Shown here one piece after another: positions 1 to 64,000 of a stretch of DNA of 64,000 nt. The number at the start of each line of letters is the position of its first letter. Position 1 is the stretch's first letter. The position numbers and the translations under genes were made by a program. The DNA is from Psychrobacillus sp. FSL K6-4046. GTDB lineage: Bacteria > Bacillota > Bacilli > Bacillales_A > Planococcaceae. The notes under the pieces were generated by a model. It had not been told where the DNA came from, searched no databases, and saw only the letters and a program-made list of their open reading frames with translations. The DNA lies in contig NZ_CP152020.1 of the NCBI RefSeq assembly GCF_038624605.1, forward strand, positions 806,001 through 870,000, given 5' to 3'.

Positions 1-552
1 GTAGCGCCAGAAGAAGGCAGAAGTGCTATTGAAGAGCTTGCATATAAAACGATAAAGCTCAATCATTTAACTGACCATGAACAAGGGATATCAGTAAGTG
101 TAGGGATAGTGGAAGGCGGAGACGCGGTAAATATGATCCCAGACAGCGCCACTGGATATGTAGATGTACGCATCGAAAGTGATGAGCAAAGCTTAGAAAT
201 TGCTAAGCAAATCGAAAATATTTGCTCCGTACCAGATGTACCAGGAACCACAATCGACCTAGAAGGCGGCATCACCCGTCCACCAATGGAGCTTGATGAT
301 AAGAATCAGAAACTCCTAGAAATCGTGAAGGAAGTCGGAAACTCCTTTGGCCTAAAAGTAACCGATTCTCATACCGGTGGAGGATCAGATGCATCCTTTC
401 CATCTCACCTAGGCGTAGCCACCATTGACGGTGTAGGACCAATCGGTGGAAAGCTGCACAATGAAGGAGAATATCTCGAAATAGAATCACTGACGGAAAG
501 GTGCTTTTTGTTGGCTGAAACGGTGTCGAGGTTGTCGGGAACTGGTGGGTAG
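1..552 (+). CDS. M20-family metallopeptidase, C-terminal part
   Basis: The frame is open from the first base, so the 5' end lies outside the window; about 183 residues remain. What is seen is the end of the dimerisation domain (EEGRSAIEELAYK, then GGDAVNMIPDSATGYVDVRI) followed by the C-terminal part of the catalytic domain, with SHTGGGSDASF and a GPIGGKLHNEGEYL segment that holds the last metal ligand (H in LHNEGE) of the M20 family. This arrangement resembles carboxypeptidase G2/glutamate carboxypeptidase-type enzymes, zinc exopeptidases that remove C-terminal acidic residues. The metal-binding N-terminal half is not visible, so substrate cannot be assigned. Confidence 0.85.
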   Translation, partial: VAPEEGRSAIEELAYKTIKLNHLTDHEQGISVSVGIVEGGDAVNMIPDSATGYVDVRIESDEQSLEIAKQIENICSVPDVPGTTIDLEGGITRPPMELDDKNQKLLEIVKEVGNSFGLKVTDSHTGGGSDASFPSHLGVATIDGVGPIGGKLHNEGEYLEIESLTERCFLLAETVSRLSGTGG

Positions 553-563
553 GGGATGCTGGT

Positions 564-590
564 GTGTCCCTGTGTCAGACACTATTCTGA
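564..590 (+). repeat. GTGTCCCTGTGTCAGACAC element, copy 1
   Basis: The 19-base core GTGTCCCTGTGTCAGACAC lies 11 bases after the stop of the M20 gene and is followed by TATTCTGA. GTGTC and GACAC can pair as a small hairpin. Near-identical copies lie at 1348, 22292 and 22362, with a decayed one near 1896. Confidence 0.7.
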
Positions 591-721
591 CAATTAACTA
601 CAATTCTCGGTAATTGCATCCCTTTGTTATACATAACCGGCAGTGAGCAGTCATGTATTTAACCCTCGGAAGCGTGTAGGCCCAAGGAGACTGATTGCTA
701 TTTAAGAAGGATTAATTAGAG
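591..721. other. Gene-free stretch, nothing recognised
   Basis: The 553-882 gap holds a repeat element at its left end and a terminator at 722-750. The part between shows no convincing open frame or known RNA motif in either strand. Confidence 0.4.
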
Positions 722-750
722 GTCGCTCATTAGTGAGTGGCTTTTTTTTT
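722..750 (+). terminator. Rho-independent terminator
   Basis: Stem GTCGCTCA/TGAGTGGC (two G-U pairs) with a TTAG loop, followed by nine T. It would end transcripts arriving from the M20 gene. Confidence 0.75.
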
Positions 751-882
751 ATGTAAATAGGAAAAGCGGCGAAACTATAAAAAGCAGGATTTTTTCGTGT
801 CTATTGCGAATGAATAACGAAGGATGTTAGGAGGGGCATGTATGAACAATATCAAAGTATAGAAGTAAAGGAGAATATATAT

Positions 883-1347
883 ATGATTAAGCTTAGAGAA
901 ATGAATGACCATGAATTTAATAACTACTTAAGTTTTATGATACCGGATTATGCGAAAGATATTTCGGACAACTATAATCTTCCGATAGATAAAGCTATGG
1001 AAGAATCAGAAATGATGATGAAGGATTTGCTTCCAGATGGTTTATCCACCGAGGGACAATTTTTATACAACCTTTATGATCCTGTAATAGCTAAGGAAGT
1101 AGGAATAATCTGGTTTAGTATAAATATGGAAATTAATCGCGCCTATCTTTACCACCTTTATATTAAAGAAGCATACAGGCAAAAGGGTTACGCAACAAAA
1201 GCCTTAGAGGAATTACAAGATAGAGTAAGAGGGCGTGGAATAGATTCAATTGCCTTGAGCGTATTCGGAAATAATGAGCATGCTTATCGACTATATTCAA
1301 AGCTGGGGTTTACTTCATCTGCTATTTCCATGCACAAACTGTTGTAG
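883..1347 (+). CDS. GNAT-family N-acetyltransferase
   Basis: A protein of 154 residues that would transfer an acetyl group from acetyl-CoA to an unknown acceptor in the cytoplasm. The C-terminal half has the GNAT core: strand YLYHLYIKEAYRQKGYATKAL, whose RQKGYA is the acetyl-CoA pyrophosphate loop (R/Q-x-x-G-x-G/A), then a helix, and ALSVFGNNEHAYRLYSKLGF, the usual C-terminal motif. I chose the ATG at 883 because AAAGGAG precedes it by a normal distance. An in-frame ATG at 838 also exists, but its AGGAGG sits only three bases away and the family normally starts near MIKLREM. The gene stands alone, and a GTGTCC repeat abuts its stop codon. Confidence 0.85.
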   Translation: MIKLREMNDHEFNNYLSFMIPDYAKDISDNYNLPIDKAMEESEMMMKDLLPDGLSTEGQFLYNLYDPVIAKEVGIIWFSINMEINRAYLYHLYIKEAYRQKGYATKALEELQDRVRGRGIDSIALSVFGNNEHAYRLYSKLGFTSSAISMHKLL

Positions 1348-1379
1348 GTGTCCCTGTGTCAGACACTATTCTGATAATT
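1348..1379 (+). repeat. GTGTCCCTGTGTCAGACAC element, copy 2
   Basis: Same core as at 564 with the same TATTCTGA tail, starting at the base after the acetyltransferase stop codon. It could act as a 3'-end hairpin. Confidence 0.7.
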
Positions 1380-1527
1380 GATTTTTAAATAATTTCTACA
1401 TATTTCGTACCACAGACTTTAATATTCAAACGCTAGAGAGTAGCGGTGTTTAAGCATTTTCTTTAAGCGAGATAAAGCGGTCTTCCAATTTGAATAAAAA
1501 AATTTTAAATAAATATTGATAAAAGAT

Positions 1528-1552
1528 GTTTAATGATTTTTTAGCGGGGTAT
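1528..1552 (+). promoter_or_regulatory. Sigma-B-type promoter, copy 1
   Basis: GTTTAA (1528-1533), a 13-base spacer and GGGTAT (1547-1552) match the general-stress sigma-B consensus of Bacillales perfectly. Transcription would begin near 1558-1560, about 40 bases ahead of the small frame. Confidence 0.8.
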
Positions 1553-1598
1553 ATTAATAGTACAAGGCGGAACTACCGAAGGAAAGGACTGGTAAACA

Positions 1599-1697
1599 AT
1601 GTGTTTACAAGAAACTCCAAAGGATGATTTGCACAGCCTTGGCGGAAGATTTGCTTTACTGACGAAAGGTACTCTCGTCGGGAACCGATATATTTAG
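1599..1697 (+). CDS. Small stress-promoter peptide, 32 residues, copy 1
   Basis: A 32-codon frame, starting MCLQETPKDD and ending GTLVGNRYI, placed between a sigma-B-type promoter and a terminator. AAAGGA lies about ten bases before the ATG. The start codon sits in the loop of a perfect hairpin GTAAACA-ATG-TGTTTAC, so translation could be gated by structure. The second copy encodes the identical peptide with one silent change (CCA to CCG at codon 7), which argues for coding. I do not recognise the peptide. It has no membrane segment and is mildly basic at its end. A purely structural RNA whose sequence happens to be open is the alternative. Confidence 0.55.
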   Translation: MCLQETPKDDLHSLGGRFALLTKGTLVGNRYI

Positions 1698-1854
1698 GTT
1701 TCGATTCAGTGTATTGTTTTTGCAAGTGAAAGAAAAGTTTTTTGTTTTAAGTGCACCTAAATGTCTGGTTCATTAACAGACGGATTGTCAGTTACGATTT
1801 ACAACGCAACATAAAGTGAATTTTCCGAGTGTATTCCCTTTATAGGGAAAGAAG

Positions 1855-1887
1855 AAGCGTAATCCGAAATTTGGATTACGCTTTTTT
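1855..1887 (+). terminator. Terminator of sigma-B unit, copy 1
   Basis: Perfect 11-bp stem AAGCGTAATCC/GGATTACGCTT with a seven-base loop and T run. Confidence 0.9.
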
Positions 1888-1895
1888 CTGTATGT

Positions 1896-1915
1896 CTGTC
1901 CTTGTGTCAGAAATA
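1896..1915 (+). repeat. Decayed GTGTCC element, copy 3
   Basis: CTGTCCTTGTGTCAGAAATA resembles the elements at 564 and 1348 but has lost the GACAC arm. It lies between the two sigma-B units. Confidence 0.4.
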
Positions 1916-1936
1916 ATTGCTCAGCTAATAAAAGAT

Positions 1937-1961
1937 GTTTAAGTATTTTCCGGCGGGGTAT
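1937..1961 (+). promoter_or_regulatory. Sigma-B-type promoter, copy 2
   Basis: GTTTAA (1937-1942), 13 bases, GGGTAT (1956-1961). Both hexamers match those of copy 1 although the spacer sequence differs, which suggests selection on the promoter. Confidence 0.8.
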
Positions 1962-2007
1962 ATAAATAGTACAAGGCGGAACTACCGAAGGAAAGGACTG
2001 GTAAACA

Positions 2008-2106
2008 ATGTGTTTACAAGAAACTCCGAAGGATGATTTGCACAGCCTTGGCGGAAGATTTGCTTTACTGACGAAAGGTACTCTCGTCGGGAACCGATAT
2101 ATTTAG
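2008..2106 (+). CDS. Small stress-promoter peptide, 32 residues, copy 2
   Basis: Encodes exactly the same 32 residues as 1599-1697. The GTAAACA-ATG-TGTTTAC hairpin around the start codon is also kept. After the stop codon TAG the two copies differ by small insertions, whereas the frame itself has none. Function unknown. Confidence 0.55.
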   Translation: MCLQETPKDDLHSLGGRFALLTKGTLVGNRYI

Positions 2107-2263
2107 TTTCGATTCAGCGTATTTTAGCAAGTGAAAGAAAAGTTTTTTGTTTTAAGTGCACCTAAATGTCTGGTTCATTAACAGACGAATTGTCAGTTAC
2201 AATTTACAACGCAACATATAAGTGAATTTTCCGAGTGTATTCCCGGTTGTATAGGGAAAGAAA

Positions 2264-2296
2264 AAGCGTAATCCGAAATTTGGATTACGCTTTTTT
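2264..2296 (+). terminator. Bidirectional terminator
   Basis: Same 11-bp stem as at 1855, with T runs on both strands (TTTTTT rightward, TTTTTC leftward). It can end sigma-B unit 2 and also the leftward dehydrogenase gene, whose stop lies 42 bases away. A second hairpin, AGGATGG...CCATCC followed by seven T, lies at 2304-2337 on the plus strand. Confidence 0.8.
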
Positions 2297-2337
2297 CTTT
2301 TTTAGGATGGAGTGACTTACATCGCCCCATCCTTTTT

Positions 2338-3747
2338 TTAATATAGCTTCCCTTGTCTATACAGCACAGTAGATAATCGTATTACCGCATGGATAAAGCA
2401 GTTTTGACGAAGTGGCAACGGATCACTGAAGTATAGAGGAAGTAGCGTGTCCATCGTATGCTTCATTTTATCGAGAAGTTGGTTGTAGACTTCTTCTTCC
2501 GAGTAGAATTGTGTTTCACGACCTTGCAGCCATTCTAGGTAGGACACGATTACCCCGCCGGCATTTGCTAAAATGTCGGGGATGATGATGACACCCTTTT
2601 GGCTCAAGTATAGATCTGCATCCTTTGTCGTTGGGGCATTTGCACCTTCTACAATAATCCGGGCCTTGATCTCGGCTTTATTCGTTGTGTTTAACTGATT
2701 TTCTAAGGCAGCCAGGAATAAAACATCAACATCCATTGTTAGAATTTCTTCTCTACTCAAGATAGTCGCTGTGACTCCAGCTTCTTTTAGTTGTTCCTCT
2801 GACGTTGGTAGGTCACCTTTATTCCCGGCAGAGAATTGGACAAGTGACTGGATATCTAAGCCTTCTTTATTAAAGAGTGTTACATTTCTATCGCTTACAG
2901 CAACGACTTTATTTTGTAAGTGTTCGCATTTAGCTGCCTCGAGTGCAGTGACTGAGCCAACGTTACCAAACCCTTGAACGGCTACACTTAGTGGTCGGTT
3001 GGCGTATTCCATTAACGTTTTAGCGTAAGGATTATCGGAGCCTGCTAACGTTTGCCCGTGCTCCTTGGCATAATTGCTTAGCATATAGCGGAAGGTGAAA
3101 TAAACACCTTTACCAGTTGCCTCACGTCGTCCTAAAGACCCTCCATTGGCGACACTTTTTCCCGTAAAGCTACCGAGATAAGGCTGCCCTTGGTTAATCT
3201 TTTTGTACTCTGCCATCATCCAATCCATTTCACGTTCACCGGAACCAACATCTGGTGCTGGAATATCACGGTCAGGACCAAGTACATGATTAAAATAACG
3301 AACGTATTTCGTACAAATACGATGTAGCTCCTTATCGGTGAAGTTTTTAGGATTGATAACGATTCCGCCTTTTCCTCCCCCAAATGGAACATCATGCAAA
3401 GCGTTTTTTAACGTCATCAAAAACGCTAAGTTAATAACTTCTTCTTCATTCACCGACTCATGAAAACGAATCCCACCCTTATACGGACCAAGCGCATCAT
3501 TATGATGTACACGATAAGAAGGAATCCGAACGACCTCTCCACTTTCAAGCGGGACACGCAGGAAGGACTTATGTATCTGATTCGGCGTTGATAGAATGGC
3601 ATTCAGCGAAGTAAATGCCTTTGTCCGCATTTCACCCTGTAACTCTGGCAAAAATGTCTCGTTCTCCAATAGTGCATTCAGTGACTGTTTTACAATAGAT
3701 ATCGTTTGCTCTTCCACTAATTCCAGCACCTCCAAATAATTGTTCAT
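2338..3747 (-). CDS. Glu/Leu/Phe/Val dehydrogenase family protein, likely glutamate dehydrogenase
   Basis: A 469-residue cytoplasmic amino-acid dehydrogenase that would interconvert glutamate and 2-oxoglutarate with NAD(P). The substrate domain has GPYKGGIRFHESV (about residues 88-100), the catalytic lysine motif PFGGGKGGIV (121-130) and PAPDVGSGEREM (163-174). The nucleotide domain has the Rossmann loop VQGFGNVGS. It is longer than the Bacillus RocG/GudB enzymes (about 425). No Shine-Dalgarno precedes the ATG at 3747, and a sigma-B-like GGGTAT ends only 12 bases upstream. GGAGGTG lies inside the frame at codons 5-7, so translation might begin a little downstream or on a nearly leaderless message. 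Substrate preference between glutamate and other amino acids is not proven. Confidence 0.9.
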   Translation of the reverse strand: MNNYLEVLELVEEQTISIVKQSLNALLENETFLPELQGEMRTKAFTSLNAILSTPNQIHKSFLRVPLESGEVVRIPSYRVHHNDALGPYKGGIRFHESVNEEEVINLAFLMTLKNALHDVPFGGGKGGIVINPKNFTDKELHRICTKYVRYFNHVLGPDRDIPAPDVGSGEREMDWMMAEYKKINQGQPYLGSFTGKSVANGGSLGRREATGKGVYFTFRYMLSNYAKEHGQTLAGSDNPYAKTLMEYANRPLSVAVQGFGNVGSVTALEAAKCEHLQNKVVAVSDRNVTLFNKEGLDIQSLVQFSAGNKGDLPTSEEQLKEAGVTATILSREEILTMDVDVLFLAALENQLNTTNKAEIKARIIVEGANAPTTKDADLYLSQKGVIIIPDILANAGGVIVSYLEWLQGRETQFYSEEEVYNQLLDKMKHTMDTLLPLYFSDPLPLRQNCFIHAVIRLSTVLYRQGKLY

Positions 3748-3758
3748 CGTTGTTAGTT

Positions 3759-3783
3759 ATACCCTAAAGTTTTGGGAAAAAAC
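3759..3783 (-). promoter_or_regulatory. Possible sigma-B-like promoter of the dehydrogenase
   Basis: On the minus strand GTTTTT, 13 bases, GGGTAT. The -10 match is perfect and the -35 is 4 of 6. The spacing equals that of the two sigma-B units nearby. Confidence 0.4.
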
Positions 3784-3883
3784 GTAGGAAATGTAATTAA
3801 TGATCTAGCTTTCATAACTATTTTTGAGAGCAATTTATTGGTATGATTTGTTTTAATTAGACTAATAAAAAGGAGCCTTACTA

Positions 3884-5518
3884 ATGAATCTAAATAACTT
3901 TCAAGAAAGATTAAACCAAGAAATATTACAGCGAGGCTTTAACTATTATAGGGAAAATCGGGTTATGAAGAGCTATAACGAGGATAATTTTATAGTACAA
4001 GGCAGTGAAGATTATGAAGTTATTGTCAAAGTAGACGAAACAGGTAATATAACTTATTCGGCATGCGATTGTCCTTACGATTTTGGACCTATTTGCAAGC
4101 ATGAGGCTGCTGTTTATTTTAAACTAATGGAAGCTGAATATGAAGGTGAAATGGTGGGGAAGAAAAAGCCCGCTGTCTTTGAGGTATTGAATGATTTATC
4201 TAAAGACAATTTGGTGGAAATATTAATGGAAATGGTAGAACAGGATTCAAAGTTTGGGGAAAAGTTGGTTTTTAAATATGCAAAAACGAATGAAACTAAT
4301 TTGTTAGATCAGTGTAAAAAGTTACTTTCTTCTATTGTTAAAGAGCATAAAGGTAGAGAAGGCTATATCTCTCGTCGAAATGCTTATGCATTTGTAATGG
4401 ACTTCGAAGAACTGTTGGAGAAGATTAAAAAAACGGAAGATACATTAATAGCTATTAATATTGGATTACTCGTGCTAGATGAAGGTATGAAGGCACTCCA
4501 ATATGCAGATGATTCGGACGGAGATATAGGGTCACTTATAGACGAAACATTAGGGCTTATTGGCGAGCGAGCAATGGATTGCGATCCTTTAGACGTGAAA
4601 TTACGAATAGACATATTTAATAAACTAATGAAGCATGTGGATCGAAGCATATTTGATGGATGGGCCAATTTTAAATTGAATATATTAGAAATCTGCGAGG
4701 AGTTTGCGGATATAGAAGTCTTGAGGAATAAGTATAGAGACAAATTGGAAAAGATGATAAAAGAGGAGTCAGACGATGCGTACTCGAATTATTATAAGGA
4801 AAGTCTTCTTCAGTTATTATGGAATTTAATAGTAAAATACGATTCTGACGAGGAAAAGGCTTCTTTTATTGAAGGAAATATACATTATAAATTCTTTCGA
4901 CAGCTATTGATAAATCAGCATATGGAGAAGAAAAATTATGAGCGAGTGATAGAGCTTGCTTTGGAGGGAGAAAAGCAGGACCAAAAGCTCCGAGGTTTAG
5001 TGATACATTGGAAGAAGGAGCGATACGTAGCCTATAAAGAGCTTTCACTTCAAGAAGAGCAGAAGAAGCTTGCAAAAGAGCTATTGCTGTCCGGTGACTT
5101 TGAATATTATAAAGAGTTAAAAGAGCTTGCCCAAGATGACACATTTTATAATTCTCTAATCAATGAATTAAAAGTTTCCGAAGGGTGGAATGCAAGGGAA
5201 GTATACTTGAAAATTATCCTCGAAGAAAACGATTTAGAGGAGTTATTGCATTATGTTAAGGGAAATCTATTATACCTAGAAAACTATGCTGATCAACTGG
5301 CACAAGAATACCCAGAGGACGTCATAGAAATGTATCAAAATTATATACATTCCTCGGCTAAATCAGCCACGGACAGAAAGCGTTACAAAGGCGTATGTAG
5401 AATAATCAAGAAATACAAAAAGTATGCTGGTGAGGAAAAACAAGCAGAGCTAATCCAGCAATTGAACACACAGTATGCAAGACGACCCGCTTTTATAGAT
5501 GAGCTCGGCAAGCTATAA
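3884..5518 (+). CDS. SWIM zinc-finger domain protein
   Basis: A 544-residue protein with a SWIM zinc finger near the N-terminus: about residues 59-80 read SACDCPYDFGPICKHEAAVY, which gives the CxC-x(n)-CxH ligands of the family. SWIM fingers bind DNA or protein. The rest is a long, acidic, mostly helical region rich in paired K/E/L, like the helical-repeat tails of other bacterial SWIM proteins. AAGGAG with proper spacing precedes the ATG. It stands alone between the dehydrogenase and a motif array and ends in a strong terminator. Precise function is unknown; bacterial relatives are often encoded next to SNF2-type helicases, but none is seen here. Confidence 0.8.
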   Translation: MNLNNFQERLNQEILQRGFNYYRENRVMKSYNEDNFIVQGSEDYEVIVKVDETGNITYSACDCPYDFGPICKHEAAVYFKLMEAEYEGEMVGKKKPAVFEVLNDLSKDNLVEILMEMVEQDSKFGEKLVFKYAKTNETNLLDQCKKLLSSIVKEHKGREGYISRRNAYAFVMDFEELLEKIKKTEDTLIAINIGLLVLDEGMKALQYADDSDGDIGSLIDETLGLIGERAMDCDPLDVKLRIDIFNKLMKHVDRSIFDGWANFKLNILEICEEFADIEVLRNKYRDKLEKMIKEESDDAYSNYYKESLLQLLWNLIVKYDSDEEKASFIEGNIHYKFFRQLLINQHMEKKNYERVIELALEGEKQDQKLRGLVIHWKKERYVAYKELSLQEEQKKLAKELLLSGDFEYYKELKELAQDDTFYNSLINELKVSEGWNAREVYLKIILEENDLEELLHYVKGNLLYLENYADQLAQEYPEDVIEMYQNYIHSSAKSATDRKRYKGVCRIIKKYKKYAGEEKQAELIQQLNTQYARRPAFIDELGKL

Positions 5519-5527
5519 GCAACAATA

Positions 5528-5567
5528 AGTCGATGAAAGAGAATCATTCTCTTACATCGGCTTTTTT
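5528..5567 (+). terminator. Rho-independent terminator
   Basis: Long stem AGTCGATG-A-AAGAGAAT / ATTCTCTT-A-CATCGGCT followed by T7, directly after the SWIM gene. Confidence 0.85.
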
Positions 5568-5704
5568 ATTGAGTTGAATTTTGTCCTCCTTCTATTATAC
5601 ATATGACCACTAGTTGAAGACCAAACTACGCGAAACAGCTTTATGATTGATTCCTGTTTATTTGTGCTTTTAGCGTAATAGACTTTTTGTAACAAAACAA
5701 CTGG

Positions 5705-5965
5705 ATTAATGGGCGCTTTCTCCTTGGTTAATGGGACATTTTTTGATTTTTGTGTGGTCGATTTAGTTAATGGGTCACTTTCTTCATTTTATGGGACATT
5801 TCTACTTGATTAATGGGCGCTTTCCGCATAGTTAATGGGACACTTTTGGACTTCTAATGGGCACTTTTGCGGTTTATGGGCGTTTATCTTTCATTTATGG
5901 TGCACTCTTAGTATATTTATGGGCACTTTCAGGTGTTAAATGGGACACTTCTTAACTGTTATGTA
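5705..5965 (+). repeat. Array of TTAATGGGACACTTT motifs, 21-22 bp spacing
   Basis: About twelve degenerate copies of TTWATGGG(N)CACTTT. The ATGGG positions are 5709, 5731, 5770, 5791, 5813, 5835, 5857, 5876, 5897, 5919 and 5940, so steps are 21-22 bp with one double step of 39. No open frame of note runs through the array. It grades directly into the next array. Confidence 0.8.
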
Positions 5966-6425
5966 CCACTGTCACAATTTAAGGTGACAGATAGCTCCTG
6001 TTTAGGTGCGATGATTCCTAATTTAGGTGTCACTTTGAAAGTTTTATGTGCGCAACCCTAGTTTAGGTGACACATTCACAATTTTAGGTGACAGATAGCT
6101 CCTATTTAGGTGCGGTTACCTCTTATTTAGGTATCACTTGCTAGAGTTTTATGTGCACATCTTCAGTTTAGGTGACACATTCACAATTTTAGGTGACATC
6201 TAGCTCCTGTTTAGGTGCATTTTCAATTGGTTTAGGTGTCACTTTGAAAGTTTTATGTGTAAATCTCTAGTTTAGGTGACACATTCACAATTTAAGGTGA
6301 CATCTAGCTCCTGTTTAGGTGCGGAATCTCCTCGTTTAGGTGACACTTTTACAGTTTTATGTGCACATCCCTAGTTAGGTGACATGTCACTCCTATTTAG
6401 GTGTGCTTTCCCCAGGTTTACGTGC
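5966..6425 (+). repeat. Array of TTTAGGTGACA motifs with a 104-bp higher-order unit
   Basis: Copies of TTTAGGTG or TTTATGTG recur at 6065, 6086, 6108, 6129, 6151 and 6170, steps of 19-22 bp. Five motifs make a higher-order unit of 104-105 bp that repeats about four times (for example starts at 6061, 6166 and 6270). Together with the preceding array it fills the gap between the SWIM gene and the pst promoter. No protein is encoded. Confidence 0.85.
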
Positions 6426-6501
6426 GCTTCCCTTCGTTTGCTTTTAACCGTTCCCATATCTCTCTATTCACACCATATATTTTTACTAATTTTTCATTAA
6501 A

Positions 6502-6560
6502 TTCACAATATATTTAATTCATTTTTAGAAAGTTTACAATACCTTTACATTCACTTAATA
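6502..6560 (+). promoter_or_regulatory. PhoP boxes upstream of pstS
   Basis: TTTACA (6533), TTTACA (6544) and TTAATA (6555) follow an exact 11-bp step, with further weaker boxes TTCACA (6502) and TTTAAT (6513). Tandem TTWACA hexamers separated by five bases are the binding sites of the phosphate-starvation regulator PhoP in Bacillus. They end 20 bases before a TATGAT -10, as expected for activation. Confidence 0.85.
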
Positions 6561-6580
6561 GAACGTTAAGAAATTAGCCT

Positions 6581-6586
6581 TATGAT
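6581..6586 (+). promoter_or_regulatory. -10 element of the pst promoter
   Basis: TATGAT lies 40 bases ahead of the pstS start. The PhoP boxes occupy the place of a -35. Confidence 0.6.
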
Positions 6587-6625
6587 GGAGAGTAGATAGA
6601 AGTCTATAACTTTTGGAGGTTGTCC

Positions 6626-7450
6626 ATGTTATTTAAAAAAGCGATTGTTTCTCTCGTTATTCCGATTGCGTTGTTAGCTGGCTGTGGAGGTAATGATTCA
6701 GGGCAGGATAGTGGCGATAAGCAGACAATCTCGATTTCAGGGTCTACTTCGGTGGGACCTTTGACAGAGAAGCTGGCGATGAAGTATGAGGAAACAGAAT
6801 CGGTCAAAATAGAGGTTAACCAGATTGGGTCGTCAGCTGGGATTACCAATGCAACAAATGGTGTTTCGGAAATTGGGATGAGCTCTCGCGATTTAAAGGA
6901 TGAGGAAGCGGCTCAGTTAGAAGAAATTATCATTGCCTATGATGGGATTGTTATTGTGACACATCCATCGAATAAGGTAGAGAACTTAACGATGGAACAG
7001 GTAAAGCAGATTTTCACTGGTGAGGTGAAGAACTGGAAAGAGCTTGGCGGAGAAGACTTAGAGATCGTGGTTGTTTCGCGTGAGGACGGCTCTGGTTCTC
7101 GCGATGCGTTTCAAGAAATTGTCGGCTATTCCTCTGGGGAATTGATTCGAAATGCGATTGTTGCTAGTGGGAACGGTAATATCAAGACAACAGTGGCAAC
7201 AAATAAGCACGCAGTTGGTTTTATCTCCTTTGAATATATCGATGAAACGATCTACCCGATGAAGATTAATGGCGTAGAGCCGACCGCACAAAACGTGCTG
7301 GACGAGAAGTACAGTCTTTCAAGACCGTTCTTATTCGTTTATAAGGAAGGCGAGTTAACAGCTGCTGGGCAGCAATTTATCGATTATATTTTAAATCCTG
7401 AAGGACAGCAAATAGTTTCGGAGGCAGGAGCTATCCCTATTCTTCAATAA
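6626..7450 (+). CDS. pstS: Phosphate ABC transporter substrate-binding lipoprotein PstS
   Basis: A 274-residue lipoprotein that captures phosphate outside the membrane for the PstCAB pump. The N-terminus is a lipoprotein signal with lipobox LLAGCGG (Cys about residue 19). The mature part holds the phosphate-binding loops SGSTSVGPL and SREDGSGSRDAF, typical of PstS. I chose the ATG at 6626 because GGAGG lies six bases before it; a TTG six bases upstream is too close. It is first in a five-gene operon behind PhoP boxes, so it should be induced by phosphate starvation. Confidence 0.97.
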   Translation: MLFKKAIVSLVIPIALLAGCGGNDSGQDSGDKQTISISGSTSVGPLTEKLAMKYEETESVKIEVNQIGSSAGITNATNGVSEIGMSSRDLKDEEAAQLEEIIIAYDGIVIVTHPSNKVENLTMEQVKQIFTGEVKNWKELGGEDLEIVVVSREDGSGSRDAFQEIVGYSSGELIRNAIVASGNGNIKTTVATNKHAVGFISFEYIDETIYPMKINGVEPTAQNVLDEKYSLSRPFLFVYKEGELTAAGQQFIDYILNPEGQQIVSEAGAIPILQ

Positions 7451-7483
7451 AATCTGTGAAATTACATAATGGGAGGAACTTGC

Positions 7484-8398
7484 GTGACTACACCACCATT
7501 CGAGAAGCAAACCGTTGAAATAGAAAAAGCGAACAAACGCAAGTATTTTCTAGAAGGTTTATCTGCAAAGGTTTTCCTTGCTTGCGCCTTATTATCGGTC
7601 ATCAGTTTAGCGTTAATAGTAGGTTTTGTATTTTATAAAGGATCCTATCCGTTTATAGCAGAGGGCTATAGCTTTATAGATTTTATTTTCGGCTCGGACT
7701 GGGTTCCAAGTGAGGATAAATTCGGTATTTTTCCAATGATCGTGGCTTCTCTATTCGCGACAATTGGTGCATTAATTATTGGAGTTCCAATTGGCTTGTT
7801 CACGGCGATTTTCTTAGCAGAGATTGCACCTAAGTGGCTAGCTAAATTAATTTCTCCGGCTATTCAGCTTTTAGCTGGTATCCCTTCTGTATTGTACGGG
7901 GTATTTGGACTGGCAATCATCGTTCCTTTTTTACAGGACAACTTTGGACTGGCGAGAGGGCAAAGCTTGTTAGCTGTCATTCTTGTGTTAGCCATTATGA
8001 TGCTGCCTACGATTGTAACGGTAGCTGAGACATCGATACGTGCTGTACCTAAGGCATATACAGAGGGCTCTTTAGCGCTTGGTGTATCTCATATCGGGAC
8101 AATTTTTAAAGTAATTGTTCCTGCTGCAAAGTCTGGAATCATGGCAGCGATCGTTCTTGGATTAGGACGAGCTATCGGAGAGACGATGGCGGTTATATTG
8201 GTTGCGGGGAACAGCTTGATTATCCCTACAAGTCTTACAGACAGTGTTCGACCGTTGACTACGAATATTGCTTTAGAGATGGGATATGCGTTCGGAACTC
8301 ATCAGGAAATGTTATTTGCAACGGGGATCGTTTTATTCTCCTTCATTCTAATTTTAAATTTCGTACTAGCCAGAATTACAGCAAGAGGAGGCAACTAA
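7484..8398 (+). CDS. pstC: Phosphate ABC transporter permease PstC
   Basis: A 304-residue inner-membrane permease subunit with about six membrane helices. It contains the EAA-type loop around EGSLALGVSHIGTIFKVIVPAA and, near the end, the conserved GLGRAIGETMAVILVAGN that contacts the PstB ATPase. The GTG at 7484 is the likely start because GGGAGG lies seven bases before it. An ATG at 7469 overlaps that same sequence and is unlikely. It follows pstS by 33 bases and ends two bases before pstA. Confidence 0.95.
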   Translation: MTTPPFEKQTVEIEKANKRKYFLEGLSAKVFLACALLSVISLALIVGFVFYKGSYPFIAEGYSFIDFIFGSDWVPSEDKFGIFPMIVASLFATIGALIIGVPIGLFTAIFLAEIAPKWLAKLISPAIQLLAGIPSVLYGVFGLAIIVPFLQDNFGLARGQSLLAVILVLAIMMLPTIVTVAETSIRAVPKAYTEGSLALGVSHIGTIFKVIVPAAKSGIMAAIVLGLGRAIGETMAVILVAGNSLIIPTSLTDSVRPLTTNIALEMGYAFGTHQEMLFATGIVLFSFILILNFVLARITARGGN

Positions 8399-8399
8399 T

Positions 8400-9224
8400 A
8401 TGAATAAAGTAAAGGATAATATTTTACGCGGTCTCTTATGGTTTTCGGCTTTTATATCGGTTGCTATTCTAGTTGTGATTGTTGGCTATATTTTCTATAA
8501 AGGCTTTCGATTAATCAGTTTCGATTTTATATTCGGCGATTATTCTCCTACTGAAGGAGGAGGGATTTGGCCGATGATCGTCACGACGATTTATTCGATT
8601 CTTATCTCACTCGCTATTGCTACACCAATTGGTATATTAGCAGCCGTGTATTTACACGAGTATGCAAAGCAAGGTCGACTAGTGAAAATTATTCGCTATG
8701 CAACTGAAAGTTTAACAGGGATTCCTTCTATTATTTATGGATTGTTTGGTGCGGTATTCTTTGTGGCAACGTTAAAGCTTGGTATGTCTATTATTGCGGC
8801 ATCCCTGACATTAACGATTATCGTTTTACCAGTCATTATCCGGACGACGGAAGAGGCATTAAAAACGGTACCTAACACGTATCGAGAAGGCTCTCTAGCA
8901 CTCGGGACAACGAAGCTGCAAACACTTTATAAAATTATTTTGCCAAGTGCGATGCCAGGGATATTGTCAGGTATTATTCTTTCCATCGGACGAATTGTGG
9001 GAGAGTCGGCAGCGATCTTCTTAACAGCAGGAACAGTTGCTGCGATGCCGGATAGTATTTTCTCTTCAGCACGTACGTTAACGGTACATTCTTACTTAGT
9101 TACACAGGAGACGGGAAATATTGAATTGGCAGCAGCCATTGGTATTGTCCTGATCGTGATCATCTTAGTCCTTAACTTGTCTGCAACTTATATATCGAAG
9201 AAATTCAATAAGGCAAATCATTAA
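8400..9224 (+). CDS. pstA: Phosphate ABC transporter permease PstA
   Basis: The second permease subunit, 274 residues, six predicted helices, paralogous to PstC. The EAA loop EGSLALGTTKLQTLYKIILPSA and the SIGRIVGESAAIFLTAG segment match PstA. AGGAGG inside the end of pstC serves its ATG, so the two are probably translationally coupled. With PstC it forms the transmembrane pore for phosphate. Confidence 0.95.
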   Translation: MNKVKDNILRGLLWFSAFISVAILVVIVGYIFYKGFRLISFDFIFGDYSPTEGGGIWPMIVTTIYSILISLAIATPIGILAAVYLHEYAKQGRLVKIIRYATESLTGIPSIIYGLFGAVFFVATLKLGMSIIAASLTLTIIVLPVIIRTTEEALKTVPNTYREGSLALGTTKLQTLYKIILPSAMPGILSGIILSIGRIVGESAAIFLTAGTVAAMPDSIFSSARTLTVHSYLVTQETGNIELAAAIGIVLIVIILVLNLSATYISKKFNKANH

Positions 9225-9239
9225 ACGAAGGAGACCAAT

Positions 9240-10049
9240 ATGAAGAAAATACTTTCTAAATCTACCGCTGAAAGCTCTGGTGCAATTACAACTACTGAGC
9301 AATCAAAAATTAATGTGTATGACCTGAATTTATTCTACGGGGAGAAGCAGGCGTTATATGGTGTTTCCTTAGGTATCCAGGAGAAAGAAGTAACCGCATT
9401 GATTGGCCCCTCCGGCTGTGGTAAATCTACATTTCTACGTACGTTAAATCGTATGAATGATTTAATTGATGGCGTGAAAATCACTGGGAGAATTGTTATT
9501 GATGAGGAAGATATATATGCAAGTCAGGACGTTATCAAGCTTCGTACAAAGGTAGGAATGGTTTTCCAAAAGCCGAACCTGTTCCCGATGAGTATTTATG
9601 ACAACGTAGCTTATGGACCACGTATGCAAGGCATTAAAAGCAAGAAGGCTTTAAATGAAATCGTGGAAGAAAGTCTTCGTGGGGCTGCGATTTGGGATGA
9701 AGTGAAGGACAGATTAAAAACGTCTGCTTTAGGACTTTCCGGTGGACAGCAGCAGCGTGTGTGTATCGCTCGTGCGATTGCCATGAAGCCAGATGTCATT
9801 TTAATGGACGAGCCAACTTCTGCACTAGATCCAATTTCAACGCTTAAGGTAGAAGAGCTTATCACACAAATGAAAAAAGATTACACGATTGTGATCGTGA
9901 CACATAATATGCAGCAGGCAGCTAGAATCTCTGATAAAACAGCATTTTTCTTAAATGGAGAAGTCATCGAGTACGATCAAACTGACATTATCTTTTCAAC
10001 ACCAAGTGACTCTCGAACAGAAGATTATATTACTGGTCGTTTCGGATAA
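9240..10049 (+). CDS. pstB: Phosphate ABC transporter ATP-binding protein PstB
   Basis: The 269-residue ATPase of the phosphate importer. Walker A is GPSGCGKST, the Q-loop is in [16 protein letters not shown], the signature is LSGGQQQR, Walker B is [12 protein letters not shown] and the H-loop is VTHNM. The N-terminus has about 25 extra residues rich in S/T before the ABC fold. It lies 15 bases after pstA and 18 before phoU. Confidence 0.96.
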
Positions 10050-10067
10050 TAAGAGGGGAGAAGGAAA

Positions 10068-10721
10068 ATGATACGCGAAAACTTTGAAAATAACATGCAA
10101 GAGCTAGAAAACAAGCTAGCTGAAATGGTGAGAATCACAGAGGAGCAGCTAGAATGCTCCTATCAAGCATTAGAAACACAGGACATCGAGCTTGCTTTAA
10201 AGACAATTGAAAAAGACAATACGATCGATGACATGGAAAAGGAAATAAACCAAATGGCTATTTGGTTTATCTCTAAAGAACAGCCGCTTGCTCGTGACCT
10301 ACGCCGAATCATTGGCGTGCTGAAAATATCAAGCGACATTGAGCGCATCGCTGACTTTGCAGTTAACATCTCCAAGGCAACCATTAAAATAGGAGAGCGC
10401 CCATCGCTGTTACACATGACAAAGCTTGACCCGATGAAGACGGTTTCCATTACTATGCTACAAAAATCGTTGAAGTCGTTTGTTGATGAAGATATTGCCC
10501 TTGCGAAGGAAGTAGCCGACCTGGATGACCTAGTCGATGCGAACAGTAGAGCTAATTACCAAAATCTCATTCAATATTTAAGTGAGCATCCCGAGGACAC
10601 AGCCCAGCTAGTCCAGCTCCTATTCATCAACCGTTTCTTAGAACGCACAGCCGACCACATCACCAACATAGCAGAAAGTACGGCTTATCTGATTAAAGGT
10701 AGGATGTATGATTTTAACTAA
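10068..10721 (+). CDS. phoU: Phosphate signalling regulator PhoU
   Basis: A 217-residue all-helical protein made of two PhoU repeats with the metal-binding E/DxxxD patterns (for example ISSDIERIADFAVNIS and NRFLERTADHITNIAE). PhoU dampens Pst transport and the Pho response when phosphate is plentiful. GAGGGGAGAAGG precedes the ATG. It is the last gene of the operon and is followed by a terminator. Confidence 0.95.
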   Translation: MIRENFENNMQELENKLAEMVRITEEQLECSYQALETQDIELALKTIEKDNTIDDMEKEINQMAIWFISKEQPLARDLRRIIGVLKISSDIERIADFAVNISKATIKIGERPSLLHMTKLDPMKTVSITMLQKSLKSFVDEDIALAKEVADLDDLVDANSRANYQNLIQYLSEHPEDTAQLVQLLFINRFLERTADHITNIAESTAYLIKGRMYDFN

Positions 10722-10725
10722 TTGG

Positions 10726-10768
10726 AAAAGCCGATAGAAAGAGTTAATCTCTTTTTTATCGGCTTTTA
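10726..10768 (+). terminator. Terminator of the pst operon
   Basis: Stem AAAAGCCGATA...ATCGGCTTTT with an inner AAAGAG/CTCTTT helix and a T run just after phoU. Confidence 0.85.
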
Positions 10769-10818
10769 ATGTGTGTATATAACAAGGCACCCTAAAATAT
10801 GTTCATGGAAGAAAAAAG

Positions 10819-11274
10819 CTAATTTATTACTTTCCGAGATAAATCAATTATTTGTTTACCATCAGTTGGCCCTATAACTGTAACAAGTGGAATAAGATTA
10901 ATAATAACATTTAGATACGATACAAAAATAAAACTATCCAAATAGTTTCGGAAGACAAAGAATTCATATCCAGTTAAAAAATGAAGTGTCAAAGCAGATA
11001 GTAAATTAAAGAGAACCCCACCGAGGTAAAAGAACATTTTTTTGTTTTTGCTTAGTATTTCGATGTTCTCAGGGACAACCCGACCGCCGGCGAAATAAGC
11101 AGTTTTAATGAAAAAAACATTTTTCTTCCACAATACATTGCCATTTCCGATTGCAAACTCCTTTACTGCCCCTCCGAATAATTTCAAAAAAAATGCATGA
11201 CCTAATTCGTGAATTAGAGCGATAACTGGAAAAATAAATAATGTTATAATGACAAAATTTACTATGAAATCCAT
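10819..11274 (-). CDS. Small M50-like membrane zinc metalloprotease
   Basis: A 151-residue membrane protein with HELGH in the first helix (about residues 22-26), the zinc-binding and catalytic motif of M50/site-2 proteases, and a second conserved part near the end, NLIPLVTVIGPTDGKQI, whose aspartate replaces the usual NxxPxxxxDG third ligand. Three to four hydrophobic helices are visible. It is much shorter than SpoIVFB or RseP and lacks PDZ or CBS domains. AAGGAGG lies six bases before the ATG. Substrate is unknown; cleavage of a membrane protein in or near the bilayer is inferred from the family. Confidence 0.75.
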   Translation of the reverse strand: MDFIVNFVIITLFIFPVIALIHELGHAFFLKLFGGAVKEFAIGNGNVLWKKNVFFIKTAYFAGGRVVPENIEILSKNKKMFFYLGGVLFNLLSALTLHFLTGYEFFVFRNYLDSFIFVSYLNVIINLIPLVTVIGPTDGKQIIDLSRKVIN

Positions 11275-11360
11275 TTTCGTCCTCCTTTTTAAAATTATTT
11301 ACGCAAATAAAAGTAAAAAGTTTCAACTTTTTCTCTAATTAAAGGGAGAAGTGAAATAAA

Positions 11361-11579
11361 TTGAGGGAAATATTTTCAACATTGACTGCCCCTAACTGTA
11401 CTGGAGAAGAAATATCTTTTGAGCTTGATAGATTTAACAAAGCGGTTAAAAAATTATTTAAACGTAGAAATGTGGCTCATTTCTTTAAAGGGTGCATTCG
11501 TAAACTAGAAGTGACAACAGGTCAAGAGCAATATATTCCTCTACTTTATAGTCCTTCGCAAAAGGTTGCAAATTTATAA
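11361..11579 (+). pseudogene. Fragment of a rolling-circle plasmid replication protein (Rep_1 type)
   Basis: Residues 5-55 read STLTAPNCTGEEISFELD and then FNKAVKKLFKRRNVAHFFKGCIRKLE. This is the block found in RepU/RepB-like proteins of small Gram-positive plasmids of the pUB110/pC194 group, just before their HPHFH metal-binding motif. Here that motif is lost (QEQYIPLLY), the N-terminal part is missing, and the frame stops before the catalytic tyrosine region. Only 72 codons remain, starting at a poor TTG. It is best read as a relic of an integrated plasmid. Confidence 0.7.
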
Positions 11580-12005
11580 AGCTATTGAATGTCTGATTAC
11601 CCGTTAGTATCCAATAACGGATTACTTATCGTCTGTCACATAATTTGGTGTAAATTTTCCTGCTTTCTCCCTGGCCGAACAAAAAGACTGAAATTGTTTG
11701 ACCTTCGAGATTCAGGATATTTGTAATTTTTTTATGAACAATCGTAAGTCTAGGTTGTTTTGTGTTTTATGTATTTTCGTATTCTCACTTATGAAATATG
11801 GATAGATTAACTTCTTCTATCGAAGTACTTGTTCAACCATTAGTATTGTTTTTTCTAAAACACTTTTAGTTGATAAAACTATAGAATGGAATATGATATA
11901 ATAGTGTAGGCTTTATGTGAGGATATTCACTAAGAGTATAACTTTAAGTGTTTGGATAACATAAGAGCATATAGATTTTGGATATTCCAAAGGAGGAACA
12001 CGTAA
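11580..12005. other. Intergenic stretch with one promoter
   Basis: It holds no convincing gene. An extended -10 promoter at 11894-11902 is the only signal I recognise; the rest may be decayed plasmid DNA continuing from the Rep fragment. Confidence 0.4.
11894..11902 (+). promoter_or_regulatory. Extended -10 promoter
   Basis: TGATATAAT combines the TGn extension with a perfect TATAAT. It lies 104 bases before the oxidoreductase start. No good -35 is at the right distance, which fits an extended -10 promoter. Confidence 0.55.
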
Positions 12006-13088
12006 GTGAGTTTAAAATATGCAATTATCGGGTGTGGACGAATCTCTCCTAATCATGTTGCTGCAGCTATAGAAAATAATTTAAATATTGTGGCGTTATG
12101 TGATGTGGACGAGAGCAAAATGGATGCAACAATTTCCATGTTTGAGCTTCCAGAAACAGTGAAGAAATATACGGATTACAAGGAAATGCTTCAGCAGGAA
12201 TCTCCTGAGCTAATCGGGATTTGTACAGAAAGCGGAAAGCATGCACAAATCGCTTTAGATTGTATCGAGCATGGCAGCAATTTAATTATCGAGAAGCCAA
12301 TCGCATTATCTTTAGAAGAAGCAGATCAAATCATCGCTTTAGCTAAAGAGAAAAATGTTAAAGTAAGTGCTTGTCACCAAAACCGCTTTAACAAGTCTGT
12401 TCAAAAAATGAGAGAAGCTGTTGAAGAAGGTCGCTTTGGTCGATTACTTCACGGTACTGCTCATATCCGTTGGAACCGTGGGGAAGATTACTATACACAA
12501 GCTCCATGGCGCGGAACTTGGGAGCAAGATGGCGGCGCGTTGATGAACCAATGTATACATAATATTGACTTGTTACGTTGGATGATGGGCGACGAAATCG
12601 TAGAGGTTGTTGGAATGACGGATAACCTTATGCACGGCTTCATCGAAGCAGAAGACCTTGGTATGGCTCTAGTTCGCTTTAAAAATGGTAGCTACGGAAT
12701 TATCGAAGGCACAACGAATATCTTCCCTAAAAACCTAGAAGAAACACTATATGTGTTCGGTGAAGAAGGTACCGTTAAAATCGGTGGTAAGTCTGTTAAC
12801 ATCATTGAAGAGTGGATGTTCGCTGATGACAAAGATAACTCAGAAGAAGTAAAAGCTAAATATTACGAAAATCCACCATCCGTTTATGGATTTGGACACA
12901 ACCCACTATATACAGACGTAATCGAAGCTATTAAAAACGATAGAGATCCTTATGTAACAGCAGTGGACGGTAGAAATGCACTTGAGCTAGTGTTAGCTAT
13001 TTATAAATCAGCTGCAGAAGGTAAGAGTGTTAAACTTCCATTGGAAAAATGTAGCACAATGGACTTTGCAGGAAGATTTTCAAAATAA
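12006..13088 (+). CDS. Gfo/Idh/MocA-family NAD(P)-dependent oxidoreductase
   Basis: A 360-residue two-domain dehydrogenase. The Rossmann domain starts with YAIIGCGRISPNHVAA and carries the family EKPIAL motif (lysine about residue 98). The C-terminal domain has the catalytic-type CIHNIDLLRWMMG (H-x3-D). The pattern, including WNRGEDYYTQAPWRGTW, resembles UDP-N-acetyl-2-amino-2-deoxyglucuronate dehydrogenases (WlbA/WbpB type), so a role in making a surface sugar is possible but not proven. It starts at GTG with AAGGAGG upstream and has its own promoter and terminator. No sugar-nucleotide gene lies next to it. Confidence 0.85.
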   Translation: MSLKYAIIGCGRISPNHVAAAIENNLNIVALCDVDESKMDATISMFELPETVKKYTDYKEMLQQESPELIGICTESGKHAQIALDCIEHGSNLIIEKPIALSLEEADQIIALAKEKNVKVSACHQNRFNKSVQKMREAVEEGRFGRLLHGTAHIRWNRGEDYYTQAPWRGTWEQDGGALMNQCIHNIDLLRWMMGDEIVEVVGMTDNLMHGFIEAEDLGMALVRFKNGSYGIIEGTTNIFPKNLEETLYVFGEEGTVKIGGKSVNIIEEWMFADDKDNSEEVKAKYYENPPSVYGFGHNPLYTDVIEAIKNDRDPYVTAVDGRNALELVLAIYKSAAEGKSVKLPLEKCSTMDFAGRFSK

Positions 13089-13098
13089 ATATATTTTA

Positions 13099-13130
13099 GC
13101 AGCCGGAGTTTCACTTCGGTTGCTTTTTTT
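13099..13130 (+). terminator. Rho-independent terminator
   Basis: GCAGCCG/CGGTTGC stem with an 11-base loop and T7 after the oxidoreductase. Confidence 0.8.
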
Positions 13131-13215
13131 AATTAAAAATAGAATAAAATACCTTTTTCTTACTGAAACATTTATAATAGAGTTACTATTGTTTAGAAAG
13201 AAAGAAGGAGATCAC

Positions 13216-14064
13216 TTGTCTTCAATTAATGAACAACTTTACAATTATTTGATTGAAAATTCTCCACATATTTCCCAGCAGTGGCTAGAGGAAAAAAGAA
13301 ATTTTACTGATCCTTTTTATTCAAATAATCCTAACCCTTCAATAGATGAACTGTTGAAGGAACAGAATGCATTGACGATTAGGACAGTTGCCACTTCCTT
13401 ATTGGATGAGAAAACATTTTCCGAGCTATTAGAGACATGGGCTGAAACAGTCGCAAAAAATAGAGTAGAAAATAATATAGCAATTCATAATGTGATCGAG
13501 GCACTTAACAAGACGAGAGAGATTATTTGGAGCTATGTAGAACGTTTTGTTCAAGGTCAAGCAGGAGGTATTACAACTAAAGATGTTTTAAAGTGGAGCG
13601 CCATTTATAATCAATCCTTTGACCGATTAATCTTTGAATTCTCTAAACGCTATTATTATCTGTTTACGACTCGGCTTAATGCTCAACAAATGCTAATACG
13701 TGAATTGAGCAGTCCTATCATACCTATACTAGAAAAGGTTGGTGTCTTGCCAATCGTTGGGGACGTGGATACATATCGCGCAAAATCTCTAAGTGATGAG
13801 ATTCCACAAAAGTGTATAGAGCTTGGGTTAGACAAGCTGTTTATTGATATTTCCGGAGTTTCTATAATAGATACAATGGTTGCCAATGAGCTGTATAAGT
13901 TTATGGAGGTTTTAAGCTTACTAGGAATTCGTCCATATATTTCGGGTATTCGCCCAGAGGTGGCACATACCTCTGTCCAGCTAGGACTAGACTTCGGTAA
14001 GATTTCTACATTCAGTTCGTTAAAGCAAGCCTTGCTTCGGACAGGCGTTTATAAAAATATGTAA
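13216..14064 (+). CDS. RsbR-type STAS-domain stressosome protein
   Basis: A 282-residue protein with an N-terminal all-helical RsbRD-like sensory domain (about 1-150) and a C-terminal STAS domain (about 165-280). The STAS part contains DISGVSIIDTMVANELYKF and GIRPEVAHTSVQLGL, whose threonines match the two RsbT phosphorylation sites of Bacillus RsbRA (T171 and T205). Such proteins form stressosomes that release RsbT and activate sigma-B. The start is TTG at 13216 behind AAGGAG; the frame stays open further upstream, but that part overlaps the previous gene and lacks a ribosome site. It is monocistronic, with its partners rsbS and rsbT not in this window. Confidence 0.88.
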   Translation: MSSINEQLYNYLIENSPHISQQWLEEKRNFTDPFYSNNPNPSIDELLKEQNALTIRTVATSLLDEKTFSELLETWAETVAKNRVENNIAIHNVIEALNKTREIIWSYVERFVQGQAGGITTKDVLKWSAIYNQSFDRLIFEFSKRYYYLFTTRLNAQQMLIRELSSPIIPILEKVGVLPIVGDVDTYRAKSLSDEIPQKCIELGLDKLFIDISGVSIIDTMVANELYKFMEVLSLLGIRPYISGIRPEVAHTSVQLGLDFGKISTFSSLKQALLRTGVYKNM

Positions 14065-14073
14065 TGTTTAATA

Positions 14074-14105
14074 GCAGCTGGAGCTATAGCTTTAGTTGCT
14101 TTTTT
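14074..14105 (+). terminator. Rho-independent terminator
   Basis: Stem GCAGCTGGAGC/GCTTTAGTTGC with TATA loop and T6; several G-U pairs. Confidence 0.75.
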
Positions 14106-14134
14106 GATAAGAAAAGCTTTAAAGGTGAGGTTAT

Positions 14135-14584
14135 ATGTCGAAAATTTGGTCGTATTTAGCAGTGGTTTTATGGATGGGGTTAATCTTCTTTTTCTCCAGT
14201 CAGCCAGCTGATGATTCAAAGGAATTAAGTACAGGGGTAACAGAGGTAATTTTATCAGTGGTGGAAGCTGTTGCTCCGGAGTCGGATTTATTTGTTGATC
14301 ATTTACATCATTTCGTACGAAAGAATGCACATTTTCTTATTTATTTTGTATTGGGAATATTGGTTGTCCGAGCGTTCCGGTTAAGTGAGATTCAAGGTAA
14401 GAAAAGTATCGTATTTGCTTTAGCTATTTGCATTGTTTATGCGATTAGTGATGAGCTTCATCAGCTGTTTGTCCCTGGTCGAGGAGCGCAGGTGAAGGAT
14501 GTATTGATCGATAGTACTGGCGCATTTGTTGGAATCATAATATATAGTTGGCTAAAGGGTTTGCGGAGGAGTTCAAAAGCATAG
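14135..14584 (+). CDS. VanZ-like membrane protein
   Basis: A 149-residue protein with four predicted helices and the VanZ signatures: FFFSSQPADDS after helix 1, RKNAHFLIYFVLG, SDELHQLFVPGRGAQVKDVLIDSTGAFVG. VanZ of enterococci raises teicoplanin resistance, but most chromosomal relatives have no known function. GGTGAGG precedes the ATG. It ends two bases before the probable MFS start, so the two are likely cotranscribed. Confidence 0.85.
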   Translation: MSKIWSYLAVVLWMGLIFFFSSQPADDSKELSTGVTEVILSVVEAVAPESDLFVDHLHHFVRKNAHFLIYFVLGILVVRAFRLSEIQGKKSIVFALAICIVYAISDELHQLFVPGRGAQVKDVLIDSTGAFVGIIIYSWLKGLRRSSKA

Positions 14585-14586
14585 AT

Positions 14587-15876
14587 TTGGGGGTGGCTTT
14601 TATTTCACAGGGAAAAATTGATATTCAGAGATACATAGATTCTCCAGAAGAAATCCAGCGACTATATAAAAGAACATTGTGGATAGTCGTTTTGTCACAG
14701 GTTTTTGGAGGAGCAGGATTGGCAGCTGGAATAACAGTCGGGGCTTTGATTGCTCAGGATATGCTAGGGACAGATAGCTATGCAGGTATACCTACTGCCC
14801 TGTTCACGTTAGGGTCAGCAGGAGCGGCGTTAATGGTTGGTAGGATGTCACAGCGTTATGGTAGGAGGTACGGCTTGTCCGGCGGATTTATCGTCGGTGG
14901 TATTGGTGCCATTGGGGTAGTTGCTGCTGCTATGACTGACAGTATCATCTTACTGTTTGCCTCCTTGTTAATATATGGTGCAGGATCAGCGACAAACTTG
15001 CAGGCTAGATATGCAGGAACGGATTTAGCCACTGCCAAGCAGCGAGGTACTGCCATTAGTATTGCGATGGTATCGACCACATTAGGGGCATTTGCGGGTC
15101 CAAATTTAGTAGGGGTTATGGGAAGGTTTGCTGAGTCTATAGGGGTTCCATCTCTTGCCGGGCCATTTATATTGGCGGCAGCTGCCTATTTATTGGCTGG
15201 AACAATTCTTTGGGTTTTATTGCGACCAGATCCGTTAGTGATTTCGACTGCTATTAATAAGCAGGTGGAACAGGATACTTCAAGTGTAGAAGAGGAAGTA
15301 GAGGATAGGAGAGGTATTTTCATCGGGGCTGCCGTTATGGTCATCACTCAGGTCGTGATGGTTTCCATTATGACAATGACTCCCGTGCACATGAGGCATC
15401 ATGGACATGACTTGAACGCAGTCGGTCTTGTCATTGGCTTTCATGTGGCTGCGATGTATTTACCCTCACTTGTTACTGGGATACTAGTTGACCGTTTTGG
15501 TCGTGTGGCGATTGCGGTAGCTTCTGGATTTACACTGCTGGCTGCAGGGTTAGTGGCAGCATTTGCACCAGGTGACTCTTTAGGAATGCTTATTGTGGCG
15601 CTTGCTTTACTTGGGCTAGGCTGGAATTTCGGATTGATCAGCAGTACTGCTTTGATTGTAGATTCCACCGTACCTGCCACTCGAGCGAAAAGACAAGGGT
15701 CGATTGACGTGTGGGTGGCGCTCGCTGGTGTTTCGGGTGGCGGCTTGTCTGGTGTGATTGCGGCTCAAACTAGCTATATGATACTTTCGTTAGTGGCCGG
15801 GATTGTGTCCTTCGTGCTAATTATTAGTTTGTGTAGGGTTCCAGAACAAGCTTGGAAATTTTATTGGAAGAACTGA
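14587..15876 (+). CDS. MFS transporter
   Basis: A membrane carrier of about 430 residues with twelve hydrophobic segments in two halves, and the MFS loop motif GRMSQRYGRRYGLSGG between helices 2 and 3 with a second LVDRFGRVAIAVAS in the other half. Substrate unknown; drug or small-molecule export is typical of such proteins. The start is uncertain: the frame is open from 14548, GGAGGAG lies at 14565-14571 and TTG (14587) or GTG (14593) follow, so I give 14587 as the likelier of weak options. Confidence 0.8.
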   Translation: MGVAFISQGKIDIQRYIDSPEEIQRLYKRTLWIVVLSQVFGGAGLAAGITVGALIAQDMLGTDSYAGIPTALFTLGSAGAALMVGRMSQRYGRRYGLSGGFIVGGIGAIGVVAAAMTDSIILLFASLLIYGAGSATNLQARYAGTDLATAKQRGTAISIAMVSTTLGAFAGPNLVGVMGRFAESIGVPSLAGPFILAAAAYLLAGTILWVLLRPDPLVISTAINKQVEQDTSSVEEEVEDRRGIFIGAAVMVITQVVMVSIMTMTPVHMRHHGHDLNAVGLVIGFHVAAMYLPSLVTGILVDRFGRVAIAVASGFTLLAAGLVAAFAPGDSLGMLIVALALLGLGWNFGLISSTALIVDSTVPATRAKRQGSIDVWVALAGVSGGGLSGVIAAQTSYMILSLVAGIVSFVLIISLCRVPEQAWKFYWKN

Positions 15877-15889
15877 ATGGAAAATTGAG

Positions 15890-15930
15890 CTGTCTTGTTA
15901 GGTGAGTACACCTGAGGAGACAGATTTTTT
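15890..15930 (+). terminator. Rho-independent terminator
   Basis: Two-step stem CTGTCT...AGGTG/CACCT...AGACAG followed by ATTTTTT. Confidence 0.8.
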
Positions 15931-15935
15931 GTGTT

Positions 15936-16030
15936 TTATGACAATCAAGCTCTAGTTTACGACAATGAAGGGCTAATTAACGACAATGATCAAGTATTTT
16001 AGGACAATCAATTCATAGATTACTACAATC
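15936..16030 (+). repeat. Short TTACGACAAT array, exact 21-bp spacing
   Basis: Five copies of TTA(C)GACAAT-like motifs with ACAAT at 15941, 15962, 15983, 16004 and 16025, each exactly 21 bp apart. The sequence between motifs is not conserved. The same motif builds the larger arrays at 18290 and, inverted, at 38830. Confidence 0.8.
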
Positions 16031-16252
16031 CCATTCCTATCTCCCGGTTGCTCAAAATTTGTTTAAGTAAAGCTTCCTTTCCCCAAAAAATTTCTTTTCT
16101 GGTTGCATAGTCTATTAAAAATTTCCCTTTATTATTTATAAGCATTCCGAGATCTTATTTACTTAGCATTAAACGCTATTTTATAGTCTTTAGATTTTAT
16201 AAACTACAAAATATTTAACACATTTGCTCCACTAATAAAAAGAAATTAGATT

Positions 16253-16280
16253 ATTACAAAATTTTAATATTTTCATAATT
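16253..16280 (+). promoter_or_regulatory. Weak PhoP-box-like run upstream of the endonuclease
   Basis: ATTACA (16253), TTAATA (16264) and ATAATT (16275) follow the 11-bp step of PhoP boxes but match TTWACA only in part. A TTGACA lies at 16313, about 18 bases before TATTTA. In this AT-rich stretch chance matches are easy. Confidence 0.25.
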
Positions 16281-16404
16281 GTATTTAACGATTTTTCGTG
16301 CTATGGTAAGAATTGACATTAATATTTTTTTATTTCTATTTATTGTAAAAATAGTTTAAGTGAGGAATTGCCTATTTATTTATTATAAAAAATGGAGGGA
16401 TATC

Positions 16405-18165
16405 ATGAACAACAAGATGAAGAAATTTGTCATGGCAGTCTTACTCATCACGTCTATACTGGCTTCAAGCAATGTAGGGTATGCAAACGGTTCACTACAA
16501 TCTATTGTGGATCAGGCAAGAAAAGACATGAAGGAGGCTGCATATTCATATGTAGTTCCTGCACAAAACGGTACTGTTGCAACTAGCGCAGAGTTGTATC
16601 CAGCATTAAATTTAGCGAAGATGAATTATCAAAAAGCGAGAAGTGCTATACAAAAAGCTAACGTTAGTAACAGGGATGCTTTATTAAAAGATTTAGATGC
16701 TTTATACGAGGAACGTATTTCTAAAGGAATACTACCTTATATTGATGCTTATAATTACACAGACAAGTACTTAAACTCTATAATGGCGGACATAAAAAAG
16801 GCAGAGAGTACTAAGGACTGGGAAAAGGTTGAGGCTCTTTATCATAAGCTTTCTGTCCAGCTTAAAAGTAGAACAGTTATCCTTTACCGTTTTTCTGGGA
16901 AGGCAGCTAGAGATCTATTACTAGACCAATATAAGGAGCCTGCAAATCAAAAACGAGATCAGCTGATGATACCTGTCACTATTTACATGAAAGTGAAGGA
17001 AGCGGATAAGCTACTTGCAGCAGGGAAAAAGGAAGAAGCTATTAAAATATTAGAATCTATTAAGCCGTTAGTTATTCGTTTACCTTCTCCTAGTGATTTA
17101 CCTATGGTGAAGGAGCTTATCGATAAGGTGACAGAGGTATCGAAAAAAGCGGGAATGGATATTATTATTCCAACTCCGATGCCTGCTCCTACCCCAAAAG
17201 CGCCAGCGGCTACAAATATACCTGCGATGAACCTAAAGGTAGGACAATCAAAGTCCATTAATTTGATGGATTACTTCTCTGATCCAGATGCGGATGAGCT
17301 GACGTTTACGTCCACATTAGGAACGATCAAAGGGTCAGTATTAACTCTTGATCTGGAAGCGGGTACGTACATTGTAGGAGTTACTGGATCAGACGGCGAT
17401 AAAGAAGTAACTACGCAATTCAGTGTAGTTGTCTCAGCAGCAGGCTCGCCGACAGATAATTATTATAAGGATGCTCTTGGTAAAGAAGGTGCTGCGCTAA
17501 AAGCTGCCCTTCATGAGATTATTGATGACCATACTCAGCTTAGCTATTCTCAGGCTTGGGATGCATTACGGGAAACAGATGAGGACCCGAAAAATAAAAA
17601 TAATGTGATCTTGTTTTATTCCGGGAAATCCCGCTCTAAAACTGCCAACGGAGGAAATGTAGGACAGTGGAACCGCGAGCATACGTGGGCTAAGTCTCAT
17701 GGGAATTTTGGTACAAGTAAAGGTCCTGGAACAGACATCCATCACCTTCGTCCCACGGACGTTCAAGTGAATAGTGCTAGAGGGAACCTAGACTTTGATA
17801 ATGGCGGGTCGCCAGTTAGCGGCTGTGATGGCTGCTATAAGACGAAAAATTCCTTTGAGCCACCAGATAGAGTAAAGGGTGACGTTGCTCGTATTCTTTT
17901 TTATATGGCTACACGGTATGAAGCAGGAGATCGAGTAGATTTAGAGCTAAATGAAAAACTAAACAATGGCTCAGCTCCTTTTCATGGCAAGCTTTCTGTT
18001 TTGCTAGAGTGGCATGAGCAAGATCCAGTAGATGAATTTGAACTTAACCGAAACAATGTTATCCAAGAGTGGCAGGGGAATCGTAATCCATTTATCGACC
18101 ATCCAGAATGGGTGGAGTTAATATGGGGAGAAGCTGGTTCTTTAGCTCTTCCGAAAGCTTCATAA
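16405..18165 (+). CDS. Secreted endonuclease I with SbsC-like wall-binding module
   Basis: A 586-residue exported protein. A signal peptide (MNNKMKKFVMAVLLI... to about residue 28) is followed by a helical module (30-240) with YIDAYNYTDKYL, LYRFSGKAARDLLLDQY and KRDQLMIPVTIYM, which aligns with the N-terminal secondary-cell-wall-polymer-binding domain of the S-layer protein SbsC. Next come a proline-rich linker (PTPMPAPTPKAP), an Ig/cadherin-like domain (DPDADELTFTST) and the endonuclease I domain with NREHTWAKSHG and DIHHLRPTDVQ, the His/Asn metal-nuclease centre of EndA/Bsn. It should cut extracellular DNA or RNA while held at the wall. GGAGG precedes the ATG at 16405; an upstream in-frame ATG at 16360 lacks one. 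Confidence 0.9.
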   Translation: MNNKMKKFVMAVLLITSILASSNVGYANGSLQSIVDQARKDMKEAAYSYVVPAQNGTVATSAELYPALNLAKMNYQKARSAIQKANVSNRDALLKDLDALYEERISKGILPYIDAYNYTDKYLNSIMADIKKAESTKDWEKVEALYHKLSVQLKSRTVILYRFSGKAARDLLLDQYKEPANQKRDQLMIPVTIYMKVKEADKLLAAGKKEEAIKILESIKPLVIRLPSPSDLPMVKELIDKVTEVSKKAGMDIIIPTPMPAPTPKAPAATNIPAMNLKVGQSKSINLMDYFSDPDADELTFTSTLGTIKGSVLTLDLEAGTYIVGVTGSDGDKEVTTQFSVVVSAAGSPTDNYYKDALGKEGAALKAALHEIIDDHTQLSYSQAWDALRETDEDPKNKNNVILFYSGKSRSKTANGGNVGQWNREHTWAKSHGNFGTSKGPGTDIHHLRPTDVQVNSARGNLDFDNGGSPVSGCDGCYKTKNSFEPPDRVKGDVARILFYMATRYEAGDRVDLELNEKLNNGSAPFHGKLSVLLEWHEQDPVDEFELNRNNVIQEWQGNRNPFIDHPEWVELIWGEAGSLALPKAS

Positions 18166-18173
18166 GCCATAGT

Positions 18174-18212
18174 AAAAGACTGGACCCCTTCAAACAGGGG
18201 GTCCAGTCTTTT
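18174..18212 (+). terminator. Strong terminator after the endonuclease
   Basis: Perfect 15-bp stem AAAAGACTGGACCCC/GGGGTCCAGTCTTTT. Confidence 0.9.
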
Positions 18213-18289
18213 AGTTACTGGAAATTTTCGCGACATCAATGAATTTGCATGAGTAGTTCGAGTTGGCCAAGGTTAACATCTAATTTTAG

Positions 18290-18672
18290 GTGGTTTACGA
18301 CAATCATGGCTTAGATTACGATAATTCCACTCCTGAATGCGACAATGAGCGCCCGGATTACTACAATCAAGCTCAGGTTTACGACAATCGCCCCGAAGAT
18401 TACGACAATCCCAAAACTGCTCACCGGTCAAAGTGACTTTTACGACAATGAGCGCCCGGATTACTACAATCAAGCTCAAGTTTATGACAATCGACCCAAA
18501 GATTACGACAATCCCTAAACCGGCTCACCAGTCAAAGCACTTTTACAACAATGAGCGCTCGTATTACTACAATCAAGCTCAAGTTTACGACAATCGCCCC
18601 GAAGATTACGACAATTCCAAAACTGCTCACCGGTCAAAGTTAACTTCACAACAATCCACCCTATCCTACAAT
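18290..18672 (+). repeat. TTAC(G/T)ACAAT array with 103-bp higher-order unit
   Basis: Motifs with ACAAT at 18300, 18321 (ATAAT), 18342, 18363, 18384 and 18405, then 18445, 18466, 18487, 18508, then 18548, 18569, 18590, 18611. Steps are 21 bp within a unit and 40 bp between units, so the unit is 103-104 bp and repeats three times. A conserved CTCACCGGTCAAAG-like block fills the 40-bp step. No credible gene lies here. Confidence 0.9.
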
Positions 18673-18673
18673 T

Positions 18674-18711
18674 AAAAAACCTGGACCCATATAAAGGAGG
18701 TCCAGGTTTTT
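18674..18711 (-). terminator. Terminator of putB (bidirectional stem)
   Basis: CCTGGACC/GGTCCAGG stem flanked by A and T runs on both sides. It lies just past the putB stop on the minus strand. Confidence 0.85.
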
Positions 18712-18712
18712 A

Positions 18713-19684
18713 TTATTTACGTTTTGTTAAGCGACCAGCAAGGAATGCAGCTGCTGCTAGTCCAATAACGGTGTTTGTTTTTTTATTGAATACTTGTTTG
18801 GTGACAAGTGCTAAGTTTTGTGGGCGTTCTGCTAGACGGCGCATGAAGTATCCATACCAGTCACTACCAAAAGGTACGTATGTACAGAAGTTGTATCCTT
18901 CTTTTGCTAGTTGAAGCTGCATGTCCTTGCGGAAGCCGTAAAGCATTTGGAACTCGAATTTATCGTTAGGGATATCATTGATTTTAACAAATTGCTTCAC
19001 ATGATCAATCACGTTATGGTCGTGAGTCGCAATGGAGGTGAACTTGCCGTTTAGCAAATGATACTCGATCAATTGGATAAACTTACGATCAATCTCTGCT
19101 TTATCCTGATATGCGATGTTAGCTGGCTCTTTATAAGCACCTTTAACGATTCTTAAACGATAGTTTTTATATTTCTCAATATTTTCAACTGATTCATGGA
19201 AGTAGGCTTGAATTACTGTACCAATATTATCGTGCTGTTCGCTTAGTTCCTCCATTAGCTCAAAGGAAGGATACAAACGGCCATAGTCTTCCATATCGAA
19301 GTTGACGAAAATATCGTATTCGTCCGCCAAGGCAACGATTTCTTTTAGATTTTCATAACAAAAATCTCGATCTATATCTAGTCCTAGCTGTGAAGGTTTT
19401 AAAGAGATATGTGCATCCACACCATGTTCATGTATTGCGGTAATAACCTCTAAGATTTGCTTCTTAGCAGCAGTAGCCTCTGATTTTTCGAACACGAACT
19501 CACCTAAATTATCAACCGTACAGGAGATTCCCTGTTGGTTTAGTTCTTTAATGCTCTCAATCGTTTCTTGAATATTAGTTCCTGCAACAACACTTTGTGC
19601 ACCCATTTTTAAACCATATTTTTGAGCTGCACTGTTGAGTGTACGGTTTTCAGATAAAGCGATAAAAAAGTCACGTAATGCCAT
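18713..19684 (-). CDS. putB: Proline dehydrogenase
   Basis: A 323-residue FAD enzyme that oxidises proline to pyrroline-5-carboxylate, the first step of proline use. The beta-alpha barrel carries the family motifs RIVKGAYKEP (flavin/substrate site) and YGYFMRRLAERPQNL (the RRxxE proline-carboxylate clamp). The length fits the monofunctional PutB/FadM of Bacilli. A short hydrophobic C-terminal tail (VIGLAAAAFLAG then TKRK) is unusual and may anchor it to the membrane. No P5C dehydrogenase is adjacent. A proline racemase/epimerase gene lies divergently upstream. Confidence 0.93.
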   Translation of the reverse strand: MALRDFFIALSENRTLNSAAQKYGLKMGAQSVVAGTNIQETIESIKELNQQGISCTVDNLGEFVFEKSEATAAKKQILEVITAIHEHGVDAHISLKPSQLGLDIDRDFCYENLKEIVALADEYDIFVNFDMEDYGRLYPSFELMEELSEQHDNIGTVIQAYFHESVENIEKYKNYRLRIVKGAYKEPANIAYQDKAEIDRKFIQLIEYHLLNGKFTSIATHDHNVIDHVKQFVKINDIPNDKFEFQMLYGFRKDMQLQLAKEGYNFCTYVPFGSDWYGYFMRRLAERPQNLALVTKQVFNKKTNTVIGLAAAAFLAGRLTKRK

Positions 19685-19927
19685 CTAATATCTCTCCCTC
19701 ATGTTCATCAATCAATTTCTCAAGCATTATAACATATATTTTAATATTGTGATAAATTTATCTTTTTTTAATATAAATATATTTTAGCGTAAATCCCTAT
19801 ATGACGGGGTTTATTATTAGAAAATAATAAAAAAATAAAATTATATGAATGCAATATACTTTTCAAAACATATTAAATATTATATGTTTTAAGTTAAAGA
19901 AGAAATTAATAGAAAGTGAGGACAAGT

Positions 19928-20908
19928 ATGGATCAGTATATTTTAAGTTTAGAAACAATCGATACACATACGATGGGAGAGGCAACGCGTATAGTTGTCA
20001 ACGGTTTTCCAGATATTGTTGGAGAGACGATGATGGAGAAAAAGGAGTATGTCAAAGAAAATTACGACCACCTTCGCAAGCTATTGATGAACGAGCCAAG
20101 AGGGCATAAAGATATGTTTGGCTCCATTTTAACTGAACCATGTAATGAAAAATGTGATATAGGAATAATTTTCATGGACAGTGGCTCCTATTTGAACATG
20201 TGTGGTCATGGTACTATAGGCACCGTTACGATGTGTTTAACTAAAGGGATTATTCCTAAAAAAGAGCTTATCTATGTAGATACGCCTTCTGGAGTTATAG
20301 AATGCAGAGCGTATTTTAAGGGAGATCAGGTGGAGAGTATCGAATTTACGAATGTCCCTGCGTTTATCTTACATAAAGGATTATCTATCAAGTTAAATGA
20401 CATAGGAGATGTATCAGTAGATATTGCATTTGGAGGAAGTTTTTTTGGGATAATCAATTCCTCTGATATAGGGGTCAATATTGACCTATCGGACAAACAA
20501 AGAATATTAGAGCTTGCTACTGAGGCAAGGGATTATATCAATCACCATATCAATATTGAGCACCCGACTATTCCAAACATCCGAACGGTGGATTTGATCG
20601 AAATTACGAATAAGATTAGTGACAATCATTATAAAAATGTAGTTGTATTTGGAGACGGACAGATTGATCGCTCACCTTGTGGAACTGGAACGTGCGCTAA
20701 AATGGCTGCCCTCGAATTAGAACCAGGAGCCTCCATTATTCAAGAAAGTATTATTGGTTCAACTTTTGAAGGAAAGGTATTAGGTAAAACAAAAATCGCA
20801 GAAATAGATGCTATTATCCCAGCTATCAAGGGGTCTGCTTGGATTACTGGAGAGCACAGATTTATTCTTCAGGAAGCAGATATTTATGCGGAGGGCTTTG
20901 CGATTTAG
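19928..20908 (+). CDS. Proline racemase / 4-hydroxyproline epimerase family enzyme
   Basis: A 326-residue cofactor-independent epimerase. Both catalytic cysteines are present: MCGHGTIG (first) and DRSPCGTGTCAKM (second), so a two-cysteine racemase/epimerase rather than a Thr-type dehydratase. Substrate may be proline or trans-4-hydroxyproline, which I cannot separate by eye. The ATG at 19928 is preceded by GTGAGG at six bases; an in-frame GTG at 19916 overlaps that site. The gene is divergent from putB and 30 bases ahead of brnQ, which suggests import and breakdown of proline-like amino acids. Confidence 0.9.
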   Translation: MDQYILSLETIDTHTMGEATRIVVNGFPDIVGETMMEKKEYVKENYDHLRKLLMNEPRGHKDMFGSILTEPCNEKCDIGIIFMDSGSYLNMCGHGTIGTVTMCLTKGIIPKKELIYVDTPSGVIECRAYFKGDQVESIEFTNVPAFILHKGLSIKLNDIGDVSVDIAFGGSFFGIINSSDIGVNIDLSDKQRILELATEARDYINHHINIEHPTIPNIRTVDLIEITNKISDNHYKNVVVFGDGQIDRSPCGTGTCAKMAALELEPGASIIQESIIGSTFEGKVLGKTKIAEIDAIIPAIKGSAWITGEHRFILQEADIYAEGFAI

Positions 20909-20938
20909 AGAAGGTTTTTATTTAAAGGGGGCAAAAAA

Positions 20939-22288
20939 ATGGAAAAGAAATTATCGTTTTTTCAAATTGTAGCCATTGGGTTTATGTTATTTGCCATGTT
21001 CTTAGGAGCTGGTAATGTGATTTTTGCTCCAGTTCTAGGGCAACAGGCAGGAACCAATACACCGATTGCCATGGCAGGATTCTTAGTAACTGGAGTAGGC
21101 TTAGTTTTACTAGCAATAATTGCACTAACTAAAGGTGGAGGAACTGTGGAAAAGCTGGCAAGTAGGGTTTCCCCTAAGTTTGCTGTTGTTTTCTCGGTTT
21201 TGCTGTTTTTAACGCTTGGACCGATCTATGTTATACCCAGGACTACCTCGGTAGTTTATGAGATTGCTATTAAACAGCTGATTACAGACAATAGTATGAT
21301 AGGTTTATTTCTACTTGTCTTTTCTATCATTTTTATCGCTTTGACGGTTTACCTATCATGGGAGACTACTAAATTTGTTGATCGATTAGGCAAGTTAATC
21401 ACACCTGTCTTTGCAACGCTTTTAGTGATCATCGTCGCTAAATCTATTTTCACTCCGATGGGCTCAGTACATGGACCTGTGGATGGAATGGGCTACGAAA
21501 CTGCCAGTGATGCATTTTTAAAGGGGTTCACCCAAGGGTACTTTACGATGGACGTGTTAGCAGCGTTTGTCTTTGGTGGGATCTTTATAAAATCAATTGA
21601 TGCTTTGGGTATTCGCTCTAAAAAGGAAGTATCCAAGGTGTTTATCAAGGCGGGTCTTGTTACTGTGGTTGGACTAGTTCTTCTGCAGGTATCGATGTCT
21701 TGGATAGGGGCAACTAGTGTAGATGCAGTAGGCTATACAACAAACGGCGGAGAGCTGATTGCACTTGCTTCACAAGCGCTGTTTGGTCAAATTGGGATTT
21801 ATTTAATTGGGATTGTTATTTTATTAACTGGTATTACGACGAATGTAGCTTGTTTAGCTGCTGTAGCAGAATACTTTGAGCGGATTATTCCGAAGGTGTC
21901 GTATAAGAAATGGTTAATCATCTTCTCGCTAGGGAGCTTAATTATTACTAACTTCGGATTAACTAAAATCTTGACTATGGCTTCACCAATATTAATGCTG
22001 CTGTACCCAATTGCTATTGCACTAATTATCTTGATTTTTACGGATAGCTGGTTCAAGGGTTCACGTGCGGTATATGTTGGTACTATTATCGGGGTAAGTA
22101 TAGTTGCTATCATGGATGCATTAAAAGATGCGAACATCGCGGTGGAAACGCTTAACAATGTATTTGGCTTTATCCCGTTGTTTTCAAACGGAGCAGGGTG
22201 GATTGTTACTGGTCTGATTGGTGCAATCATCGGCTTTTTCTTTAAAAAGGAGAAGCAGGAAGAGACCGGGGAACTGCGGGAGGCTTAG
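20939..22288 (+). CDS. brnQ: Branched-chain amino acid:cation symporter BrnQ
   Basis: A 449-residue membrane protein with about twelve helices of the LIVCS family. The N-terminal FMLFAMFLGAGNVIFAPVLGQQAG and LGPIYVIPRTTSVVYE segments match BrnQ. It imports leucine, isoleucine or valine with sodium or protons. AAAGGGGG precedes the ATG. It lies 30 bases downstream of the racemase/epimerase gene and may be cotranscribed, so a wider or different amino-acid range, including proline, is possible. Confidence 0.9.
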   Translation: MEKKLSFFQIVAIGFMLFAMFLGAGNVIFAPVLGQQAGTNTPIAMAGFLVTGVGLVLLAIIALTKGGGTVEKLASRVSPKFAVVFSVLLFLTLGPIYVIPRTTSVVYEIAIKQLITDNSMIGLFLLVFSIIFIALTVYLSWETTKFVDRLGKLITPVFATLLVIIVAKSIFTPMGSVHGPVDGMGYETASDAFLKGFTQGYFTMDVLAAFVFGGIFIKSIDALGIRSKKEVSKVFIKAGLVTVVGLVLLQVSMSWIGATSVDAVGYTTNGGELIALASQALFGQIGIYLIGIVILLTGITTNVACLAAVAEYFERIIPKVSYKKWLIIFSLGSLIITNFGLTKILTMASPILMLLYPIAIALIILIFTDSWFKGSRAVYVGTIIGVSIVAIMDALKDANIAVETLNNVFGFIPLFSNGAGWIVTGLIGAIIGFFFKKEKQEETGELREA

Positions 22289-22291
22289 TTC

Positions 22292-22310
22292 GTGTCCCTG
22301 TGTCAGGCAC
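22292..22310 (+). repeat. GTGTCCCTGTGTCAGGCAC element, copy 4
   Basis: The 19-base core with one change, GACAC to GGCAC, four bases after the brnQ stop codon. Confidence 0.65.
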
Positions 22311-22361
22311 AATTCATTTGGATGGAACATGGAGATAGGCGGGTTTCGGGGGAAGTTGTGT

Positions 22362-22380
22362 GTGTCCCAGTGTCAGACAC
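22362..22380 (+). repeat. GTGTCCCAGTGTCAGACAC element, copy 5
   Basis: A further copy 70 bases downstream of copy 4; the change CCCTG to CCCAG makes it less symmetric. Confidence 0.65.
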
Positions 22381-22415
22381 AATACGCCCAGGCGTACGAT
22401 AATCTTTTTAATACG

Positions 22416-22443
22416 AAAAAGCTCCCATATTAGGGAGCTTTTC
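22416..22443 (+). terminator. Terminator after brnQ
   Basis: AAAAGCTCCC/GGGAGCTTTT stem with a six-base loop. Confidence 0.85.
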
Positions 22444-22445
22444 TT

Positions 22446-22692
22446 GTCTAGCTTCATCGCCTTGCCCCTCGGGGTCAAATGGATAAAAGCTCCGGTGGCT
22501 GAGGAACTGCCTCCTCGCTTTTTCCCATTTGCCTGTCGGGGCAGTGACAGGCGATTCCGCTTTTCTTGATGTCCAGCTTCATCGCCTTGCCCCTCGGGGT
22601 CAAATGGATAAAAGCTCCGGTGGCTGAGGAACTGCCTCCTCGCTTTTTCCCATTTGCCTGTCGGGACAGAGACAGGCGATTCCGCTTTTCTT
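22446..22692 (-). repeat. 125-bp dispersed repeat, two tandem copies
   Basis: Two head-to-tail copies (22446-22570 and 22571-22692) containing GCCTTGCCCCTCGGGGTCAA, GGAACTGCCTCCTCGC and GCCTGTCGGGGCAG, GC-rich compared with the surroundings. They are reverse complements of the three units at 40459-40832, and each can fold through several short stems. The short frames in them are not genes. Confidence 0.9.
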
Positions 22693-22696
22693 GTGT

Positions 22697-25213
22697 TTAT
22701 AAGAATTTTTGGTTGTATAGCAGGATTGCTTTGGCTCTTGATTTCACGCCTAGCTTGCTGTATATCGTTGTTAGGTAAACGCGTATGGTTCCTTCGGATA
22801 GAAATAGTTTTTGTGCGATTTCCTTGTTGGTTGCACCATCTACAAGTAGTTGGAAAACTTCCAGCTCTCGAGGTGTTAGTTGGTCTAGTATGCTGCTCTC
22901 CGCTTGGCTGCTGCTTTCTATGAGCTGTTTTACATAGCTTAACGGTACCGAATTCCAGCTGGTCTTTTTATGTTTTTGTCGTTCTTTGATATAGGCTTTT
23001 AATAATTTTATACTACCCTCCTCATCTAGGAAGGTTCGGACGTAATCATAAGTAGAGCCGTAGCTCAAAGCTTCATGCAATGCGTTCAAGGCGCTGTCCT
23101 TATGGTCCATTTCCATTTCACAAATTGCTTCTAACAAGGAAGCTTCTACGATTGTGGATACTTGATCTTCCTCTATTGCTTTAGTTTTCACTTGGATTAC
23201 AGTCTTTAAGGCTTCTTCTACCTTTGCTGTTGCTAGTAATAATCTAGCATGGACGAGTAACCAAAAAGGTTGTCTCGATTCCGCTTTTCGTAGCTCTGCT
23301 TCTGCTCTTAACGTATTTCCTTCTAATAAAAAGCAACGAGCTTTCATCGTGAGTAAAATATTACGCCAATGCTTATCACTTAATGAATCTAATACGTTAT
23401 CTAATAATGCATGAGCTGCTACGAAGTTTTTATTTAAGGCATAAATTTGAGCCTTTAAAACGTACATGGGAATAAATAATCCAGGATCTTTTAGACTATG
23501 ACCATACTTTAAAGCGATTTCTAATTCTCCAATGGCAGCATCGATATAATTTCTTTCATACAATGTTTCTGCTGAAGCCCCGTAGCTAAAGAGAGTCATA
23601 TTTTTTTCCTTAAATTCAGTTTCACGGAATAACTTTGCAAACGGAATAGCTTTTTCTAACGACATAAATCTACCCTTGGATCCAATGCTAGTTCGAGTAA
23701 GCTTATGTTCAAATAAGTTAAACCTAATCGGTATTCCATCCCACCTAGAACTAACATAACCTTGGTCTACTTGCCTTTGAATTATTTCTATCGCTTTTTC
23801 AATCCCTGTCCCCATGCTAATAAGCGCATATACTTGCAGTGTTGTGAAAATATCAGCTATTCCTTTGTTCTCCTCTTTATCCATCCATTGTTCTAATTGT
23901 TGCTTTAGCTCTAACTCATAAATGATTAGACCAGCCTCTTCTAGTTGAAGGGCAGATATTAAGGTAATGGTGTACATCACTAATATTTCATAATTAACAG
24001 GGTAATCGTTTCTTCTTAAAGTTTGAATCCAACCTAAAAAAGTGGAGGTTTCTCCATTCTTAAATATTTCTACTAAATGTTCTGTTATCCACGACTCCGC
24101 TAGTGTAAAGGCGCCTTCCTGTAAGGCCAAGTCAATCGCACTGTTGATATCACCTTTTAAGTAAAGCAGCTTCGCGGTTTCCAAGATGATGGATGAAACA
24201 AATTCCTTTGGATAACGATTTTTAAGTTCAATTTGTAAAGCTTCTACAAATAAATGATGGTAACGAAACATCGGTTGGGCATTGTTTAAACGAACAGTGA
24301 AAATTCCCTTGTTTTCTAGTTCTATAAGCATTGCATAGCTATCACTTCGGTTCGTTAGGCTATTACAAATTTCCGGTTCTAAAGATTGTAAAAAAGAAGT
24401 CTTCAGAAGAAAATCTTGAATAGATGACGGAAGTGTATCTAGTATCTCTTGCAATAAAAAATCAGTGATCAAGGGCTGTAAAGGGTTCATCTTGTCTAAT
24501 GTTAATGCATTGTTGGAGTTGGTCCTCATTGAAATACTCGTTAATTGGATGCCGGCTGGCCAGCCTTCTGTGGTGTTTAATACATGATGTAGTAGCTTCT
24601 CTTCGAGGTTTTTCTTTTCGTAAAATTGTTCAATTTCCTCAAATGTAAAGCACAGTTGTTCCATGCTTATCTCATTGAGCCAGGATTTAACTCGCCACTT
24701 GGCGATTGGAAGGGGGAGATTCTCACGACTAGTTACGTAGACGTGTACGTTGTCAGGTAGATATTCGATTAGTTGGGTAAGCATTTGATGAATCACTTTA
24801 TTGTCAATTAGATGATAGTCTTCCAACACAATACTGATGGGACGTTCCATTAAACTCATTTCGTTTAAGAAAGAATCAATCAAAAATTCTAACGTGGAAG
24901 GATCCTGTGATTGGAACAATGAGGCGAGCGTGTTATACATGTTACTTTCCGTAATATTAGATGTCGTATGAATAACATATTTCCAAAATCGTATCGGATC
25001 ATTGTCAGATGTATTCAGAGAAATCCATGTAACGGTGTCATTTGTTTGGTTAAACCATTGGCTTAATAGCGTTGTTTTACCGTAGCCTGCTGGTGCTTGA
25101 AGAATGGTGATTCTCTTAGAATGGCTTTTTTGAAGTAATTCATATAATCTTTCTCTATCTAATGCTTCTGCTGTAGCTTTTGGTACCGTTGTTTTGGAAC
25201 TCAACCAGACCAT
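22697..25213 (-). CDS. MalT/LAL-type LuxR-family ATP-dependent regulator
   Basis: An 838-residue STAND-type activator. The N-terminal NTPase has Walker A APAGYGKTTLLSQW (about 38-51) and a Walker B-like ISIVLEDYHLID. A winged and TPR-like helical middle follows, and the C-terminus is a LuxR helix-turn-helix (LTPRELEVFQLLVDGATNKE and GTIRVYLTTIYSKLGV). Such proteins bind a small inducer and ATP, oligomerise and activate promoters. Target genes are unknown; it sits between brnQ and an SbsC-module gene. I prefer the second ATG (25213), as GAGG lies six bases before it, over 25219. Confidence 0.9.
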   Translation of the reverse strand: MVWLSSKTTVPKATAEALDRERLYELLQKSHSKRITILQAPAGYGKTTLLSQWFNQTNDTVTWISLNTSDNDPIRFWKYVIHTTSNITESNMYNTLASLFQSQDPSTLEFLIDSFLNEMSLMERPISIVLEDYHLIDNKVIHQMLTQLIEYLPDNVHVYVTSRENLPLPIAKWRVKSWLNEISMEQLCFTFEEIEQFYEKKNLEEKLLHHVLNTTEGWPAGIQLTSISMRTNSNNALTLDKMNPLQPLITDFLLQEILDTLPSSIQDFLLKTSFLQSLEPEICNSLTNRSDSYAMLIELENKGIFTVRLNNAQPMFRYHHLFVEALQIELKNRYPKEFVSSIILETAKLLYLKGDINSAIDLALQEGAFTLAESWITEHLVEIFKNGETSTFLGWIQTLRRNDYPVNYEILVMYTITLISALQLEEAGLIIYELELKQQLEQWMDKEENKGIADIFTTLQVYALISMGTGIEKAIEIIQRQVDQGYVSSRWDGIPIRFNLFEHKLTRTSIGSKGRFMSLEKAIPFAKLFRETEFKEKNMTLFSYGASAETLYERNYIDAAIGELEIALKYGHSLKDPGLFIPMYVLKAQIYALNKNFVAAHALLDNVLDSLSDKHWRNILLTMKARCFLLEGNTLRAEAELRKAESRQPFWLLVHARLLLATAKVEEALKTVIQVKTKAIEEDQVSTIVEASLLEAICEMEMDHKDSALNALHEALSYGSTYDYVRTFLDEEGSIKLLKAYIKERQKHKKTSWNSVPLSYVKQLIESSSQAESSILDQLTPRELEVFQLLVDGATNKEIAQKLFLSEGTIRVYLTTIYSKLGVKSRAKAILLYNQKFL

Positions 25214-25537
25214 TTGCATCCTCTTTTACCTTCATGGGTTGCTTATACTTTGGAAAACATAAGAATAATTAACTAGTCTCCTTGTAAATCTATTATACTA
25301 TTAATCTACAACTTTTTATTCAAAAAATTAAAATAATTAACATTCCTCAATATTTTCTGAAAATCATTTCGTATAAGCTTAAGTGGTATGTGTTTTTAAG
25401 GGATTTTTGCGAATGAGAAATGGTTTCTTAAAGTAGGTAGGGGGGATACTTGATAAAGTATAGTATATTAATGATTTTTTAAATAATGCACTAAGAATTG
25501 AAATAAAAAACTGAGCAATTCAATAGGAGGAATAGTT

Positions 25538-26668
25538 TTGAGGAATAAAGGATGGAAGACAGCAACAGCGGTAGCCTTATTAACAAGTTCGGTTTTAGCC
25601 TTTTCACCAATTGCGTATGGAAAATCATTTTCAGTGGAGCAATCGGTGGCCACGGTGAAAGGTGATTTACAGAAGGCGACTACACTATACGTATCTCCGG
25701 CGCTTGAAGGGAATTTAATCCCTAGTGACTCGCTCTATGCTTCGTTAAATAGTGTGAAGAAAAAATATGAGATCACAAAAAGTGTCGTCACCTCATCCAA
25801 ATTATCGGCAGGCGAGATAGAAGGCACACTGAAGGAAATGGATGCCATTTACAATGAAAAAGTAACTAAGGGATTAGTTTCTTATATAGATGCGTATAAT
25901 TACGCAACGAAGTATATAGAACCTCTAATGAGGGAAATTAACCAAGCGGAAGCAAAGAGTGATTTTGCAGGAGTAGCTGCTGGATATCATAAGCTTTCGT
26001 ATCAGTTAAAGGATCGATCCTCTATTTTATATCGCTTTTCTGGTAAAGCTGCACGTGATTTACTATTAGAAAAGTATAAAAAGCCAGCTGATGCTAAACG
26101 TGACGAACTAATGCTACCAGTCACCATTTATATGAAATTAGTAGATTTAAAAAGCTTATATACAGCTGGGAAACAATCGGAAGCTTTAAAAGTATATGCA
26201 GAAATAAATGCCTTAATGGAAGGGCTACCGAAAACAAGTAAGTATTCGCCTATTCTATTGGCTGAAGTAGCTAAAATTAAAGCGGTAGTGGAAGGACTTC
26301 CTAACCAGTCCACAGAACAGCAGGTACTTGATGCAAAGGTGGAAGGCTTCGTGAAGGCAGTAAATGCTAGCCAAAAAAATGTTCTTTTATCATCTAGCAC
26401 GTCCAATTCTATAACGATAACAGTTCAGGAAGATATCAGTATGTTAGACTTTTTGAGTAAAGGATTTTATCCGACCCTCATTAGTAGCTTAGGTGTGTCT
26501 AAGGTGAATGGAAACGATCCATTGTCAGAGGCAGCTATGAATGAATTAAAGACTTTGTTTCCTGCAGATGCAAAAGTGCTATCCGAATTAAAAGGCAAGT
26601 CATTTAATCTTCCAGTCACCGTTAATAATGGTGCCTTGGATGTCGTATTTATACTAGTTTTTAACTAA
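25538..26668 (+). CDS. Secreted protein with SbsC-like wall-binding module
   Basis: A 376-residue exported protein. The signal peptide ends near ...SPIAYGKS. Residues 30-245 form the same helical module as in the endonuclease at 16405 and the nucleotidase at 31304, with YIDAYNYATKYI, LYRFSGKAARDLLLEKY and KRDELMLPVTIYM. The C-terminal 130 residues (from about NASQKNVLLSSSTSNS) are a beta-rich domain I do not recognise. There is no enzyme motif, so it may be a structural or accessory wall protein. TAGGAGG lies seven bases before the TTG start. Confidence 0.85.
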   Translation: MRNKGWKTATAVALLTSSVLAFSPIAYGKSFSVEQSVATVKGDLQKATTLYVSPALEGNLIPSDSLYASLNSVKKKYEITKSVVTSSKLSAGEIEGTLKEMDAIYNEKVTKGLVSYIDAYNYATKYIEPLMREINQAEAKSDFAGVAAGYHKLSYQLKDRSSILYRFSGKAARDLLLEKYKKPADAKRDELMLPVTIYMKLVDLKSLYTAGKQSEALKVYAEINALMEGLPKTSKYSPILLAEVAKIKAVVEGLPNQSTEQQVLDAKVEGFVKAVNASQKNVLLSSSTSNSITITVQEDISMLDFLSKGFYPTLISSLGVSKVNGNDPLSEAAMNELKTLFPADAKVLSELKGKSFNLPVTVNNGALDVVFILVFN

Positions 26669-26675
26669 ACAAAAT

Positions 26676-26716
26676 AAGACCATGTAAAAGCTAAACTTTT
26701 ACGTGGTCTTTTTTTG
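26676..26716 (+). terminator. Rho-independent terminator
   Basis: Stem AAGACCATGTAAAAG/CTTTTACGTGGTCTT followed by T5, between convergent genes. Confidence 0.85.
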
Positions 26717-26717
26717 T

Positions 26718-26909
26718 TTATGAATGTTCATTTTGGAAGCTGAAGGGTTTCACATAATTGCACCCTTCACAAGCGTGGCCTATTTGTTCTTGGGTATCGG
26801 GGTGCTGATAGTAAATTTCATCGTACCCACAAATGTAACACTCCATGACATGAAAAATGAGACGAGGACCAATGACGTTGTCTAACAGCTGATTAAAATC
26901 GGACTGCAT
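26718..26909 (-). CDS. Small zinc-ribbon protein, paralog A
   Basis: 63 residues with CYICGYD and, 24 residues on, CEGCNYV: two CxxC knuckles expected to bind one zinc. The N-terminal FNQLLDNVIGPRLIFHVMEC is shared almost fully with the protein at 34075 (FINLLDTVIGPRIIFHHMEC). AGGGAGATGT lies upstream of the start. Function unknown. Both paralogs sit on the minus strand directly after, and convergent with, a gene encoding an SbsC-module surface protein. Confidence 0.75.
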   Translation of the reverse strand: MQSDFNQLLDNVIGPRLIFHVMECYICGYDEIYYQHPDTQEQIGHACEGCNYVKPFSFQNEHS

Positions 26910-27367
26910 ATTCTACATCTCCCTCTGCTTTTGTATCAATATAGCAAGTTAAAACCATATTATTCGTCGAAAGCCGGCAGAAATTTGGATTTGATTTCGA
27001 CTATTTCCTGTTAATAGATTATATGGAGGGAGCGTGTTCTATTATGAACGTTTTTTTTAGGAGGAACATACTAAAGGTTAGGTCTATTTGTAATCTTTTA
27101 TTCATAGAAATTGAACTCTATTTTCAATTAAAAAGAACGATTTTTATTCGACGGTGGATTGTTTGTCGGAAAGAGAGGGAAATAAGGGAAAACGGTTAGA
27201 AAGATAGATTCATGCTCTGTGCAAGACAGTCAGAATCTCATGTACCTCTTTTTTGGTTGTGGTAGAATAGAGGCATTTTACCCACTTTCTGGAGGCATTT
27301 GATTTGATTTGTCGTATTATGGAGGGGAATGAGGACACTTGAGGATGTAAGAAATGAGGAATGCGAA
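26910..27367. other. Intergenic stretch, nothing firm
   Basis: An AT-rich gap ahead of the ABC exporter. A 51-codon frame from 27044 with a distant GGAGGG exists but looks random (many F, R and I, no family). No promoter or hairpin stands out. Confidence 0.4.
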
Positions 27368-28027
27368 ATGATCGAACTCCGAGATGTGCGAAAAAAATAT
27401 CGTTCAGGGACAAAGCAGATGGAAGTATTGCGCGGGATGGATCTTCGTGTGGAGCAGGGAGAGTACGTGGCAATCATGGGGAAGTCCGGTTCAGGGAAGA
27501 GCACGATGCTCAATTTGTTAGGAACTCTGGACTTGTTAGATAAAGGAAGCTATGTGTTAGCTGGAAAGTCAGTACATAAAATGGGTAAAGCTCGTCGGGC
27601 AAAGCTACGGAATGAGGAAATAGGATTTGTCTTTCAGCATTTTCAGCTAATCCCCAACTTGTCTGTATATCAAAATGTGTTACTCCCCTTAACATACGGG
27701 AGAAAAAGGCTAAAACGAAAGAAAGCTCGCGTTCTTGCTATGTTAGAAGAGATGGGTATTTTAGATAAGAAAAACTACAAGCCAGACCAATTATCGGGTG
27801 GTGAAAAGCAACGTGTCGCTATTGCAAGGGCCTTGGTCAATGAGCCTTCGCTTATACTTGCCGATGAGCCGACAGGGAGCTTGGATGAGGAAACAACGAA
27901 AAGTATTTTGAACTTATTTGATCGAGTACATGAAAAAGGAGCAACCCTTATTATCATCACGCATGACATGGAAGTAGCTTCTCGAGCACAGCGCATTTTA
28001 ACATTGCAGAATGGGGTGCTTATATGA
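27368..28027 (+). CDS. MacB-type ABC transporter ATP-binding protein
   Basis: A 219-residue ATPase with Walker A GKSGSGKST, Q-loop VFQHFQLIPNLSVYQNV, signature LSGGEKQR, Walker B LILADEPTGSLD and H-loop ITHDM. The group (LolD/MacB/FtsE) works with MacB/FtsX-type permeases, and such a permease follows with a 4-base ATGA overlap. I favour the ATG at 27368, where the protein begins MIELRDVRKKY as is usual and GAGG is at a good distance; an in-frame ATG at 27329 would add 13 residues. The exported molecule is unknown; lipid, peptide or antibiotic are known possibilities. Confidence 0.92.
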   Translation: MIELRDVRKKYRSGTKQMEVLRGMDLRVEQGEYVAIMGKSGSGKSTMLNLLGTLDLLDKGSYVLAGKSVHKMGKARRAKLRNEEIGFVFQHFQLIPNLSVYQNVLLPLTYGRKRLKRKKARVLAMLEEMGILDKKNYKPDQLSGGEKQRVAIARALVNEPSLILADEPTGSLDEETTKSILNLFDRVHEKGATLIIITHDMEVASRAQRILTLQNGVLI

Positions 28028-29349
28028 AGCTATTTACATCATTTAAATTGGCCTGCTTTGGTTTATGGTCGAATCGGCTTCGCGTGTTATCGGCGATGAC
28101 TGGGGTGATCATTGGGATGTTTGCAGTCATTGTGTTATCTGCGATTGCTATAGGGGTAAAAGACACGCTGATGAAGCAGATGGGGAGCCTAGGAGCAGAA
28201 CAAATTCTTGTCATGCCTGGTAGACTACTCGATACTACAAACGGGGAGAAGGATTTACTTAGCGGATTGACTAGTGTACCAAGTACGCTTACATATGCAG
28301 ATGCAGAAGTGGTGGCAGATGTGGAGGATGTCAAAACGGTAACTCCTATTTTAGAAACAATCAATGTAGTGAAATATGATGAAAAGAGTGCTCAGTCGGC
28401 TATGGTTGGCACAACGGATCAATTTCTGAGAGTGCAGCATGCCGAGCTGTCAGAAGGAAGATTTTTTACACAAGAGGAGCAGGATGGGAAGGCTAAGGTC
28501 ATTGTGCTTGGTAACAATATTCACGAGGCATTGCTTGGAAATAAGGAAGTTCCTGCTGAGGGCGGAGGGATGCCTTCGGAGGAAAAAGTGGAACCCGATC
28601 CATGGTGGAAGCGAATCATGAATAAGCTCCTAGGAGAGACCGCATCTGCGGAAGAGCCTTCATTAGTCGGACAAACTGTTACGATAAATGAAGAAACGTA
28701 TGAGGTAATTGGAGTGCTCGCCCCAAACGCCACGCTAGGGTCTAGTACAGATAATAATGTGGTTATTCCGATTCAGACGGCTCTTGAGAATACAGATATG
28801 AAGAACTTAACGAAGATGATTGTGGAGGCTTCCAGTGTGGACGCCGTCGATCAGGTGGACGAGCAAGTGTTTAGTGCCATCATGACGAACCATACAGAAA
28901 TAGATTTCAGTGTGGTGAAGCAGGAGCAAATGCTCGGAGCTTTAGGAAAGGTTACTTCTATATTGCAGGTGATGTTGTTCGGGATTACTGCCACGGCCTT
29001 AGTGATCAGCGGTATGGGAATCATGAATGTCATGGTGATGTCTGTCCGAGAAAGAACGAAGGAAATTGGTATAAGAAAGGCACTAGGTGCAACAACCTTC
29101 GAAATTTTAATGCAGTTCTTCTTCGAAACGTTGCTGCTATGTGTGATCGGTGGAGCTGCCGGGATTGGCCTTGGATATTTGTTTATAGAGTTTTGGAACA
29201 ATAATGTGGATATCTTTGCCTTGGTGCTTCCTTTATGGGCGGTTAAGCTTGCGTTGTATACATCCTTTGGCATCGGTAGCCTGTTCGGCATTTATCCTGC
29301 CTGGAAGGCTGCTCGTATGAATCCTAGTGAGGCTTTGCGGTTTGATTAG
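28024..29349 (+). CDS. MacB/FtsX-type ABC transporter permease
   Basis: A 441-residue protein with one N-terminal helix (GVIIGMFAVIVLSAIAIG), a large extracytoplasmic MacB core domain (about 50-310) and three C-terminal helices of the FtsX domain ending in YPAWKAARMNPSEALRFD, the classic MacB ending. The core has a K/E-rich insertion around 190-215. It starts inside the ATPase gene, so translation is coupled. MacB exporters often need a membrane-fusion protein, which is not encoded next to it. Confidence 0.92.
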   Translation: MKLFTSFKLACFGLWSNRLRVLSAMTGVIIGMFAVIVLSAIAIGVKDTLMKQMGSLGAEQILVMPGRLLDTTNGEKDLLSGLTSVPSTLTYADAEVVADVEDVKTVTPILETINVVKYDEKSAQSAMVGTTDQFLRVQHAELSEGRFFTQEEQDGKAKVIVLGNNIHEALLGNKEVPAEGGGMPSEEKVEPDPWWKRIMNKLLGETASAEEPSLVGQTVTINEETYEVIGVLAPNATLGSSTDNNVVIPIQTALENTDMKNLTKMIVEASSVDAVDQVDEQVFSAIMTNHTEIDFSVVKQEQMLGALGKVTSILQVMLFGITATALVISGMGIMNVMVMSVRERTKEIGIRKALGATTFEILMQFFFETLLLCVIGGAAGIGLGYLFIEFWNNNVDIFALVLPLWAVKLALYTSFGIGSLFGIYPAWKAARMNPSEALRFD

Positions 29350-29387
29350 TTTTGGACCTTTGGAAAAGCAAATAGGATTATTATAGG

Positions 29388-29424
29388 AATATTATTACAG
29401 GTGCCTGGCACCTGTAATAATATT
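29388..29424. repeat. Perfect palindrome with ACAGGTGCC core, copy 1
   Basis: Arms of 18 bp (29388-29405 and 29407-29424) around one central T. The inner nine pairs, ACAGGTGCC/GGCACCTGT, are shared with palindromes at 31049 and 35360; the outer arm (AATATTATT) is not. An outer CAAATAG/CTATTTG pair lengthens the fold. It lies 38 bases after the permease and could serve as its terminator. Confidence 0.9.
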
Positions 29425-29538
29425 TGTTTTGCTATTTGATTTTTATGGAGCTTGTACTTTTTTTATTTACCTAAAGGTTTTTTGATGTGATTTAGGGAAT
29501 AAGATAAGATATAGAGTTTCGTAGAAGGGGGAAAAATA

Positions 29539-30582
29539 GTGAAACAAAAGGTACAAATATTATTGGTTTTATGTTTGTTTGTCTTTAGTGTAAATATGCC
29601 AGCAGCTTTTGCGACGAATGACAAAATAGATTACGTGGCGTTAGGAGATTCCATCGCTAGTGGTCAAACGCCATATGGAGAAAGAGTTGGGCGTGGATTT
29701 ACAGACATAATTAGCGAGAAGCTTGAGAAGGAAGGACGTTTAGGCTCCTTTACGAAGGAATTTGCTAAATCCGGTGAAACGACGGAAGGACTGCTAGAAA
29801 AGCTTAAGCGAGAAGATGTTCAAAAGGCTTTAAAGGAAGCAGAGCTTGTAACAATTGTCAGTGGTGCAAATGACTTTATCCAAGTCTTCTATGACCCCAA
29901 GGATGAAAGTGTAAATGTTGATCTCACTGCAGCAACTTTAATATTGAGTAAGGTGTCGGAGAATCTGACGACTGCGGTTAAACAAGTAAAGGCTATTAAC
30001 CCAGATGCCGAAATCTATTTGTTCGGCTACTTTTTTCCGTTTCCACATATGACGGATATTGCTACGAGACAACAGCTACAAATGGCATTCAATATTGTAA
30101 ATAATCGAATTGCATCTATTGCAGAAAGTGAAGGTGTGCATTTTGTTAATGTGGCGCCAGCGTTTGATGCAAAGGGAACGGTCTATTTAGAAAATCCAAA
30201 GGATATTCACCCAAACGAAGCTGGCTACCAAGTAATTGCTGACCAATTTTTCTTAAAAACGCTGCCTGAGCTACCACTTGGATGGGGCAGGGTAATGGAG
30301 AAAAATATACCTGTAGCCTCTGATAAAAAATGGACAATTACGTTAAGCAAGGATGTCGACAATGCAAGTTTGAATCAATCCATTTTTGTCATGAAGGATG
30401 GGTCAATGGCAATACCAGTTGATAAAGCCGTGTCCAAGGCCAACGGAAAGCAAGTCGAAGTTTTCGCTCCAAAAGGTGGATATAAACCAGGTTCCTACGA
30501 GCTAATGATTACGAACAAGTTAAAGGGGAAAGACGAAAAGCCTTTGACGGAGAGTGTGTTAGTTAAGTTTGTGGTGAAGTAG
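29539..30582 (+). CDS. Secreted GDSL/SGNH-family hydrolase
   Basis: A 347-residue exported esterase or lipase-like enzyme. After the signal peptide (ending ...PAAFA), block I is YVALGDSIASGQTP with the catalytic serine, block III is VSGANDFIQ with the Asn, and block V is PKDIHPNEAGYQ with the Asp-His pair. The last 100 residues (from KKWTITLSKDVDNASL) look like an SbsA-type Ig domain of S-layer proteins. It may deacylate lipids or wall carbohydrates outside the cell. GTG start behind GAAGGGGG. Confidence 0.88.
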   Translation: MKQKVQILLVLCLFVFSVNMPAAFATNDKIDYVALGDSIASGQTPYGERVGRGFTDIISEKLEKEGRLGSFTKEFAKSGETTEGLLEKLKREDVQKALKEAELVTIVSGANDFIQVFYDPKDESVNVDLTAATLILSKVSENLTTAVKQVKAINPDAEIYLFGYFFPFPHMTDIATRQQLQMAFNIVNNRIASIAESEGVHFVNVAPAFDAKGTVYLENPKDIHPNEAGYQVIADQFFLKTLPELPLGWGRVMEKNIPVASDKKWTITLSKDVDNASLNQSIFVMKDGSMAIPVDKAVSKANGKQVEVFAPKGGYKPGSYELMITNKLKGKDEKPLTESVLVKFVVK

Positions 30583-30624
30583 AAGAGAGTATTGGAAAAA
30601 ATAACAATTAAGTAGAAAAGATTT

Positions 30625-30663
30625 AAGCCTATTTCATCTCTAATGGATGAGATAGGCTTTTTA
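30625..30663 (+). terminator. Terminator after the GDSL hydrolase
   Basis: AAGCCTATTTCATC/GATGAGATAGGCTT stem followed by T. Confidence 0.85.
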
Positions 30664-31048
30664 ATGTCTTTAACGTGATAGTGTTTTGTTAGAGATTCCG
30701 AATACCACACACATATAAGGAGAGCTTTTCCTATTATTTTTTTGTCCGGATATAGTTGAGGGAAACTGTTATTTACTGCTGTCAATTTGCTGAGTTTTCT
30801 CATTTAGATTAGTGCACGTCGATAGTGGTGAATGGTTTCTTTAGAGTCGTTAGCATTTAGGTTAAAAAAGAATGGTATTCGTGTAGTTATTGGGGATCAA
30901 AGGAACGTGCTGTTTTTCTGGGCTGCCTATTGGGATCTTCTCGATTCATGGACTCTCTTACGATATCTTACAAGGAGATTTTAAGGAGTGTAATGAGTTG
31001 CTTTTAGGTCAAAATGAAGCACTTTGTGTTCAGATTGAGGAAATGAAA

Positions 31049-31101
31049 TATAGGTGTCTATTAATACAGGTGCCAGGCACCTGTATTAATAGACACCTAT
31101 A
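31049..31101. repeat. Perfect palindrome with ACAGGTGCC core, copy 2
   Basis: Arms of 26 bp (31049-31074 and 31076-31101) around one A, without a single mismatch. The outer arm includes AGGTGTCTATTAAT, unrelated to those of the other two copies. Confidence 0.92.
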
Positions 31102-31303
31102 GAGTACAGTAAAAATAGATATTTATTTACTAATAATTTGGATGTCTTTTGTGTATTTAGATTTATTTTATAAAATCTTTGTAAAGTGCGTATTGTTTTA
31201 GTGATGATAATTCATTATCTTTAAGAAGTGCTTAATTATTCTATGTTTTAAAAATAGGTATACTAGTTAGAAAATAAATGAAATTAGAAATAGGAGTGGG
31301 ATT

Positions 31304-33889
31304 GTGAAAAAGGATTCTATAAAAAAATCGGTAGTTGCAGCTGCACTTGCCACGTCTTTGTTTGCATCAGCCAATGTAACTTTTGCGAGTAGTTCGACAC
31401 AACAAATTGTCGACCAAGCACGAATGGACATGAAAAATGCGGCGTATGCTTACGTTGTGCCAGCTCAAAAAGGTAAAATCGCTACTAGTAAAGAATTATA
31501 TCCTGCTTTAAACAAGGCCAAAGCAAGTTATGCCAAAGCAAAAACAGCTATTACTAAATCTAACGCTAAAAATAAAGCTGCAATGCTGAAAGAGTTAGAC
31601 GCTTTGTATAATGAAAAAGTAACAAGAGGAATTATCCCTTATATTGATGCTTATAATTATGCAGATAAATATTTGAATCCGATTATGGAGGATATTGAAG
31701 AGGCAGAAGCTTCTAAAAATGTATTCCAAGTTGAAAAGTCTTACCATGCGTTATCTGCTCAATTAAAATCTAGAACAGCTATTTTGTATCGTTTTTCTGG
31801 TAAAGCTGCACGTGATTTATTGTTAAAGGAATATAAAGATCCAGCTAATGCTAAACGTGACGAGTTACAAATCCCAGTAACTATTTTCATGGGAATAGTG
31901 GAAGCAGACAAATTAACGCAAGCTGGTAGATTAGAAGAAGCAAAGGATGTCCTTCTTAAAGTTTACCCACTAATTGATAAGGTACCAGCTTCCAATGCAT
32001 TCCCAGGATTTAAGCAATTCTTAAGAGACTTATACAATCAGAAGATAGACGATAAAGTAGGGAAAGAGACTGTTTCTTTACGTATCCTAGGAACTTCTGA
32101 TATTCACACTAATATCGTAAACTATGATTATTATAAAGACACAGCTTCTAACAGCTTAGGTCTTGCTAAAACAGCTACACTTATTGAAAATGCACGTAAA
32201 GAAAATAGCAACTCGTTACTATTCGACAATGGTGATGCTATACAAGGAACTCCACTTGGCTCTTATAAATCTTCTGTTGATAAATTAGTGGACGGAGAAG
32301 AGCATCCTTCAATTACTGCTATGGAGCTACTAGATTATGATGGAGCAACTCTTGGAAATCATGAGTTTAACTACGGTCTTGAGTTTTTAGACGAAGTAAT
32401 GGATGATGCAAATTTTCCTTTCGTAAATGCGAACGTTCGTGATGTGGCTTCTGGCAAATTAGCATACACTCCTTATGTTTTAATGGACAAAGAAGTGGTT
32501 GATGCAGCTGGAAATAAAACAACTGTAAAAGTTGGGGTAACTGGTATTGTTCCTCCACAAATCCTTAAATGGGATAAATCTCATCTAACAGGTAAAGTAA
32601 CAGTTGATGATTCCGTTCAAGCTATTGAAAAAGTCGTTCCAGAAATGAAAAAAGCTGGAGCAGATGTAGTTGTAGTTCTTTCTCACTCAGGTTTAGGTGA
32701 TACAACTCATGAGGTAGGCGAAGAAGACGTAACGTATTTGCTAACTAAAGTGAAGGATGTAAATGCAATTATCACTGGACATGCGCACCAAGTGTTCCCA
32801 GGTAAAGTAGATGCTTCTCTAACTAATGTAGACATCGATAAAGGAACTATAAACGGTGTACCCGTTGTTATGCCTGGTAAATTCGGTAGCCATTTAGGTG
32901 TAATTGACCTTACTCTTGAAAAAGCTGGAGACGGCTGGAAGGTTTCTTCTTCTAAAGCTGAAGTCCGTACAATTGCAAAAGATGATTCAGATGTGAATCA
33001 AACCATTGTAAAAGCAGTGAAAGAAGCGCATGAGGGAACTATCAATTATGTACGACAAGCAGTTGGTGCAACTACAGCTGATATCCATAGCTATTTCTCA
33101 CAAGTGCAAGACGACCCATCTATCCAAATCGTAACAGATGCACAAACGGCATATGTAAAAGCGAAGCTTAAAGGAACAGCTAATGAGAACCTTCCAGTGC
33201 TTTCAGCAGGTGCTCCATTTAAAGCAGGAACAAGAAGCGACTCAGAGTATTACACATATATCCCTACGGGCGAGCTGGCGATTAAAAACATTGCAGACCT
33301 ATACTTGTATGACAATACAGTTTCTATAGTTAAAATAACAGGTGCAGATGTGAAAGAATGGCTAGAAATGTCTGCTGGACAATTCAACCAAATTGATGCA
33401 AGTAAAACTGGAGAACAACAGCTAATCAATACAGATTTCCGCTCATATAACTATGATGTAATTGACGGAGTAACTTATGAAATTGATGTAACAAAACCAG
33501 CAAAATACGATCCAGATGGTAACCTTGTGAATAAGGATGCTTCTCGTATTGTGAACCTGCAATTCGACGGCAAACCAATCGACTTAAAACAACAATTCAT
33601 CGTAGCAACTAACAACTACCGTGCAAATGGAACATTCCCAGGCGTACGTAATGCAACAGAAACGGAAGTATATCCGGATGAAAACCGTCAAGCAATCATT
33701 GACTACATTTTAGAGAAGAAAACTATCGATCCTTCGGCAGATGGAAACTGGAAATTTGCACCACTTCCAGCAACTGCGAAAATCATGTTTGAATCCTCTA
33801 AAAACGCAGCAAAAATAATTCCTACTGATGGAAATATCCAGTTCATCGGTGAGGGTACAGATGGATTTGGCAAGTACTCTATTAAATAA
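31304..33889 (+). CDS. Wall-bound CpdB-like 2',3'-cyclic nucleotide phosphodiesterase/3'-nucleotidase
   Basis: An 861-residue exported enzyme. Signal peptide to about 29; SbsC-like wall-binding module 30-245 (YIDAYNYADKYL, LYRFSGKAARDLLLKEY, KRDELQIPVTIFM); metallophosphatase domain from about 258 with GTSDIHTN (Asp-His at 266-268), FDNGDAIQGTPLG, LGNHEFNYG, VVLSHSGLG and ITGHAHQVF; then a C-terminal 5'-nucleotidase domain (about 560-790). The phrase YDYYKDTASNSLGLAKTATL points to the CpdB branch rather than UshA. It should free phosphate from 2',3'-cyclic and 3'-nucleotides, the products of RNA breakdown. There is no LPXTG motif, so the N-terminal module is the likely anchor. GTG start behind TAGGAG. 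Confidence 0.92.
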   Translation: MKKDSIKKSVVAAALATSLFASANVTFASSSTQQIVDQARMDMKNAAYAYVVPAQKGKIATSKELYPALNKAKASYAKAKTAITKSNAKNKAAMLKELDALYNEKVTRGIIPYIDAYNYADKYLNPIMEDIEEAEASKNVFQVEKSYHALSAQLKSRTAILYRFSGKAARDLLLKEYKDPANAKRDELQIPVTIFMGIVEADKLTQAGRLEEAKDVLLKVYPLIDKVPASNAFPGFKQFLRDLYNQKIDDKVGKETVSLRILGTSDIHTNIVNYDYYKDTASNSLGLAKTATLIENARKENSNSLLFDNGDAIQGTPLGSYKSSVDKLVDGEEHPSITAMELLDYDGATLGNHEFNYGLEFLDEVMDDANFPFVNANVRDVASGKLAYTPYVLMDKEVVDAAGNKTTVKVGVTGIVPPQILKWDKSHLTGKVTVDDSVQAIEKVVPEMKKAGADVVVVLSHSGLGDTTHEVGEEDVTYLLTKVKDVNAIITGHAHQVFPGKVDASLTNVDIDKGTINGVPVVMPGKFGSHLGVIDLTLEKAGDGWKVSSSKAEVRTIAKDDSDVNQTIVKAVKEAHEGTINYVRQAVGATTADIHSYFSQVQDDPSIQIVTDAQTAYVKAKLKGTANENLPVLSAGAPFKAGTRSDSEYYTYIPTGELAIKNIADLYLYDNTVSIVKITGADVKEWLEMSAGQFNQIDASKTGEQQLINTDFRSYNYDVIDGVTYEIDVTKPAKYDPDGNLVNKDASRIVNLQFDGKPIDLKQQFIVATNNYRANGTFPGVRNATETEVYPDENRQAIIDYILEKKTIDPSADGNWKFAPLPATAKIMFESSKNAAKIIPTDGNIQFIGEGTDGFGKYSIK

Positions 33890-33913
33890 TTTAAAAGACA
33901 GAGTAGTAGCTAT

Positions 33914-33952
33914 AAAAAGATGACTTCGGCAATTAGCCGTAGTCATCTTTTT
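33914..33952 (+). terminator. Rho-independent terminator
   Basis: Stem AAAAAGATGACT-T-CGGC / GCCG-T-AGTCATCTTTTT after the nucleotidase. Confidence 0.85.
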
Positions 33953-34014
33953 GATGTGGATAAAGTCATCATTCGGATTTAAGAGTTATTATAAGTGCTA
34001 TTGAGAGAGAAAAT

Positions 34015-34063
34015 AAAAAGCCCCCAAATAGGTACACTTTTGAAAGTGGTTACTATCTGGGGG
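34015..34063 (-). terminator. Terminator of small zinc-ribbon gene B
   Basis: On the minus strand CCCCCAGATAGTAA...TACCTATTTGGGGG followed by CTTTTT. Confidence 0.75.
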
Positions 34064-34074
34064 ATAAATTGGTA

Positions 34075-34260
34075 CTATCTAATAATTTCATACTTCTTTA
34101 CATAATTGCATTGTTCACATGCCATTCCATTTTGTTTTCTAGTTTCAGGATCTTGGTAGTGGATTAAATCAAATCCACATATTTCGCATTCCATGTGATG
34201 AAAAATAATGCGGGGTCCTATGACGGTGTCAAGTAAATTGATGAATTCCATATGCTGCAT
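34075..34260 (-). CDS. Small zinc-ribbon protein, paralog B
   Basis: 61 residues with CEICGFD and CEQCNYV knuckles and the same N-terminal VIGPRIIFHHMEC block as the protein at 26718. AAAAGGAGC lies upstream of the start. It is convergent with the CpdB-like gene, as paralog A is with the SbsC-module gene. Function unknown. Confidence 0.75.
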   Translation of the reverse strand: MQHMEFINLLDTVIGPRIIFHHMECEICGFDLIHYQDPETRKQNGMACEQCNYVKKYEIIR

Positions 34261-34357
34261 ATTTTATGCTCCTTTTAAAGTTTATATGTATACTATAGCG
34301 AAAATGTTTTTAATATTTCGTCGAAATTTGTATGTGAGTAAAAAAGGTTTAGACAAT

Positions 34358-35182
34358 TTATTTAGCACTAGGATTACAGGAGGACATAACAGTAGAGAAG
34401 TATCCCACATTTCTTCTGGCAGGCTCTAAGTTCCACTCTCCTTTAGTTTTTGCGAAATTAAAATGGCAATCAAATTGATTTTGTAATCCTTCAATATTAC
34501 TCCATTTTTCATTAGTATTATGTATCTCAACAAGTTTGTTCCAGGCATCTAACCTTTTTAATGTTGATATTTCATAATTTGCTGATGTTAATAAGTAAGA
34601 GCTAGGCTTCATACTGACAGAATGTAGATTACCTCTTTTAATCCAGTCATTATTATCGAAGTAGGTGTTAATATCGGGACTAGTAACTTCAATGGTAATA
34701 GATACTGGTTCTAAAAGTTTCTTTGTTTCTATTTTCAATTCTAGTATGTTCTTATCTCGAACATTTGTAGTCAAATGTAATTTATTTTGAATTTTTTCGG
34801 TGGAGATAAAAAACAATCCGAGAGACTCATTTTTTTTATTGAAAATATGTCCTGCATTAAATTTCTTTTCAGAAGAATCCTTGTAAAGGGTTATATATTC
34901 TTCGTTAGAGAATTTAAAGGGCAGTTCTACGCTTATGCTGGTTGTGGAAGGGAGAACGGTGAAAGATTGTGTCCAAGCGAAATCTTTTTTCTCTTTTATA
35001 ATTTCTTTTGGGAATTTTATAAAAGGTGAATTTTTCAAGACTTTTGGTGGCCCAAAATTAAGATTACTTCCACCTTCACTAGTTATAAAGACACTGTTTT
35101 TAGTAGCGTTAGCGGAAGCTATACCTCCAAATAAAGTTATAGAAGCAACGAAAAGTAGTACGATAGTTCTAATTATTTTCAT
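34358..35182 (-). CDS. Secreted protein with DUF2599-like C-terminus
   Basis: A 274-residue protein with a signal peptide (MKIIRTIVLLFVASITL... to ASANA) and no membrane segment after it. The middle is beta-rich without known motifs. The C-terminal 45 residues, with FDCHFNFAKTKGEWNLEPAR and GYFSTVMSSCNP, match my recollection of DUF2599, a domain of secreted proteins in Bacilli and actinobacteria with no known role. Two cysteines in this part could pair outside the cell. AAGGGAG precedes the start. Confidence 0.7.
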   Translation of the reverse strand: MKIIRTIVLLFVASITLFGGIASANATKNSVFITSEGGSNLNFGPPKVLKNSPFIKFPKEIIKEKKDFAWTQSFTVLPSTTSISVELPFKFSNEEYITLYKDSSEKKFNAGHIFNKKNESLGLFFISTEKIQNKLHLTTNVRDKNILELKIETKKLLEPVSITIEVTSPDINTYFDNNDWIKRGNLHSVSMKPSSYLLTSANYEISTLKRLDAWNKLVEIHNTNEKWSNIEGLQNQFDCHFNFAKTKGEWNLEPARRNVGYFSTVMSSCNPSAK

Positions 35183-35359
35183 GGTATAAAATACTCCCTT
35201 ATGTTTGATTCATTACATTATATCAGGACTTATTTCTTAATAAAAGAGCTTTTTATTGAAAAAATGAAAAATAATTTTATTTTAAATAAGTATATGGTTA
35301 TAAAGTTGCATGTACTTTGGAGGGTAAGCATGTATGGATAAAGTCGTGGCTAAATAGGA

Positions 35360-35416
35360 CTAACATTTGAGAAGTGTGACAGGTGCCAGGCACCTGTCAC
35401 ACTTCTCAAATGTTAG
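35360..35416. repeat. Perfect palindrome with ACAGGTGCC core, copy 3
   Basis: Arms of 28 bp (35360-35387 and 35389-35416) around one A with no mismatch. The outer arm, CTAACATTTGAGAAGTGTG, is specific to this copy. It lies between two divergent genes and is not followed by a T run. Confidence 0.93.
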
Positions 35417-35500
35417 AATGAGTGTTTTTCTATTTTTCTTTAAATATGGTATTCTATTAGTAGATATAATATTCTGAAATTAATGTGGGGGATAGTGCTA

Positions 35501-35953
35501 ATGAATATTAAAAAGTTTATGGTGTTGTTTGTGATTACACTTTCTTTTATTTTTGTTAATAGTGCTTATGCTGAAGTCGAGAAAAAAGTAATGTGGGGAA
35601 AAACAGAGCTAAAGGTTGGTCAAATTGGAAAAGTAACGGTCCAATCCGATACAACGCTTTGGAAACTAGAGGCTGATCAATCTTTAACAAAGGTACGAAG
35701 CTTGAAAAAGGGTGAGGAATACCGCGTATATCGCTATATTGGTGCCCACAATGGTCTTTATGGTGTAGGAGGAGGGAACTTCGTGAAAAAGGATATATCT
35801 ATTAAGTACGAAACTCCATCGAAAGCTAAGCTAAAATTATTAAAGGGTGATAAACCAGATGTAGTCGAAACGCCAGCTAATCCAAAACCAGGAGATACGC
35901 TTCCAGTTGAGCCTCCTAAAAAAGATAATCTAACTGTCATCTCTGTTGAGTAG
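35501..35953 (+). CDS. Secreted SH3-like surface protein
   Basis: A 150-residue exported protein. After the signal peptide (MNIKKFMVLFVITL... to AYA) a compact beta domain follows: ELKVGQIGKVTVQSDTTLWK, GEEYRVYRYIG, GLYGVGGGNFVKKD and YETPSKAKL. This block is common in surface proteins of Bacilli and looks like a bacterial SH3 fold. The tail is rich in proline and lysine. GGGGGAT lies about ten bases before the ATG at 35501; an in-frame ATG at 35483 lacks a site. Its role, perhaps wall binding, is inferred. Confidence 0.7.
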   Translation: MNIKKFMVLFVITLSFIFVNSAYAEVEKKVMWGKTELKVGQIGKVTVQSDTTLWKLEADQSLTKVRSLKKGEEYRVYRYIGAHNGLYGVGGGNFVKKDISIKYETPSKAKLKLLKGDKPDVVETPANPKPGDTLPVEPPKKDNLTVISVE

Positions 35954-35961
35954 CCTAATTC

Positions 35962-35993
35962 TGTCCCATCATTGAGTTGATGGGACATTTTTA
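35962..35993 (+). terminator. Rho-independent terminator
   Basis: Perfect TGTCCCATCA/TGATGGGACA stem, six-base loop, T5. Confidence 0.9.
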
Positions 35994-36105
35994 TGTGTAT
36001 CTGTTTGGTAAATATTTAAATAAATAATTAAAAATTACCTAAATTTAGTAATATTTTTACCTTAATTTACATGTTATGATTAATATAAAAGGAAGGGAGC
36101 TCCAT

Positions 36106-38322
36106 ATGCGAAAGTCTAAAATGTTCAAAATTTCCGTAGCAGCCTCAGCAATTATAGCAGCTACGCCATTGACCCAAGCTGACGCTGCAGCAAATGTGAA
36201 TCAGCTTGTAATAAATGCACAAAATGCAAGCACCATTTTAAAGTGGGCCATTTCTGTAGAAGGGTTCGCAGATTTCAAAACAAAGCCATATGAAGAATAT
36301 AATACAGCTAAAAAATACATAGAAGCAGCAGAAAAAGCGGCTGCGAGTCTCTCGAGCTCTAAGCGATTAAGTGTACAGGCATCACTGGTTGACGCAAAGG
36401 TCCAAGTAAAGCGAGCACAGGCATACATAGATGCAATTACTTCAAGTGAAAAAATAAAAGTCCTAACGTCGAATGTTCAACAAGCAATATCCTCTGGAAA
36501 TTTAGATGATATAGAAACTGCCTACCACGTGGCCTCGGAAGAGTATCGTAAGCAAGCCAAGCTGCTGGATCGAGTCTATGGGCAGTCCACTAGAGACGGA
36601 ATACGAAACTCAGTAAAGCCCACCTTTGAACATCTCATACAAAGTATTCGATACGATGTAACCGTACATATGCATATAAAAAAGGCAGAACAACTTTTGA
36701 AGGAAAATAAATACATAGAAGCTGATTTAGAGCTGATGAAGGCTCATCAATACTTAACCGATTTCGAGAACAACCATAGATTTCACTCCAAGCTAGTAAA
36801 CAAATACGAGGCTGTAGAGGATGCCATTCCTATGTTACCTCTTTTTGCAACACCTGAAGGCAAACATACAGTAACCTTGAAATTGTCAAAAGCAATGGAT
36901 CAAAATGTTAATCATTTAGAACCTGGTCAGTTTATTATTCCGGGGGAAATAATTCAGCAGGCCAAGCTTTCAGATGATCGAAAGTCTATTAAATTATCAA
37001 CTTCAGAATTAGAATCAGCTACGGACTACACCCTGAGATGGAAAGGGCATTCCGTGCAATTTACGACACCTTCAGTTGAGGACACATCAGGTATTTCATT
37101 AACGGATTTAAAAGATCAATACCTTGAAACGACGGATACTCGTGTGTATATTGCGAAGTTTACAAATGGCGATGGTTCACCTTATAACGGCCGAGTAAAA
37201 ATAAACCTGGCTCAACCTAATGGAGAAGCTACGACAGCTATTATTACTTCCTTTAATGGTCAGGTTAATACTGGAAGTCAGGAATGGAGCCATTATGCGG
37301 ACCAGAACGGTCATGTCGTTTTTACGGTAAAGGCTTCTTCAAGTGAGGCAACGAGCGTGCAACCAACCATTCAAAAGCTTGATGGCAATCAAACAAGTAA
37401 AAAAGCTGCAATTACTTATTTCCACCAGCTTCAACCTAATGCAGGAGAATACAATTTAAAGCTGGAAAATGCACCTATTCATAAGAATTCAAATTTCATA
37501 GTAGTTAACGGGATTAAATACAAATGGGATACGAATGACTTATTTTTTATTCATGGACAGATTGTTTCTGTAGATGAATTTGTAGCAGCTTTGACTGAGG
37601 GAGATATGCTGACGGTTGGGTATAATCTTCATCCAAAGGATATATCAACGTGGAATATTATTTCGGATATCACTCGTTATGCCCCTGTTACCATTAAGAA
37701 CCCTGTTAAATCATCTGTTACTTTTGATGGCTCATATTACGAGATAAGTGGAACAGCTGAACCAGGAAATAAAGTGAAGGTTTATCGTAATAGTGCTTAT
37801 GTTGGTATGGTAACTGTGGACAAGGAAGGAAATTGGACAGTTGGAACCGTTAGTTTGCTTCAAAACATAGAAAATACCTTTGTTGCGTATCAGTATGGTC
37901 CCGGACAGGATGGTATCGATGGCACAGGATCGGTGGATCAGGCCAATGCTACGATAAAGGAGGGAGCTTTTGCCTCAACATCTATCACTTACCATGACGA
38001 AGGCTCCAAAGGAATTTCTATAATGGATACGCTTGATTTCCAATTTATAAATCCTTCATTTAATCACGCCTTTAAGACAAAGATTTCGGGGACGATCACT
38101 ATAAATGATGGGTTTGGCAGTTCAGTGGAAGTGCGTGTAGATTATGTGGATGAAGATACTTTAAAGATCGTTGATTTTGTTTCAAGAGATGACAACTTTA
38201 GTTTTGATGCATCCGTTTTTGTTATTACTTCGACCTCTGGCATAGTCAATCAAGACCAGCTAGAATACAGTGTGAAAGCCTCGAAATTGGATGGAACAAT
38301 TCTTCGAGATTCTTTAAAATAA
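36106..38322 (+). CDS. SbsC-like S-layer/surface protein
   Basis: A 738-residue exported protein. Signal peptide to about 28 (ends TQADAAA); helical module 30-255 that is a distant relative of the other three in this window but closer in one respect to SbsC itself (LLDRVYGQSTRDGIRNS against SbsC-type DRVYGKTTRDLL). Then several Ig-like domains: VTLKLSKAMDQNVNHLEPGQ (SbsA/SbsC Ig type), an EDTSGISLTDLKDQYLET domain, and near the C-terminus a bacterial Ig repeat (YEISGTAEPGNKVKVYRN). No enzyme motif is seen. It is probably a structural S-layer or adhesin protein bound to wall polymer. GGAAGGGAG precedes the ATG at 36106; an upstream in-frame ATG at 36076 overlaps AT-rich DNA. Confidence 0.82.
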   Translation: MRKSKMFKISVAASAIIAATPLTQADAAANVNQLVINAQNASTILKWAISVEGFADFKTKPYEEYNTAKKYIEAAEKAAASLSSSKRLSVQASLVDAKVQVKRAQAYIDAITSSEKIKVLTSNVQQAISSGNLDDIETAYHVASEEYRKQAKLLDRVYGQSTRDGIRNSVKPTFEHLIQSIRYDVTVHMHIKKAEQLLKENKYIEADLELMKAHQYLTDFENNHRFHSKLVNKYEAVEDAIPMLPLFATPEGKHTVTLKLSKAMDQNVNHLEPGQFIIPGEIIQQAKLSDDRKSIKLSTSELESATDYTLRWKGHSVQFTTPSVEDTSGISLTDLKDQYLETTDTRVYIAKFTNGDGSPYNGRVKINLAQPNGEATTAIITSFNGQVNTGSQEWSHYADQNGHVVFTVKASSSEATSVQPTIQKLDGNQTSKKAAITYFHQLQPNAGEYNLKLENAPIHKNSNFIVVNGIKYKWDTNDLFFIHGQIVSVDEFVAALTEGDMLTVGYNLHPKDISTWNIISDITRYAPVTIKNPVKSSVTFDGSYYEISGTAEPGNKVKVYRNSAYVGMVTVDKEGNWTVGTVSLLQNIENTFVAYQYGPGQDGIDGTGSVDQANATIKEGAFASTSITYHDEGSKGISIMDTLDFQFINPSFNHAFKTKISGTITINDGFGSSVEVRVDYVDEDTLKIVDFVSRDDNFSFDASVFVITSTSGIVNQDQLEYSVKASKLDGTILRDSLK

Positions 38323-38327
38323 TCAAT

Positions 38328-38374
38328 AAAGGCTATTCTTCGATATATTTCCCGGGGAATAGCTTTTATTTTTT
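38328..38374 (+). terminator. Rho-independent terminator
   Basis: AAAGGCTATTC.../GAATAGCTTTT stem with T-rich tail after the S-layer-like gene. Confidence 0.75.
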
Positions 38375-38484
38375 ATAAATTAATGAAAAAAAATATGGAT
38401 TCTCGCCTAGTTTCGACAATCTTTTCAGTTTTCTTCTTATAGAATATAAAGTAATACTATTCTTTTTACAAACGAGGTGATGAA

Positions 38485-38727
38485 GTGCTAAAAGTAAATA
38501 TCATTTTGGGTAAAACGTCCTTTACACAGTACATGATAAATAAACTACAAGAGGATCGCAAAAATATAGTAATTGTCATGGACTATAATCATTCGGACGA
38601 TAAAGAACCATTTGTAGAGAAGGGAGCTATGTATTGCTCTCCAAACCAAGCCAAAACTTACATAGAAATTGCAGGAGAGGTACTATTCCACCGCTTTGGT
38701 TATGTAAAGCCAAGGTTGAACCACTAA
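38485..38727 (+). CDS. Small protein of unknown function
   Basis: 80 residues from a GTG start with GAGGTGAT upstream, followed by a terminator, so probably real. The start NIILGKTSFTQYMINKLQED and VIVMDYNHSDDKEPF suggest an alpha/beta fold. It has no P-loop and no membrane helix. I do not recognise it. Confidence 0.6.
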   Translation: MLKVNIILGKTSFTQYMINKLQEDRKNIVIVMDYNHSDDKEPFVEKGAMYCSPNQAKTYIEIAGEVLFHRFGYVKPRLNH

Positions 38728-38735
38728 GCTTATAG

Positions 38736-38781
38736 AAAACAGGGTGTTTGAAGATCCACATCTTCGGACAACCTGTTTTTT
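38736..38781 (+). terminator. Rho-independent terminator
   Basis: AAAACAGG-G-TGTTTGAAGAT/ATCTTCGGACA-A-CCTGTTTTTT. Confidence 0.85.
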
Positions 38782-38839
38782 AGTTTGGAAGAGGAATTTG
38801 ATTGGAAAAGAGAATGTTTGCGAGGGATTTGACGTAAAG

Positions 38840-39618
38840 AAATAGCTGATTGTCGTAAACTAGCTGCCTATTGTCGTAAATTTGCCTCGAGTAGGAGAGC
38901 GGGCAAGGGATTGTAGTAATTTACGGGTTGATTGTCGTAAAGTAATGCAGGATTGTAGTAAACTATCTGCTCATTGTCGTAAATTTGACTGGAGTAGGAG
39001 AGCTGGCTCGGGATTGTAGTAATTTACGGGTTGATTGTCGTAAAGTAATGCAGGATTGTAGTAAACTATCTGCTCATTGTCGTAAATTTGCCTCAAGTAG
39101 GAGAGCGGGTAAGGGATTGTAGTAATTTACGGGTTGATTGTCGTAAAGTAATGCAGGATTGTAGTAAACTAGCTGCTCATTGTCGTAAATTTGGCTGGAG
39201 TAGGAGAACGGTCGAGGGATTGTAGTAATTTACGGGTTGATTGTCGTAAAGTAATGCTGGATTGTAGTAAACTAGCTGCCTATTGTCGTAAATTTGGCTG
39301 GAGTAGGAGAGCGGTCGAGGATTGTAGTAATTTACGGGTTGATTGTCGTAAAGTGATGCAGGATTGTAGTAAACTAGCTGCTCATTGTCGTAAATTTGGC
39401 TGGAGTAGAAGAGCGGTCGAGGGATTGTAGTAATTTACGGGTTGATTGTCGTAAAGTAATGCAGGATTGTCGTAAACTAGCTGCCTATTGTCGTAAATTT
39501 GCCTCGAGTAGGAGAACGGTCGAGGGATTGTAGTAATTTACGGGTTGATTGTCGTAAAGTAATGCTGGATTGTAGTAAACTAGCTGCTCATTGTCGTAAA
39601 TTTGGCTGGAGTGGAAGG
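38840..39618 (-). repeat. ATTGT(C/A)GTAA array, about 7.5 units of 103 bp
   Basis: Each unit carries four motifs, ATTGTAGTAA, ATTGTCGTAA, ATTGTAGTAA, ATTGTCGTAA, with steps of 21, 21, 21 and 40 bp (sum 103). Unit landmarks (TTTACGGGTTG) fall at 38923, 39026, 39129, 39232, 39334, 39437 and 39540. The 40-bp step holds a conserved GAGTAGGAGAGCGG block. The motif is the reverse complement of the one in the 15.9 and 18.3 kb arrays. Units are very similar, so this array is young or kept uniform. Confidence 0.95.
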
Positions 39619-39797
39619 TCGGCAAGAACTGCAAGCCTATTCTTGCATATCAAATACTCACTTAGCAAACGGATAAATGAGTTCCTTCTATATAAATATC
39701 TATAAACTTTCCTAAACGGAACATAAAGCTTTATGAAATGGGTAAACTAGTTGTAATTATTCGAAGGAAATATTGGTGTAATCTGGGGGAGATTTGG

Positions 39798-40454
39798 ATG
39801 AAGATTCGTATTGAGTGGACTTATACAACGCCTAGAGGGGCAGAGACGTTTTTTCGGTCAGATGAAATGCCTGTTGCTAAAGCACTCCTTATTGCAGAAG
39901 ATATTCAGAAAACAGGTAGAGTAAAGCAGATGGATTTTATTGATCAGTATGATAGCTCGTGGCTTTTAAAGGAGTTAAAGAGCTACCTAAAAAGTATTGA
40001 AACGGAGCCTCATAATGTGCGTGTTTACTTTGATGGAGGCTTTGATATTCAAACAAAGATGTCGGGTATGGGGTGTGTGATTTATTATGAGCAGAGTGGT
40101 AAGGCTTATCGCCTTCGGAGTAATGCTCCTTCCGCACATTTAATATCTAATAATGAGGCGGAGTATGCTGCACTACATATGTGTTTGAAGGAATTGGAGC
40201 TGCTTGGTGTTCACCATTTGCCTGTGACGTTTATTGGTGACTCGCAGGTTGTTATTAATCAATTGAGTGGGGAGTGGGCAGTTATTGAGCCGAGTCTATC
40301 GGGCTGGGCCGATCGCATCGAAGCGAAGATGAAAAAACTTGGGATCAATCCTACGTACGAGGCAGTGCCTCGCAAGGAAAATAGTGAGGCAGACAGGCTA
40401 GCTACCCAGGCATTGAACGGCATTGAGATAATAGCTAACAGTGAACTACTGTAA
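39798..40454 (+). CDS. RNase H-like (RNase HI family) protein
   Basis: A 218-residue protein whose C-terminal 140 residues have the RNase HI fold: YFDGGFDIQTKMSGMG (first Asp), NNEAEYAALHMCLKEL (Glu), FIGDSQVVINQLSGEW (second Asp) and PRKENSEADRLATQAL (last Asp), so all four metal-binding acids are kept. The N-terminal 70 residues (IRIEWTYTTPRGAETFFR) resemble the extra domain of Bacillus YpeP/YpdQ-type relatives. It may cut the RNA of RNA-DNA hybrids. The ATG at 39798 has GGGGGAG in front; the longer frame from 39738 lacks one. Confidence 0.85.
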   Translation: MKIRIEWTYTTPRGAETFFRSDEMPVAKALLIAEDIQKTGRVKQMDFIDQYDSSWLLKELKSYLKSIETEPHNVRVYFDGGFDIQTKMSGMGCVIYYEQSGKAYRLRSNAPSAHLISNNEAEYAALHMCLKELELLGVHHLPVTFIGDSQVVINQLSGEWAVIEPSLSGWADRIEAKMKKLGINPTYEAVPRKENSEADRLATQALNGIEIIANSELL

Positions 40455-40458
40455 ACAA

Positions 40459-40832
40459 GAAAAGCGCAACCGCCTATTCCTGCCCCGACAGGCAAATGGG
40501 GAAAAGTGAGGAGGCAGTTCCTCAGCCACCGGAGCTTTTATCCATTTGACCCCGAGGGGCAAGGAGCTGGAGCTAGACATCTAGAAAAGCGCAAGCGCCT
40601 ATGTCTGCCCCGACAGGCAAATGGAGAAAAGCGAGGAGGCAGTTCCTCAGCCACCGGAGCTTTTAACCATTTGACCCCGAGGGGCAAGGAGCTGGAGCTA
40701 GACATCTAGAAAAGCGCAAGCGCCTATGTCTGCCCCGACAGGCAAATGGAGAAAAGCGAGGAGGCAGTTCCTCAGCCACCGGAGCTTTTAACCATTTGAC
40801 CCCGAGGGGCAAGGGGCTGGAGCTAGACATCA
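40459..40832 (+). repeat. 125-bp dispersed repeat, three tandem copies
   Basis: Units at 40459-40583, 40584-40708 and 40709-40832, nearly identical, starting AAAAGCGCAAGCGCC and ending GAGCTAGACATCTA. Each holds TGCCCCGACAGGCAAATGG, GCGAGGAGGCAGTTCC, CCGGAGCTTTTAACC and GACCCCGAGGGGCA with self-pairing arms. They are inverted relative to the pair at 22446-22692. The first unit starts four bases after the RNase H stop codon. Confidence 0.95.
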
Positions 40833-40872
40833 ATTTATCCATAGGTTCAGAGTCATAAAATTTCCTAAACAA

Positions 40873-40899
40873 TAAAAGCCACTTCCTTTAGGAAGTGGA
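40873..40899 (-). terminator. Terminator of the aldo/keto reductase gene
   Basis: Minus strand CCACTTCC-TAAA-GGAAGTGG then CTTTT. Confidence 0.8.
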
Positions 40900-40908
40900 C
40901 TCTAATTT

Positions 40909-41733
40909 TTATCGAACATTCATCTCGTTTGGATGGGATCCTTTACGTCGATCCTTGTTAAGGGTTTTGATTTGTTCCATTTCATCGTTAGTTAATTCAA
41001 AATCAAACACCTGGAAGTTTTCTTCGATTCTCGATGGAGTAACTGATTTTGGGATTACGATGGTGTTGTTTTGTAAATGCCAGCGTAAAACGGTTTGTGC
41101 TGGTGATTTGCCATGCGTGTCTGCAATTTTTTGAATGATGGAATCTTGCAGGACCTCGCCACCTTGGTCTAGAGGACTCCATGCTTCTACAAAAATATTA
41201 TGCTTGGCACAGAATTCCTTTAGTTTACTTTGATCTAAGTAAGGATGACATTCTACTTGGTTTAATACCGGTGGGATTTCACATTCCTCTAAAATGCGCT
41301 CTAAATGTTCTATTTCAAAATTGCAAACACCGATCGCCTTTACTCGTCCATCTTTGTATAGCTTTTCCATCGCTTTATATGTTTCAACATAACTATCAAA
41401 TTGAGGGGTTGGCCAGTGAATTAAATATAAGTCAACATAGTCAAGACCTAGACGTTCCAGGCTTTCTTCATATGCGCGTAAGGTATTTTCGTAGCCTTGG
41501 TCGCTATTCCAAACCTTTGTAGTGATAAATAAATCTTCGCGAGCTACATCGGCATTTTTTAATGCCTCACCGACGCCTTCTTCGTTTTTATAAATCATTG
41601 CTGTATCAATGGAACGATATCCAGCTTCAATTGCTTTAGAAACTGCTTTCGTAGCTTCTTCACTTGGTACTTGCCAAACTCCAAATCCAAGCTGGGGCAT
41701 TTTCAAACCATTATTTAAGGTAATATAATTCAT
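40909..41733 (-). CDS. Aldo/keto reductase
   Basis: A 274-residue NADPH-dependent carbonyl reductase with the AKR barrel. Seen motifs: GFGVWQVPSEEA, AGYRSIDTAMIYKNEEGVGEAL (Asp and Tyr of the tetrad), FITTKVWNSDQG (Lys), DLYLIHWPTP (His) and IPKSVTPSRIEENFQVFDF for the cofactor phosphate. It is like Bacillus YvgN/YtbE, which reduce methylglyoxal and other aldehydes. I start at the ATG for MNYITLNNGLKMP, where GGGAG lies upstream; a longer frame to 41772 is open but atypical. Confidence 0.9.
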   Translation of the reverse strand: MNYITLNNGLKMPQLGFGVWQVPSEEATKAVSKAIEAGYRSIDTAMIYKNEEGVGEALKNADVAREDLFITTKVWNSDQGYENTLRAYEESLERLGLDYVDLYLIHWPTPQFDSYVETYKAMEKLYKDGRVKAIGVCNFEIEHLERILEECEIPPVLNQVECHPYLDQSKLKEFCAKHNIFVEAWSPLDQGGEVLQDSIIQKIADTHGKSPAQTVLRWHLQNNTIVIPKSVTPSRIEENFQVFDFELTNDEMEQIKTLNKDRRKGSHPNEMNVR

Positions 41734-41833
41734 TCTAGCATTACTCCCATCTCTCCTATATTTTGCATACAATTACCATTTTAGTTTAATAGAAAATAAT
41801 TATTTTTGCATTTAATTGGAACTCCATTCAAGG

Positions 41834-41858
41834 AAAAAACCTGTACTCTAAGTACAGG
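41834..41858 (-). terminator. Rho-independent terminator
   Basis: Minus strand CCTGTACT-TAG-AGTACAGG followed by TTTTTT. Confidence 0.8.
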
Positions 41859-41868
41859 CTTCTGATTA

Positions 41869-42264
41869 CTATGGATTCATTCTTTTTGTGTTTTCTTGTT
41901 TCGCTGGAGAATCATTGTTGGATTCTTCTAGTGATTCCTCTGTAACAGGTGTTTGTTTTTTATGTGATTTTGGGTAGTTGTTTTTCCCTTTTTTATCTTG
42001 GGCATTAGCATTGAAGTATTGAATACTTGTCATTGCACCTTCTTCAATCATACGGTTATCATCTGGATCCCCAGGATCAGAAAACCCTGTTTTCGTCACA
42101 TATGTTGGTGAATTTTTGCGTGAGTCCATATAAGAATCCATTTTTGCTTTCGTATTTTTTAAAGCGACCTTAGCTTTACTACGATTTTCTGTTTTATATA
42201 AATAAGTAATGGCGAAGGCTGCGACGCTTCCGATGAGTAATGCTTGCTTGTTAACTTTTGACAT
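41869..42264 (-). CDS. Small membrane-anchored protein of unknown function
   Basis: 131 residues with one N-terminal helix (ALLIGSVAAFAITYLY, about 8-23) followed by a lysine-rich, very polar tail (NRSKAKVALKNTKAKMDSYM ... KQTPVTEESLEESNND). It looks like a single-pass protein with a disordered tail. GGGAG lies eight bases before the ATG. It ends in a clear terminator. No family is recognised. Confidence 0.65.
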   Translation of the reverse strand: MSKVNKQALLIGSVAAFAITYLYKTENRSKAKVALKNTKAKMDSYMDSRKNSPTYVTKTGFSDPGDPDDNRMIEEGAMTSIQYFNANAQDKKGKNNYPKSHKKQTPVTEESLEESNNDSPAKQENTKRMNP

Positions 42265-42338
42265 TCTTATCACTCCCTTTTGAGTCTTACTTAAATAATA
42301 CCCACTTCAAATCTTAACCAAACACCTCCCAAATAAAA

Positions 42339-42824
42339 TTATCCTCTACCCATCAAGCTCCTCATTTTACATAGTAGTCGTTCTCGTCTCTTTTTAATTC
42401 CAGAAACAGTTATTCCATACCTTGTAGCAGCTTGTTTGAGAGAGGTCTCCTCCACAAATAGCCAGCGTAATAATTCTTTTTCGTCGACCGATAATTGTTT
42501 TATAGCATTGGACAATTGGTCATGTTCAATAGTGGGGAGCTTGTCATTCTCTAGTAGGTTGCTCAATTGTTCTTCTTCTATAACTTGAAAACGTTCTTCG
42601 TTGAGATGTTCTTTTTTTAATTCATCGAGTAATGCTCCATAGATCGTCCGATAAGCAAAGGGAGTAAAGTCACCTTTGGTAGCATCATACTTTAACCAAG
42701 CTTTCCATAGTGCGATAAATCCAGCCTGTTTAAAGGTATCGTGGTTTTTATAAATATTTAATTTTCTTATGCAGGCAGAGATCATTGGCTTATAGTCATC
42801 TAAAATATCTTCAAAACGCTCCAT
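42339..42824 (-). CDS. Sigma-70-family sigma factor
   Basis: A 161-residue alternative sigma factor. Region 2 is visible as YKNHDTFKQAGFIALWKAWL and GDFTPFAYRTIYGALLDELKK (sigma-70 like, not ECF), and region 4 as LSVDEKELLRWLFVEETSLKQ and TVSGIKKRRERLLCKMRSL. It lacks regions 1 and 3. It is divergent from comK, 254 bp apart, which recalls the SigH-competence link in staphylococci, but a role in competence is only inference. No anti-sigma gene adjoins it. Confidence 0.8.
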   Translation of the reverse strand: MERFEDILDDYKPMISACIRKLNIYKNHDTFKQAGFIALWKAWLKYDATKGDFTPFAYRTIYGALLDELKKEHLNEERFQVIEEEQLSNLLENDKLPTIEHDQLSNAIKQLSVDEKELLRWLFVEETSLKQAATRYGITVSGIKKRRERLLCKMRSLMGRG

Positions 42825-43078
42825 ATAATTTCCATTCCATCATGCATGACTATTTTTTTCCTAGGTATTCCATAGCATAACGAGAAGTCTCGCGATATTC
42901 GAATGTGGAAATATGAAGAATTGACATACATACGTTATATTTGTTTTGCAAAATTTTAATGAAATACGACAAAATAAATTAAAATCCATATTATATTAAT
43001 AATTACAATTATTCAGTTAATTCAGACTATACAAAGAGGAGGGTATTTAGTATTATTTATTTAAGGGGAAACAGGGGA

Positions 43079-43579
43079 GTGAAAAAACTGCTGTATAACG
43101 ATTCTTTATTGATAACGAGATATACACTTATGATTCAATCAGCATTTTGTGGGGGATATAAATCCATTATCACTACAACACATGGAGTTTTCAGATCTTC
43201 CTTATCCGTCAATCAACTACTGAATTTAGCATGTATTCGCCATGCTTCTACATTAGAAGGTCGAATGGAAGCAACTAAGAAAATGATGAATTATGCAAAC
43301 AAGTCACCAATTTTAATAGCTGAAAAAATCGGTGCTTTTCCAACAAGATCTTATAAGGACTTAGAATGTATTTGGATATTTAATCATTTGTTTCAAATAG
43401 AGAACCAGGGAAGGGGTTTATGCAAGCTTACGTTTTATGACAAAATAAGCGTGGAAGTAGCTGTTTCTAAGTATACGTTGTTGAAGCAGCAGGAGCGATT
43501 ACACACAACAATGAATTTATTTAGTATGTTAAGTGAGAAGGTAGACTTATTTGATTTGAAATTTCCAAACAAAATGTAA
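43079..43579 (+). CDS. comK: Competence transcription factor ComK
   Basis: A 166-residue DNA-binding activator of DNA-uptake genes. It has the family core EGRMEATKKMMNYANKSPIL, EKIGAFPTRSYKDLECIWIF and GLCKLTFYDKISVEVAVSKY. Its length is below that of B. subtilis ComK (192), with a short C-terminal tail. GTG start, AAGGGGAAACAGGGGA upstream. The divergent gap (42825-43078) is AT-rich with many A and T tracts where ComK itself could bind; I could not single out a clean K-box pair. Confidence 0.92.
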   Translation: MKKLLYNDSLLITRYTLMIQSAFCGGYKSIITTTHGVFRSSLSVNQLLNLACIRHASTLEGRMEATKKMMNYANKSPILIAEKIGAFPTRSYKDLECIWIFNHLFQIENQGRGLCKLTFYDKISVEVAVSKYTLLKQQERLHTTMNLFSMLSEKVDLFDLKFPNKM

Positions 43580-43785
43580 TTAAATAGAAAAATAGTTTCT
43601 CCTTAATAAAACGGCTGTTTACTCCATAATCAGTCGCTTTTTTATATTAATATATAGTTCTTTAAACCTATATTAATGATACAATCTATCTATTACAATT
43701 GTTTATATACGTGTTGAATCAAATTATTGGTAAAAATGAAATAATATTTTGATGTAAAATGGTTTGAATATATGGAGGGAATAGA

Positions 43786-44313
43786 ATGGACGTAGCTAAC
43801 GTTTATGTCGACTTTAAACTTGCAGTTGAGGAGGGTACATCGTTCTTTAGAGTTCTTGCCCAGTGTTTCATCTATAAAGATTCTCATGACGATCCAATTC
43901 TAATAGGCGAAGCCTCCTTACATTTGTTTAATCCAGTAAAAACCTCTTATCTAGATCTTTGTGGAGAAGCAGATTGCTTGTCTGATAAGCTATCGTACTC
44001 TCTAATAAGTTTAGAAAAATTTTGTGAAGTAGATAAGATCAATAGTATCGTAGCTGTTTTTCATACATTGAATCTCAAAGAACCTTGGGATGAAAAGGAG
44101 CTTAGCATTGCCATTTATGAAAAGCTGGAGGATCAATTATCATTATTAAATGTTGAATTGATTTTAATTTCGAATAGCCGTCATCACGTAATCGATAACT
44201 TAACCAGTATATCACCGTACTATACTGAATTAGGATTTACATCTTACAACATAGAAAAAGAACCTATCATCATGTATAAGCAGATTTCCAGTACATATGT
44301 AGAGATAAATTAA
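43786..44313 (+). CDS. Protein of unknown function, possibly GNAT-like
   Basis: 175 residues from an ATG with GGAGGGAAT upstream. The order of elements (DPILIGEASLHLF, then SIVAVFHTLNLKEPWDEKEL, then LILISNSRHHVIDNL and ELGFTSYNIEKEPIIMYKQI) recalls the strand-helix plan of an acetyltransferase, including a C-terminal LGF, but the acetyl-CoA loop is not recognisable. It ends in a strong terminator. Cytoplasmic; function open. Confidence 0.6.
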   Translation: MDVANVYVDFKLAVEEGTSFFRVLAQCFIYKDSHDDPILIGEASLHLFNPVKTSYLDLCGEADCLSDKLSYSLISLEKFCEVDKINSIVAVFHTLNLKEPWDEKELSIAIYEKLEDQLSLLNVELILISNSRHHVIDNLTSISPYYTELGFTSYNIEKEPIIMYKQISSTYVEIN

Positions 44314-44356
44314 AAGTAGGCAGCCAATTTTGTAATGATTGGCTGCCTACGTTTAT
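44312..44356. terminator. Bidirectional terminator between convergent genes
   Basis: Perfect 13-bp stem GTAGGCAGCCAAT/ATTGGCTGCCTAC with T-rich sides on both strands. Confidence 0.85.
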
Positions 44357-45666
44357 ACCTCCTCTAAATAAAGCTGATATACTTTTTTGGGTCGTCCTCT
44401 TAGTTTTTTTTGCTGCTGTGTCGTAACCTTTGCCGCCCCTTTTTCCTCTAGCTTTTTCAGAATACGATTGGCTGCTCTTTCGGTAATACCCAAGTGAATA
44501 CTTAGGTCCTCCGCTGACAGGATGTTTGTTTGAAGCTTGTTCATTACTGCGATTATTTTCTTCAGCTGAAGGGACGTCGTGTTTAGCTTAGCGCTTAGCT
44601 TTTCTGTTGCAGAATCGTACTGAGTATCTACTTGAATATAGTCTTCGCTTCCAAGAGGTCCAATGAGCTTTGCCTCTTTTGTTAATATATAGGACTGTGT
44701 TTCCGAAGTTGTACATAAGTGAGCCGCTTTTTCTGCGTTTAACTGTGCTGCTTGAATAGAATTGCCAATTCCCCATCCAATTTTCACTACAAATGGTAGC
44801 TCGGCTGAAAGGTAGCTGACTAGTTTGCAGCTCTCCATGTCACTTGTTATTAGTTTGAAGTCGCAGTAATTCGTTATAACTTCATAGAAAAACGTATTTT
44901 GATGAATGATAAATTTCATATTATTTCCTCGGCTAAAGTCTAGGATTGCTTTGTATAAGGACATTTGTTTATATTCCAAATCTCTAAAATTTTCCCGTGT
45001 TATAGATAGCTCTAAATGTGCTATGACTACTTGATTTTCAATTAGCTGGAGTATTTGAATTTCTTTTAAGAGCTCATCTACTTTTTCGACCATGCTTCTT
45101 TGGGAAGGTACAACTAAAATTAAATTTATTCCATACGGCTTCAGTATGTCAGGAAGGCGACTCAGTCGTGTCATGCTAACATCTATTTTCCCTTCCTTCC
45201 AAAGCTTCACATGGTAGTTCGTCATTTTTTCATATACCTGGTGATCTGCATAGGACTGCATGGTTGCATCAAAGATATAAGGGAAGTCCTCTTTCTCCGT
45301 CCATTCCTTCACTCCAAGATAGTTATTTTCCTCATATAAAAAGTCTATCAAGCAACGTTTCATCTGAAAGTCTCGGTTTGTATACATATATTCAGATAAT
45401 GCACGATAGAAGTCCGTTTGCGTAACATCAAAATGTAACATCGGAATGTCAATATCGGGGAAGTGCTGCTGGACAAAAAAGTGTGGGATTTGTCCGCTAA
45501 ATAGAACTCCGTCGACTAATCGAATCTGCTCTAAAAAAATATCCTTTAAATGCTCTAATGATTGGTACACCATAAAACTATACTCACATGGTTCTACTGG
45601 TAGTGTTTCTACCTGCTTAACCCATTCTAGTGAATTCTCGGTAGTCAATATTAAAATGCGAGGCAT
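44353..45666 (-). CDS. Transcriptional regulator, likely of the abg operon
   Basis: 437 residues. An N-terminal receptor-like domain (PRILILTTENSLEWVKQVE, LVDGVLFSGQIPHFFVQ) looks like the effector-binding region of PrpR-type sensors. The middle has KFIIHQNTFFYEVITNYCDF and SAELPFVVKIGWGIGNSIQAAQLNAEKA, which resembles a degenerate cyclase-like domain. The C-terminal winged helix reads LSAEDLSIHLGITERAANR and ends with the AT-hook-like RGRPKK. It is not the LysR-type AbgR of E. coli. Divergent placement beside abgT suggests that it controls that operon. Confidence 0.7.
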   Translation of the reverse strand: MPRILILTTENSLEWVKQVETLPVEPCEYSFMVYQSLEHLKDIFLEQIRLVDGVLFSGQIPHFFVQQHFPDIDIPMLHFDVTQTDFYRALSEYMYTNRDFQMKRCLIDFLYEENNYLGVKEWTEKEDFPYIFDATMQSYADHQVYEKMTNYHVKLWKEGKIDVSMTRLSRLPDILKPYGINLILVVPSQRSMVEKVDELLKEIQILQLIENQVVIAHLELSITRENFRDLEYKQMSLYKAILDFSRGNNMKFIIHQNTFFYEVITNYCDFKLITSDMESCKLVSYLSAELPFVVKIGWGIGNSIQAAQLNAEKAAHLCTTSETQSYILTKEAKLIGPLGSEDYIQVDTQYDSATEKLSAKLNTTSLQLKKIIAVMNKLQTNILSAEDLSIHLGITERAANRILKKLEEKGAAKVTTQQQKKLRGRPKKVYQLYLEEV

Positions 45667-45734
45667 ATTTATAATGTTCTCCTTTTTCTAAAAATTTGTT
45701 GAATTTTGTCTAATTATAGTTTACCCTATTCTTT

Positions 45735-45759
45735 AAAGACAGGTACAAAAAGTGTCTTT
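45735..45759 (+). promoter_or_regulatory. Inverted repeat ahead of abgT, possible operator
   Basis: AAAGACA (45735-45741) and TGTCTTT (45753-45759) with an 11-base spacer, in the divergent gap directly before the abgT ribosome site. It could be a site for the adjacent regulator. Confidence 0.35.
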
Positions 45760-45773
45760 TAATAAAAAAAGGG

Positions 45774-47312
45774 GTGATTATTATTACAACTAACAGTGTT
45801 GAAATGAAAGATAACGGTAAATTTTCCAAGTTTCTTTCTTTAGTTGAACGGATAGGAAATAAGCTGCCAGATCCATTTATTCTCTTTTTCTATCTAACTT
45901 TGGCATTAATGATTGTTTCAGCAATTTTAAATTTAGTTGGTGCAGAGGTTATCCACCCGAATACCGAGGAAACAGTTGCAGTTAAGAGTATTCTCTCGGG
46001 CGAAGGTCTCCAGTTTATACTAGCTAATACTCTGACCAATTTCACTAGTTTTGCACCGCTTGGTCTCGTACTAACAATTATGTTAGGAATCGGATTAGCG
46101 GAAAAAGTAGGTTTATTGGAAATGCTTATGAAGCGTGCCATTGTAAAAACACCTACTAAAATTATTACGTTTACCGTGTTCTTTATTGGTATTTTAGGAA
46201 ATATCGCTTCAGACGCTGCATTTGTAGTAATTCCACCTTTAGCGGCTCTAGTTTTTCTATCTCTAGGCAGACATCCACTAGCAGGTTTAGCAGTTGGTGT
46301 AGCTAGTACAGGAATTGGTTTTACAGCAAATATACTAATCGCAGGAACGGATGCATTACTTTCTGGTATTTCTACGGAAATTGCTAAGGGTATTAACCCA
46401 GATGTAATCGTAACACCGCTAGATAACTGGTTCTTTATGAGTGTCTCTACGTTCTTACTTGCAGCCGTAGGGACCATTATTACTGAAAAGTATGTTGAGC
46501 CTAGACTTGGTACATATACAGGGAAGCAACAAGCGTTCTCAAAAGATATTAGCCCTTTGGAAAAGAAAGGATTACGAAATACGTTAATAGCAGCCATTAT
46601 ATTTATTGCAATTGTAGTTATTGGTATGCTGATTCCTAACTCTCCACTTTTAAATGAAGATGGCACTATTTTACGTTCACCATTTTTATCAGGGATTGTT
46701 CCTGTTTTGTTCTTGTTCTTTGTAACGGTAGGTATTGTCTACGGAGTTACGACAAAAAAAATTCAGTCTACAGCTGATGTTCCAAAAATAATGACAGAGG
46801 CGATAGGAAGCTTGTCTGGCTATATCGTTTTAATCTTTATGATTGCTCAGTTTGTTGCCTATTTTAACTGGTCGAATATAGCTATTTGGTTAGCTGTAAA
46901 TTGCGCAGATCTATTAACAAAGTTCAATATGACAAATATTTTTGTTATCGTGTTATTTGTAATTTTAGTAGCATTTTTAAGTTTGTTTATCATTAGTGGC
47001 TCGGCTCTATGGGCATTAGTTGGTCCCGTATTTATCCCGATTTTTATGCTGCTAGGGTATCATCCCGCATTTATCCAACTAGCTTATCGTATTGGAGAGT
47101 CCTCTACGAATATGGTGACACCGTTGAATCCTTATTTTGCGATTATCTTATCATTCATGCACCTTTACGATAAAAAAGCAGGTATTGGTACGCTTATGTC
47201 ACTAATGCTTCCGTATACTATTGTTTTCCTAATCGTTTGGGTTGCTCTAATGTTAGTTTTTGCATTTTTCGGAATTCCAATCGGGCCAGGAGTATCCTTG
47301 TATTTAAATTAA
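45774..47312 (+). CDS. abgT: AbgT-family aminobenzoyl-glutamate transporter
   Basis: A membrane protein of about 510 residues, with eleven or more helices, of the AbgT family, which carries p-aminobenzoyl-glutamate or exports sulfonamides. Seen features: VERIGNKLPDPFILFFYL, NIASDAAFVVIPPLAALVF, GFTANILIAGTDALLSGIST and the C-terminal RIGESSTNMVTPLNPYFAIIL. Two M20 amidohydrolase genes follow, as in the E. coli abgABT set, which favours uptake. The start is unclear: GTG at 45774 lies within AAAGGGGTGAT, itself the best ribosome site, so ATT codons just after it or ATG at 45804 are alternatives. Confidence 0.92.
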   Translation: MIIITTNSVEMKDNGKFSKFLSLVERIGNKLPDPFILFFYLTLALMIVSAILNLVGAEVIHPNTEETVAVKSILSGEGLQFILANTLTNFTSFAPLGLVLTIMLGIGLAEKVGLLEMLMKRAIVKTPTKIITFTVFFIGILGNIASDAAFVVIPPLAALVFLSLGRHPLAGLAVGVASTGIGFTANILIAGTDALLSGISTEIAKGINPDVIVTPLDNWFFMSVSTFLLAAVGTIITEKYVEPRLGTYTGKQQAFSKDISPLEKKGLRNTLIAAIIFIAIVVIGMLIPNSPLLNEDGTILRSPFLSGIVPVLFLFFVTVGIVYGVTTKKIQSTADVPKIMTEAIGSLSGYIVLIFMIAQFVAYFNWSNIAIWLAVNCADLLTKFNMTNIFVIVLFVILVAFLSLFIISGSALWALVGPVFIPIFMLLGYHPAFIQLAYRIGESSTNMVTPLNPYFAIILSFMHLYDKKAGIGTLMSLMLPYTIVFLIVWVALMLVFAFFGIPIGPGVSLYLN

Positions 47313-47334
47313 ATGAATTAAGGAGTGAACGTAC

Positions 47335-48636
47335 TTGAGTTTATTTACAATTCCTTCGAATTCATTAGAACAAATGAAGGTATGGAGAAGAAGCTTCCAT
47401 CAATATCCAGAGGTAGGGTGGACAGAGTTTCGAACCGCTTCCATTATAGCAAATGAGCTGAAAAATCTTGGTTTTCAAGTGCAGGTAGGTAGAGAAGTAG
47501 TATCAGAGAATCGTATGGGCATACCATCAGAGGAAATCCTAACGAAGGTTTATGAAAGTGCCGTGAAAAACGGGGGACATATCGAATACTTAGAAAAAAT
47601 GGTCGGTGGATATACTGGGGTTGTAGGAACTATACAAGGCTCCAAGCCAGGGCCGACAATTGGTTTTCGTTTCGATATGGATGCTTTAGATATTTTAGAA
47701 TCAAAAGAGACTACTCATCTACCGATAGAGGAAGAGTTTGCATCTGAATATGAAGGCAGGATGCATGCTTGTGGTCACGATGCTCATAGCTCGATAGGTT
47801 TAGGGCTGGCTACTATTCTCTCGCAAAATAAAGAGAATATAGAAGGGATTATCAAGATTATATTCCAGCCAGCAGAGGAAGGAGTGCGAGGAGCAAAGTC
47901 CATGGTCGATGCTGGTGTAGTAGATGACGTCGATTACTTTCTCAGCATGCATGTCGGTACAGGATCACCTTTAGGCACGGTAATTGGAGGTTCCAATGGG
48001 TTTTTAGCTACATCTAAAATAGATGCAACCTTCACCGGAAAGGCTGCTCACGCAGGTGCTGAGCCTGAAAAGGGTACGAATGCATTATTAGCAGCAGCCT
48101 CTGCCATTCTCGGACTTCACTCCATTTCGCGGCATAGCGGTGGGGCTTCCCGTATTAATGTTGGTACGTGCATAGCCGGGGATGGGCGGAATATTATTCC
48201 CTCTCATGCATCGTTAAAGCTTGAGACACGTGGAGAAAACAGTGTGGTGCATACCTATGTGCATGAGCAGGCTATTTCCGTATTGGAAGGGGCAGCTAAA
48301 ATGCACGGGGCAAACCTTTCCTATGAAATTGTAGGTGAGGCAAGAACATGCTCTTCCTCCAATGAATTGGCGGAACTTGTGATTAAGGCAGCGAAGGAAG
48401 TTGCTGGTGTAAATGAAGTTATACCTACAGCTAATTTTGCTGCTGGATCAGAGGATGCGACATTCATGATGGAACGAGTCCAACAGAATGGTGGTTTATC
48501 TACCTATTCCATTTTCGGAACAACACTAGCAGCTGGTCATCATCATGAAAGATTTGATATCGATGAAGCGGTGCTACCTATTGCATTGCAAACTTGGTTA
48601 GCTACGATCGAACAAATTTATCAACATGAAAGGTGA
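47335..48636 (+). CDS. abgA: p-Aminobenzoyl-glutamate hydrolase subunit A
   Basis: A 433-residue M20 amidohydrolase, close to the 436 of E. coli AbgA. Motifs: WRRSFHQYPEVGWTEFRTAS, the RMG insert, FRFDMDALDI, MHACGHDAHSSIGLG, FQPAEEGVRGAKSM and the C-terminal GSEDATFMMERVQ plus AAGHHHERFDIDE, which together give the two-metal site. With AbgB it splits aminobenzoyl-glutamate, a folate breakdown product, into p-aminobenzoate and glutamate. TTG start behind AAGGAG, 22 bases after abgT. Confidence 0.9.
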   Translation: MSLFTIPSNSLEQMKVWRRSFHQYPEVGWTEFRTASIIANELKNLGFQVQVGREVVSENRMGIPSEEILTKVYESAVKNGGHIEYLEKMVGGYTGVVGTIQGSKPGPTIGFRFDMDALDILESKETTHLPIEEEFASEYEGRMHACGHDAHSSIGLGLATILSQNKENIEGIIKIIFQPAEEGVRGAKSMVDAGVVDDVDYFLSMHVGTGSPLGTVIGGSNGFLATSKIDATFTGKAAHAGAEPEKGTNALLAAASAILGLHSISRHSGGASRINVGTCIAGDGRNIIPSHASLKLETRGENSVVHTYVHEQAISVLEGAAKMHGANLSYEIVGEARTCSSSNELAELVIKAAKEVAGVNEVIPTANFAAGSEDATFMMERVQQNGGLSTYSIFGTTLAAGHHHERFDIDEAVLPIALQTWLATIEQIYQHER

Positions 48637-48642
48637 GTGCTA

Positions 48643-50079
48643 ATGATTAAAATAGAAGATCAAATAACTAGTCTAATAGAATCATACGAAGAGGAAATTA
48701 TCCAACTAAGTGATCGTATATGGGATATTCCAGAAACAAGATTTCAGGAGTTCGAATCTTTTAAGATATTGAGTAACTTTTTAGAGGAAAAGGGCTTCAT
48801 AGTGGAGAGAGGCGTCGGCGATATTGAGACTGCCTTTACCGCTACCTTTGGGCAAGGTGGGCCGAATATTGGTATTTTAGGTGAATTCGATGCGTTGTCC
48901 GGTTTAAGCCAAAGAGCTGGAAGTCCAGTCAGAGAGCCGATTATTGAAAATGGTAATGGACATGGCTGTGGACATAATCTTTTAGGTACGGCAGGGATAG
49001 CTGCTGCTCTTGCGGTGAAGGATTTGATCGAACAAGGCAAAGTTACTGGTACCATCAAATATTTTGGTTGCCCTGGAGAAGAAGGCGGGTCGGGTAAAAC
49101 GTATATGGTCAGAGACGGCGTCTTTGACGGGATTGACGCTGCCCTTACCTGGCATCCAAATTCGTATACGGGAATCTTTTCTTTTTCTTCGCTTGCGAAT
49201 TATCAGGTTTATTTCTCGTTTGAAGGAAAGGCGGCTCATGCGGCTAACTCTCCACACTTAGGGAGAAGTGCGTTAGATGCTGTTGAGCTAATGAATGTAG
49301 GGGTTAACTATTTAAGAGAGCATATTATTTCCGAGGCAAAGGTACATTATGCAATTACCAATTCTGGAGGGGCGTCCCCTAATGTCGTTCAGTCAGATGC
49401 AGAAGTGTTATATTTAATCCGAGCTCCCCAGTTAAAAGATGTAGAAGCAATCTATCAGCGAGTTGTTAATATTGCGGAAGGTGCCGCGTTAATGACGGGT
49501 ACAAAGCTCACGGTGAAATTTAATAAAGCCTGCTCTAATTATATTCCTAACCATACATTGAATGTTTTGATGGATGAAAAGCTTCAGCAATTTGGATTAC
49601 CTACCTATAACGATGAGGAAATGGAATACGCTAAGGCGATGGCTAAAACTATTACTTCTGAAGAAGTCGAGGCTGCGGTAATTGATGCAGAAAAGCTTTC
49701 TGCATATACAGTTTCGGAAGAGTTTTATTCGGCAGATTCTCCATTCTTTACGGAAATTATTCCTTATGTGAAAAATCGTGAGGTCATGCAGGGCTCGACC
49801 GATGTAGGGGATGTCAGCTGGATTGTGCCAACTGCTCAGTTTTTCACGACTTGTTTTGTAGCGGGAACACCGTTACACACATGGCAGCTCGTATCTCAGG
49901 GGAAAACATCATTAGCACATAAAGGATTGATCTATGCGAGTAAAGTATTAGCTGCAACTGCAGTAGATTTGTTTGATAATCCACAGCTGATTGACGATGC
50001 AAAAAAAGAATTATTAAAGCAAGTGGGAGATGGATACCAAAATCCACTACCAGCAGATTTACGCCCAAGCGCTATGTAA
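48643..50079 (+). CDS. abgB: p-Aminobenzoyl-glutamate hydrolase subunit B
   Basis: A 478-residue M20 protein, near the 481 of E. coli AbgB. Motifs: LSDRIWDIPETRFQEFES, GILGEFDALSGLSQ, GNGHGCGHNLLGTA, GCPGEEGGSGKTYMV, HPNSYTG and near the end GSTDVGDVSWIVPTAQF with a final metal His in GTPLHTWQ. ATG at 48643, six bases after the abgA stop, with AAGGTGAG in front, so coupling is likely. Last gene of the operon. Confidence 0.92.
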   Translation: MIKIEDQITSLIESYEEEIIQLSDRIWDIPETRFQEFESFKILSNFLEEKGFIVERGVGDIETAFTATFGQGGPNIGILGEFDALSGLSQRAGSPVREPIIENGNGHGCGHNLLGTAGIAAALAVKDLIEQGKVTGTIKYFGCPGEEGGSGKTYMVRDGVFDGIDAALTWHPNSYTGIFSFSSLANYQVYFSFEGKAAHAANSPHLGRSALDAVELMNVGVNYLREHIISEAKVHYAITNSGGASPNVVQSDAEVLYLIRAPQLKDVEAIYQRVVNIAEGAALMTGTKLTVKFNKACSNYIPNHTLNVLMDEKLQQFGLPTYNDEEMEYAKAMAKTITSEEVEAAVIDAEKLSAYTVSEEFYSADSPFFTEIIPYVKNREVMQGSTDVGDVSWIVPTAQFFTTCFVAGTPLHTWQLVSQGKTSLAHKGLIYASKVLAATAVDLFDNPQLIDDAKKELLKQVGDGYQNPLPADLRPSAM

Positions 50080-50100
50080 TATGAAAAATTAATCGAAACT

Positions 50101-50143
50101 AAAAAACAGACCAAAAAGAATAATTCTTCTTGGTCTGTTTTTT
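50101..50143 (+). terminator. Terminator of the abg operon
   Basis: AAAAAACAGACCAA/TTGGTCTGTTTTTT stem. Confidence 0.88.
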
Positions 50144-50167
50144 CAAATTGCCGTATTTTGATAACGG

Positions 50168-50332
50168 TTAGGTGAAGAAAAAGTGATACGTTAAACCAAT
50201 TGCAATGCCTACTATACCCGCACTAATAAAAATTATGCCATGTGTTCTTCTATTCTTGTGTCGCATATATAAACCGGAGGCAATTTGTCCAAAACAGATC
50301 ATTAGCAATAAGAAAAGTAAGATCGGTCTCAT
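50168..50332 (-). CDS. Small membrane protein, 54 residues
   Basis: A frame starting MRPILLFLLLMICFGQIASG, a loop YMRHKNRRTHG and a second helix IIFISAGIVGIAIGLTY, ending HFFFT. Two hydrophobic helices joined by a basic loop form a plausible hairpin membrane protein. Only a weak GAGTG precedes the ATG. Function unknown. Confidence 0.5.
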   Translation of the reverse strand: MRPILLFLLLMICFGQIASGLYMRHKNRRTHGIIFISAGIVGIAIGLTYHFFFT

Positions 50333-50476
50333 ATTTTTTTCACTCGATTCTACTTAAGTATTTGTTTGCTAATTAATAATCAACTATCTATTTTATTAAA
50401 TCTTTCTATCTAACATTCCCTTGAATTATGAAATAGTTTATAGCTGTCGGCAAGCTCTACTATCCACTACGCTAAA

Positions 50477-51463
50477 CTAGAATTCTTCTACACGTTTTAC
50501 TTCCAATGGTTTGTCTGAAGCAGATGTATTTTTATTTTTAATTTCGCGCTTTGCCCAATAGGTTGCAAGGAATGTACCGGTAATAACCTGCCAAGCAGAA
50601 GAAAATGCACTTGGCAACGCAGCTAATGGAGAGAAGTAACTATTAGCCAATGACACTCCTAATCCAGCGTTTTGCATACCTACTTCGATAGATATTGCAC
50701 GCTGGTCCTGCTTAGATAATTTAAATAGTTTTGCTGCAAAGTAACCGAGAAGTAAACCAAATGCATTATGCAGTAACACAGCAACAAATACTAAAACTCC
50801 AGCTGTTGCAATATTCTCTTTATTACCAGCAATGATCGCAGAAATAATAATAGTGATAGCTACTATTGAAACGAGTGGTAGAATCGGAATGCTTTTTTCT
50901 GTAACAATCGGTAGAAACTTGCTTACGACTAACCCTAAAATAATAGGTATGATAATAACTTGGATAATAGACATAAACATGGACATCGGATCAACTGGAA
51001 GCCATTGCCCGGCAAATATGAGCAGTAGCAAGGGAGTCATCACGGGTGCAAGTAATGTAGAAACACTTGTCATGGTAATAGATAAGGGGACATTTCCTTT
51101 TGCTAGGAAGACCATGACGTTAGATGAGGTGCCTCCAGGAACACTTCCGAGTAATACCAATCCTGCTGCAAGTTGTGGCGGAAGATTTAATAGATATGCT
51201 ATTACGAAAGCAATTGCTGGCATAATGGAAAATTGAGCAACCAGCCCTATTAATACAGGGATAGGATTTGTAAAAACGAGTTTAAAATCAGAGGCTTTAA
51301 GCGTTAGCCCCATTCCAAACATGACAATACCGAGTAAAATCGTTATGTATGCAGAAAACATGGTGAACATACTTGGTGCCATAAATGCTAGTACGGAAAA
51401 CAAGATTACGATAAAGGCAAAATACTTACCTGCAAAGTTACTAATTGATTGAAGCGTTTTCAT
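50477..51463 (-). CDS. BASS-family (bile acid:sodium symporter-like) transporter
   Basis: A 328-residue membrane protein with about nine or ten helices. The BASS marks are IVMFGMGLTLKASDFKLVF, GLVLLGSVPGGTSSNVMVFLAKGN and ISIEVGMQNAGLGVSLA, which form the crossover that binds sodium. Bacterial members carry bile acids, pantoate, keto acids or other organic anions. It is divergent from a three-gene operon of dehydrogenases and probably imports that pathway's substrate. AAGGAGGAAAG lies before the ATG. Confidence 0.9.
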   Translation of the reverse strand: MKTLQSISNFAGKYFAFIVILFSVLAFMAPSMFTMFSAYITILLGIVMFGMGLTLKASDFKLVFTNPIPVLIGLVAQFSIMPAIAFVIAYLLNLPPQLAAGLVLLGSVPGGTSSNVMVFLAKGNVPLSITMTSVSTLLAPVMTPLLLLIFAGQWLPVDPMSMFMSIIQVIIIPIILGLVVSKFLPIVTEKSIPILPLVSIVAITIIISAIIAGNKENIATAGVLVFVAVLLHNAFGLLLGYFAAKLFKLSKQDQRAISIEVGMQNAGLGVSLANSYFSPLAALPSAFSSAWQVITGTFLATYWAKREIKNKNTSASDKPLEVKRVEEF

Positions 51464-51800
51464 TTCTTTCCTCCTTATTCACCTGTTGGTGTCATAATAT
51501 AATATTGATTATATTATATTTTAATATATAAACAACTAATTTTTATAATTTTTTGATTATTTTAATTATTAATTTTATCCCATCAGTTTCTATGAAGAAC
51601 ATATTTTATTTATACTTAAGGCTTTTCTAAGATGTTGTAATATCCTGATCTATCCCACTGATCTCAATGAAGTCGTTAATAAATCAGATTTAAAATTATT
51701 TGATAATTTTAAATTATTTGTTAAAAACTTTACCAGACTATTATTTAAATGATAATATAATCTTATTAATTTAGTAGAAATAGAGGTGGGGAATTTAATT
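51464..51800. other. Divergent AT-rich control region
   Basis: Lies between the BASS transporter and the dehydrogenase operon. It has runs of A and T, TATAAT-like stretches on both strands and the inverted repeat at 51689. No gene. Confidence 0.5.
51689..51713. promoter_or_regulatory. Perfect inverted repeat, possible operator
   Basis: TTTAAAATTAT-TTG-ATAATTTTAAA, 11-bp arms with a three-base centre, about 90 bases before the tartrate/malate dehydrogenase start. Candidate site for a dimeric regulator, but the AT-rich setting makes chance symmetry easier. Confidence 0.4.
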
Positions 51801-52871
51801 ATGATACATAAAATTGCTTGTATTCCAGGAGACGGTATAGGACCAGAGGTGATGACTCAGGCCCAAAGAGTGCTTCAGCTTGTAGAAGATATACATGGTG
51901 GTGTCACTTTTGAGGTTAATCCTTATGAATGGAATTGTGACTACTATTTAAAGCACGGTAAAATGATGCCGGAAGATGGGCTGTCTATATTAAAAGACTA
52001 TGAGGCAATTTTGTTTGGGGCAGTAGGTGATCCTAAAGTGCCTGACCATATCTCGGTATGGGAGTTAATCTTACCGATTAGGCGAGCGTTTCAACAATAT
52101 ATTAATCTAAGACCAATCAAGCTATTGAAAGGAATTCAAAGCCCCTTAGTCGGCAAGGGTGTGGAGGACATAGATTTTGTTGTTGTCCGAGAAAATACAG
52201 AGGGTGAGTATTCAAACAGTGGAGGTCGCTTGCATGCGGGAACTCCTTATGAAGTTGTTGTTCAAAATAGTGTGTTTACACGCATGGGTAGTGAGCGAGT
52301 GATCAAATACGCATATGAGCTTGCGCAAAAAAGAGGTTCAAAACATTTATCGGTTGCAACTAAATCTAATGCTATTAACTTTTCGATGCCTTTTTGGGAC
52401 GAAATAGCAAAGGAAATTGGAGCAGGCTACCCAGAGATAGAAGCAAAATTCTATCATATCGATGCACTTGTTGCTTTCTTCGTATCTAAGCCGGAAATTT
52501 TTGATGTAGTTGTAGGTAGTAATTTATTTGGAGATATATTAACGGATCTAGGAGCGGCAATTTCAGGTGGTCTAGGTATCACTCCATCAGGGAATATCAA
52601 TCCAGAAAAACAGTATCCGTCTATGTTCGAGGCCATTCATGGCTCTGCTCCAGACATCGCAGGTAAGGGGATAGCCAATCCGATTGCTCAAATATGGAGC
52701 ACTTCTTTAATGCTGGAGCATTTAGGCTACTCAGATCTAGCTAACGTAATCGTGGACGGAATTGAGGAAACATTAGTGGAAGGTAAAGTTAGAACCCCTG
52801 ACTTAGGCGGGAATGCTAATACTACGGAGTTTACTGAGGAAATTATGAAACACATTAAATCTTACGCATAG
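51801..52871 (+). CDS. Tartrate/D-malate dehydrogenase-like enzyme (isocitrate/isopropylmalate dehydrogenase family)
   Basis: A 356-residue NAD-dependent decarboxylating dehydrogenase. It opens KIACIPGDGIGPEVM, has VPDHISVWELILPIRRAFQQ (the DHxSxWxLxLPIR of the tartrate/D-malate branch), VVRENTEGEYSN, the catalytic Lys in SVATKSNAI and Asp in SNLFGDILTDLGAAISGGLG. Isopropylmalate enzymes differ in the DHIS-W segment. It should oxidise a 2-hydroxy-diacid to a keto acid with loss of CO2. ATG at 51801 behind GAGGTGGGG; first gene of a three-gene operon. Confidence 0.88.
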   Translation: MIHKIACIPGDGIGPEVMTQAQRVLQLVEDIHGGVTFEVNPYEWNCDYYLKHGKMMPEDGLSILKDYEAILFGAVGDPKVPDHISVWELILPIRRAFQQYINLRPIKLLKGIQSPLVGKGVEDIDFVVVRENTEGEYSNSGGRLHAGTPYEVVVQNSVFTRMGSERVIKYAYELAQKRGSKHLSVATKSNAINFSMPFWDEIAKEIGAGYPEIEAKFYHIDALVAFFVSKPEIFDVVVGSNLFGDILTDLGAAISGGLGITPSGNINPEKQYPSMFEAIHGSAPDIAGKGIANPIAQIWSTSLMLEHLGYSDLANVIVDGIEETLVEGKVRTPDLGGNANTTEFTEEIMKHIKSYA

Positions 52872-52883
52872 GAGAGATGAGAA

Positions 52884-53630
52884 ATGGGTGTAGTTGAAAA
52901 CAAAGTAATCGTAGTAACAGGCGCTGGTGGAGGAATGGGCCTTCAAGTAGTTCAAGATTTATTAGAGAAAGGTGCAATTGTGGTTGCTTTAGATATTAAC
53001 ACCGATGCTGTAGGTGGGGTGGAACATACAAATTTACGAGTGAAACAGGTTGATCTGTTAAATGAAAATAGTATACAGTCCATGTTTAAAGAGATAAATG
53101 ATGAGTTTCATAGAATAGATGGCTTAGTGAACATCGCTGGAATTGCACAGGCTGCTAAGTCAATAGTAGATGTAGAACTAACCGAATGGCATAGGCTTAT
53201 CAATATCAATGCAACAGCGACTTTCTTAACATGTAAGGAAGCAATACGCTACATGAGGGAGGCTAAAAATGGATCGATTATCAACATTGGGTCAGTTTCT
53301 GTCACGCGACCACGACCAGGTCTTCAAAGCTATGTAGCATCAAAAGGAGCTGTCGAGGCATTCTCTAAGGCGCTTGCGTTAGAAGCTGCTTCTTATAACG
53401 TACGAGTAAATGTAATACATCCTGGTCCTGCTGATACTCAAATGCTAGGACAGTTTTCTTCTCAAAAAGGGGAAGTAGTGCTGAATAAAGATATCTTTGC
53501 AGAAAGTGTTCCTTTAGGTAGATTGATTAAACCGTCTGACATTTCTGCAACAGTTGTGCATCTATTGTCCGATGCGGCTCAAATCATTACAGGTTCAGTG
53601 ATTCATGTGGACGGTGGTAGGAATATTTAA
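52884..53630 (+). CDS. Short-chain dehydrogenase/reductase
   Basis: A 248-residue classical SDR. Cofactor loop VVTGAGGGMGLQV, NIAG structural motif, catalytic Ser in INIGSVSVTRP and YVASKGAVEAF (Tyr-Lys), and the closing GSVIHVDGGRNI. ALDIN after strand 2 suggests NAD. It sits 12 bases after the tartrate/malate dehydrogenase with GGAGAGATGAG in front. It likely oxidises an alcohol in the same pathway. Confidence 0.9.
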   Translation: MGVVENKVIVVTGAGGGMGLQVVQDLLEKGAIVVALDINTDAVGGVEHTNLRVKQVDLLNENSIQSMFKEINDEFHRIDGLVNIAGIAQAAKSIVDVELTEWHRLININATATFLTCKEAIRYMREAKNGSIINIGSVSVTRPRPGLQSYVASKGAVEAFSKALALEAASYNVRVNVIHPGPADTQMLGQFSSQKGEVVLNKDIFAESVPLGRLIKPSDISATVVHLLSDAAQIITGSVIHVDGGRNI

Positions 53631-53648
53631 AGGAGGTGGAAGCTTTTT

Positions 53649-55085
53649 ATGGAAAAAATTAATATGCTAATTAATGGAGAGTGGGTCAGTGGCAACCAGT
53701 GGATTGATGTACGGGATCCTGCTACAAGTGACGTAATAGCTCAAATCGTTCGTGGTAATGAAACGCATGTGGACGAGGCTGTGGCAGCAGCAAGACTGGC
53801 ATTGAAGAGCAAAGAATGGAAGGCCTTCAAGCCTTTTCAAAGAGGACAATTATTAGTGGAGCTAGCTGGCTACATAAGATTACATGCAGAGGAACTTGCA
53901 GCGCTTGAATCTCTGGACGTTGGAAAACCGATGAATCAAGCCCGAGCCGATGTAGAAGCAGCAGCCCGATACTTCGAGTTTTACGGAGGTATTGCTGATA
54001 AAGTGTTCGGTGATACAATTCCAATTGAAGAGAATTTATTGAATGTAACAGTAGTGGAGCCTATCGGCGTAACAGTACATATTGTCCCTTGGAATTACCC
54101 GATTCAAATTACTGCGCGAAGTGTAGGAGCAGCACTTGCAACCGGAAATGTAGTAATTGTAAAAAGCTCAGAGGATACTCCTTTGTCCACAAATTTTCTA
54201 GCAAAATGGTTTCATGAAAAGCTTCCAAAGGGAGTTTTTCAGCATTTAACTGGATATGGGGCTGAGGTTGGGGCAGCATTAAGCTCACATAAAGGAATCA
54301 ACCAAATCACTTTTACCGGATCTGTACAGACGGGAATATCGGTCATGCAATCTGCAGCAGCGAACATTGTACCTGTAACGCTGGAGTTAGGTGGTAAATC
54401 ACCCAACATTGTGTTCCAGGATGCCGATTTGGATCGTGCAATTCCTGCCATTGTCAATTCCATTACGCAAAATGCGGGTCAAACGTGCTCTGCAGGCTCA
54501 CGCCTGCTAGTGCAGGACACGATCGCTGATGAGCTACTAGAGCAGCTTGTTGTCAGGTTTGGAGAGCTATCCATAGGACCAGCATCCATTAATGCAGATG
54601 TCGGGCCAATCATTAACCAAAAGCAACACGAACGTATTTTAAATATTTTAAGTGAAGCAAGTAAGCAAGGCAATGTGCTAGTTGGAGGGAAGGGTGTAGA
54701 GGTAAGAGACTATGAGAATGGATATTATATTTCCCCTACAATTATCGAAGCAACTAGTCATGAAGAGAGCTATGTTCAGGAGGAAATATTTGGGCCAGTA
54801 TTGAGCGTTGTCCGCTTTCATTCAGTTGAAGAAGCAATTGAGCTAGCAAACGAAACTGAATATGGTCTTGTTGCTGGAGTGTGGTCAAAGGATATTGACG
54901 TGGCTCATTATGTAGCTGCTCGTATCGAAGCGGGTCAAGTTTTTATCAACACGTATGGAGCAGCTGGAGGCGTGCAAATGCCTTTCGGTGGATATAAGAA
55001 GAGTGGGATTGGACGAGAAAAAAGTCATTTAGCCGTTCAAAACTATATCCAAATTAAAAACCTAGCTATTCAGGTTAAAATTTAG
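53649..55085 (+). CDS. NAD(P)-dependent aldehyde dehydrogenase
   Basis: A 478-residue enzyme of the ALDH superfamily with PWNYPIQITARSVGAALATG (cofactor site), catalytic Glu in VTLELGGKSPNIVF and catalytic Cys in NAGQTCSAGSRL, then EEIFGPVLSVVRF and the closing MPFGGYKKSGIGREKS. The QTCSAGSR form is near the betaine-aldehyde group. AGGAGGTGG precedes the ATG. It would turn an aldehyde from the SDR step into an acid. Confidence 0.92.
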   Translation: MEKINMLINGEWVSGNQWIDVRDPATSDVIAQIVRGNETHVDEAVAAARLALKSKEWKAFKPFQRGQLLVELAGYIRLHAEELAALESLDVGKPMNQARADVEAAARYFEFYGGIADKVFGDTIPIEENLLNVTVVEPIGVTVHIVPWNYPIQITARSVGAALATGNVVIVKSSEDTPLSTNFLAKWFHEKLPKGVFQHLTGYGAEVGAALSSHKGINQITFTGSVQTGISVMQSAAANIVPVTLELGGKSPNIVFQDADLDRAIPAIVNSITQNAGQTCSAGSRLLVQDTIADELLEQLVVRFGELSIGPASINADVGPIINQKQHERILNILSEASKQGNVLVGGKGVEVRDYENGYYISPTIIEATSHEESYVQEEIFGPVLSVVRFHSVEEAIELANETEYGLVAGVWSKDIDVAHYVAARIEAGQVFINTYGAAGGVQMPFGGYKKSGIGREKSHLAVQNYIQIKNLAIQVKI

Positions 55086-55101
55086 TAGTGAATTAAAAAA
55101 A

Positions 55102-55130
55102 ATGAAACGGAAACTCGATTTCATGTTTTT
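55102..55130 (+). terminator. Weak terminator after the dehydrogenase operon
   Basis: ATGAAA/TTTCAT with an 11-base loop and GTTTTT. Confidence 0.4.
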
Positions 55131-55188
55131 ACTTCATTTTTAAGATCCGCACAATTTCTTGTAAGAAACCTTTCAATTCTTGTTGTTT

Positions 55189-55248
55189 GAAGGGAGGTGG
55201 CGACTCCTGGGGGAACAGCTCGAGCTGAAAGCCCCGCAGGAACGAAGC
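55189..55248. repeat. GC-rich dispersed Bacillales-type repeat, cut by the IS
   Basis: GAGGTGGCGACTCCTGGGGG, AGCTCGAGCTGAAAGCCCCG and CAGGAACGAAGCGAGG form a GC-rich block unlike its surroundings. From memory, similar blocks are scattered through Bacillus-group genomes and continue as GGAGGCT... Here the block stops where the IS terminal repeat begins, and CTCCTTGGTACCCG on the other side may be the remainder. Confidence 0.5.
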
Positions 55249-55562
55249 GAGGGCACTGAAAAAGTGCCTTTAAAACGTTTAGATGTAGAGTATGAATGCA
55301 GGTTCTGTTCATCTTCTACTATTTTCTGAATCCATGTCTTTCCGTTCCGAGCGGATGCTTTCCAGGGGGCGGCCCGGCAAGCCTTCTCCCTCGCTGCGCT
55401 CAGTCCGGGTGCTCGCCGTGGCCGCTAATCCCCTAGGAGTCACCGCTCTGCACTCCAATCCAATCCACTTTTCTACCTGTTATAGAATTTTTTAAAATGT
55501 ACTCAGACCGAAAAATTATTTTCTTGCTATACTAAAGAAAAGTAAATGCAGGGGTGCTCACA

Positions 55563-57020
55563 ATGATTTCAAACCAAGAAACGCTGAACTTAAGTCCATA
55601 CATGGCGTTATATGATTTAATAATTCCAAAAGACAATATGCTTCGTCAAATCAATGAACTTGTTGATTTTTCGTTTATTTTAGAAGAACTTCAATCAAAA
55701 TATTGTTTGGATCATGGTCGTAAAGCGATTTCACCCATTCGTATGTTTAAGTATTTATTATTAAAAGCAATTCATGATGTGTCCGATGTGGATTTAGTGG
55801 AACGTTCAAAATATGATATGTCATTTAAATACTTCTTAGGAATGGCTCCAGAGGATGAGGTCATTGAACCAAGTTCACTTACAAAATTTCGTCGACTTCG
55901 TTTACAAGATGTAGATTTGTTAGATATGTTAATTGGGAAAACCGTTGAAATCGCACTTGAAAAAGAAATCATCAAAAGTAAAACAATCATTGTGGACGCA
56001 ACGCATACGAAAGCACGTTACAATCAAAAATCGCCCAAAGAATTCTTACAAGAAAAATCAAAGAATGCCCGAAAAGCGGTCTATAAAATAGATGAATCTA
56101 TGAAAGAGAAGTTTCCAGAAAAACCGACTTCTAACGAAGTGTCAGATGAAGTGACTTACTGTAAAAAAGTCATTGAAGTGATAGAGAAAGAGCCACAAAT
56201 AGCGCAAGTGCCTGCCGTGAAAGAACGTTTAAATACATTAAAAGAAATCGTAGAAGACACACTATTTCATCTGAATTATTCAAGCGATACCGATGCACGT
56301 GTCGGACATAAATCAGCAGATACATCTTTCTTTGGTTATAAAACTCATATAGCGATGAGCGATGAACGAATTATTACAGCAGCGATTGTAACAACTGGTG
56401 AACAAGGTGATGGACAACATTTAATAGATTTAATTGAAAAAAGCCAACGTACAGGTATGAAAATAGAGAAGGTGCTTGGAGATACAGCATATTCTAGTAA
56501 AGACAATTTAATATATACCAAGACAAATAAGGTCCAACTCATTTCAAAATTACATCCGCTGATTACAAATGGCCACCGTAGAAAAGAAGATTTATTTGAA
56601 TTTAATAAAGACGCTAATTTATATGTTTGTCCAGCGGGTCATTTAGCAAAAGGAAAAACTATAAAAAAAAGAAATACAGATGACAACCGTAACCCTCAAA
56701 TCAAATATAATTTTGATGTTGAAAAATGTAAAATATGCCCTTTCAGAGTTGGGTGTTACAAAGAAGGATCGAAATCTAAAACATATTGTGTCACAATCAA
56801 ATCGACAGAGCACCTTGAACAAGAGGCATTTCAGAATACCGAAGAATTTAAACAGCTTGCCAAAGAGCGATATAAAATCGAGGCAAAGAATAGTGAATTA
56901 AAGAGTGGACACGGCTACGATACAGCGATTAGCACGGGTCTTTTTGGCATGGAAATACAAGGAGCCACAACCATATTTGCGGTCAACTTGAAGCGAATCC
57001 TAAAGTTACTTAACGAATGA
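55563..57020 (+). CDS. IS1182-family transposase
   Basis: A 485-residue DDE transposase. N-terminal domain (LSPYMALYDLIIPKDNMLRQ, GRKAISPIRMFKYLLLKAIH), then the catalytic first Asp in TIIVDATHTKARYNQ, second in KVLGDTAYSSKDN after the ALKVGHK-like DARVGHKSADTSFFGYKTHI, and Glu in YKIEAKNSELKSGHGYD. A cysteine cluster (CPAGH...CKICPFRVGC) fits the family. Starts at ATG 55563 behind AGGGGTG. The frame has no stop or shift. Confidence 0.93.
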   Translation: MISNQETLNLSPYMALYDLIIPKDNMLRQINELVDFSFILEELQSKYCLDHGRKAISPIRMFKYLLLKAIHDVSDVDLVERSKYDMSFKYFLGMAPEDEVIEPSSLTKFRRLRLQDVDLLDMLIGKTVEIALEKEIIKSKTIIVDATHTKARYNQKSPKEFLQEKSKNARKAVYKIDESMKEKFPEKPTSNEVSDEVTYCKKVIEVIEKEPQIAQVPAVKERLNTLKEIVEDTLFHLNYSSDTDARVGHKSADTSFFGYKTHIAMSDERIITAAIVTTGEQGDGQHLIDLIEKSQRTGMKIEKVLGDTAYSSKDNLIYTKTNKVQLISKLHPLITNGHRRKEDLFEFNKDANLYVCPAGHLAKGKTIKKRNTDDNRNPQIKYNFDVEKCKICPFRVGCYKEGSKSKTYCVTIKSTEHLEQEAFQNTEEFKQLAKERYKIEAKNSELKSGHGYDTAISTGLFGMEIQGATTIFAVNLKRILKLLNE

Positions 57021-57039
57021 GAGCAAGAATAAGGCAATG

Positions 57040-57085
57040 AAAAAGGGTATTTTCTGTTCAGTTTGAACAAAAAGTACCCTTTTTT
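57040..57085 (+). terminator. Terminator inside the IS
   Basis: AAAAAGGGTA...GAACA / TGTTC...TACCCTTTTTT stem after the transposase. Confidence 0.8.
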
Positions 57086-57136
57086 AATTTTCAAAAACAA
57101 AATTATTATAAAAACGTAAGTTTTTCAGTGCCCTCC

Positions 57137-57304
57137 TTGGTACCCGTGGGGGAAGCTCGATTTTTTGCACTTATCCAGTCTGGCATTGGTTTTTTGCTGC
57201 CTACTGCATTTTTTGTCAGGGCTTTGAGTGAAAAGGAAGATAGCCGTGAAGAAGGCGCAAAAAACGAAAAAGAAGATGAGCAAAGCAATGGCAAGGATGT
57301 ATAA
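57137..57304 (+). pseudogene. 3' fragment of a gene next to the IS, membrane protein C-terminus
   Basis: An open frame of 55 codons right after the IS end: a hydrophobic stretch RFFALIQSGIGFLLPTAFFV followed by a charged tail (ALSEKEDSREE ... EQSNGKDV) and a stop. Such a pattern is typical of the C-terminus of a membrane protein. No start or upstream part is found, neither here nor left of the IS, so the gene was probably truncated when the IS arrived or by later deletion. Family not recognised. Confidence 0.5.
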
Positions 57305-57432
57305 AAAGGTAGTTGATGTAGTTTTCCCATTAAGGCACTTTTGAATTTGATTTAATAAATGGGTTTCAATAAGCATGTATTCATTTGGAAATCACCATAC
57401 TAACACTATGAATGGAAGATAGGTGACTATAA

Positions 57433-58995
57433 GTGAAGAAAACAGTACTGATCATATTAGTTATATTGCTTGTTGTATGTGGAGGACTTATATTAGCTAT
57501 TTCAATATCTCCAACTAAAAAGTTTAATGAAGTAAAGATCGAAGCTACTAAAAAGCCGGTAGTTCTTATTGTTGTCGATTCATTAATGGCAGAACCATTG
57601 CAAAAGGCGATAAAAGAGGGAGAGGCACCTGCATTCTCCTTTTTAATAAAGAATGGTGATTTTTATCCAGAATTTATTAGTTCTTATCCAACAATGTCCG
57701 TTACTATTGATAGCACCTTGTTGACCGGAACATATGCAAATCAGCATAAAATCCCCGGGTTGATTTGGTTTAAAAAAGATGAGGCGCGCATGGTTAGTTA
57801 TGGAAGTGGAATCGCGGAGATATGGGACAATGGGGTTAAAAATGTAGTGGCTGATAGTGTTATCCATCTGAATGAAACCCATTTAAGTAAAGAAGTTCTA
57901 ACAATTCATGAACAATTGGCAAGTGCTCAAATACACACAGCTTCTATTAATGGTCTATTATACCGGGGAAGCTTTAAACAGGATTTACATGTACCTAAGC
58001 TTCTTTCTTTAGCAGATATATTACCAAAAGATATAAAGGTGAATGGTCCAATGCTTCTGTCACTCGGTGGCTTATCTCAATATAATCCAGCGAACGATCA
58101 ATATAAATATATCTGGAAGAGGATGGGGGTAAATAATGAGTTTACTTCTCATGAACTGACGTATCTAATTGAACAAAGGAAACTTCCATCCTTTACACTA
58201 GCCTACCTTCCTGATGCGGATGCTTCGATACACAAAAATGGTCCTGGTGATAGATCTGGGATTGAGAAGGCTGACCAAGCACTGCAAGAGCTGTTGAATA
58301 GTTTTGGCTCTTGGGAAGATGCAGTAGAGGAGGTAACATGGGTAGTCCTGGGTGATAGTGGTCAATCTGCAGTTAAGGAAGAAAAGGAAACGGCTTTGAT
58401 TGATTTAAATAAATTGTTAAAGGGTTACACCTTCTTAGAAAGAGGAAAAGAAAATGCACAGCTAGCCATCGCAGTGAATGAACGAATGGCCTACATCTAT
58501 TTAAATGATAAAAAAATCTCTTTTTCTGATGTAGTAGAAAGCTTAAAAAAGGATGAACGAATTGGTTTTATTGCATGGAGCGATGAACAAACGAATCATG
58601 TTATAAGCTCAAACGACAAAGAACTCACCTTCTCACCAAATGGATCTTATATAGATGAATACAAGCAGTCATGGCAATTAGAGGGAGATTTGGCTACTCT
58701 AGATATAAAAGATGAGCAAGGAACTTTACGCTATCACACATATCCTGATGCGCTAGCTCGGCTCTACGGCGCACTCCACTCCCAAACCGGAAAAGTTATC
58801 ATAGTAGATGCAAAGCCTTCTTACGAATTTATTGAAAAACATAGTCATGATCATGCTGGTGGCGGTGCACATGGCTCCCTCCATCGGGTAGATTCCGTTG
58901 TTCCCCTAATCGTTTCGGGTGAGACAAAAAGACCACCATCCAACCGACTTGTGGATGTGAAGGAGTGGGTAATAGGGTTGTTGGGTGGCTCATAA
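57433..58995 (+). CDS. Membrane-anchored type I phosphodiesterase/nucleotide pyrophosphatase-like protein
   Basis: 520 residues with an N-terminal membrane helix (VLIILVILLVVCGGLILAIS) and an alkaline-phosphatase-fold domain. The first metal Asp lies in VVLIVVDSLMAEPL, the nucleophile Thr in SSYPTMSVTIDSTLLTGTYA, LAYLPDADASIHKNGPGD is the next metal site, VVLGDSGQSAV the Asp-x-Gly variant and GGGAHGSLHRVDSVVPLIVSG the last His. It faces outside and would hydrolyse phosphodiesters, perhaps nucleotides or lipid head groups. DSGQS in place of DHG is a notable change at a metal ligand. GTG start at 57433. Confidence 0.85.
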   Translation: MKKTVLIILVILLVVCGGLILAISISPTKKFNEVKIEATKKPVVLIVVDSLMAEPLQKAIKEGEAPAFSFLIKNGDFYPEFISSYPTMSVTIDSTLLTGTYANQHKIPGLIWFKKDEARMVSYGSGIAEIWDNGVKNVVADSVIHLNETHLSKEVLTIHEQLASAQIHTASINGLLYRGSFKQDLHVPKLLSLADILPKDIKVNGPMLLSLGGLSQYNPANDQYKYIWKRMGVNNEFTSHELTYLIEQRKLPSFTLAYLPDADASIHKNGPGDRSGIEKADQALQELLNSFGSWEDAVEEVTWVVLGDSGQSAVKEEKETALIDLNKLLKGYTFLERGKENAQLAIAVNERMAYIYLNDKKISFSDVVESLKKDERIGFIAWSDEQTNHVISSNDKELTFSPNGSYIDEYKQSWQLEGDLATLDIKDEQGTLRYHTYPDALARLYGALHSQTGKVIIVDAKPSYEFIEKHSHDHAGGGAHGSLHRVDSVVPLIVSGETKRPPSNRLVDVKEWVIGLLGGS

Positions 58996-59013
58996 AGGAG
59001 AGCCACCTTTTTT
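58984..59013 (+). terminator. Terminator overlapping the stop codon
   Basis: GGTGGCTC/GAGCCACC with the TAA stop in the loop and T6 after it. Confidence 0.9.
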
Positions 59014-59145
59014 ATGTAAGCCCAGTAATTATGAACTTTTTACTGTTCCAATAAACATTTGTAATTTCCATTATTAAGAAGTTTTATTTTTCTACAATAG
59101 GGAATAACATTATTAGAATCAAAAAAAGAAAGGCGAGGAATTAAA

Positions 59146-59280
59146 ATGATTAAAACATATAACTTTATTATCGAAGGGAAAATTATTGAGGTACACGCAA
59201 CTTCTAAAACAGAAGCGCAAAGCAAGGCAAACCATATATATGAAGAACTTAAAAGTGAACAGTATCAGCAACAGCAATAA
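59146..59280 (+). CDS. Small protein, 44 residues
   Basis: MIKTYNFIIEGKIIEVHATS followed by KTEAQSKANHIYEELK and a glutamine tail. GAGGAA lies six bases before the ATG, and a perfect terminator begins at the base after the stop, so the gene has all expected signals. The beta-beta-alpha layout resembles small DUF-type proteins of Bacilli. Function unknown. Confidence 0.7.
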   Translation: MIKTYNFIIEGKIIEVHATSKTEAQSKANHIYEELKSEQYQQQQ

Positions 59281-59312
59281 AAGACTCTTAACGAGACGTT
59301 AAGAGTCTTTTA
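59281..59312. terminator. Strong bidirectional terminator
   Basis: AAGACTCTTAACG-AGA-CGTTAAGAGTCTT perfect 13-bp stem, shared by the small gene and the leftward aldolase gene. Confidence 0.92.
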
Positions 59313-59314
59313 TT

Positions 59315-60391
59315 TTATTTCATTTTTTCATTTAAATTCAAAAATAATTGTTCTAGTTGTTCTTTTGGAATTTCTAGATAAGAATCTCCAATACTTATTT
59401 CAATTTGACATTTATCCCCATCCAGCTCACTTAAATAGCTAGATATCCCTATGCGGTTATCAAGCTGGGCTTTGCTAAGAATAGCTGTCATTTCCTCTTG
59501 GGAACGATTAAAATGGACATGAAACATATTGGAAACGGGTATTTCTGGTACAGTGTAAATATCCTTACAATCATTAAATAGCTGTGCTAGCTCTACAGAA
59601 TTTTGGTAGTATTGCTCCATTTTGTGTGCTCGCTTATCAAAATAATAATCTGCTGATAGAATATAAGGGTACAAGCTTATAAGTGTTCCACCATAACGCT
59701 TTCTCCAAACTTTAGATTTCTCTATGAAATCCTCGTCACCGGCTAGAATAGCTCCCGCAATACCGCCAATTCCTTTATAAAAAGATACATAAACACTATC
59801 AAATAGGTCGCAAACCTCAGTGGCTGTTTTATTATAGTATGGTAATACTTCTAAAAGTCGTGCTCCGTCTAAATGAAGCTTTATACCTTTTTCACGGCAA
59901 TAGGCTGAAATCTGTTCTAACGTTTCAAAGCTAGGAAGCTGGCCACCAATTTCTCTTTGGGGTAGCTCCAATAGAAGACATGCTATGTCCTCTTTAAGGT
60001 TTTTTACGTCTTCTAGCTCAATTACTCGATCCTTGTCTGCAAGCAGGATCGTTTTAATCTGGTGTAATTCTTTTAAACCATCCATCTCGTGTATTTCTAA
60101 ATGACATAAAGGGTGATAGGCAACCTGGTTAAGCTGCTTCTCATCGCACCAAATACGTAATGCAATTTGCTGAGCCATTGTTCCACTGGGGAAAAATGCA
60201 GAAGTTCCCTTACCTAAAAGTTTAGCCATCTTCTTCTGAAAATCTTCTATAATAGGCCCGTTTCCATAGATATCGCTAAATTGGTCCTCAGAAACATCCT
60301 TCAATGCATCCTTTAAGACGGAGATATCTCGATTTCTATGACCGGATAAATAATATGTACATTCGTTAAAGGAACTTTTTAAATCATTCAT
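59315..60391 (-). CDS. ltaE: Threonine aldolase family PLP enzyme
   Basis: A 358-residue fold-type I PLP lyase that splits threonine or allo-threonine to glycine and acetaldehyde. Seen: the AAFFPSGTMAQQIALRIW cofactor loop, HLDGARLLEVLPYY with the PLP-binding Asp and Arg, and YVSFYKGIGGIAGAILAG with the Schiff-base lysine. The SFYKGIGG form differs from the usual SxSKGLxAP, so another beta-eliminating substrate is possible. GGGGAAG before the ATG. Confidence 0.85.
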   Translation of the reverse strand: MNDLKSSFNECTYYLSGHRNRDISVLKDALKDVSEDQFSDIYGNGPIIEDFQKKMAKLLGKGTSAFFPSGTMAQQIALRIWCDEKQLNQVAYHPLCHLEIHEMDGLKELHQIKTILLADKDRVIELEDVKNLKEDIACLLLELPQREIGGQLPSFETLEQISAYCREKGIKLHLDGARLLEVLPYYNKTATEVCDLFDSVYVSFYKGIGGIAGAILAGDEDFIEKSKVWRKRYGGTLISLYPYILSADYYFDKRAHKMEQYYQNSVELAQLFNDCKDIYTVPEIPVSNMFHVHFNRSQEEMTAILSKAQLDNRIGISSYLSELDGDKCQIEISIGDSYLEIPKEQLEQLFLNLNEKMK

Positions 60392-60540
60392 GTAATCTTC
60401 CCCTATCTTGTTTTGTCTTTACCATAATATAAGTATAATGTATTTTTATTCTGATTGTTTAAATTAATTGGTATAAAAGAAGTACGTTGTATTAATACGT
60501 TCCTTTTGGTATATTATTAGTAATATACAATCTACGATGT

Positions 60541-60766
60541 GATCAAGTAAATAAGAATTGTGAAACAGAAAATATAGCGTTTGCTGAGAGCTATATCACC
60601 CCTTCTTGTTGAAACCTACCACGGAGATGTTATGCAAACATAACCGATTCGTTATCGTTATCAAACGTTTAGAGGGCTTAAAACTTATTTTAAGCTAAAC
60701 TAAGGTGGTACCACGTCTATTCAAGCACAAGGACGTCCTTTTCGAAGGACAGCTTTGTGCTTTTTT
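60541..60766 (+). promoter_or_regulatory. T-box riboswitch of proS
   Basis: A leader with the T-box sequence AAGGTGGTACCACG (60702-60715) that pairs with uncharged tRNA ends, and a terminator 60723-60766. In the Stem I region GAAACCTACC offers CCT (60615-60617), a proline codon, as specifier. So proS should be switched on when tRNA-Pro is uncharged. Confidence 0.92.
60723..60766 (+). terminator. T-box-controlled terminator
   Basis: AAGCACAA.../...TTGTGCTT with inner GTCCTT/AAGGAC stem and T6; competes with an antiterminator that includes the T-box sequence. Confidence 0.9.
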
Positions 60767-60787
60767 ATATTTTAAGGAGGAAAAGTA

Positions 60788-62227
60788 ATGACTAACCAAC
60801 AACAAAACGATTTTACTAAATGGTATATCGACACAATCCAAAAAGCTGATTTAATGGATTATACACCAGTACGTGGATGTATTGCATTTAAACCGGACGG
60901 CTACGAAATCTGGGAGCATATCCAAGCAGAGATGAACCAACGCTTTAAAGAGACAGGACACCGTAACGCTTATTTTCCAATGCTAATTCCTGAATCATTT
61001 TTCCAAAAGGAAAAGGATCATATTGAAGGCTTCTCACCAGAGCTTCCATGGGTTACAGAGGCTGCAGGTGAAAAACTAGAGGAGCGTTTAGCGCTTCGTC
61101 CAACCTCTGAAACAATGATTGGTCATCTGTATTCTGATTGGATTAAAAGCTATCGTGACCTACCTGTACTGATCAACCAATGGGCTAACGTATTCCGTTG
61201 GGAAAAGAAAACACTTCCTTTCATTCGTACCTCTGAGTTTTTATGGCAAGAGGGCCATACAGCTCATGTGGATGAAGAAGAAGCTCGTCAAGAAACAATG
61301 CAAATGCTAAATATTTATAAAGAGGTAGTAGAGGGACTTTTAGCTATTCCTGTATATGACGGTCAAAAAACTCCATCTGAACGCTTTGCAGGGGCAGTAG
61401 ATACTTATTCCATCGAAGCTATGATGAAGGATGGAAAAGCGGTTCAAGCTGGAACTTCTCATTACCTTGGAACTAAATTCGCTGAAGCATTCGATATCAA
61501 ATATTTGAATAAAGAAAACAAGCACCAGCATGTGCATACGACTTCTTGGGGAACTTCTACTCGATTAATCGGATCTGTGATCATGGTTCATGGTGATGAG
61601 CAAGGTCTTGTGCTGCCACCACGTATTGCACCGACACAAGTTGTTTTAATACCAGTCGGGCCATGGAAAAAGAACCCAGCAATAATGGAAAAACTAGATG
61701 AAATCTTTGCTGCATTAAAAGCAAAAGGTATCCGAGTTCGTTTAGACGATTCTGATCAATCACCTGGCTATAAATTTAATGAGTGGGAGCTTAAAGGTGT
61801 GCCAGTTCGCGTTGAATTAGGACCACGTGATTTAGAAAACAATCAAGTGCTTATGAAGGCTCGCGATTTAGATGAGAAAGAATCAGTTGATATAAATGTT
61901 ATTGTGGAGCGTGTGGAAGAAGAGATAAACACAATGCAAACTCGTTTATTAGAAAAAGCGCGCGCATTCCGTGATGCAAACTCTCATACTCATGTCGATT
62001 CCATGGATCAGCTAAAACAGCATTTAGATGACTCTACGGAAAAAGGAGAAATCCCTGGATGGATCCTTGCTGGATGGTGTGGAGACGATGCTTGTGAGGA
62101 GCACGTAAAAGAAGAAACAAAATTCACAACACGTAATATTCCATTCAATCCACCAGCTGAAAAATCAACTTGTATTAATTGTGGAAAAGAATCGAAATAC
62201 ACGGTGTGGTTTGCAAGATCATACTAA
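60788..62227 (+). CDS. proS: Prolyl-tRNA synthetase, archaeal/eukaryote-type, without editing domain
   Basis: A 479-residue class II synthetase that charges tRNA-Pro. Motif 2 is RWEKKTLPFIRTSEFLWQEG and motif 3 lies in SVIMVHGDEQGLVLPPRIAP. The anticodon-binding domain follows and the C-terminal zinc-type domain has CGDDACEEH and TCINCGKES. The usual bacterial type has about 565-570 residues with an inserted editing domain, which is absent here. Some Bacilli (for example the B. cereus group) carry both types, so this may be a second ProRS. AAGGAGG before the ATG. Confidence 0.95.
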   Translation: MTNQQQNDFTKWYIDTIQKADLMDYTPVRGCIAFKPDGYEIWEHIQAEMNQRFKETGHRNAYFPMLIPESFFQKEKDHIEGFSPELPWVTEAAGEKLEERLALRPTSETMIGHLYSDWIKSYRDLPVLINQWANVFRWEKKTLPFIRTSEFLWQEGHTAHVDEEEARQETMQMLNIYKEVVEGLLAIPVYDGQKTPSERFAGAVDTYSIEAMMKDGKAVQAGTSHYLGTKFAEAFDIKYLNKENKHQHVHTTSWGTSTRLIGSVIMVHGDEQGLVLPPRIAPTQVVLIPVGPWKKNPAIMEKLDEIFAALKAKGIRVRLDDSDQSPGYKFNEWELKGVPVRVELGPRDLENNQVLMKARDLDEKESVDINVIVERVEEEINTMQTRLLEKARAFRDANSHTHVDSMDQLKQHLDDSTEKGEIPGWILAGWCGDDACEEHVKEETKFTTRNIPFNPPAEKSTCINCGKESKYTVWFARSY

Positions 62228-62245
62228 TTAAATATGGAACACATA

Positions 62246-62281
62246 AATCAGTCATTGTTTCTACAATGGCTGATTTTTTTA
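62246..62281 (+). terminator. Rho-independent terminator
   Basis: AATCAG-T-CATTGT/ACAATG-G-CTGATT with T7. Confidence 0.88.
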
Positions 62282-62352
62282 TTTTCCAAAGTCTTGTAAG
62301 ATTAAGGAAAGTAAAACGTCTAATGAAGTAGTAGGGAGATAGGGGGGATCAC

Positions 62353-62868
62353 TTGGAAAGGCAGCTAATCGAGGAGTGGTTTGAGTTATATGAGCGGGAT
62401 GTGACCAGCTTCCTCATTTACTATACGGGCTCTATGGATGTTCAGGACCTGGTGCAGGAAACTTTTCTTCGTGGATTGAAGAAGGTTGCCTACTTTAACG
62501 AAGGGGCACATCCAAAAACATGGTTAATAACCATCGCAAAGAATATAGTGGTTGACCGGGCTAGAAAGAATAATATTTGGAATCGAATAAAATACGTTTT
62601 GCGAGATGAAAAACAGATAGAGGGATTAGATCATACTGTTTTACTTGGTGAGATGAATCAAGAATTATACCTAGCTATAAATAAATTGCCAGCGAAAAAC
62701 AAAGAGGTAATTATTTTAAAGTCGATACTTGAATTGACCTCTAAACAAGTAGCAGAAATCCTAGAATCCAATGAAAACCATGTGAATGTTCTTTATCACC
62801 GTTCGCTAAAGAAACTGAAGAGCATTTTGGAAAAGGAGGGATTTGAGTATGAAGCGAGAACACGATGA
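62353..62868 (+). CDS. ECF-type RNA polymerase sigma factor
   Basis: 171 residues. Region 2 is seen in YERDVTSFLIYYTG, DVQDLVQETFLRGLKKVAYF and KTWLITIAKNIVVDRARKN; region 4 in LPAKNKEVIILKSILELTSK and ESNENHVNVLYHRSLKKLK. This is a classic extracytoplasmic-function sigma. TTG start behind GGGGGGAT. It overlaps the next gene by 20 bases, the usual sigma/anti-sigma order. Confidence 0.92.
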   Translation: MERQLIEEWFELYERDVTSFLIYYTGSMDVQDLVQETFLRGLKKVAYFNEGAHPKTWLITIAKNIVVDRARKNNIWNRIKYVLRDEKQIEGLDHTVLLGEMNQELYLAINKLPAKNKEVIILKSILELTSKQVAEILESNENHVNVLYHRSLKKLKSILEKEGFEYEARTR

Positions 62869-64000
62869 TCTGGAGGAACAGTTGCGAAATCTTCCGAAGC
62901 ATTCTCTTGCTAAAGAAGAAAAGAGAAAAGTGATTTACAGCATTCGAAATGCTTCAAAATCAAACCGATTAAGGTTTCTAAAACCTCTATCTGTAGTTAT
63001 AGCAACGGCCTGCCTTTTAATGGTTGCTTATTTAGCAAGCCCCATGTACAACCCAGATTTAACGAAAGAAACAGAAGTAGGCATGGGCTCGTTGACGGAG
63101 CAGGAATATATAAAAAGTCTTGATCTGCAAATAGAAGACATTAAAAACACGGAGATTACAATGAATGCATCAGGGGATAAGCTCCATGCAGTTAGGACGG
63201 AGTTATCTTTAACGTCTAAAGAGCTTATACCAATAGATGTTTGGCATTCTATGGAGTTTCGAGCGGAAAATAAATATCTTTTCTTAAAGGATAGTTACGG
63301 TATTGGAAATAGGGCAAGCTATAATTCAAATCCGAATAAGGATAGATATGATTACACAATTACATTTGAATCTTTATATGCAAATTATTCCGAAGCGGAA
63401 CTACAAAAATTATTAGAGGCAAGCAAAGATATCAATTTTTCGGTGGCTTATAAGGGAAAAACATATGATTTAAATAATGAGTCACCAAAAGCCGTTACAT
63501 TAGACGCACCTTTCGCTACTTCATTTCCTTTACAAGATTCGCCACAAAATGTAATAGGGATAGAAGGGAAAATTGGAATACTAGGGCCTGACAATTTCGT
63601 TGCAGAGGATACTCGTCGAGGAGCAAAACTTATGCTCTACTATTGGAGTGATCCTGAATCTTTAGTTGGGAAGGAATATAAGGTAGAGGCGATAAACAGT
63701 TATGGAGAGAAGCTTTTATTGTCAGAGGGGGTATTAGCCGCCGGTTTATATAGTGAGGATGCTCATATTTTAACAAGCTTCCCAGCCTTTACTACAGAGG
63801 GAGAGTGGCAAGTTTCCTTTTACGTGGAGGAAGAATTGTTTGAGGAATTTAGGATAGAGGTTCTTCCACCTTTTCCAAAGTCCGAACATTACGTGTTGCT
63901 AGATTCACCTAAGGAGATTCAAATTGGCGAAACTACTAATGTAATTATAGAAAGCTCTATTGGGGAAAAGGAAAGTATAGAGGTTCTTTTAGTAAATTCA
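62849..64000 (+). CDS. Putative anti-sigma factor/membrane sensor, 3' end outside window
   Basis: At least 384 codons, open to the window edge. Residues 1-45 are cytoplasmic and charged (MKREHDDLEEQLRNLPKHSL), one helix spans about 47-65 (LSVVIATACLLMVAYLAS), and the rest is outside: a beta-rich DUF4179-like region (NTEITMNASGDKLHAVRTEL) followed by an Ig-like part. The N-terminus lacks the ZAS zinc motif HxxxCxxC. AAAGGAGGG lies eight bases before the ATG, which overlaps the sigma gene. It probably holds the ECF sigma until an envelope signal appears. Confidence 0.8.
   Translation, partial: MKREHDDLEEQLRNLPKHSLAKEEKRKVIYSIRNASKSNRLRFLKPLSVVIATACLLMVAYLASPMYNPDLTKETEVGMGSLTEQEYIKSLDLQIEDIKNTEITMNASGDKLHAVRTELSLTSKELIPIDVWHSMEFRAENKYLFLKDSYGIGNRASYNSNPNKDRYDYTITFESLYANYSEAELQKLLEASKDINFSVAYKGKTYDLNNESPKAVTLDAPFATSFPLQDSPQNVIGIEGKIGILGPDNFVAEDTRRGAKLMLYYWSDPESLVGKEYKVEAINSYGEKLLLSEGVLAAGLYSEDAHILTSFPAFTTEGEWQVSFYVEEELFEEFRIEVLPPFPKSEHYVLLDSPKEIQIGETTNVIIESSIGEKESIEVLLVNS

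Follow-up and report, generated by a model that had tools for sequence, protein, structure and literature searches.

Structure of the array

What keeps a tandem array of short, evenly stepped motifs in a gap between bacterial genes: a protein that binds it, or the copying of a satellite? The question is raised by the window, the whole 64,000-bp stretch of DNA analysed here (positions 806001–870000 of the single 3.89-Mb contig of Psychrobacillus sp. FSL K6-4046). A sequence-only reading had pointed out about 7.5 nearly identical 103-bp units carrying ATTGT(C/A)GTAA motifs at 21, 21, 21 and 40 bp. Units and rhythm were both recovered. TRF gave a period of 103 bp, 7.6 copies and 92% matches (Table 1), and 30 exact cores at 38849–39599 followed the pattern with a single exception of 39 bp. 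Over the whole window 42 exact cores were counted, 30 of them in this array, versus 0.43 expected and a maximum of two in 100 shuffles. The consensus was roughly gATTGT(C/A)GTAAwnyA, and a putative binding site would span about 10–14 bp.

The C and A variants, described as strictly alternating, nearly did so in this array, with exceptions at its start (C,C) and at 39445–39487 (C,C,C); alternation was not general, other loci reading CAAA, CACC, CCAC or ACCA. The proposal that all motifs lie on one face of the helix holds inside a block of four cores; for cores separated by the 40-bp step the answer varies with the assumed helical repeat, 103 bp being 9.8 turns at 10.5 bp and 10.0 turns at 10.3 bp. 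No fifth core, of degenerate form, is claimed within the 40-bp step, the best offset (21; 3.87 of 10) scoring barely above its neighbours. A loose GAGAGC-like run was seen in this step by eye.

A coding function was rejected, as had been argued from the sequence, because the arrays are intergenic and their 103-bp period is not divisible by 3; the last unit at one locus (L008) reaches the convergent gene. The probable terminator in front of the array should be read against the 0.9 terminator-like sites (stem plus tail) expected by chance in the same 1.5 kb; with a second detector, the distance from a terminator to the first exact core was 65 bp. The product of the downstream gene we take, from recognition of its sequence, to be RNase H-like. 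An origin from a plasmid or phage was rejected, since neither 72,556 plasmid records nor 50,697 phage records contained a match to the array. Rfam (gathering thresholds) returned nothing at it. The outcomes that the sequence-only reading had named as refuting it were not seen. Directly behind the downstream gene lies a 125-bp tandem repeat (AGAAAAGCGCAAGCGCC..., 40458–40831), which recurs at 22445–22693 of the window and was also matched in P. faecigallinarum (L065).

Table 1. Coordinates of arrays, neighbouring features and other elements in the window
Feature	Position	Strand	Details
Array, about 7.6 units of 103 bp	38829–39612	+	TRF
Probable intrinsic terminator of the upstream gene	38745–38780	+	11-pair stem, then ACCTGTTTTT; array next, same strand
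Upstream gene, 80 aa	38485–38727	+	No Pfam match; same strand as array
Downstream gene, 238 aa	39738–40454	+	
Second array of the ATTGT(C/A)GTAA core	18284–18615	−	103-bp rhythm; behind same-strand terminator
Third, short array of the ATTGT(C/A)GTAA core	15945–16029	−	Five cores at 21 bp, three mutated
Array with a different core, TTTAGGTG	5972–6384	+	104-bp superunit; looser steps, 18–22 bp
Degenerate array, third core about TTAATGGGnCACTTT	5700–5960	+	Steps about 20–22 bp; abuts TTTAGGTG array; by eye
T-box leader	60525–60743	+	Sole Rfam match in the window (gathering thresholds)
409-bp tandem duplication	1519–2298		94% matches

Arrays elsewhere in the window and chromosome

Further arrays of the same core and of other cores were found in the window (Table 1), the TTAATGGGnCACTTT array having been missed by the scan that covered its TTTAGGTG neighbour. 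The chromosome holds at least 16 clusters of the ATTGTMGTAA core; a possible seventeenth, at 690.5 kb, consists only of two matches 61 bp apart. The paired-core pattern matched 101 times in the chromosome (reversed control, 0), and all 55 genome matches of the extended consensus fell inside clusters, two of them being a pair 61 bp apart. No ATTGTMGTAA cluster was listed over about 1 Mb, at 1.21–2.24 Mb, which may be chance. A pattern scan of genome contigs also matched many other taxa, mostly once; several loci matched more than once (L045, L049 and L079) may be coding repeats. Pairs of TTTAGGTG numbered 14 in each of the two assemblies of the species (this genome and a second one), with single matches in 8 other genomes, about the level of the reversed control (5 matches).

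Conservation of core and spacing

A search of relatives, proposed in the sequence-only reading, found the array there with the same spacing. The loci aligned mostly at 95–99% with Psychrobacillus sp. BL-248-WT-3 and at about 73–92% with P. faecigallinarum. For at least 8 of the 16 arrays of our genome, P. faecigallinarum carries an array at the corresponding site; seven counterparts were aligned, and the flanks placed the eighth, that of the short 16-kb array, in L063. Behind pyrG (L003 in our genome), P. faecigallinarum has an empty site (L125), and an array of this species (L074) is without a counterpart in the window.

Between the two species the 10-bp core and the spacing persist and the 11-bp spacers do not. 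In the seven pairs, nine fixed core positions agreed at 95–100% and the spacers at 34–40%, a comparison biased toward cores because units with at most one core mismatch were picked; spacer agreement between different loci was 31–38%, hardly lower. With the same bias from the selection of units, the 16 own and 14 P. faecigallinarum arrays gave 1.7–2.0 bits at the nine invariant core positions and at most 0.5 bits at spacer positions, except positions 11 (1.05 and 1.37) and 14 (0.77 and 0.70).

When strains were compared over eight arrays, changes had occurred at 7 of 630 core and 32 of 759 spacer positions (Fisher p 0.0005), i.e., about four times as often in spacers as in cores. Thirteen pairs had been given; ten rows passed the score filter, and two of these, the 18-kb array of the window against L042 and L070, were dropped afterwards for irregular gaps of 1–4 bp. 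With both included, the counts were 19 of 870 and 85 of 1106 (p 2e-8). Cores of the dropped rows step by 21, 40 or 41 bp, bar one 17-bp step onto a weak edge core, so their gaps are probably noise from the alignment; the score of one retained row (L011) was no better. Of the length changes between strains, four measured 103 bp, two 21 bp and one 1 bp.

Steps of 21 bp made up 113 of the 147 intervals in our genome and 78 of the 95 in P. faecigallinarum, and steps of 40 bp another 27 and 16, respectively; not one of these intervals measured 20 or 22 bp. Exceptions were a 20-bp step in a strain copy (L086) and a 22-bp step involving a two-mismatch core (L011); the TTTAGGTG array is loosely spaced, contrary to the rigid step. 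Rigid steps beside drifting spacers are what a requirement for phase would predict. Core and spacing appear to be under selection, as in a cooperative protein-binding array, which speaks for a putative bound factor.

Position relative to genes and terminators

The 15 arrays of our genome with at least three cores lay in convergent (7) or tandem (8) gaps, never in divergent ones. Together with 13 arrays of P. faecigallinarum, and with both flanks called (n = 24), the distribution was 14 convergent, 10 tandem and 0 divergent, compared with 13, 29 and 16 among 58 background gaps from our own loci. Orthologues were counted in both species, here as in the terminator counts. Since tandem gaps gave only 7 arrays in the same and 3 in the opposite orientation, the claim of orientation rests mainly on the terminator contrast.

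In a first count of 55 arrays, a terminator was located upstream on the same strand only in 26, downstream on the other strand only in 7, on both sides in 5 and on neither in 17. Removal of 8 matches outside Psychrobacillus and 6 same-species strain copies left 41 arrays, with corresponding numbers of 22, 5, 5 and 9. A same-strand upstream terminator was thus present in 27/41 and an other-strand downstream terminator in 10/41 (expectation in shuffled flanks, 0.14 and 0.13), and the one-sided cases, 22 versus 5, differed with p 0.0015.

The 45 flanking proteins compared (of 50) showed no common function, the commonest Pfam family accounting for 3 of the 45; five flanking references, among them pyrG and a transposase, were left out of this comparison. 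A reverse transcriptase gene (RVT_1; L011, 3449–4711), by eye of the group II intron type, adjoins one array, and a gene that looks transposase-like by eye (L004, 3303–4508) adjoins another.

Core turnover in Psychrobacillus

Pairs of ATTGTMGTAA occurred in 3 of 261 genomes of the family, all in Psychrobacillus. Pairs of another core, TTAGTTGKAA, were found in 15 of the 261, namely 11 of the 19 Psychrobacillus genomes and four from a different genus; the three ATTGTMGTAA genomes had none. Five of the 19 had TTTACTTGC pairs, in two cases together with TTAGTTGKAA. Further cores (GAACGMACTAAA, GACCRAYCATAT, TTCGAGAATAAA and TTCGCCCA) were seen near pyrG in other genera, and GAACGMACTAAA, searched as AACGMACTAAA pairs, matched 8 times in one and once in one other of the 261 genomes. 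Reversed controls gave no match for ATTGTMGTAA, TTTACTTGC and AACGMACTAAA and one for TTAGTTGKAA. Among viral contigs, seven matched the paired-core pattern, with two matches in each of two contigs, and nine matched the TTAGTTGKAA pattern once each, which we read as chance.

At one checked gene the TTAGTTGKAA array occupies the same post-terminator site as the ATTGTMGTAA array. Behind the terminator of a 741-aa gene, the ATTGTMGTAA genomes carry their own array and nine TTAGTTGKAA genomes theirs; one or two cores were present there in two genomes and none in five, three of the latter being TTTACTTGC genomes. In the tree of this gene the ATTGTMGTAA genomes formed one clade, and the TTTACTTGC genomes were intermixed with the TTAGTTGKAA ones. 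A same-strand terminator precedes 11 of 13 TTAGTTGKAA arrays, in ten of them within 10–34 bp. The core thus differs between species while the rhythm stays. In one genome (G134), a TTGGTTGC array with a longer superunit (L130, 180–1060) occurs besides TTAGTTGTAA arrays, i.e., two families in a single genome.

A putative binding factor and its alternatives

Spacers drift, yet core and phase persist; gains and losses nearly always involve whole units, and the location is past terminators. Our first choice, offered tentatively, is that the array is a set of sites for a sequence-specific DNA-binding protein, cooperative on one face and probably a barrier at gene 3' ends. The putative protein would recognise the 10–14 bp of the consensus given above; one site per two helical turns would bring neighbouring molecules onto one face, where they could cooperate, and its specificity would change between species. 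In our genome the clusters lie mostly just past the terminators of ordinary genes, and because of this position a barrier at 3' ends is preferred: we guess that it stops read-through transcription or insulates neighbouring units. The cooperative platform suggested from the sequence is, as a general reading, the best supported, core and phase being kept; its assignment to partition, nucleoid or replication control found no direct support, and placement points instead to the ends of transcription units. Counting against a barrier are the arrays with a terminator on neither side (9 of 41) and the ordinary nature of the flanking genes. TTF-I/Sal-box arrays behind eukaryotic rRNA genes are species-specific binding sites past transcription ends, and the barrier role may be likened to theirs as a guess; they represent one locus type with a known protein, in contrast to many loci and a putative protein here. 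If the reading is right, the target of a putative protein is spelled out at many places in the genome and differs between close relatives, so that the factor should be findable and the evolution of DNA-binding specificity testable in bacteria. On the same condition, the arrays may point to an additional level of control where transcription units end.

The main rival, which we regard as possible but doubtful, is a STAR-like selfish or neutral satellite that has no host function, expands and shrinks by slippage or unequal recombination and persists only in harmless post-terminator spots. It would likewise change by whole units, as observed between strains, and the satellite-like character noted earlier agrees with some of the observations, namely that gains and losses are unit-sized and that each locus is homogeneous. 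Locus-specific spacers, the presence of unlike arrays in one genome and the absence from divergent gaps also speak for it. A neutral repeat should not, however, keep 10 of 21 bp and an exact step while the rest diverges, nor hold the same sites in a sister species with flanks only about 73–92% identical. The nearest known kind is the STAR element of Staphylococcus, alike in copy number and spacers; it consists of intergenic direct repeats of a 10–14 bp motif, with tens of motifs in a genome and mostly one per locus; its spacers are locus-specific and at least 40 bp long, and copy number varies by whole units (PMC3532100). The array at 38829–39612 is similarly intergenic, with locus-specific spacers and whole-unit copy variation. 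No STAR locus common to species is reported there (PMC3532100), whereas at least 8 of 16 loci are shared with the sister species here; spacers here are 11 bp at the 21-bp step and reach 30 bp only within the 40-bp step, and the change of core under a constant rhythm is a feature of the present arrays. The STAR consensus (TNTGTTGNGGCCC) was not matched anywhere in the window at up to one mismatch, and the last 14 bases of the start signature GTGGGACAGAAATGAT had no exact match in 279 fetched loci.

Unlikely, in our view, is a chromosome-wide organiser whose sites anchor or bridge the nucleoid, although the dispersal of clusters over the chromosome would be compatible with binding that is cooperative or bridging. 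The 25 commonest flanking Pfam families shown (of 79) included none for partition or replication, some sites are not common to sister species (the empty pyrG site and the L074 array), and the link to terminators is left without explanation. Plasmid iterons and partition sites are direct repeats about two helical turns apart with cooperative binding, residing on a plasmid or phage with a Rep or Par gene; the arrays here are dispersed on the chromosome beside ordinary genes, and the one at 38829–39612 had no plasmid or phage match.

Still less probable is the spread of a mobile short repeat (REP/BIME or MITE) through a terminator-targeting transposase, for which the location past terminators and the two Y1_Tnp (RAYT-like) proteins of the genome speak. 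REP/BIME elements with RAYT are species-specific intergenic repeats near gene 3' ends; our arrays differ as in-phase direct repeats, mostly with no hairpin. Only one of six folded units was notably more stable than its shuffles (z −2.84; the others −1.22 to +1.88), and a hairpin unit was rejected. A search for four cores beside the two RAYT-like genes gave a single TTTAGGTG and no array, and one of these genes has palindromic repeats of its own: before the Y1_Tnp gene at 1465–2049 of L269, repeats with GTGTC...GACAC palindromes recur about 69 bp apart (about 600–1200), perhaps a separate REP-like system.

An array of antisense promoters, with neighbouring minus-strand cores as −35/−10-like pairs (ACGACA-17-TACAAT; 13 in the array at 38829–39612), is very improbable, since the pairs match the consensus at only 9 of 12 positions and all stem from one repeated motif, and since the TTAGTTGKAA and TTTACTTGC arrays, by eye, form none.

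Motif-blind survey of Bacilli

A survey blind to the motif covered 1.19 Mb, of which 138 kb was non-coding, in 60 stretches of 45 genomes for rhythms between 10 and 69 bp. Fifteen non-coding rhythms were detected, 12 of them at 20, 21, 42, 43 or 63 bp and the rest at 29, 52 and 62 bp; shuffling left none. The survey was partly pre-seen, as 40 stretches were centred on pyrG and 4 of the 12 rhythms were known earlier (L184, L193, L197 and L199); two of the 12 belong to one array in L234. The 12 fall into families f1, f8, f29 and f33, and genomes with further cores at 20–21 bp occur in four families of Bacilli. Two survey arrays step by 20 bp; the 21-bp step is not universal.

It is conceivable, though we would not expect it on balance, that arrays of helically phased motifs at the 3' ends of genes form a class common to Bacilli, in which the core is particular to each lineage, the two-turn step is the same in all, and the arrays are retained by a putative factor of repeatedly shifting specificity; this would be a bacterial counterpart of centromere-satellite or PRDM9-like co-evolution. 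No description of such repeats was found in the titles and abstracts of open-licence papers matched by keyword. By eye, the 29-bp rhythm contained DnaA-box-like words. The 52-bp rhythm corresponds to a non-coding array at 17600–17965 of L204, outside the 21-bp rule.
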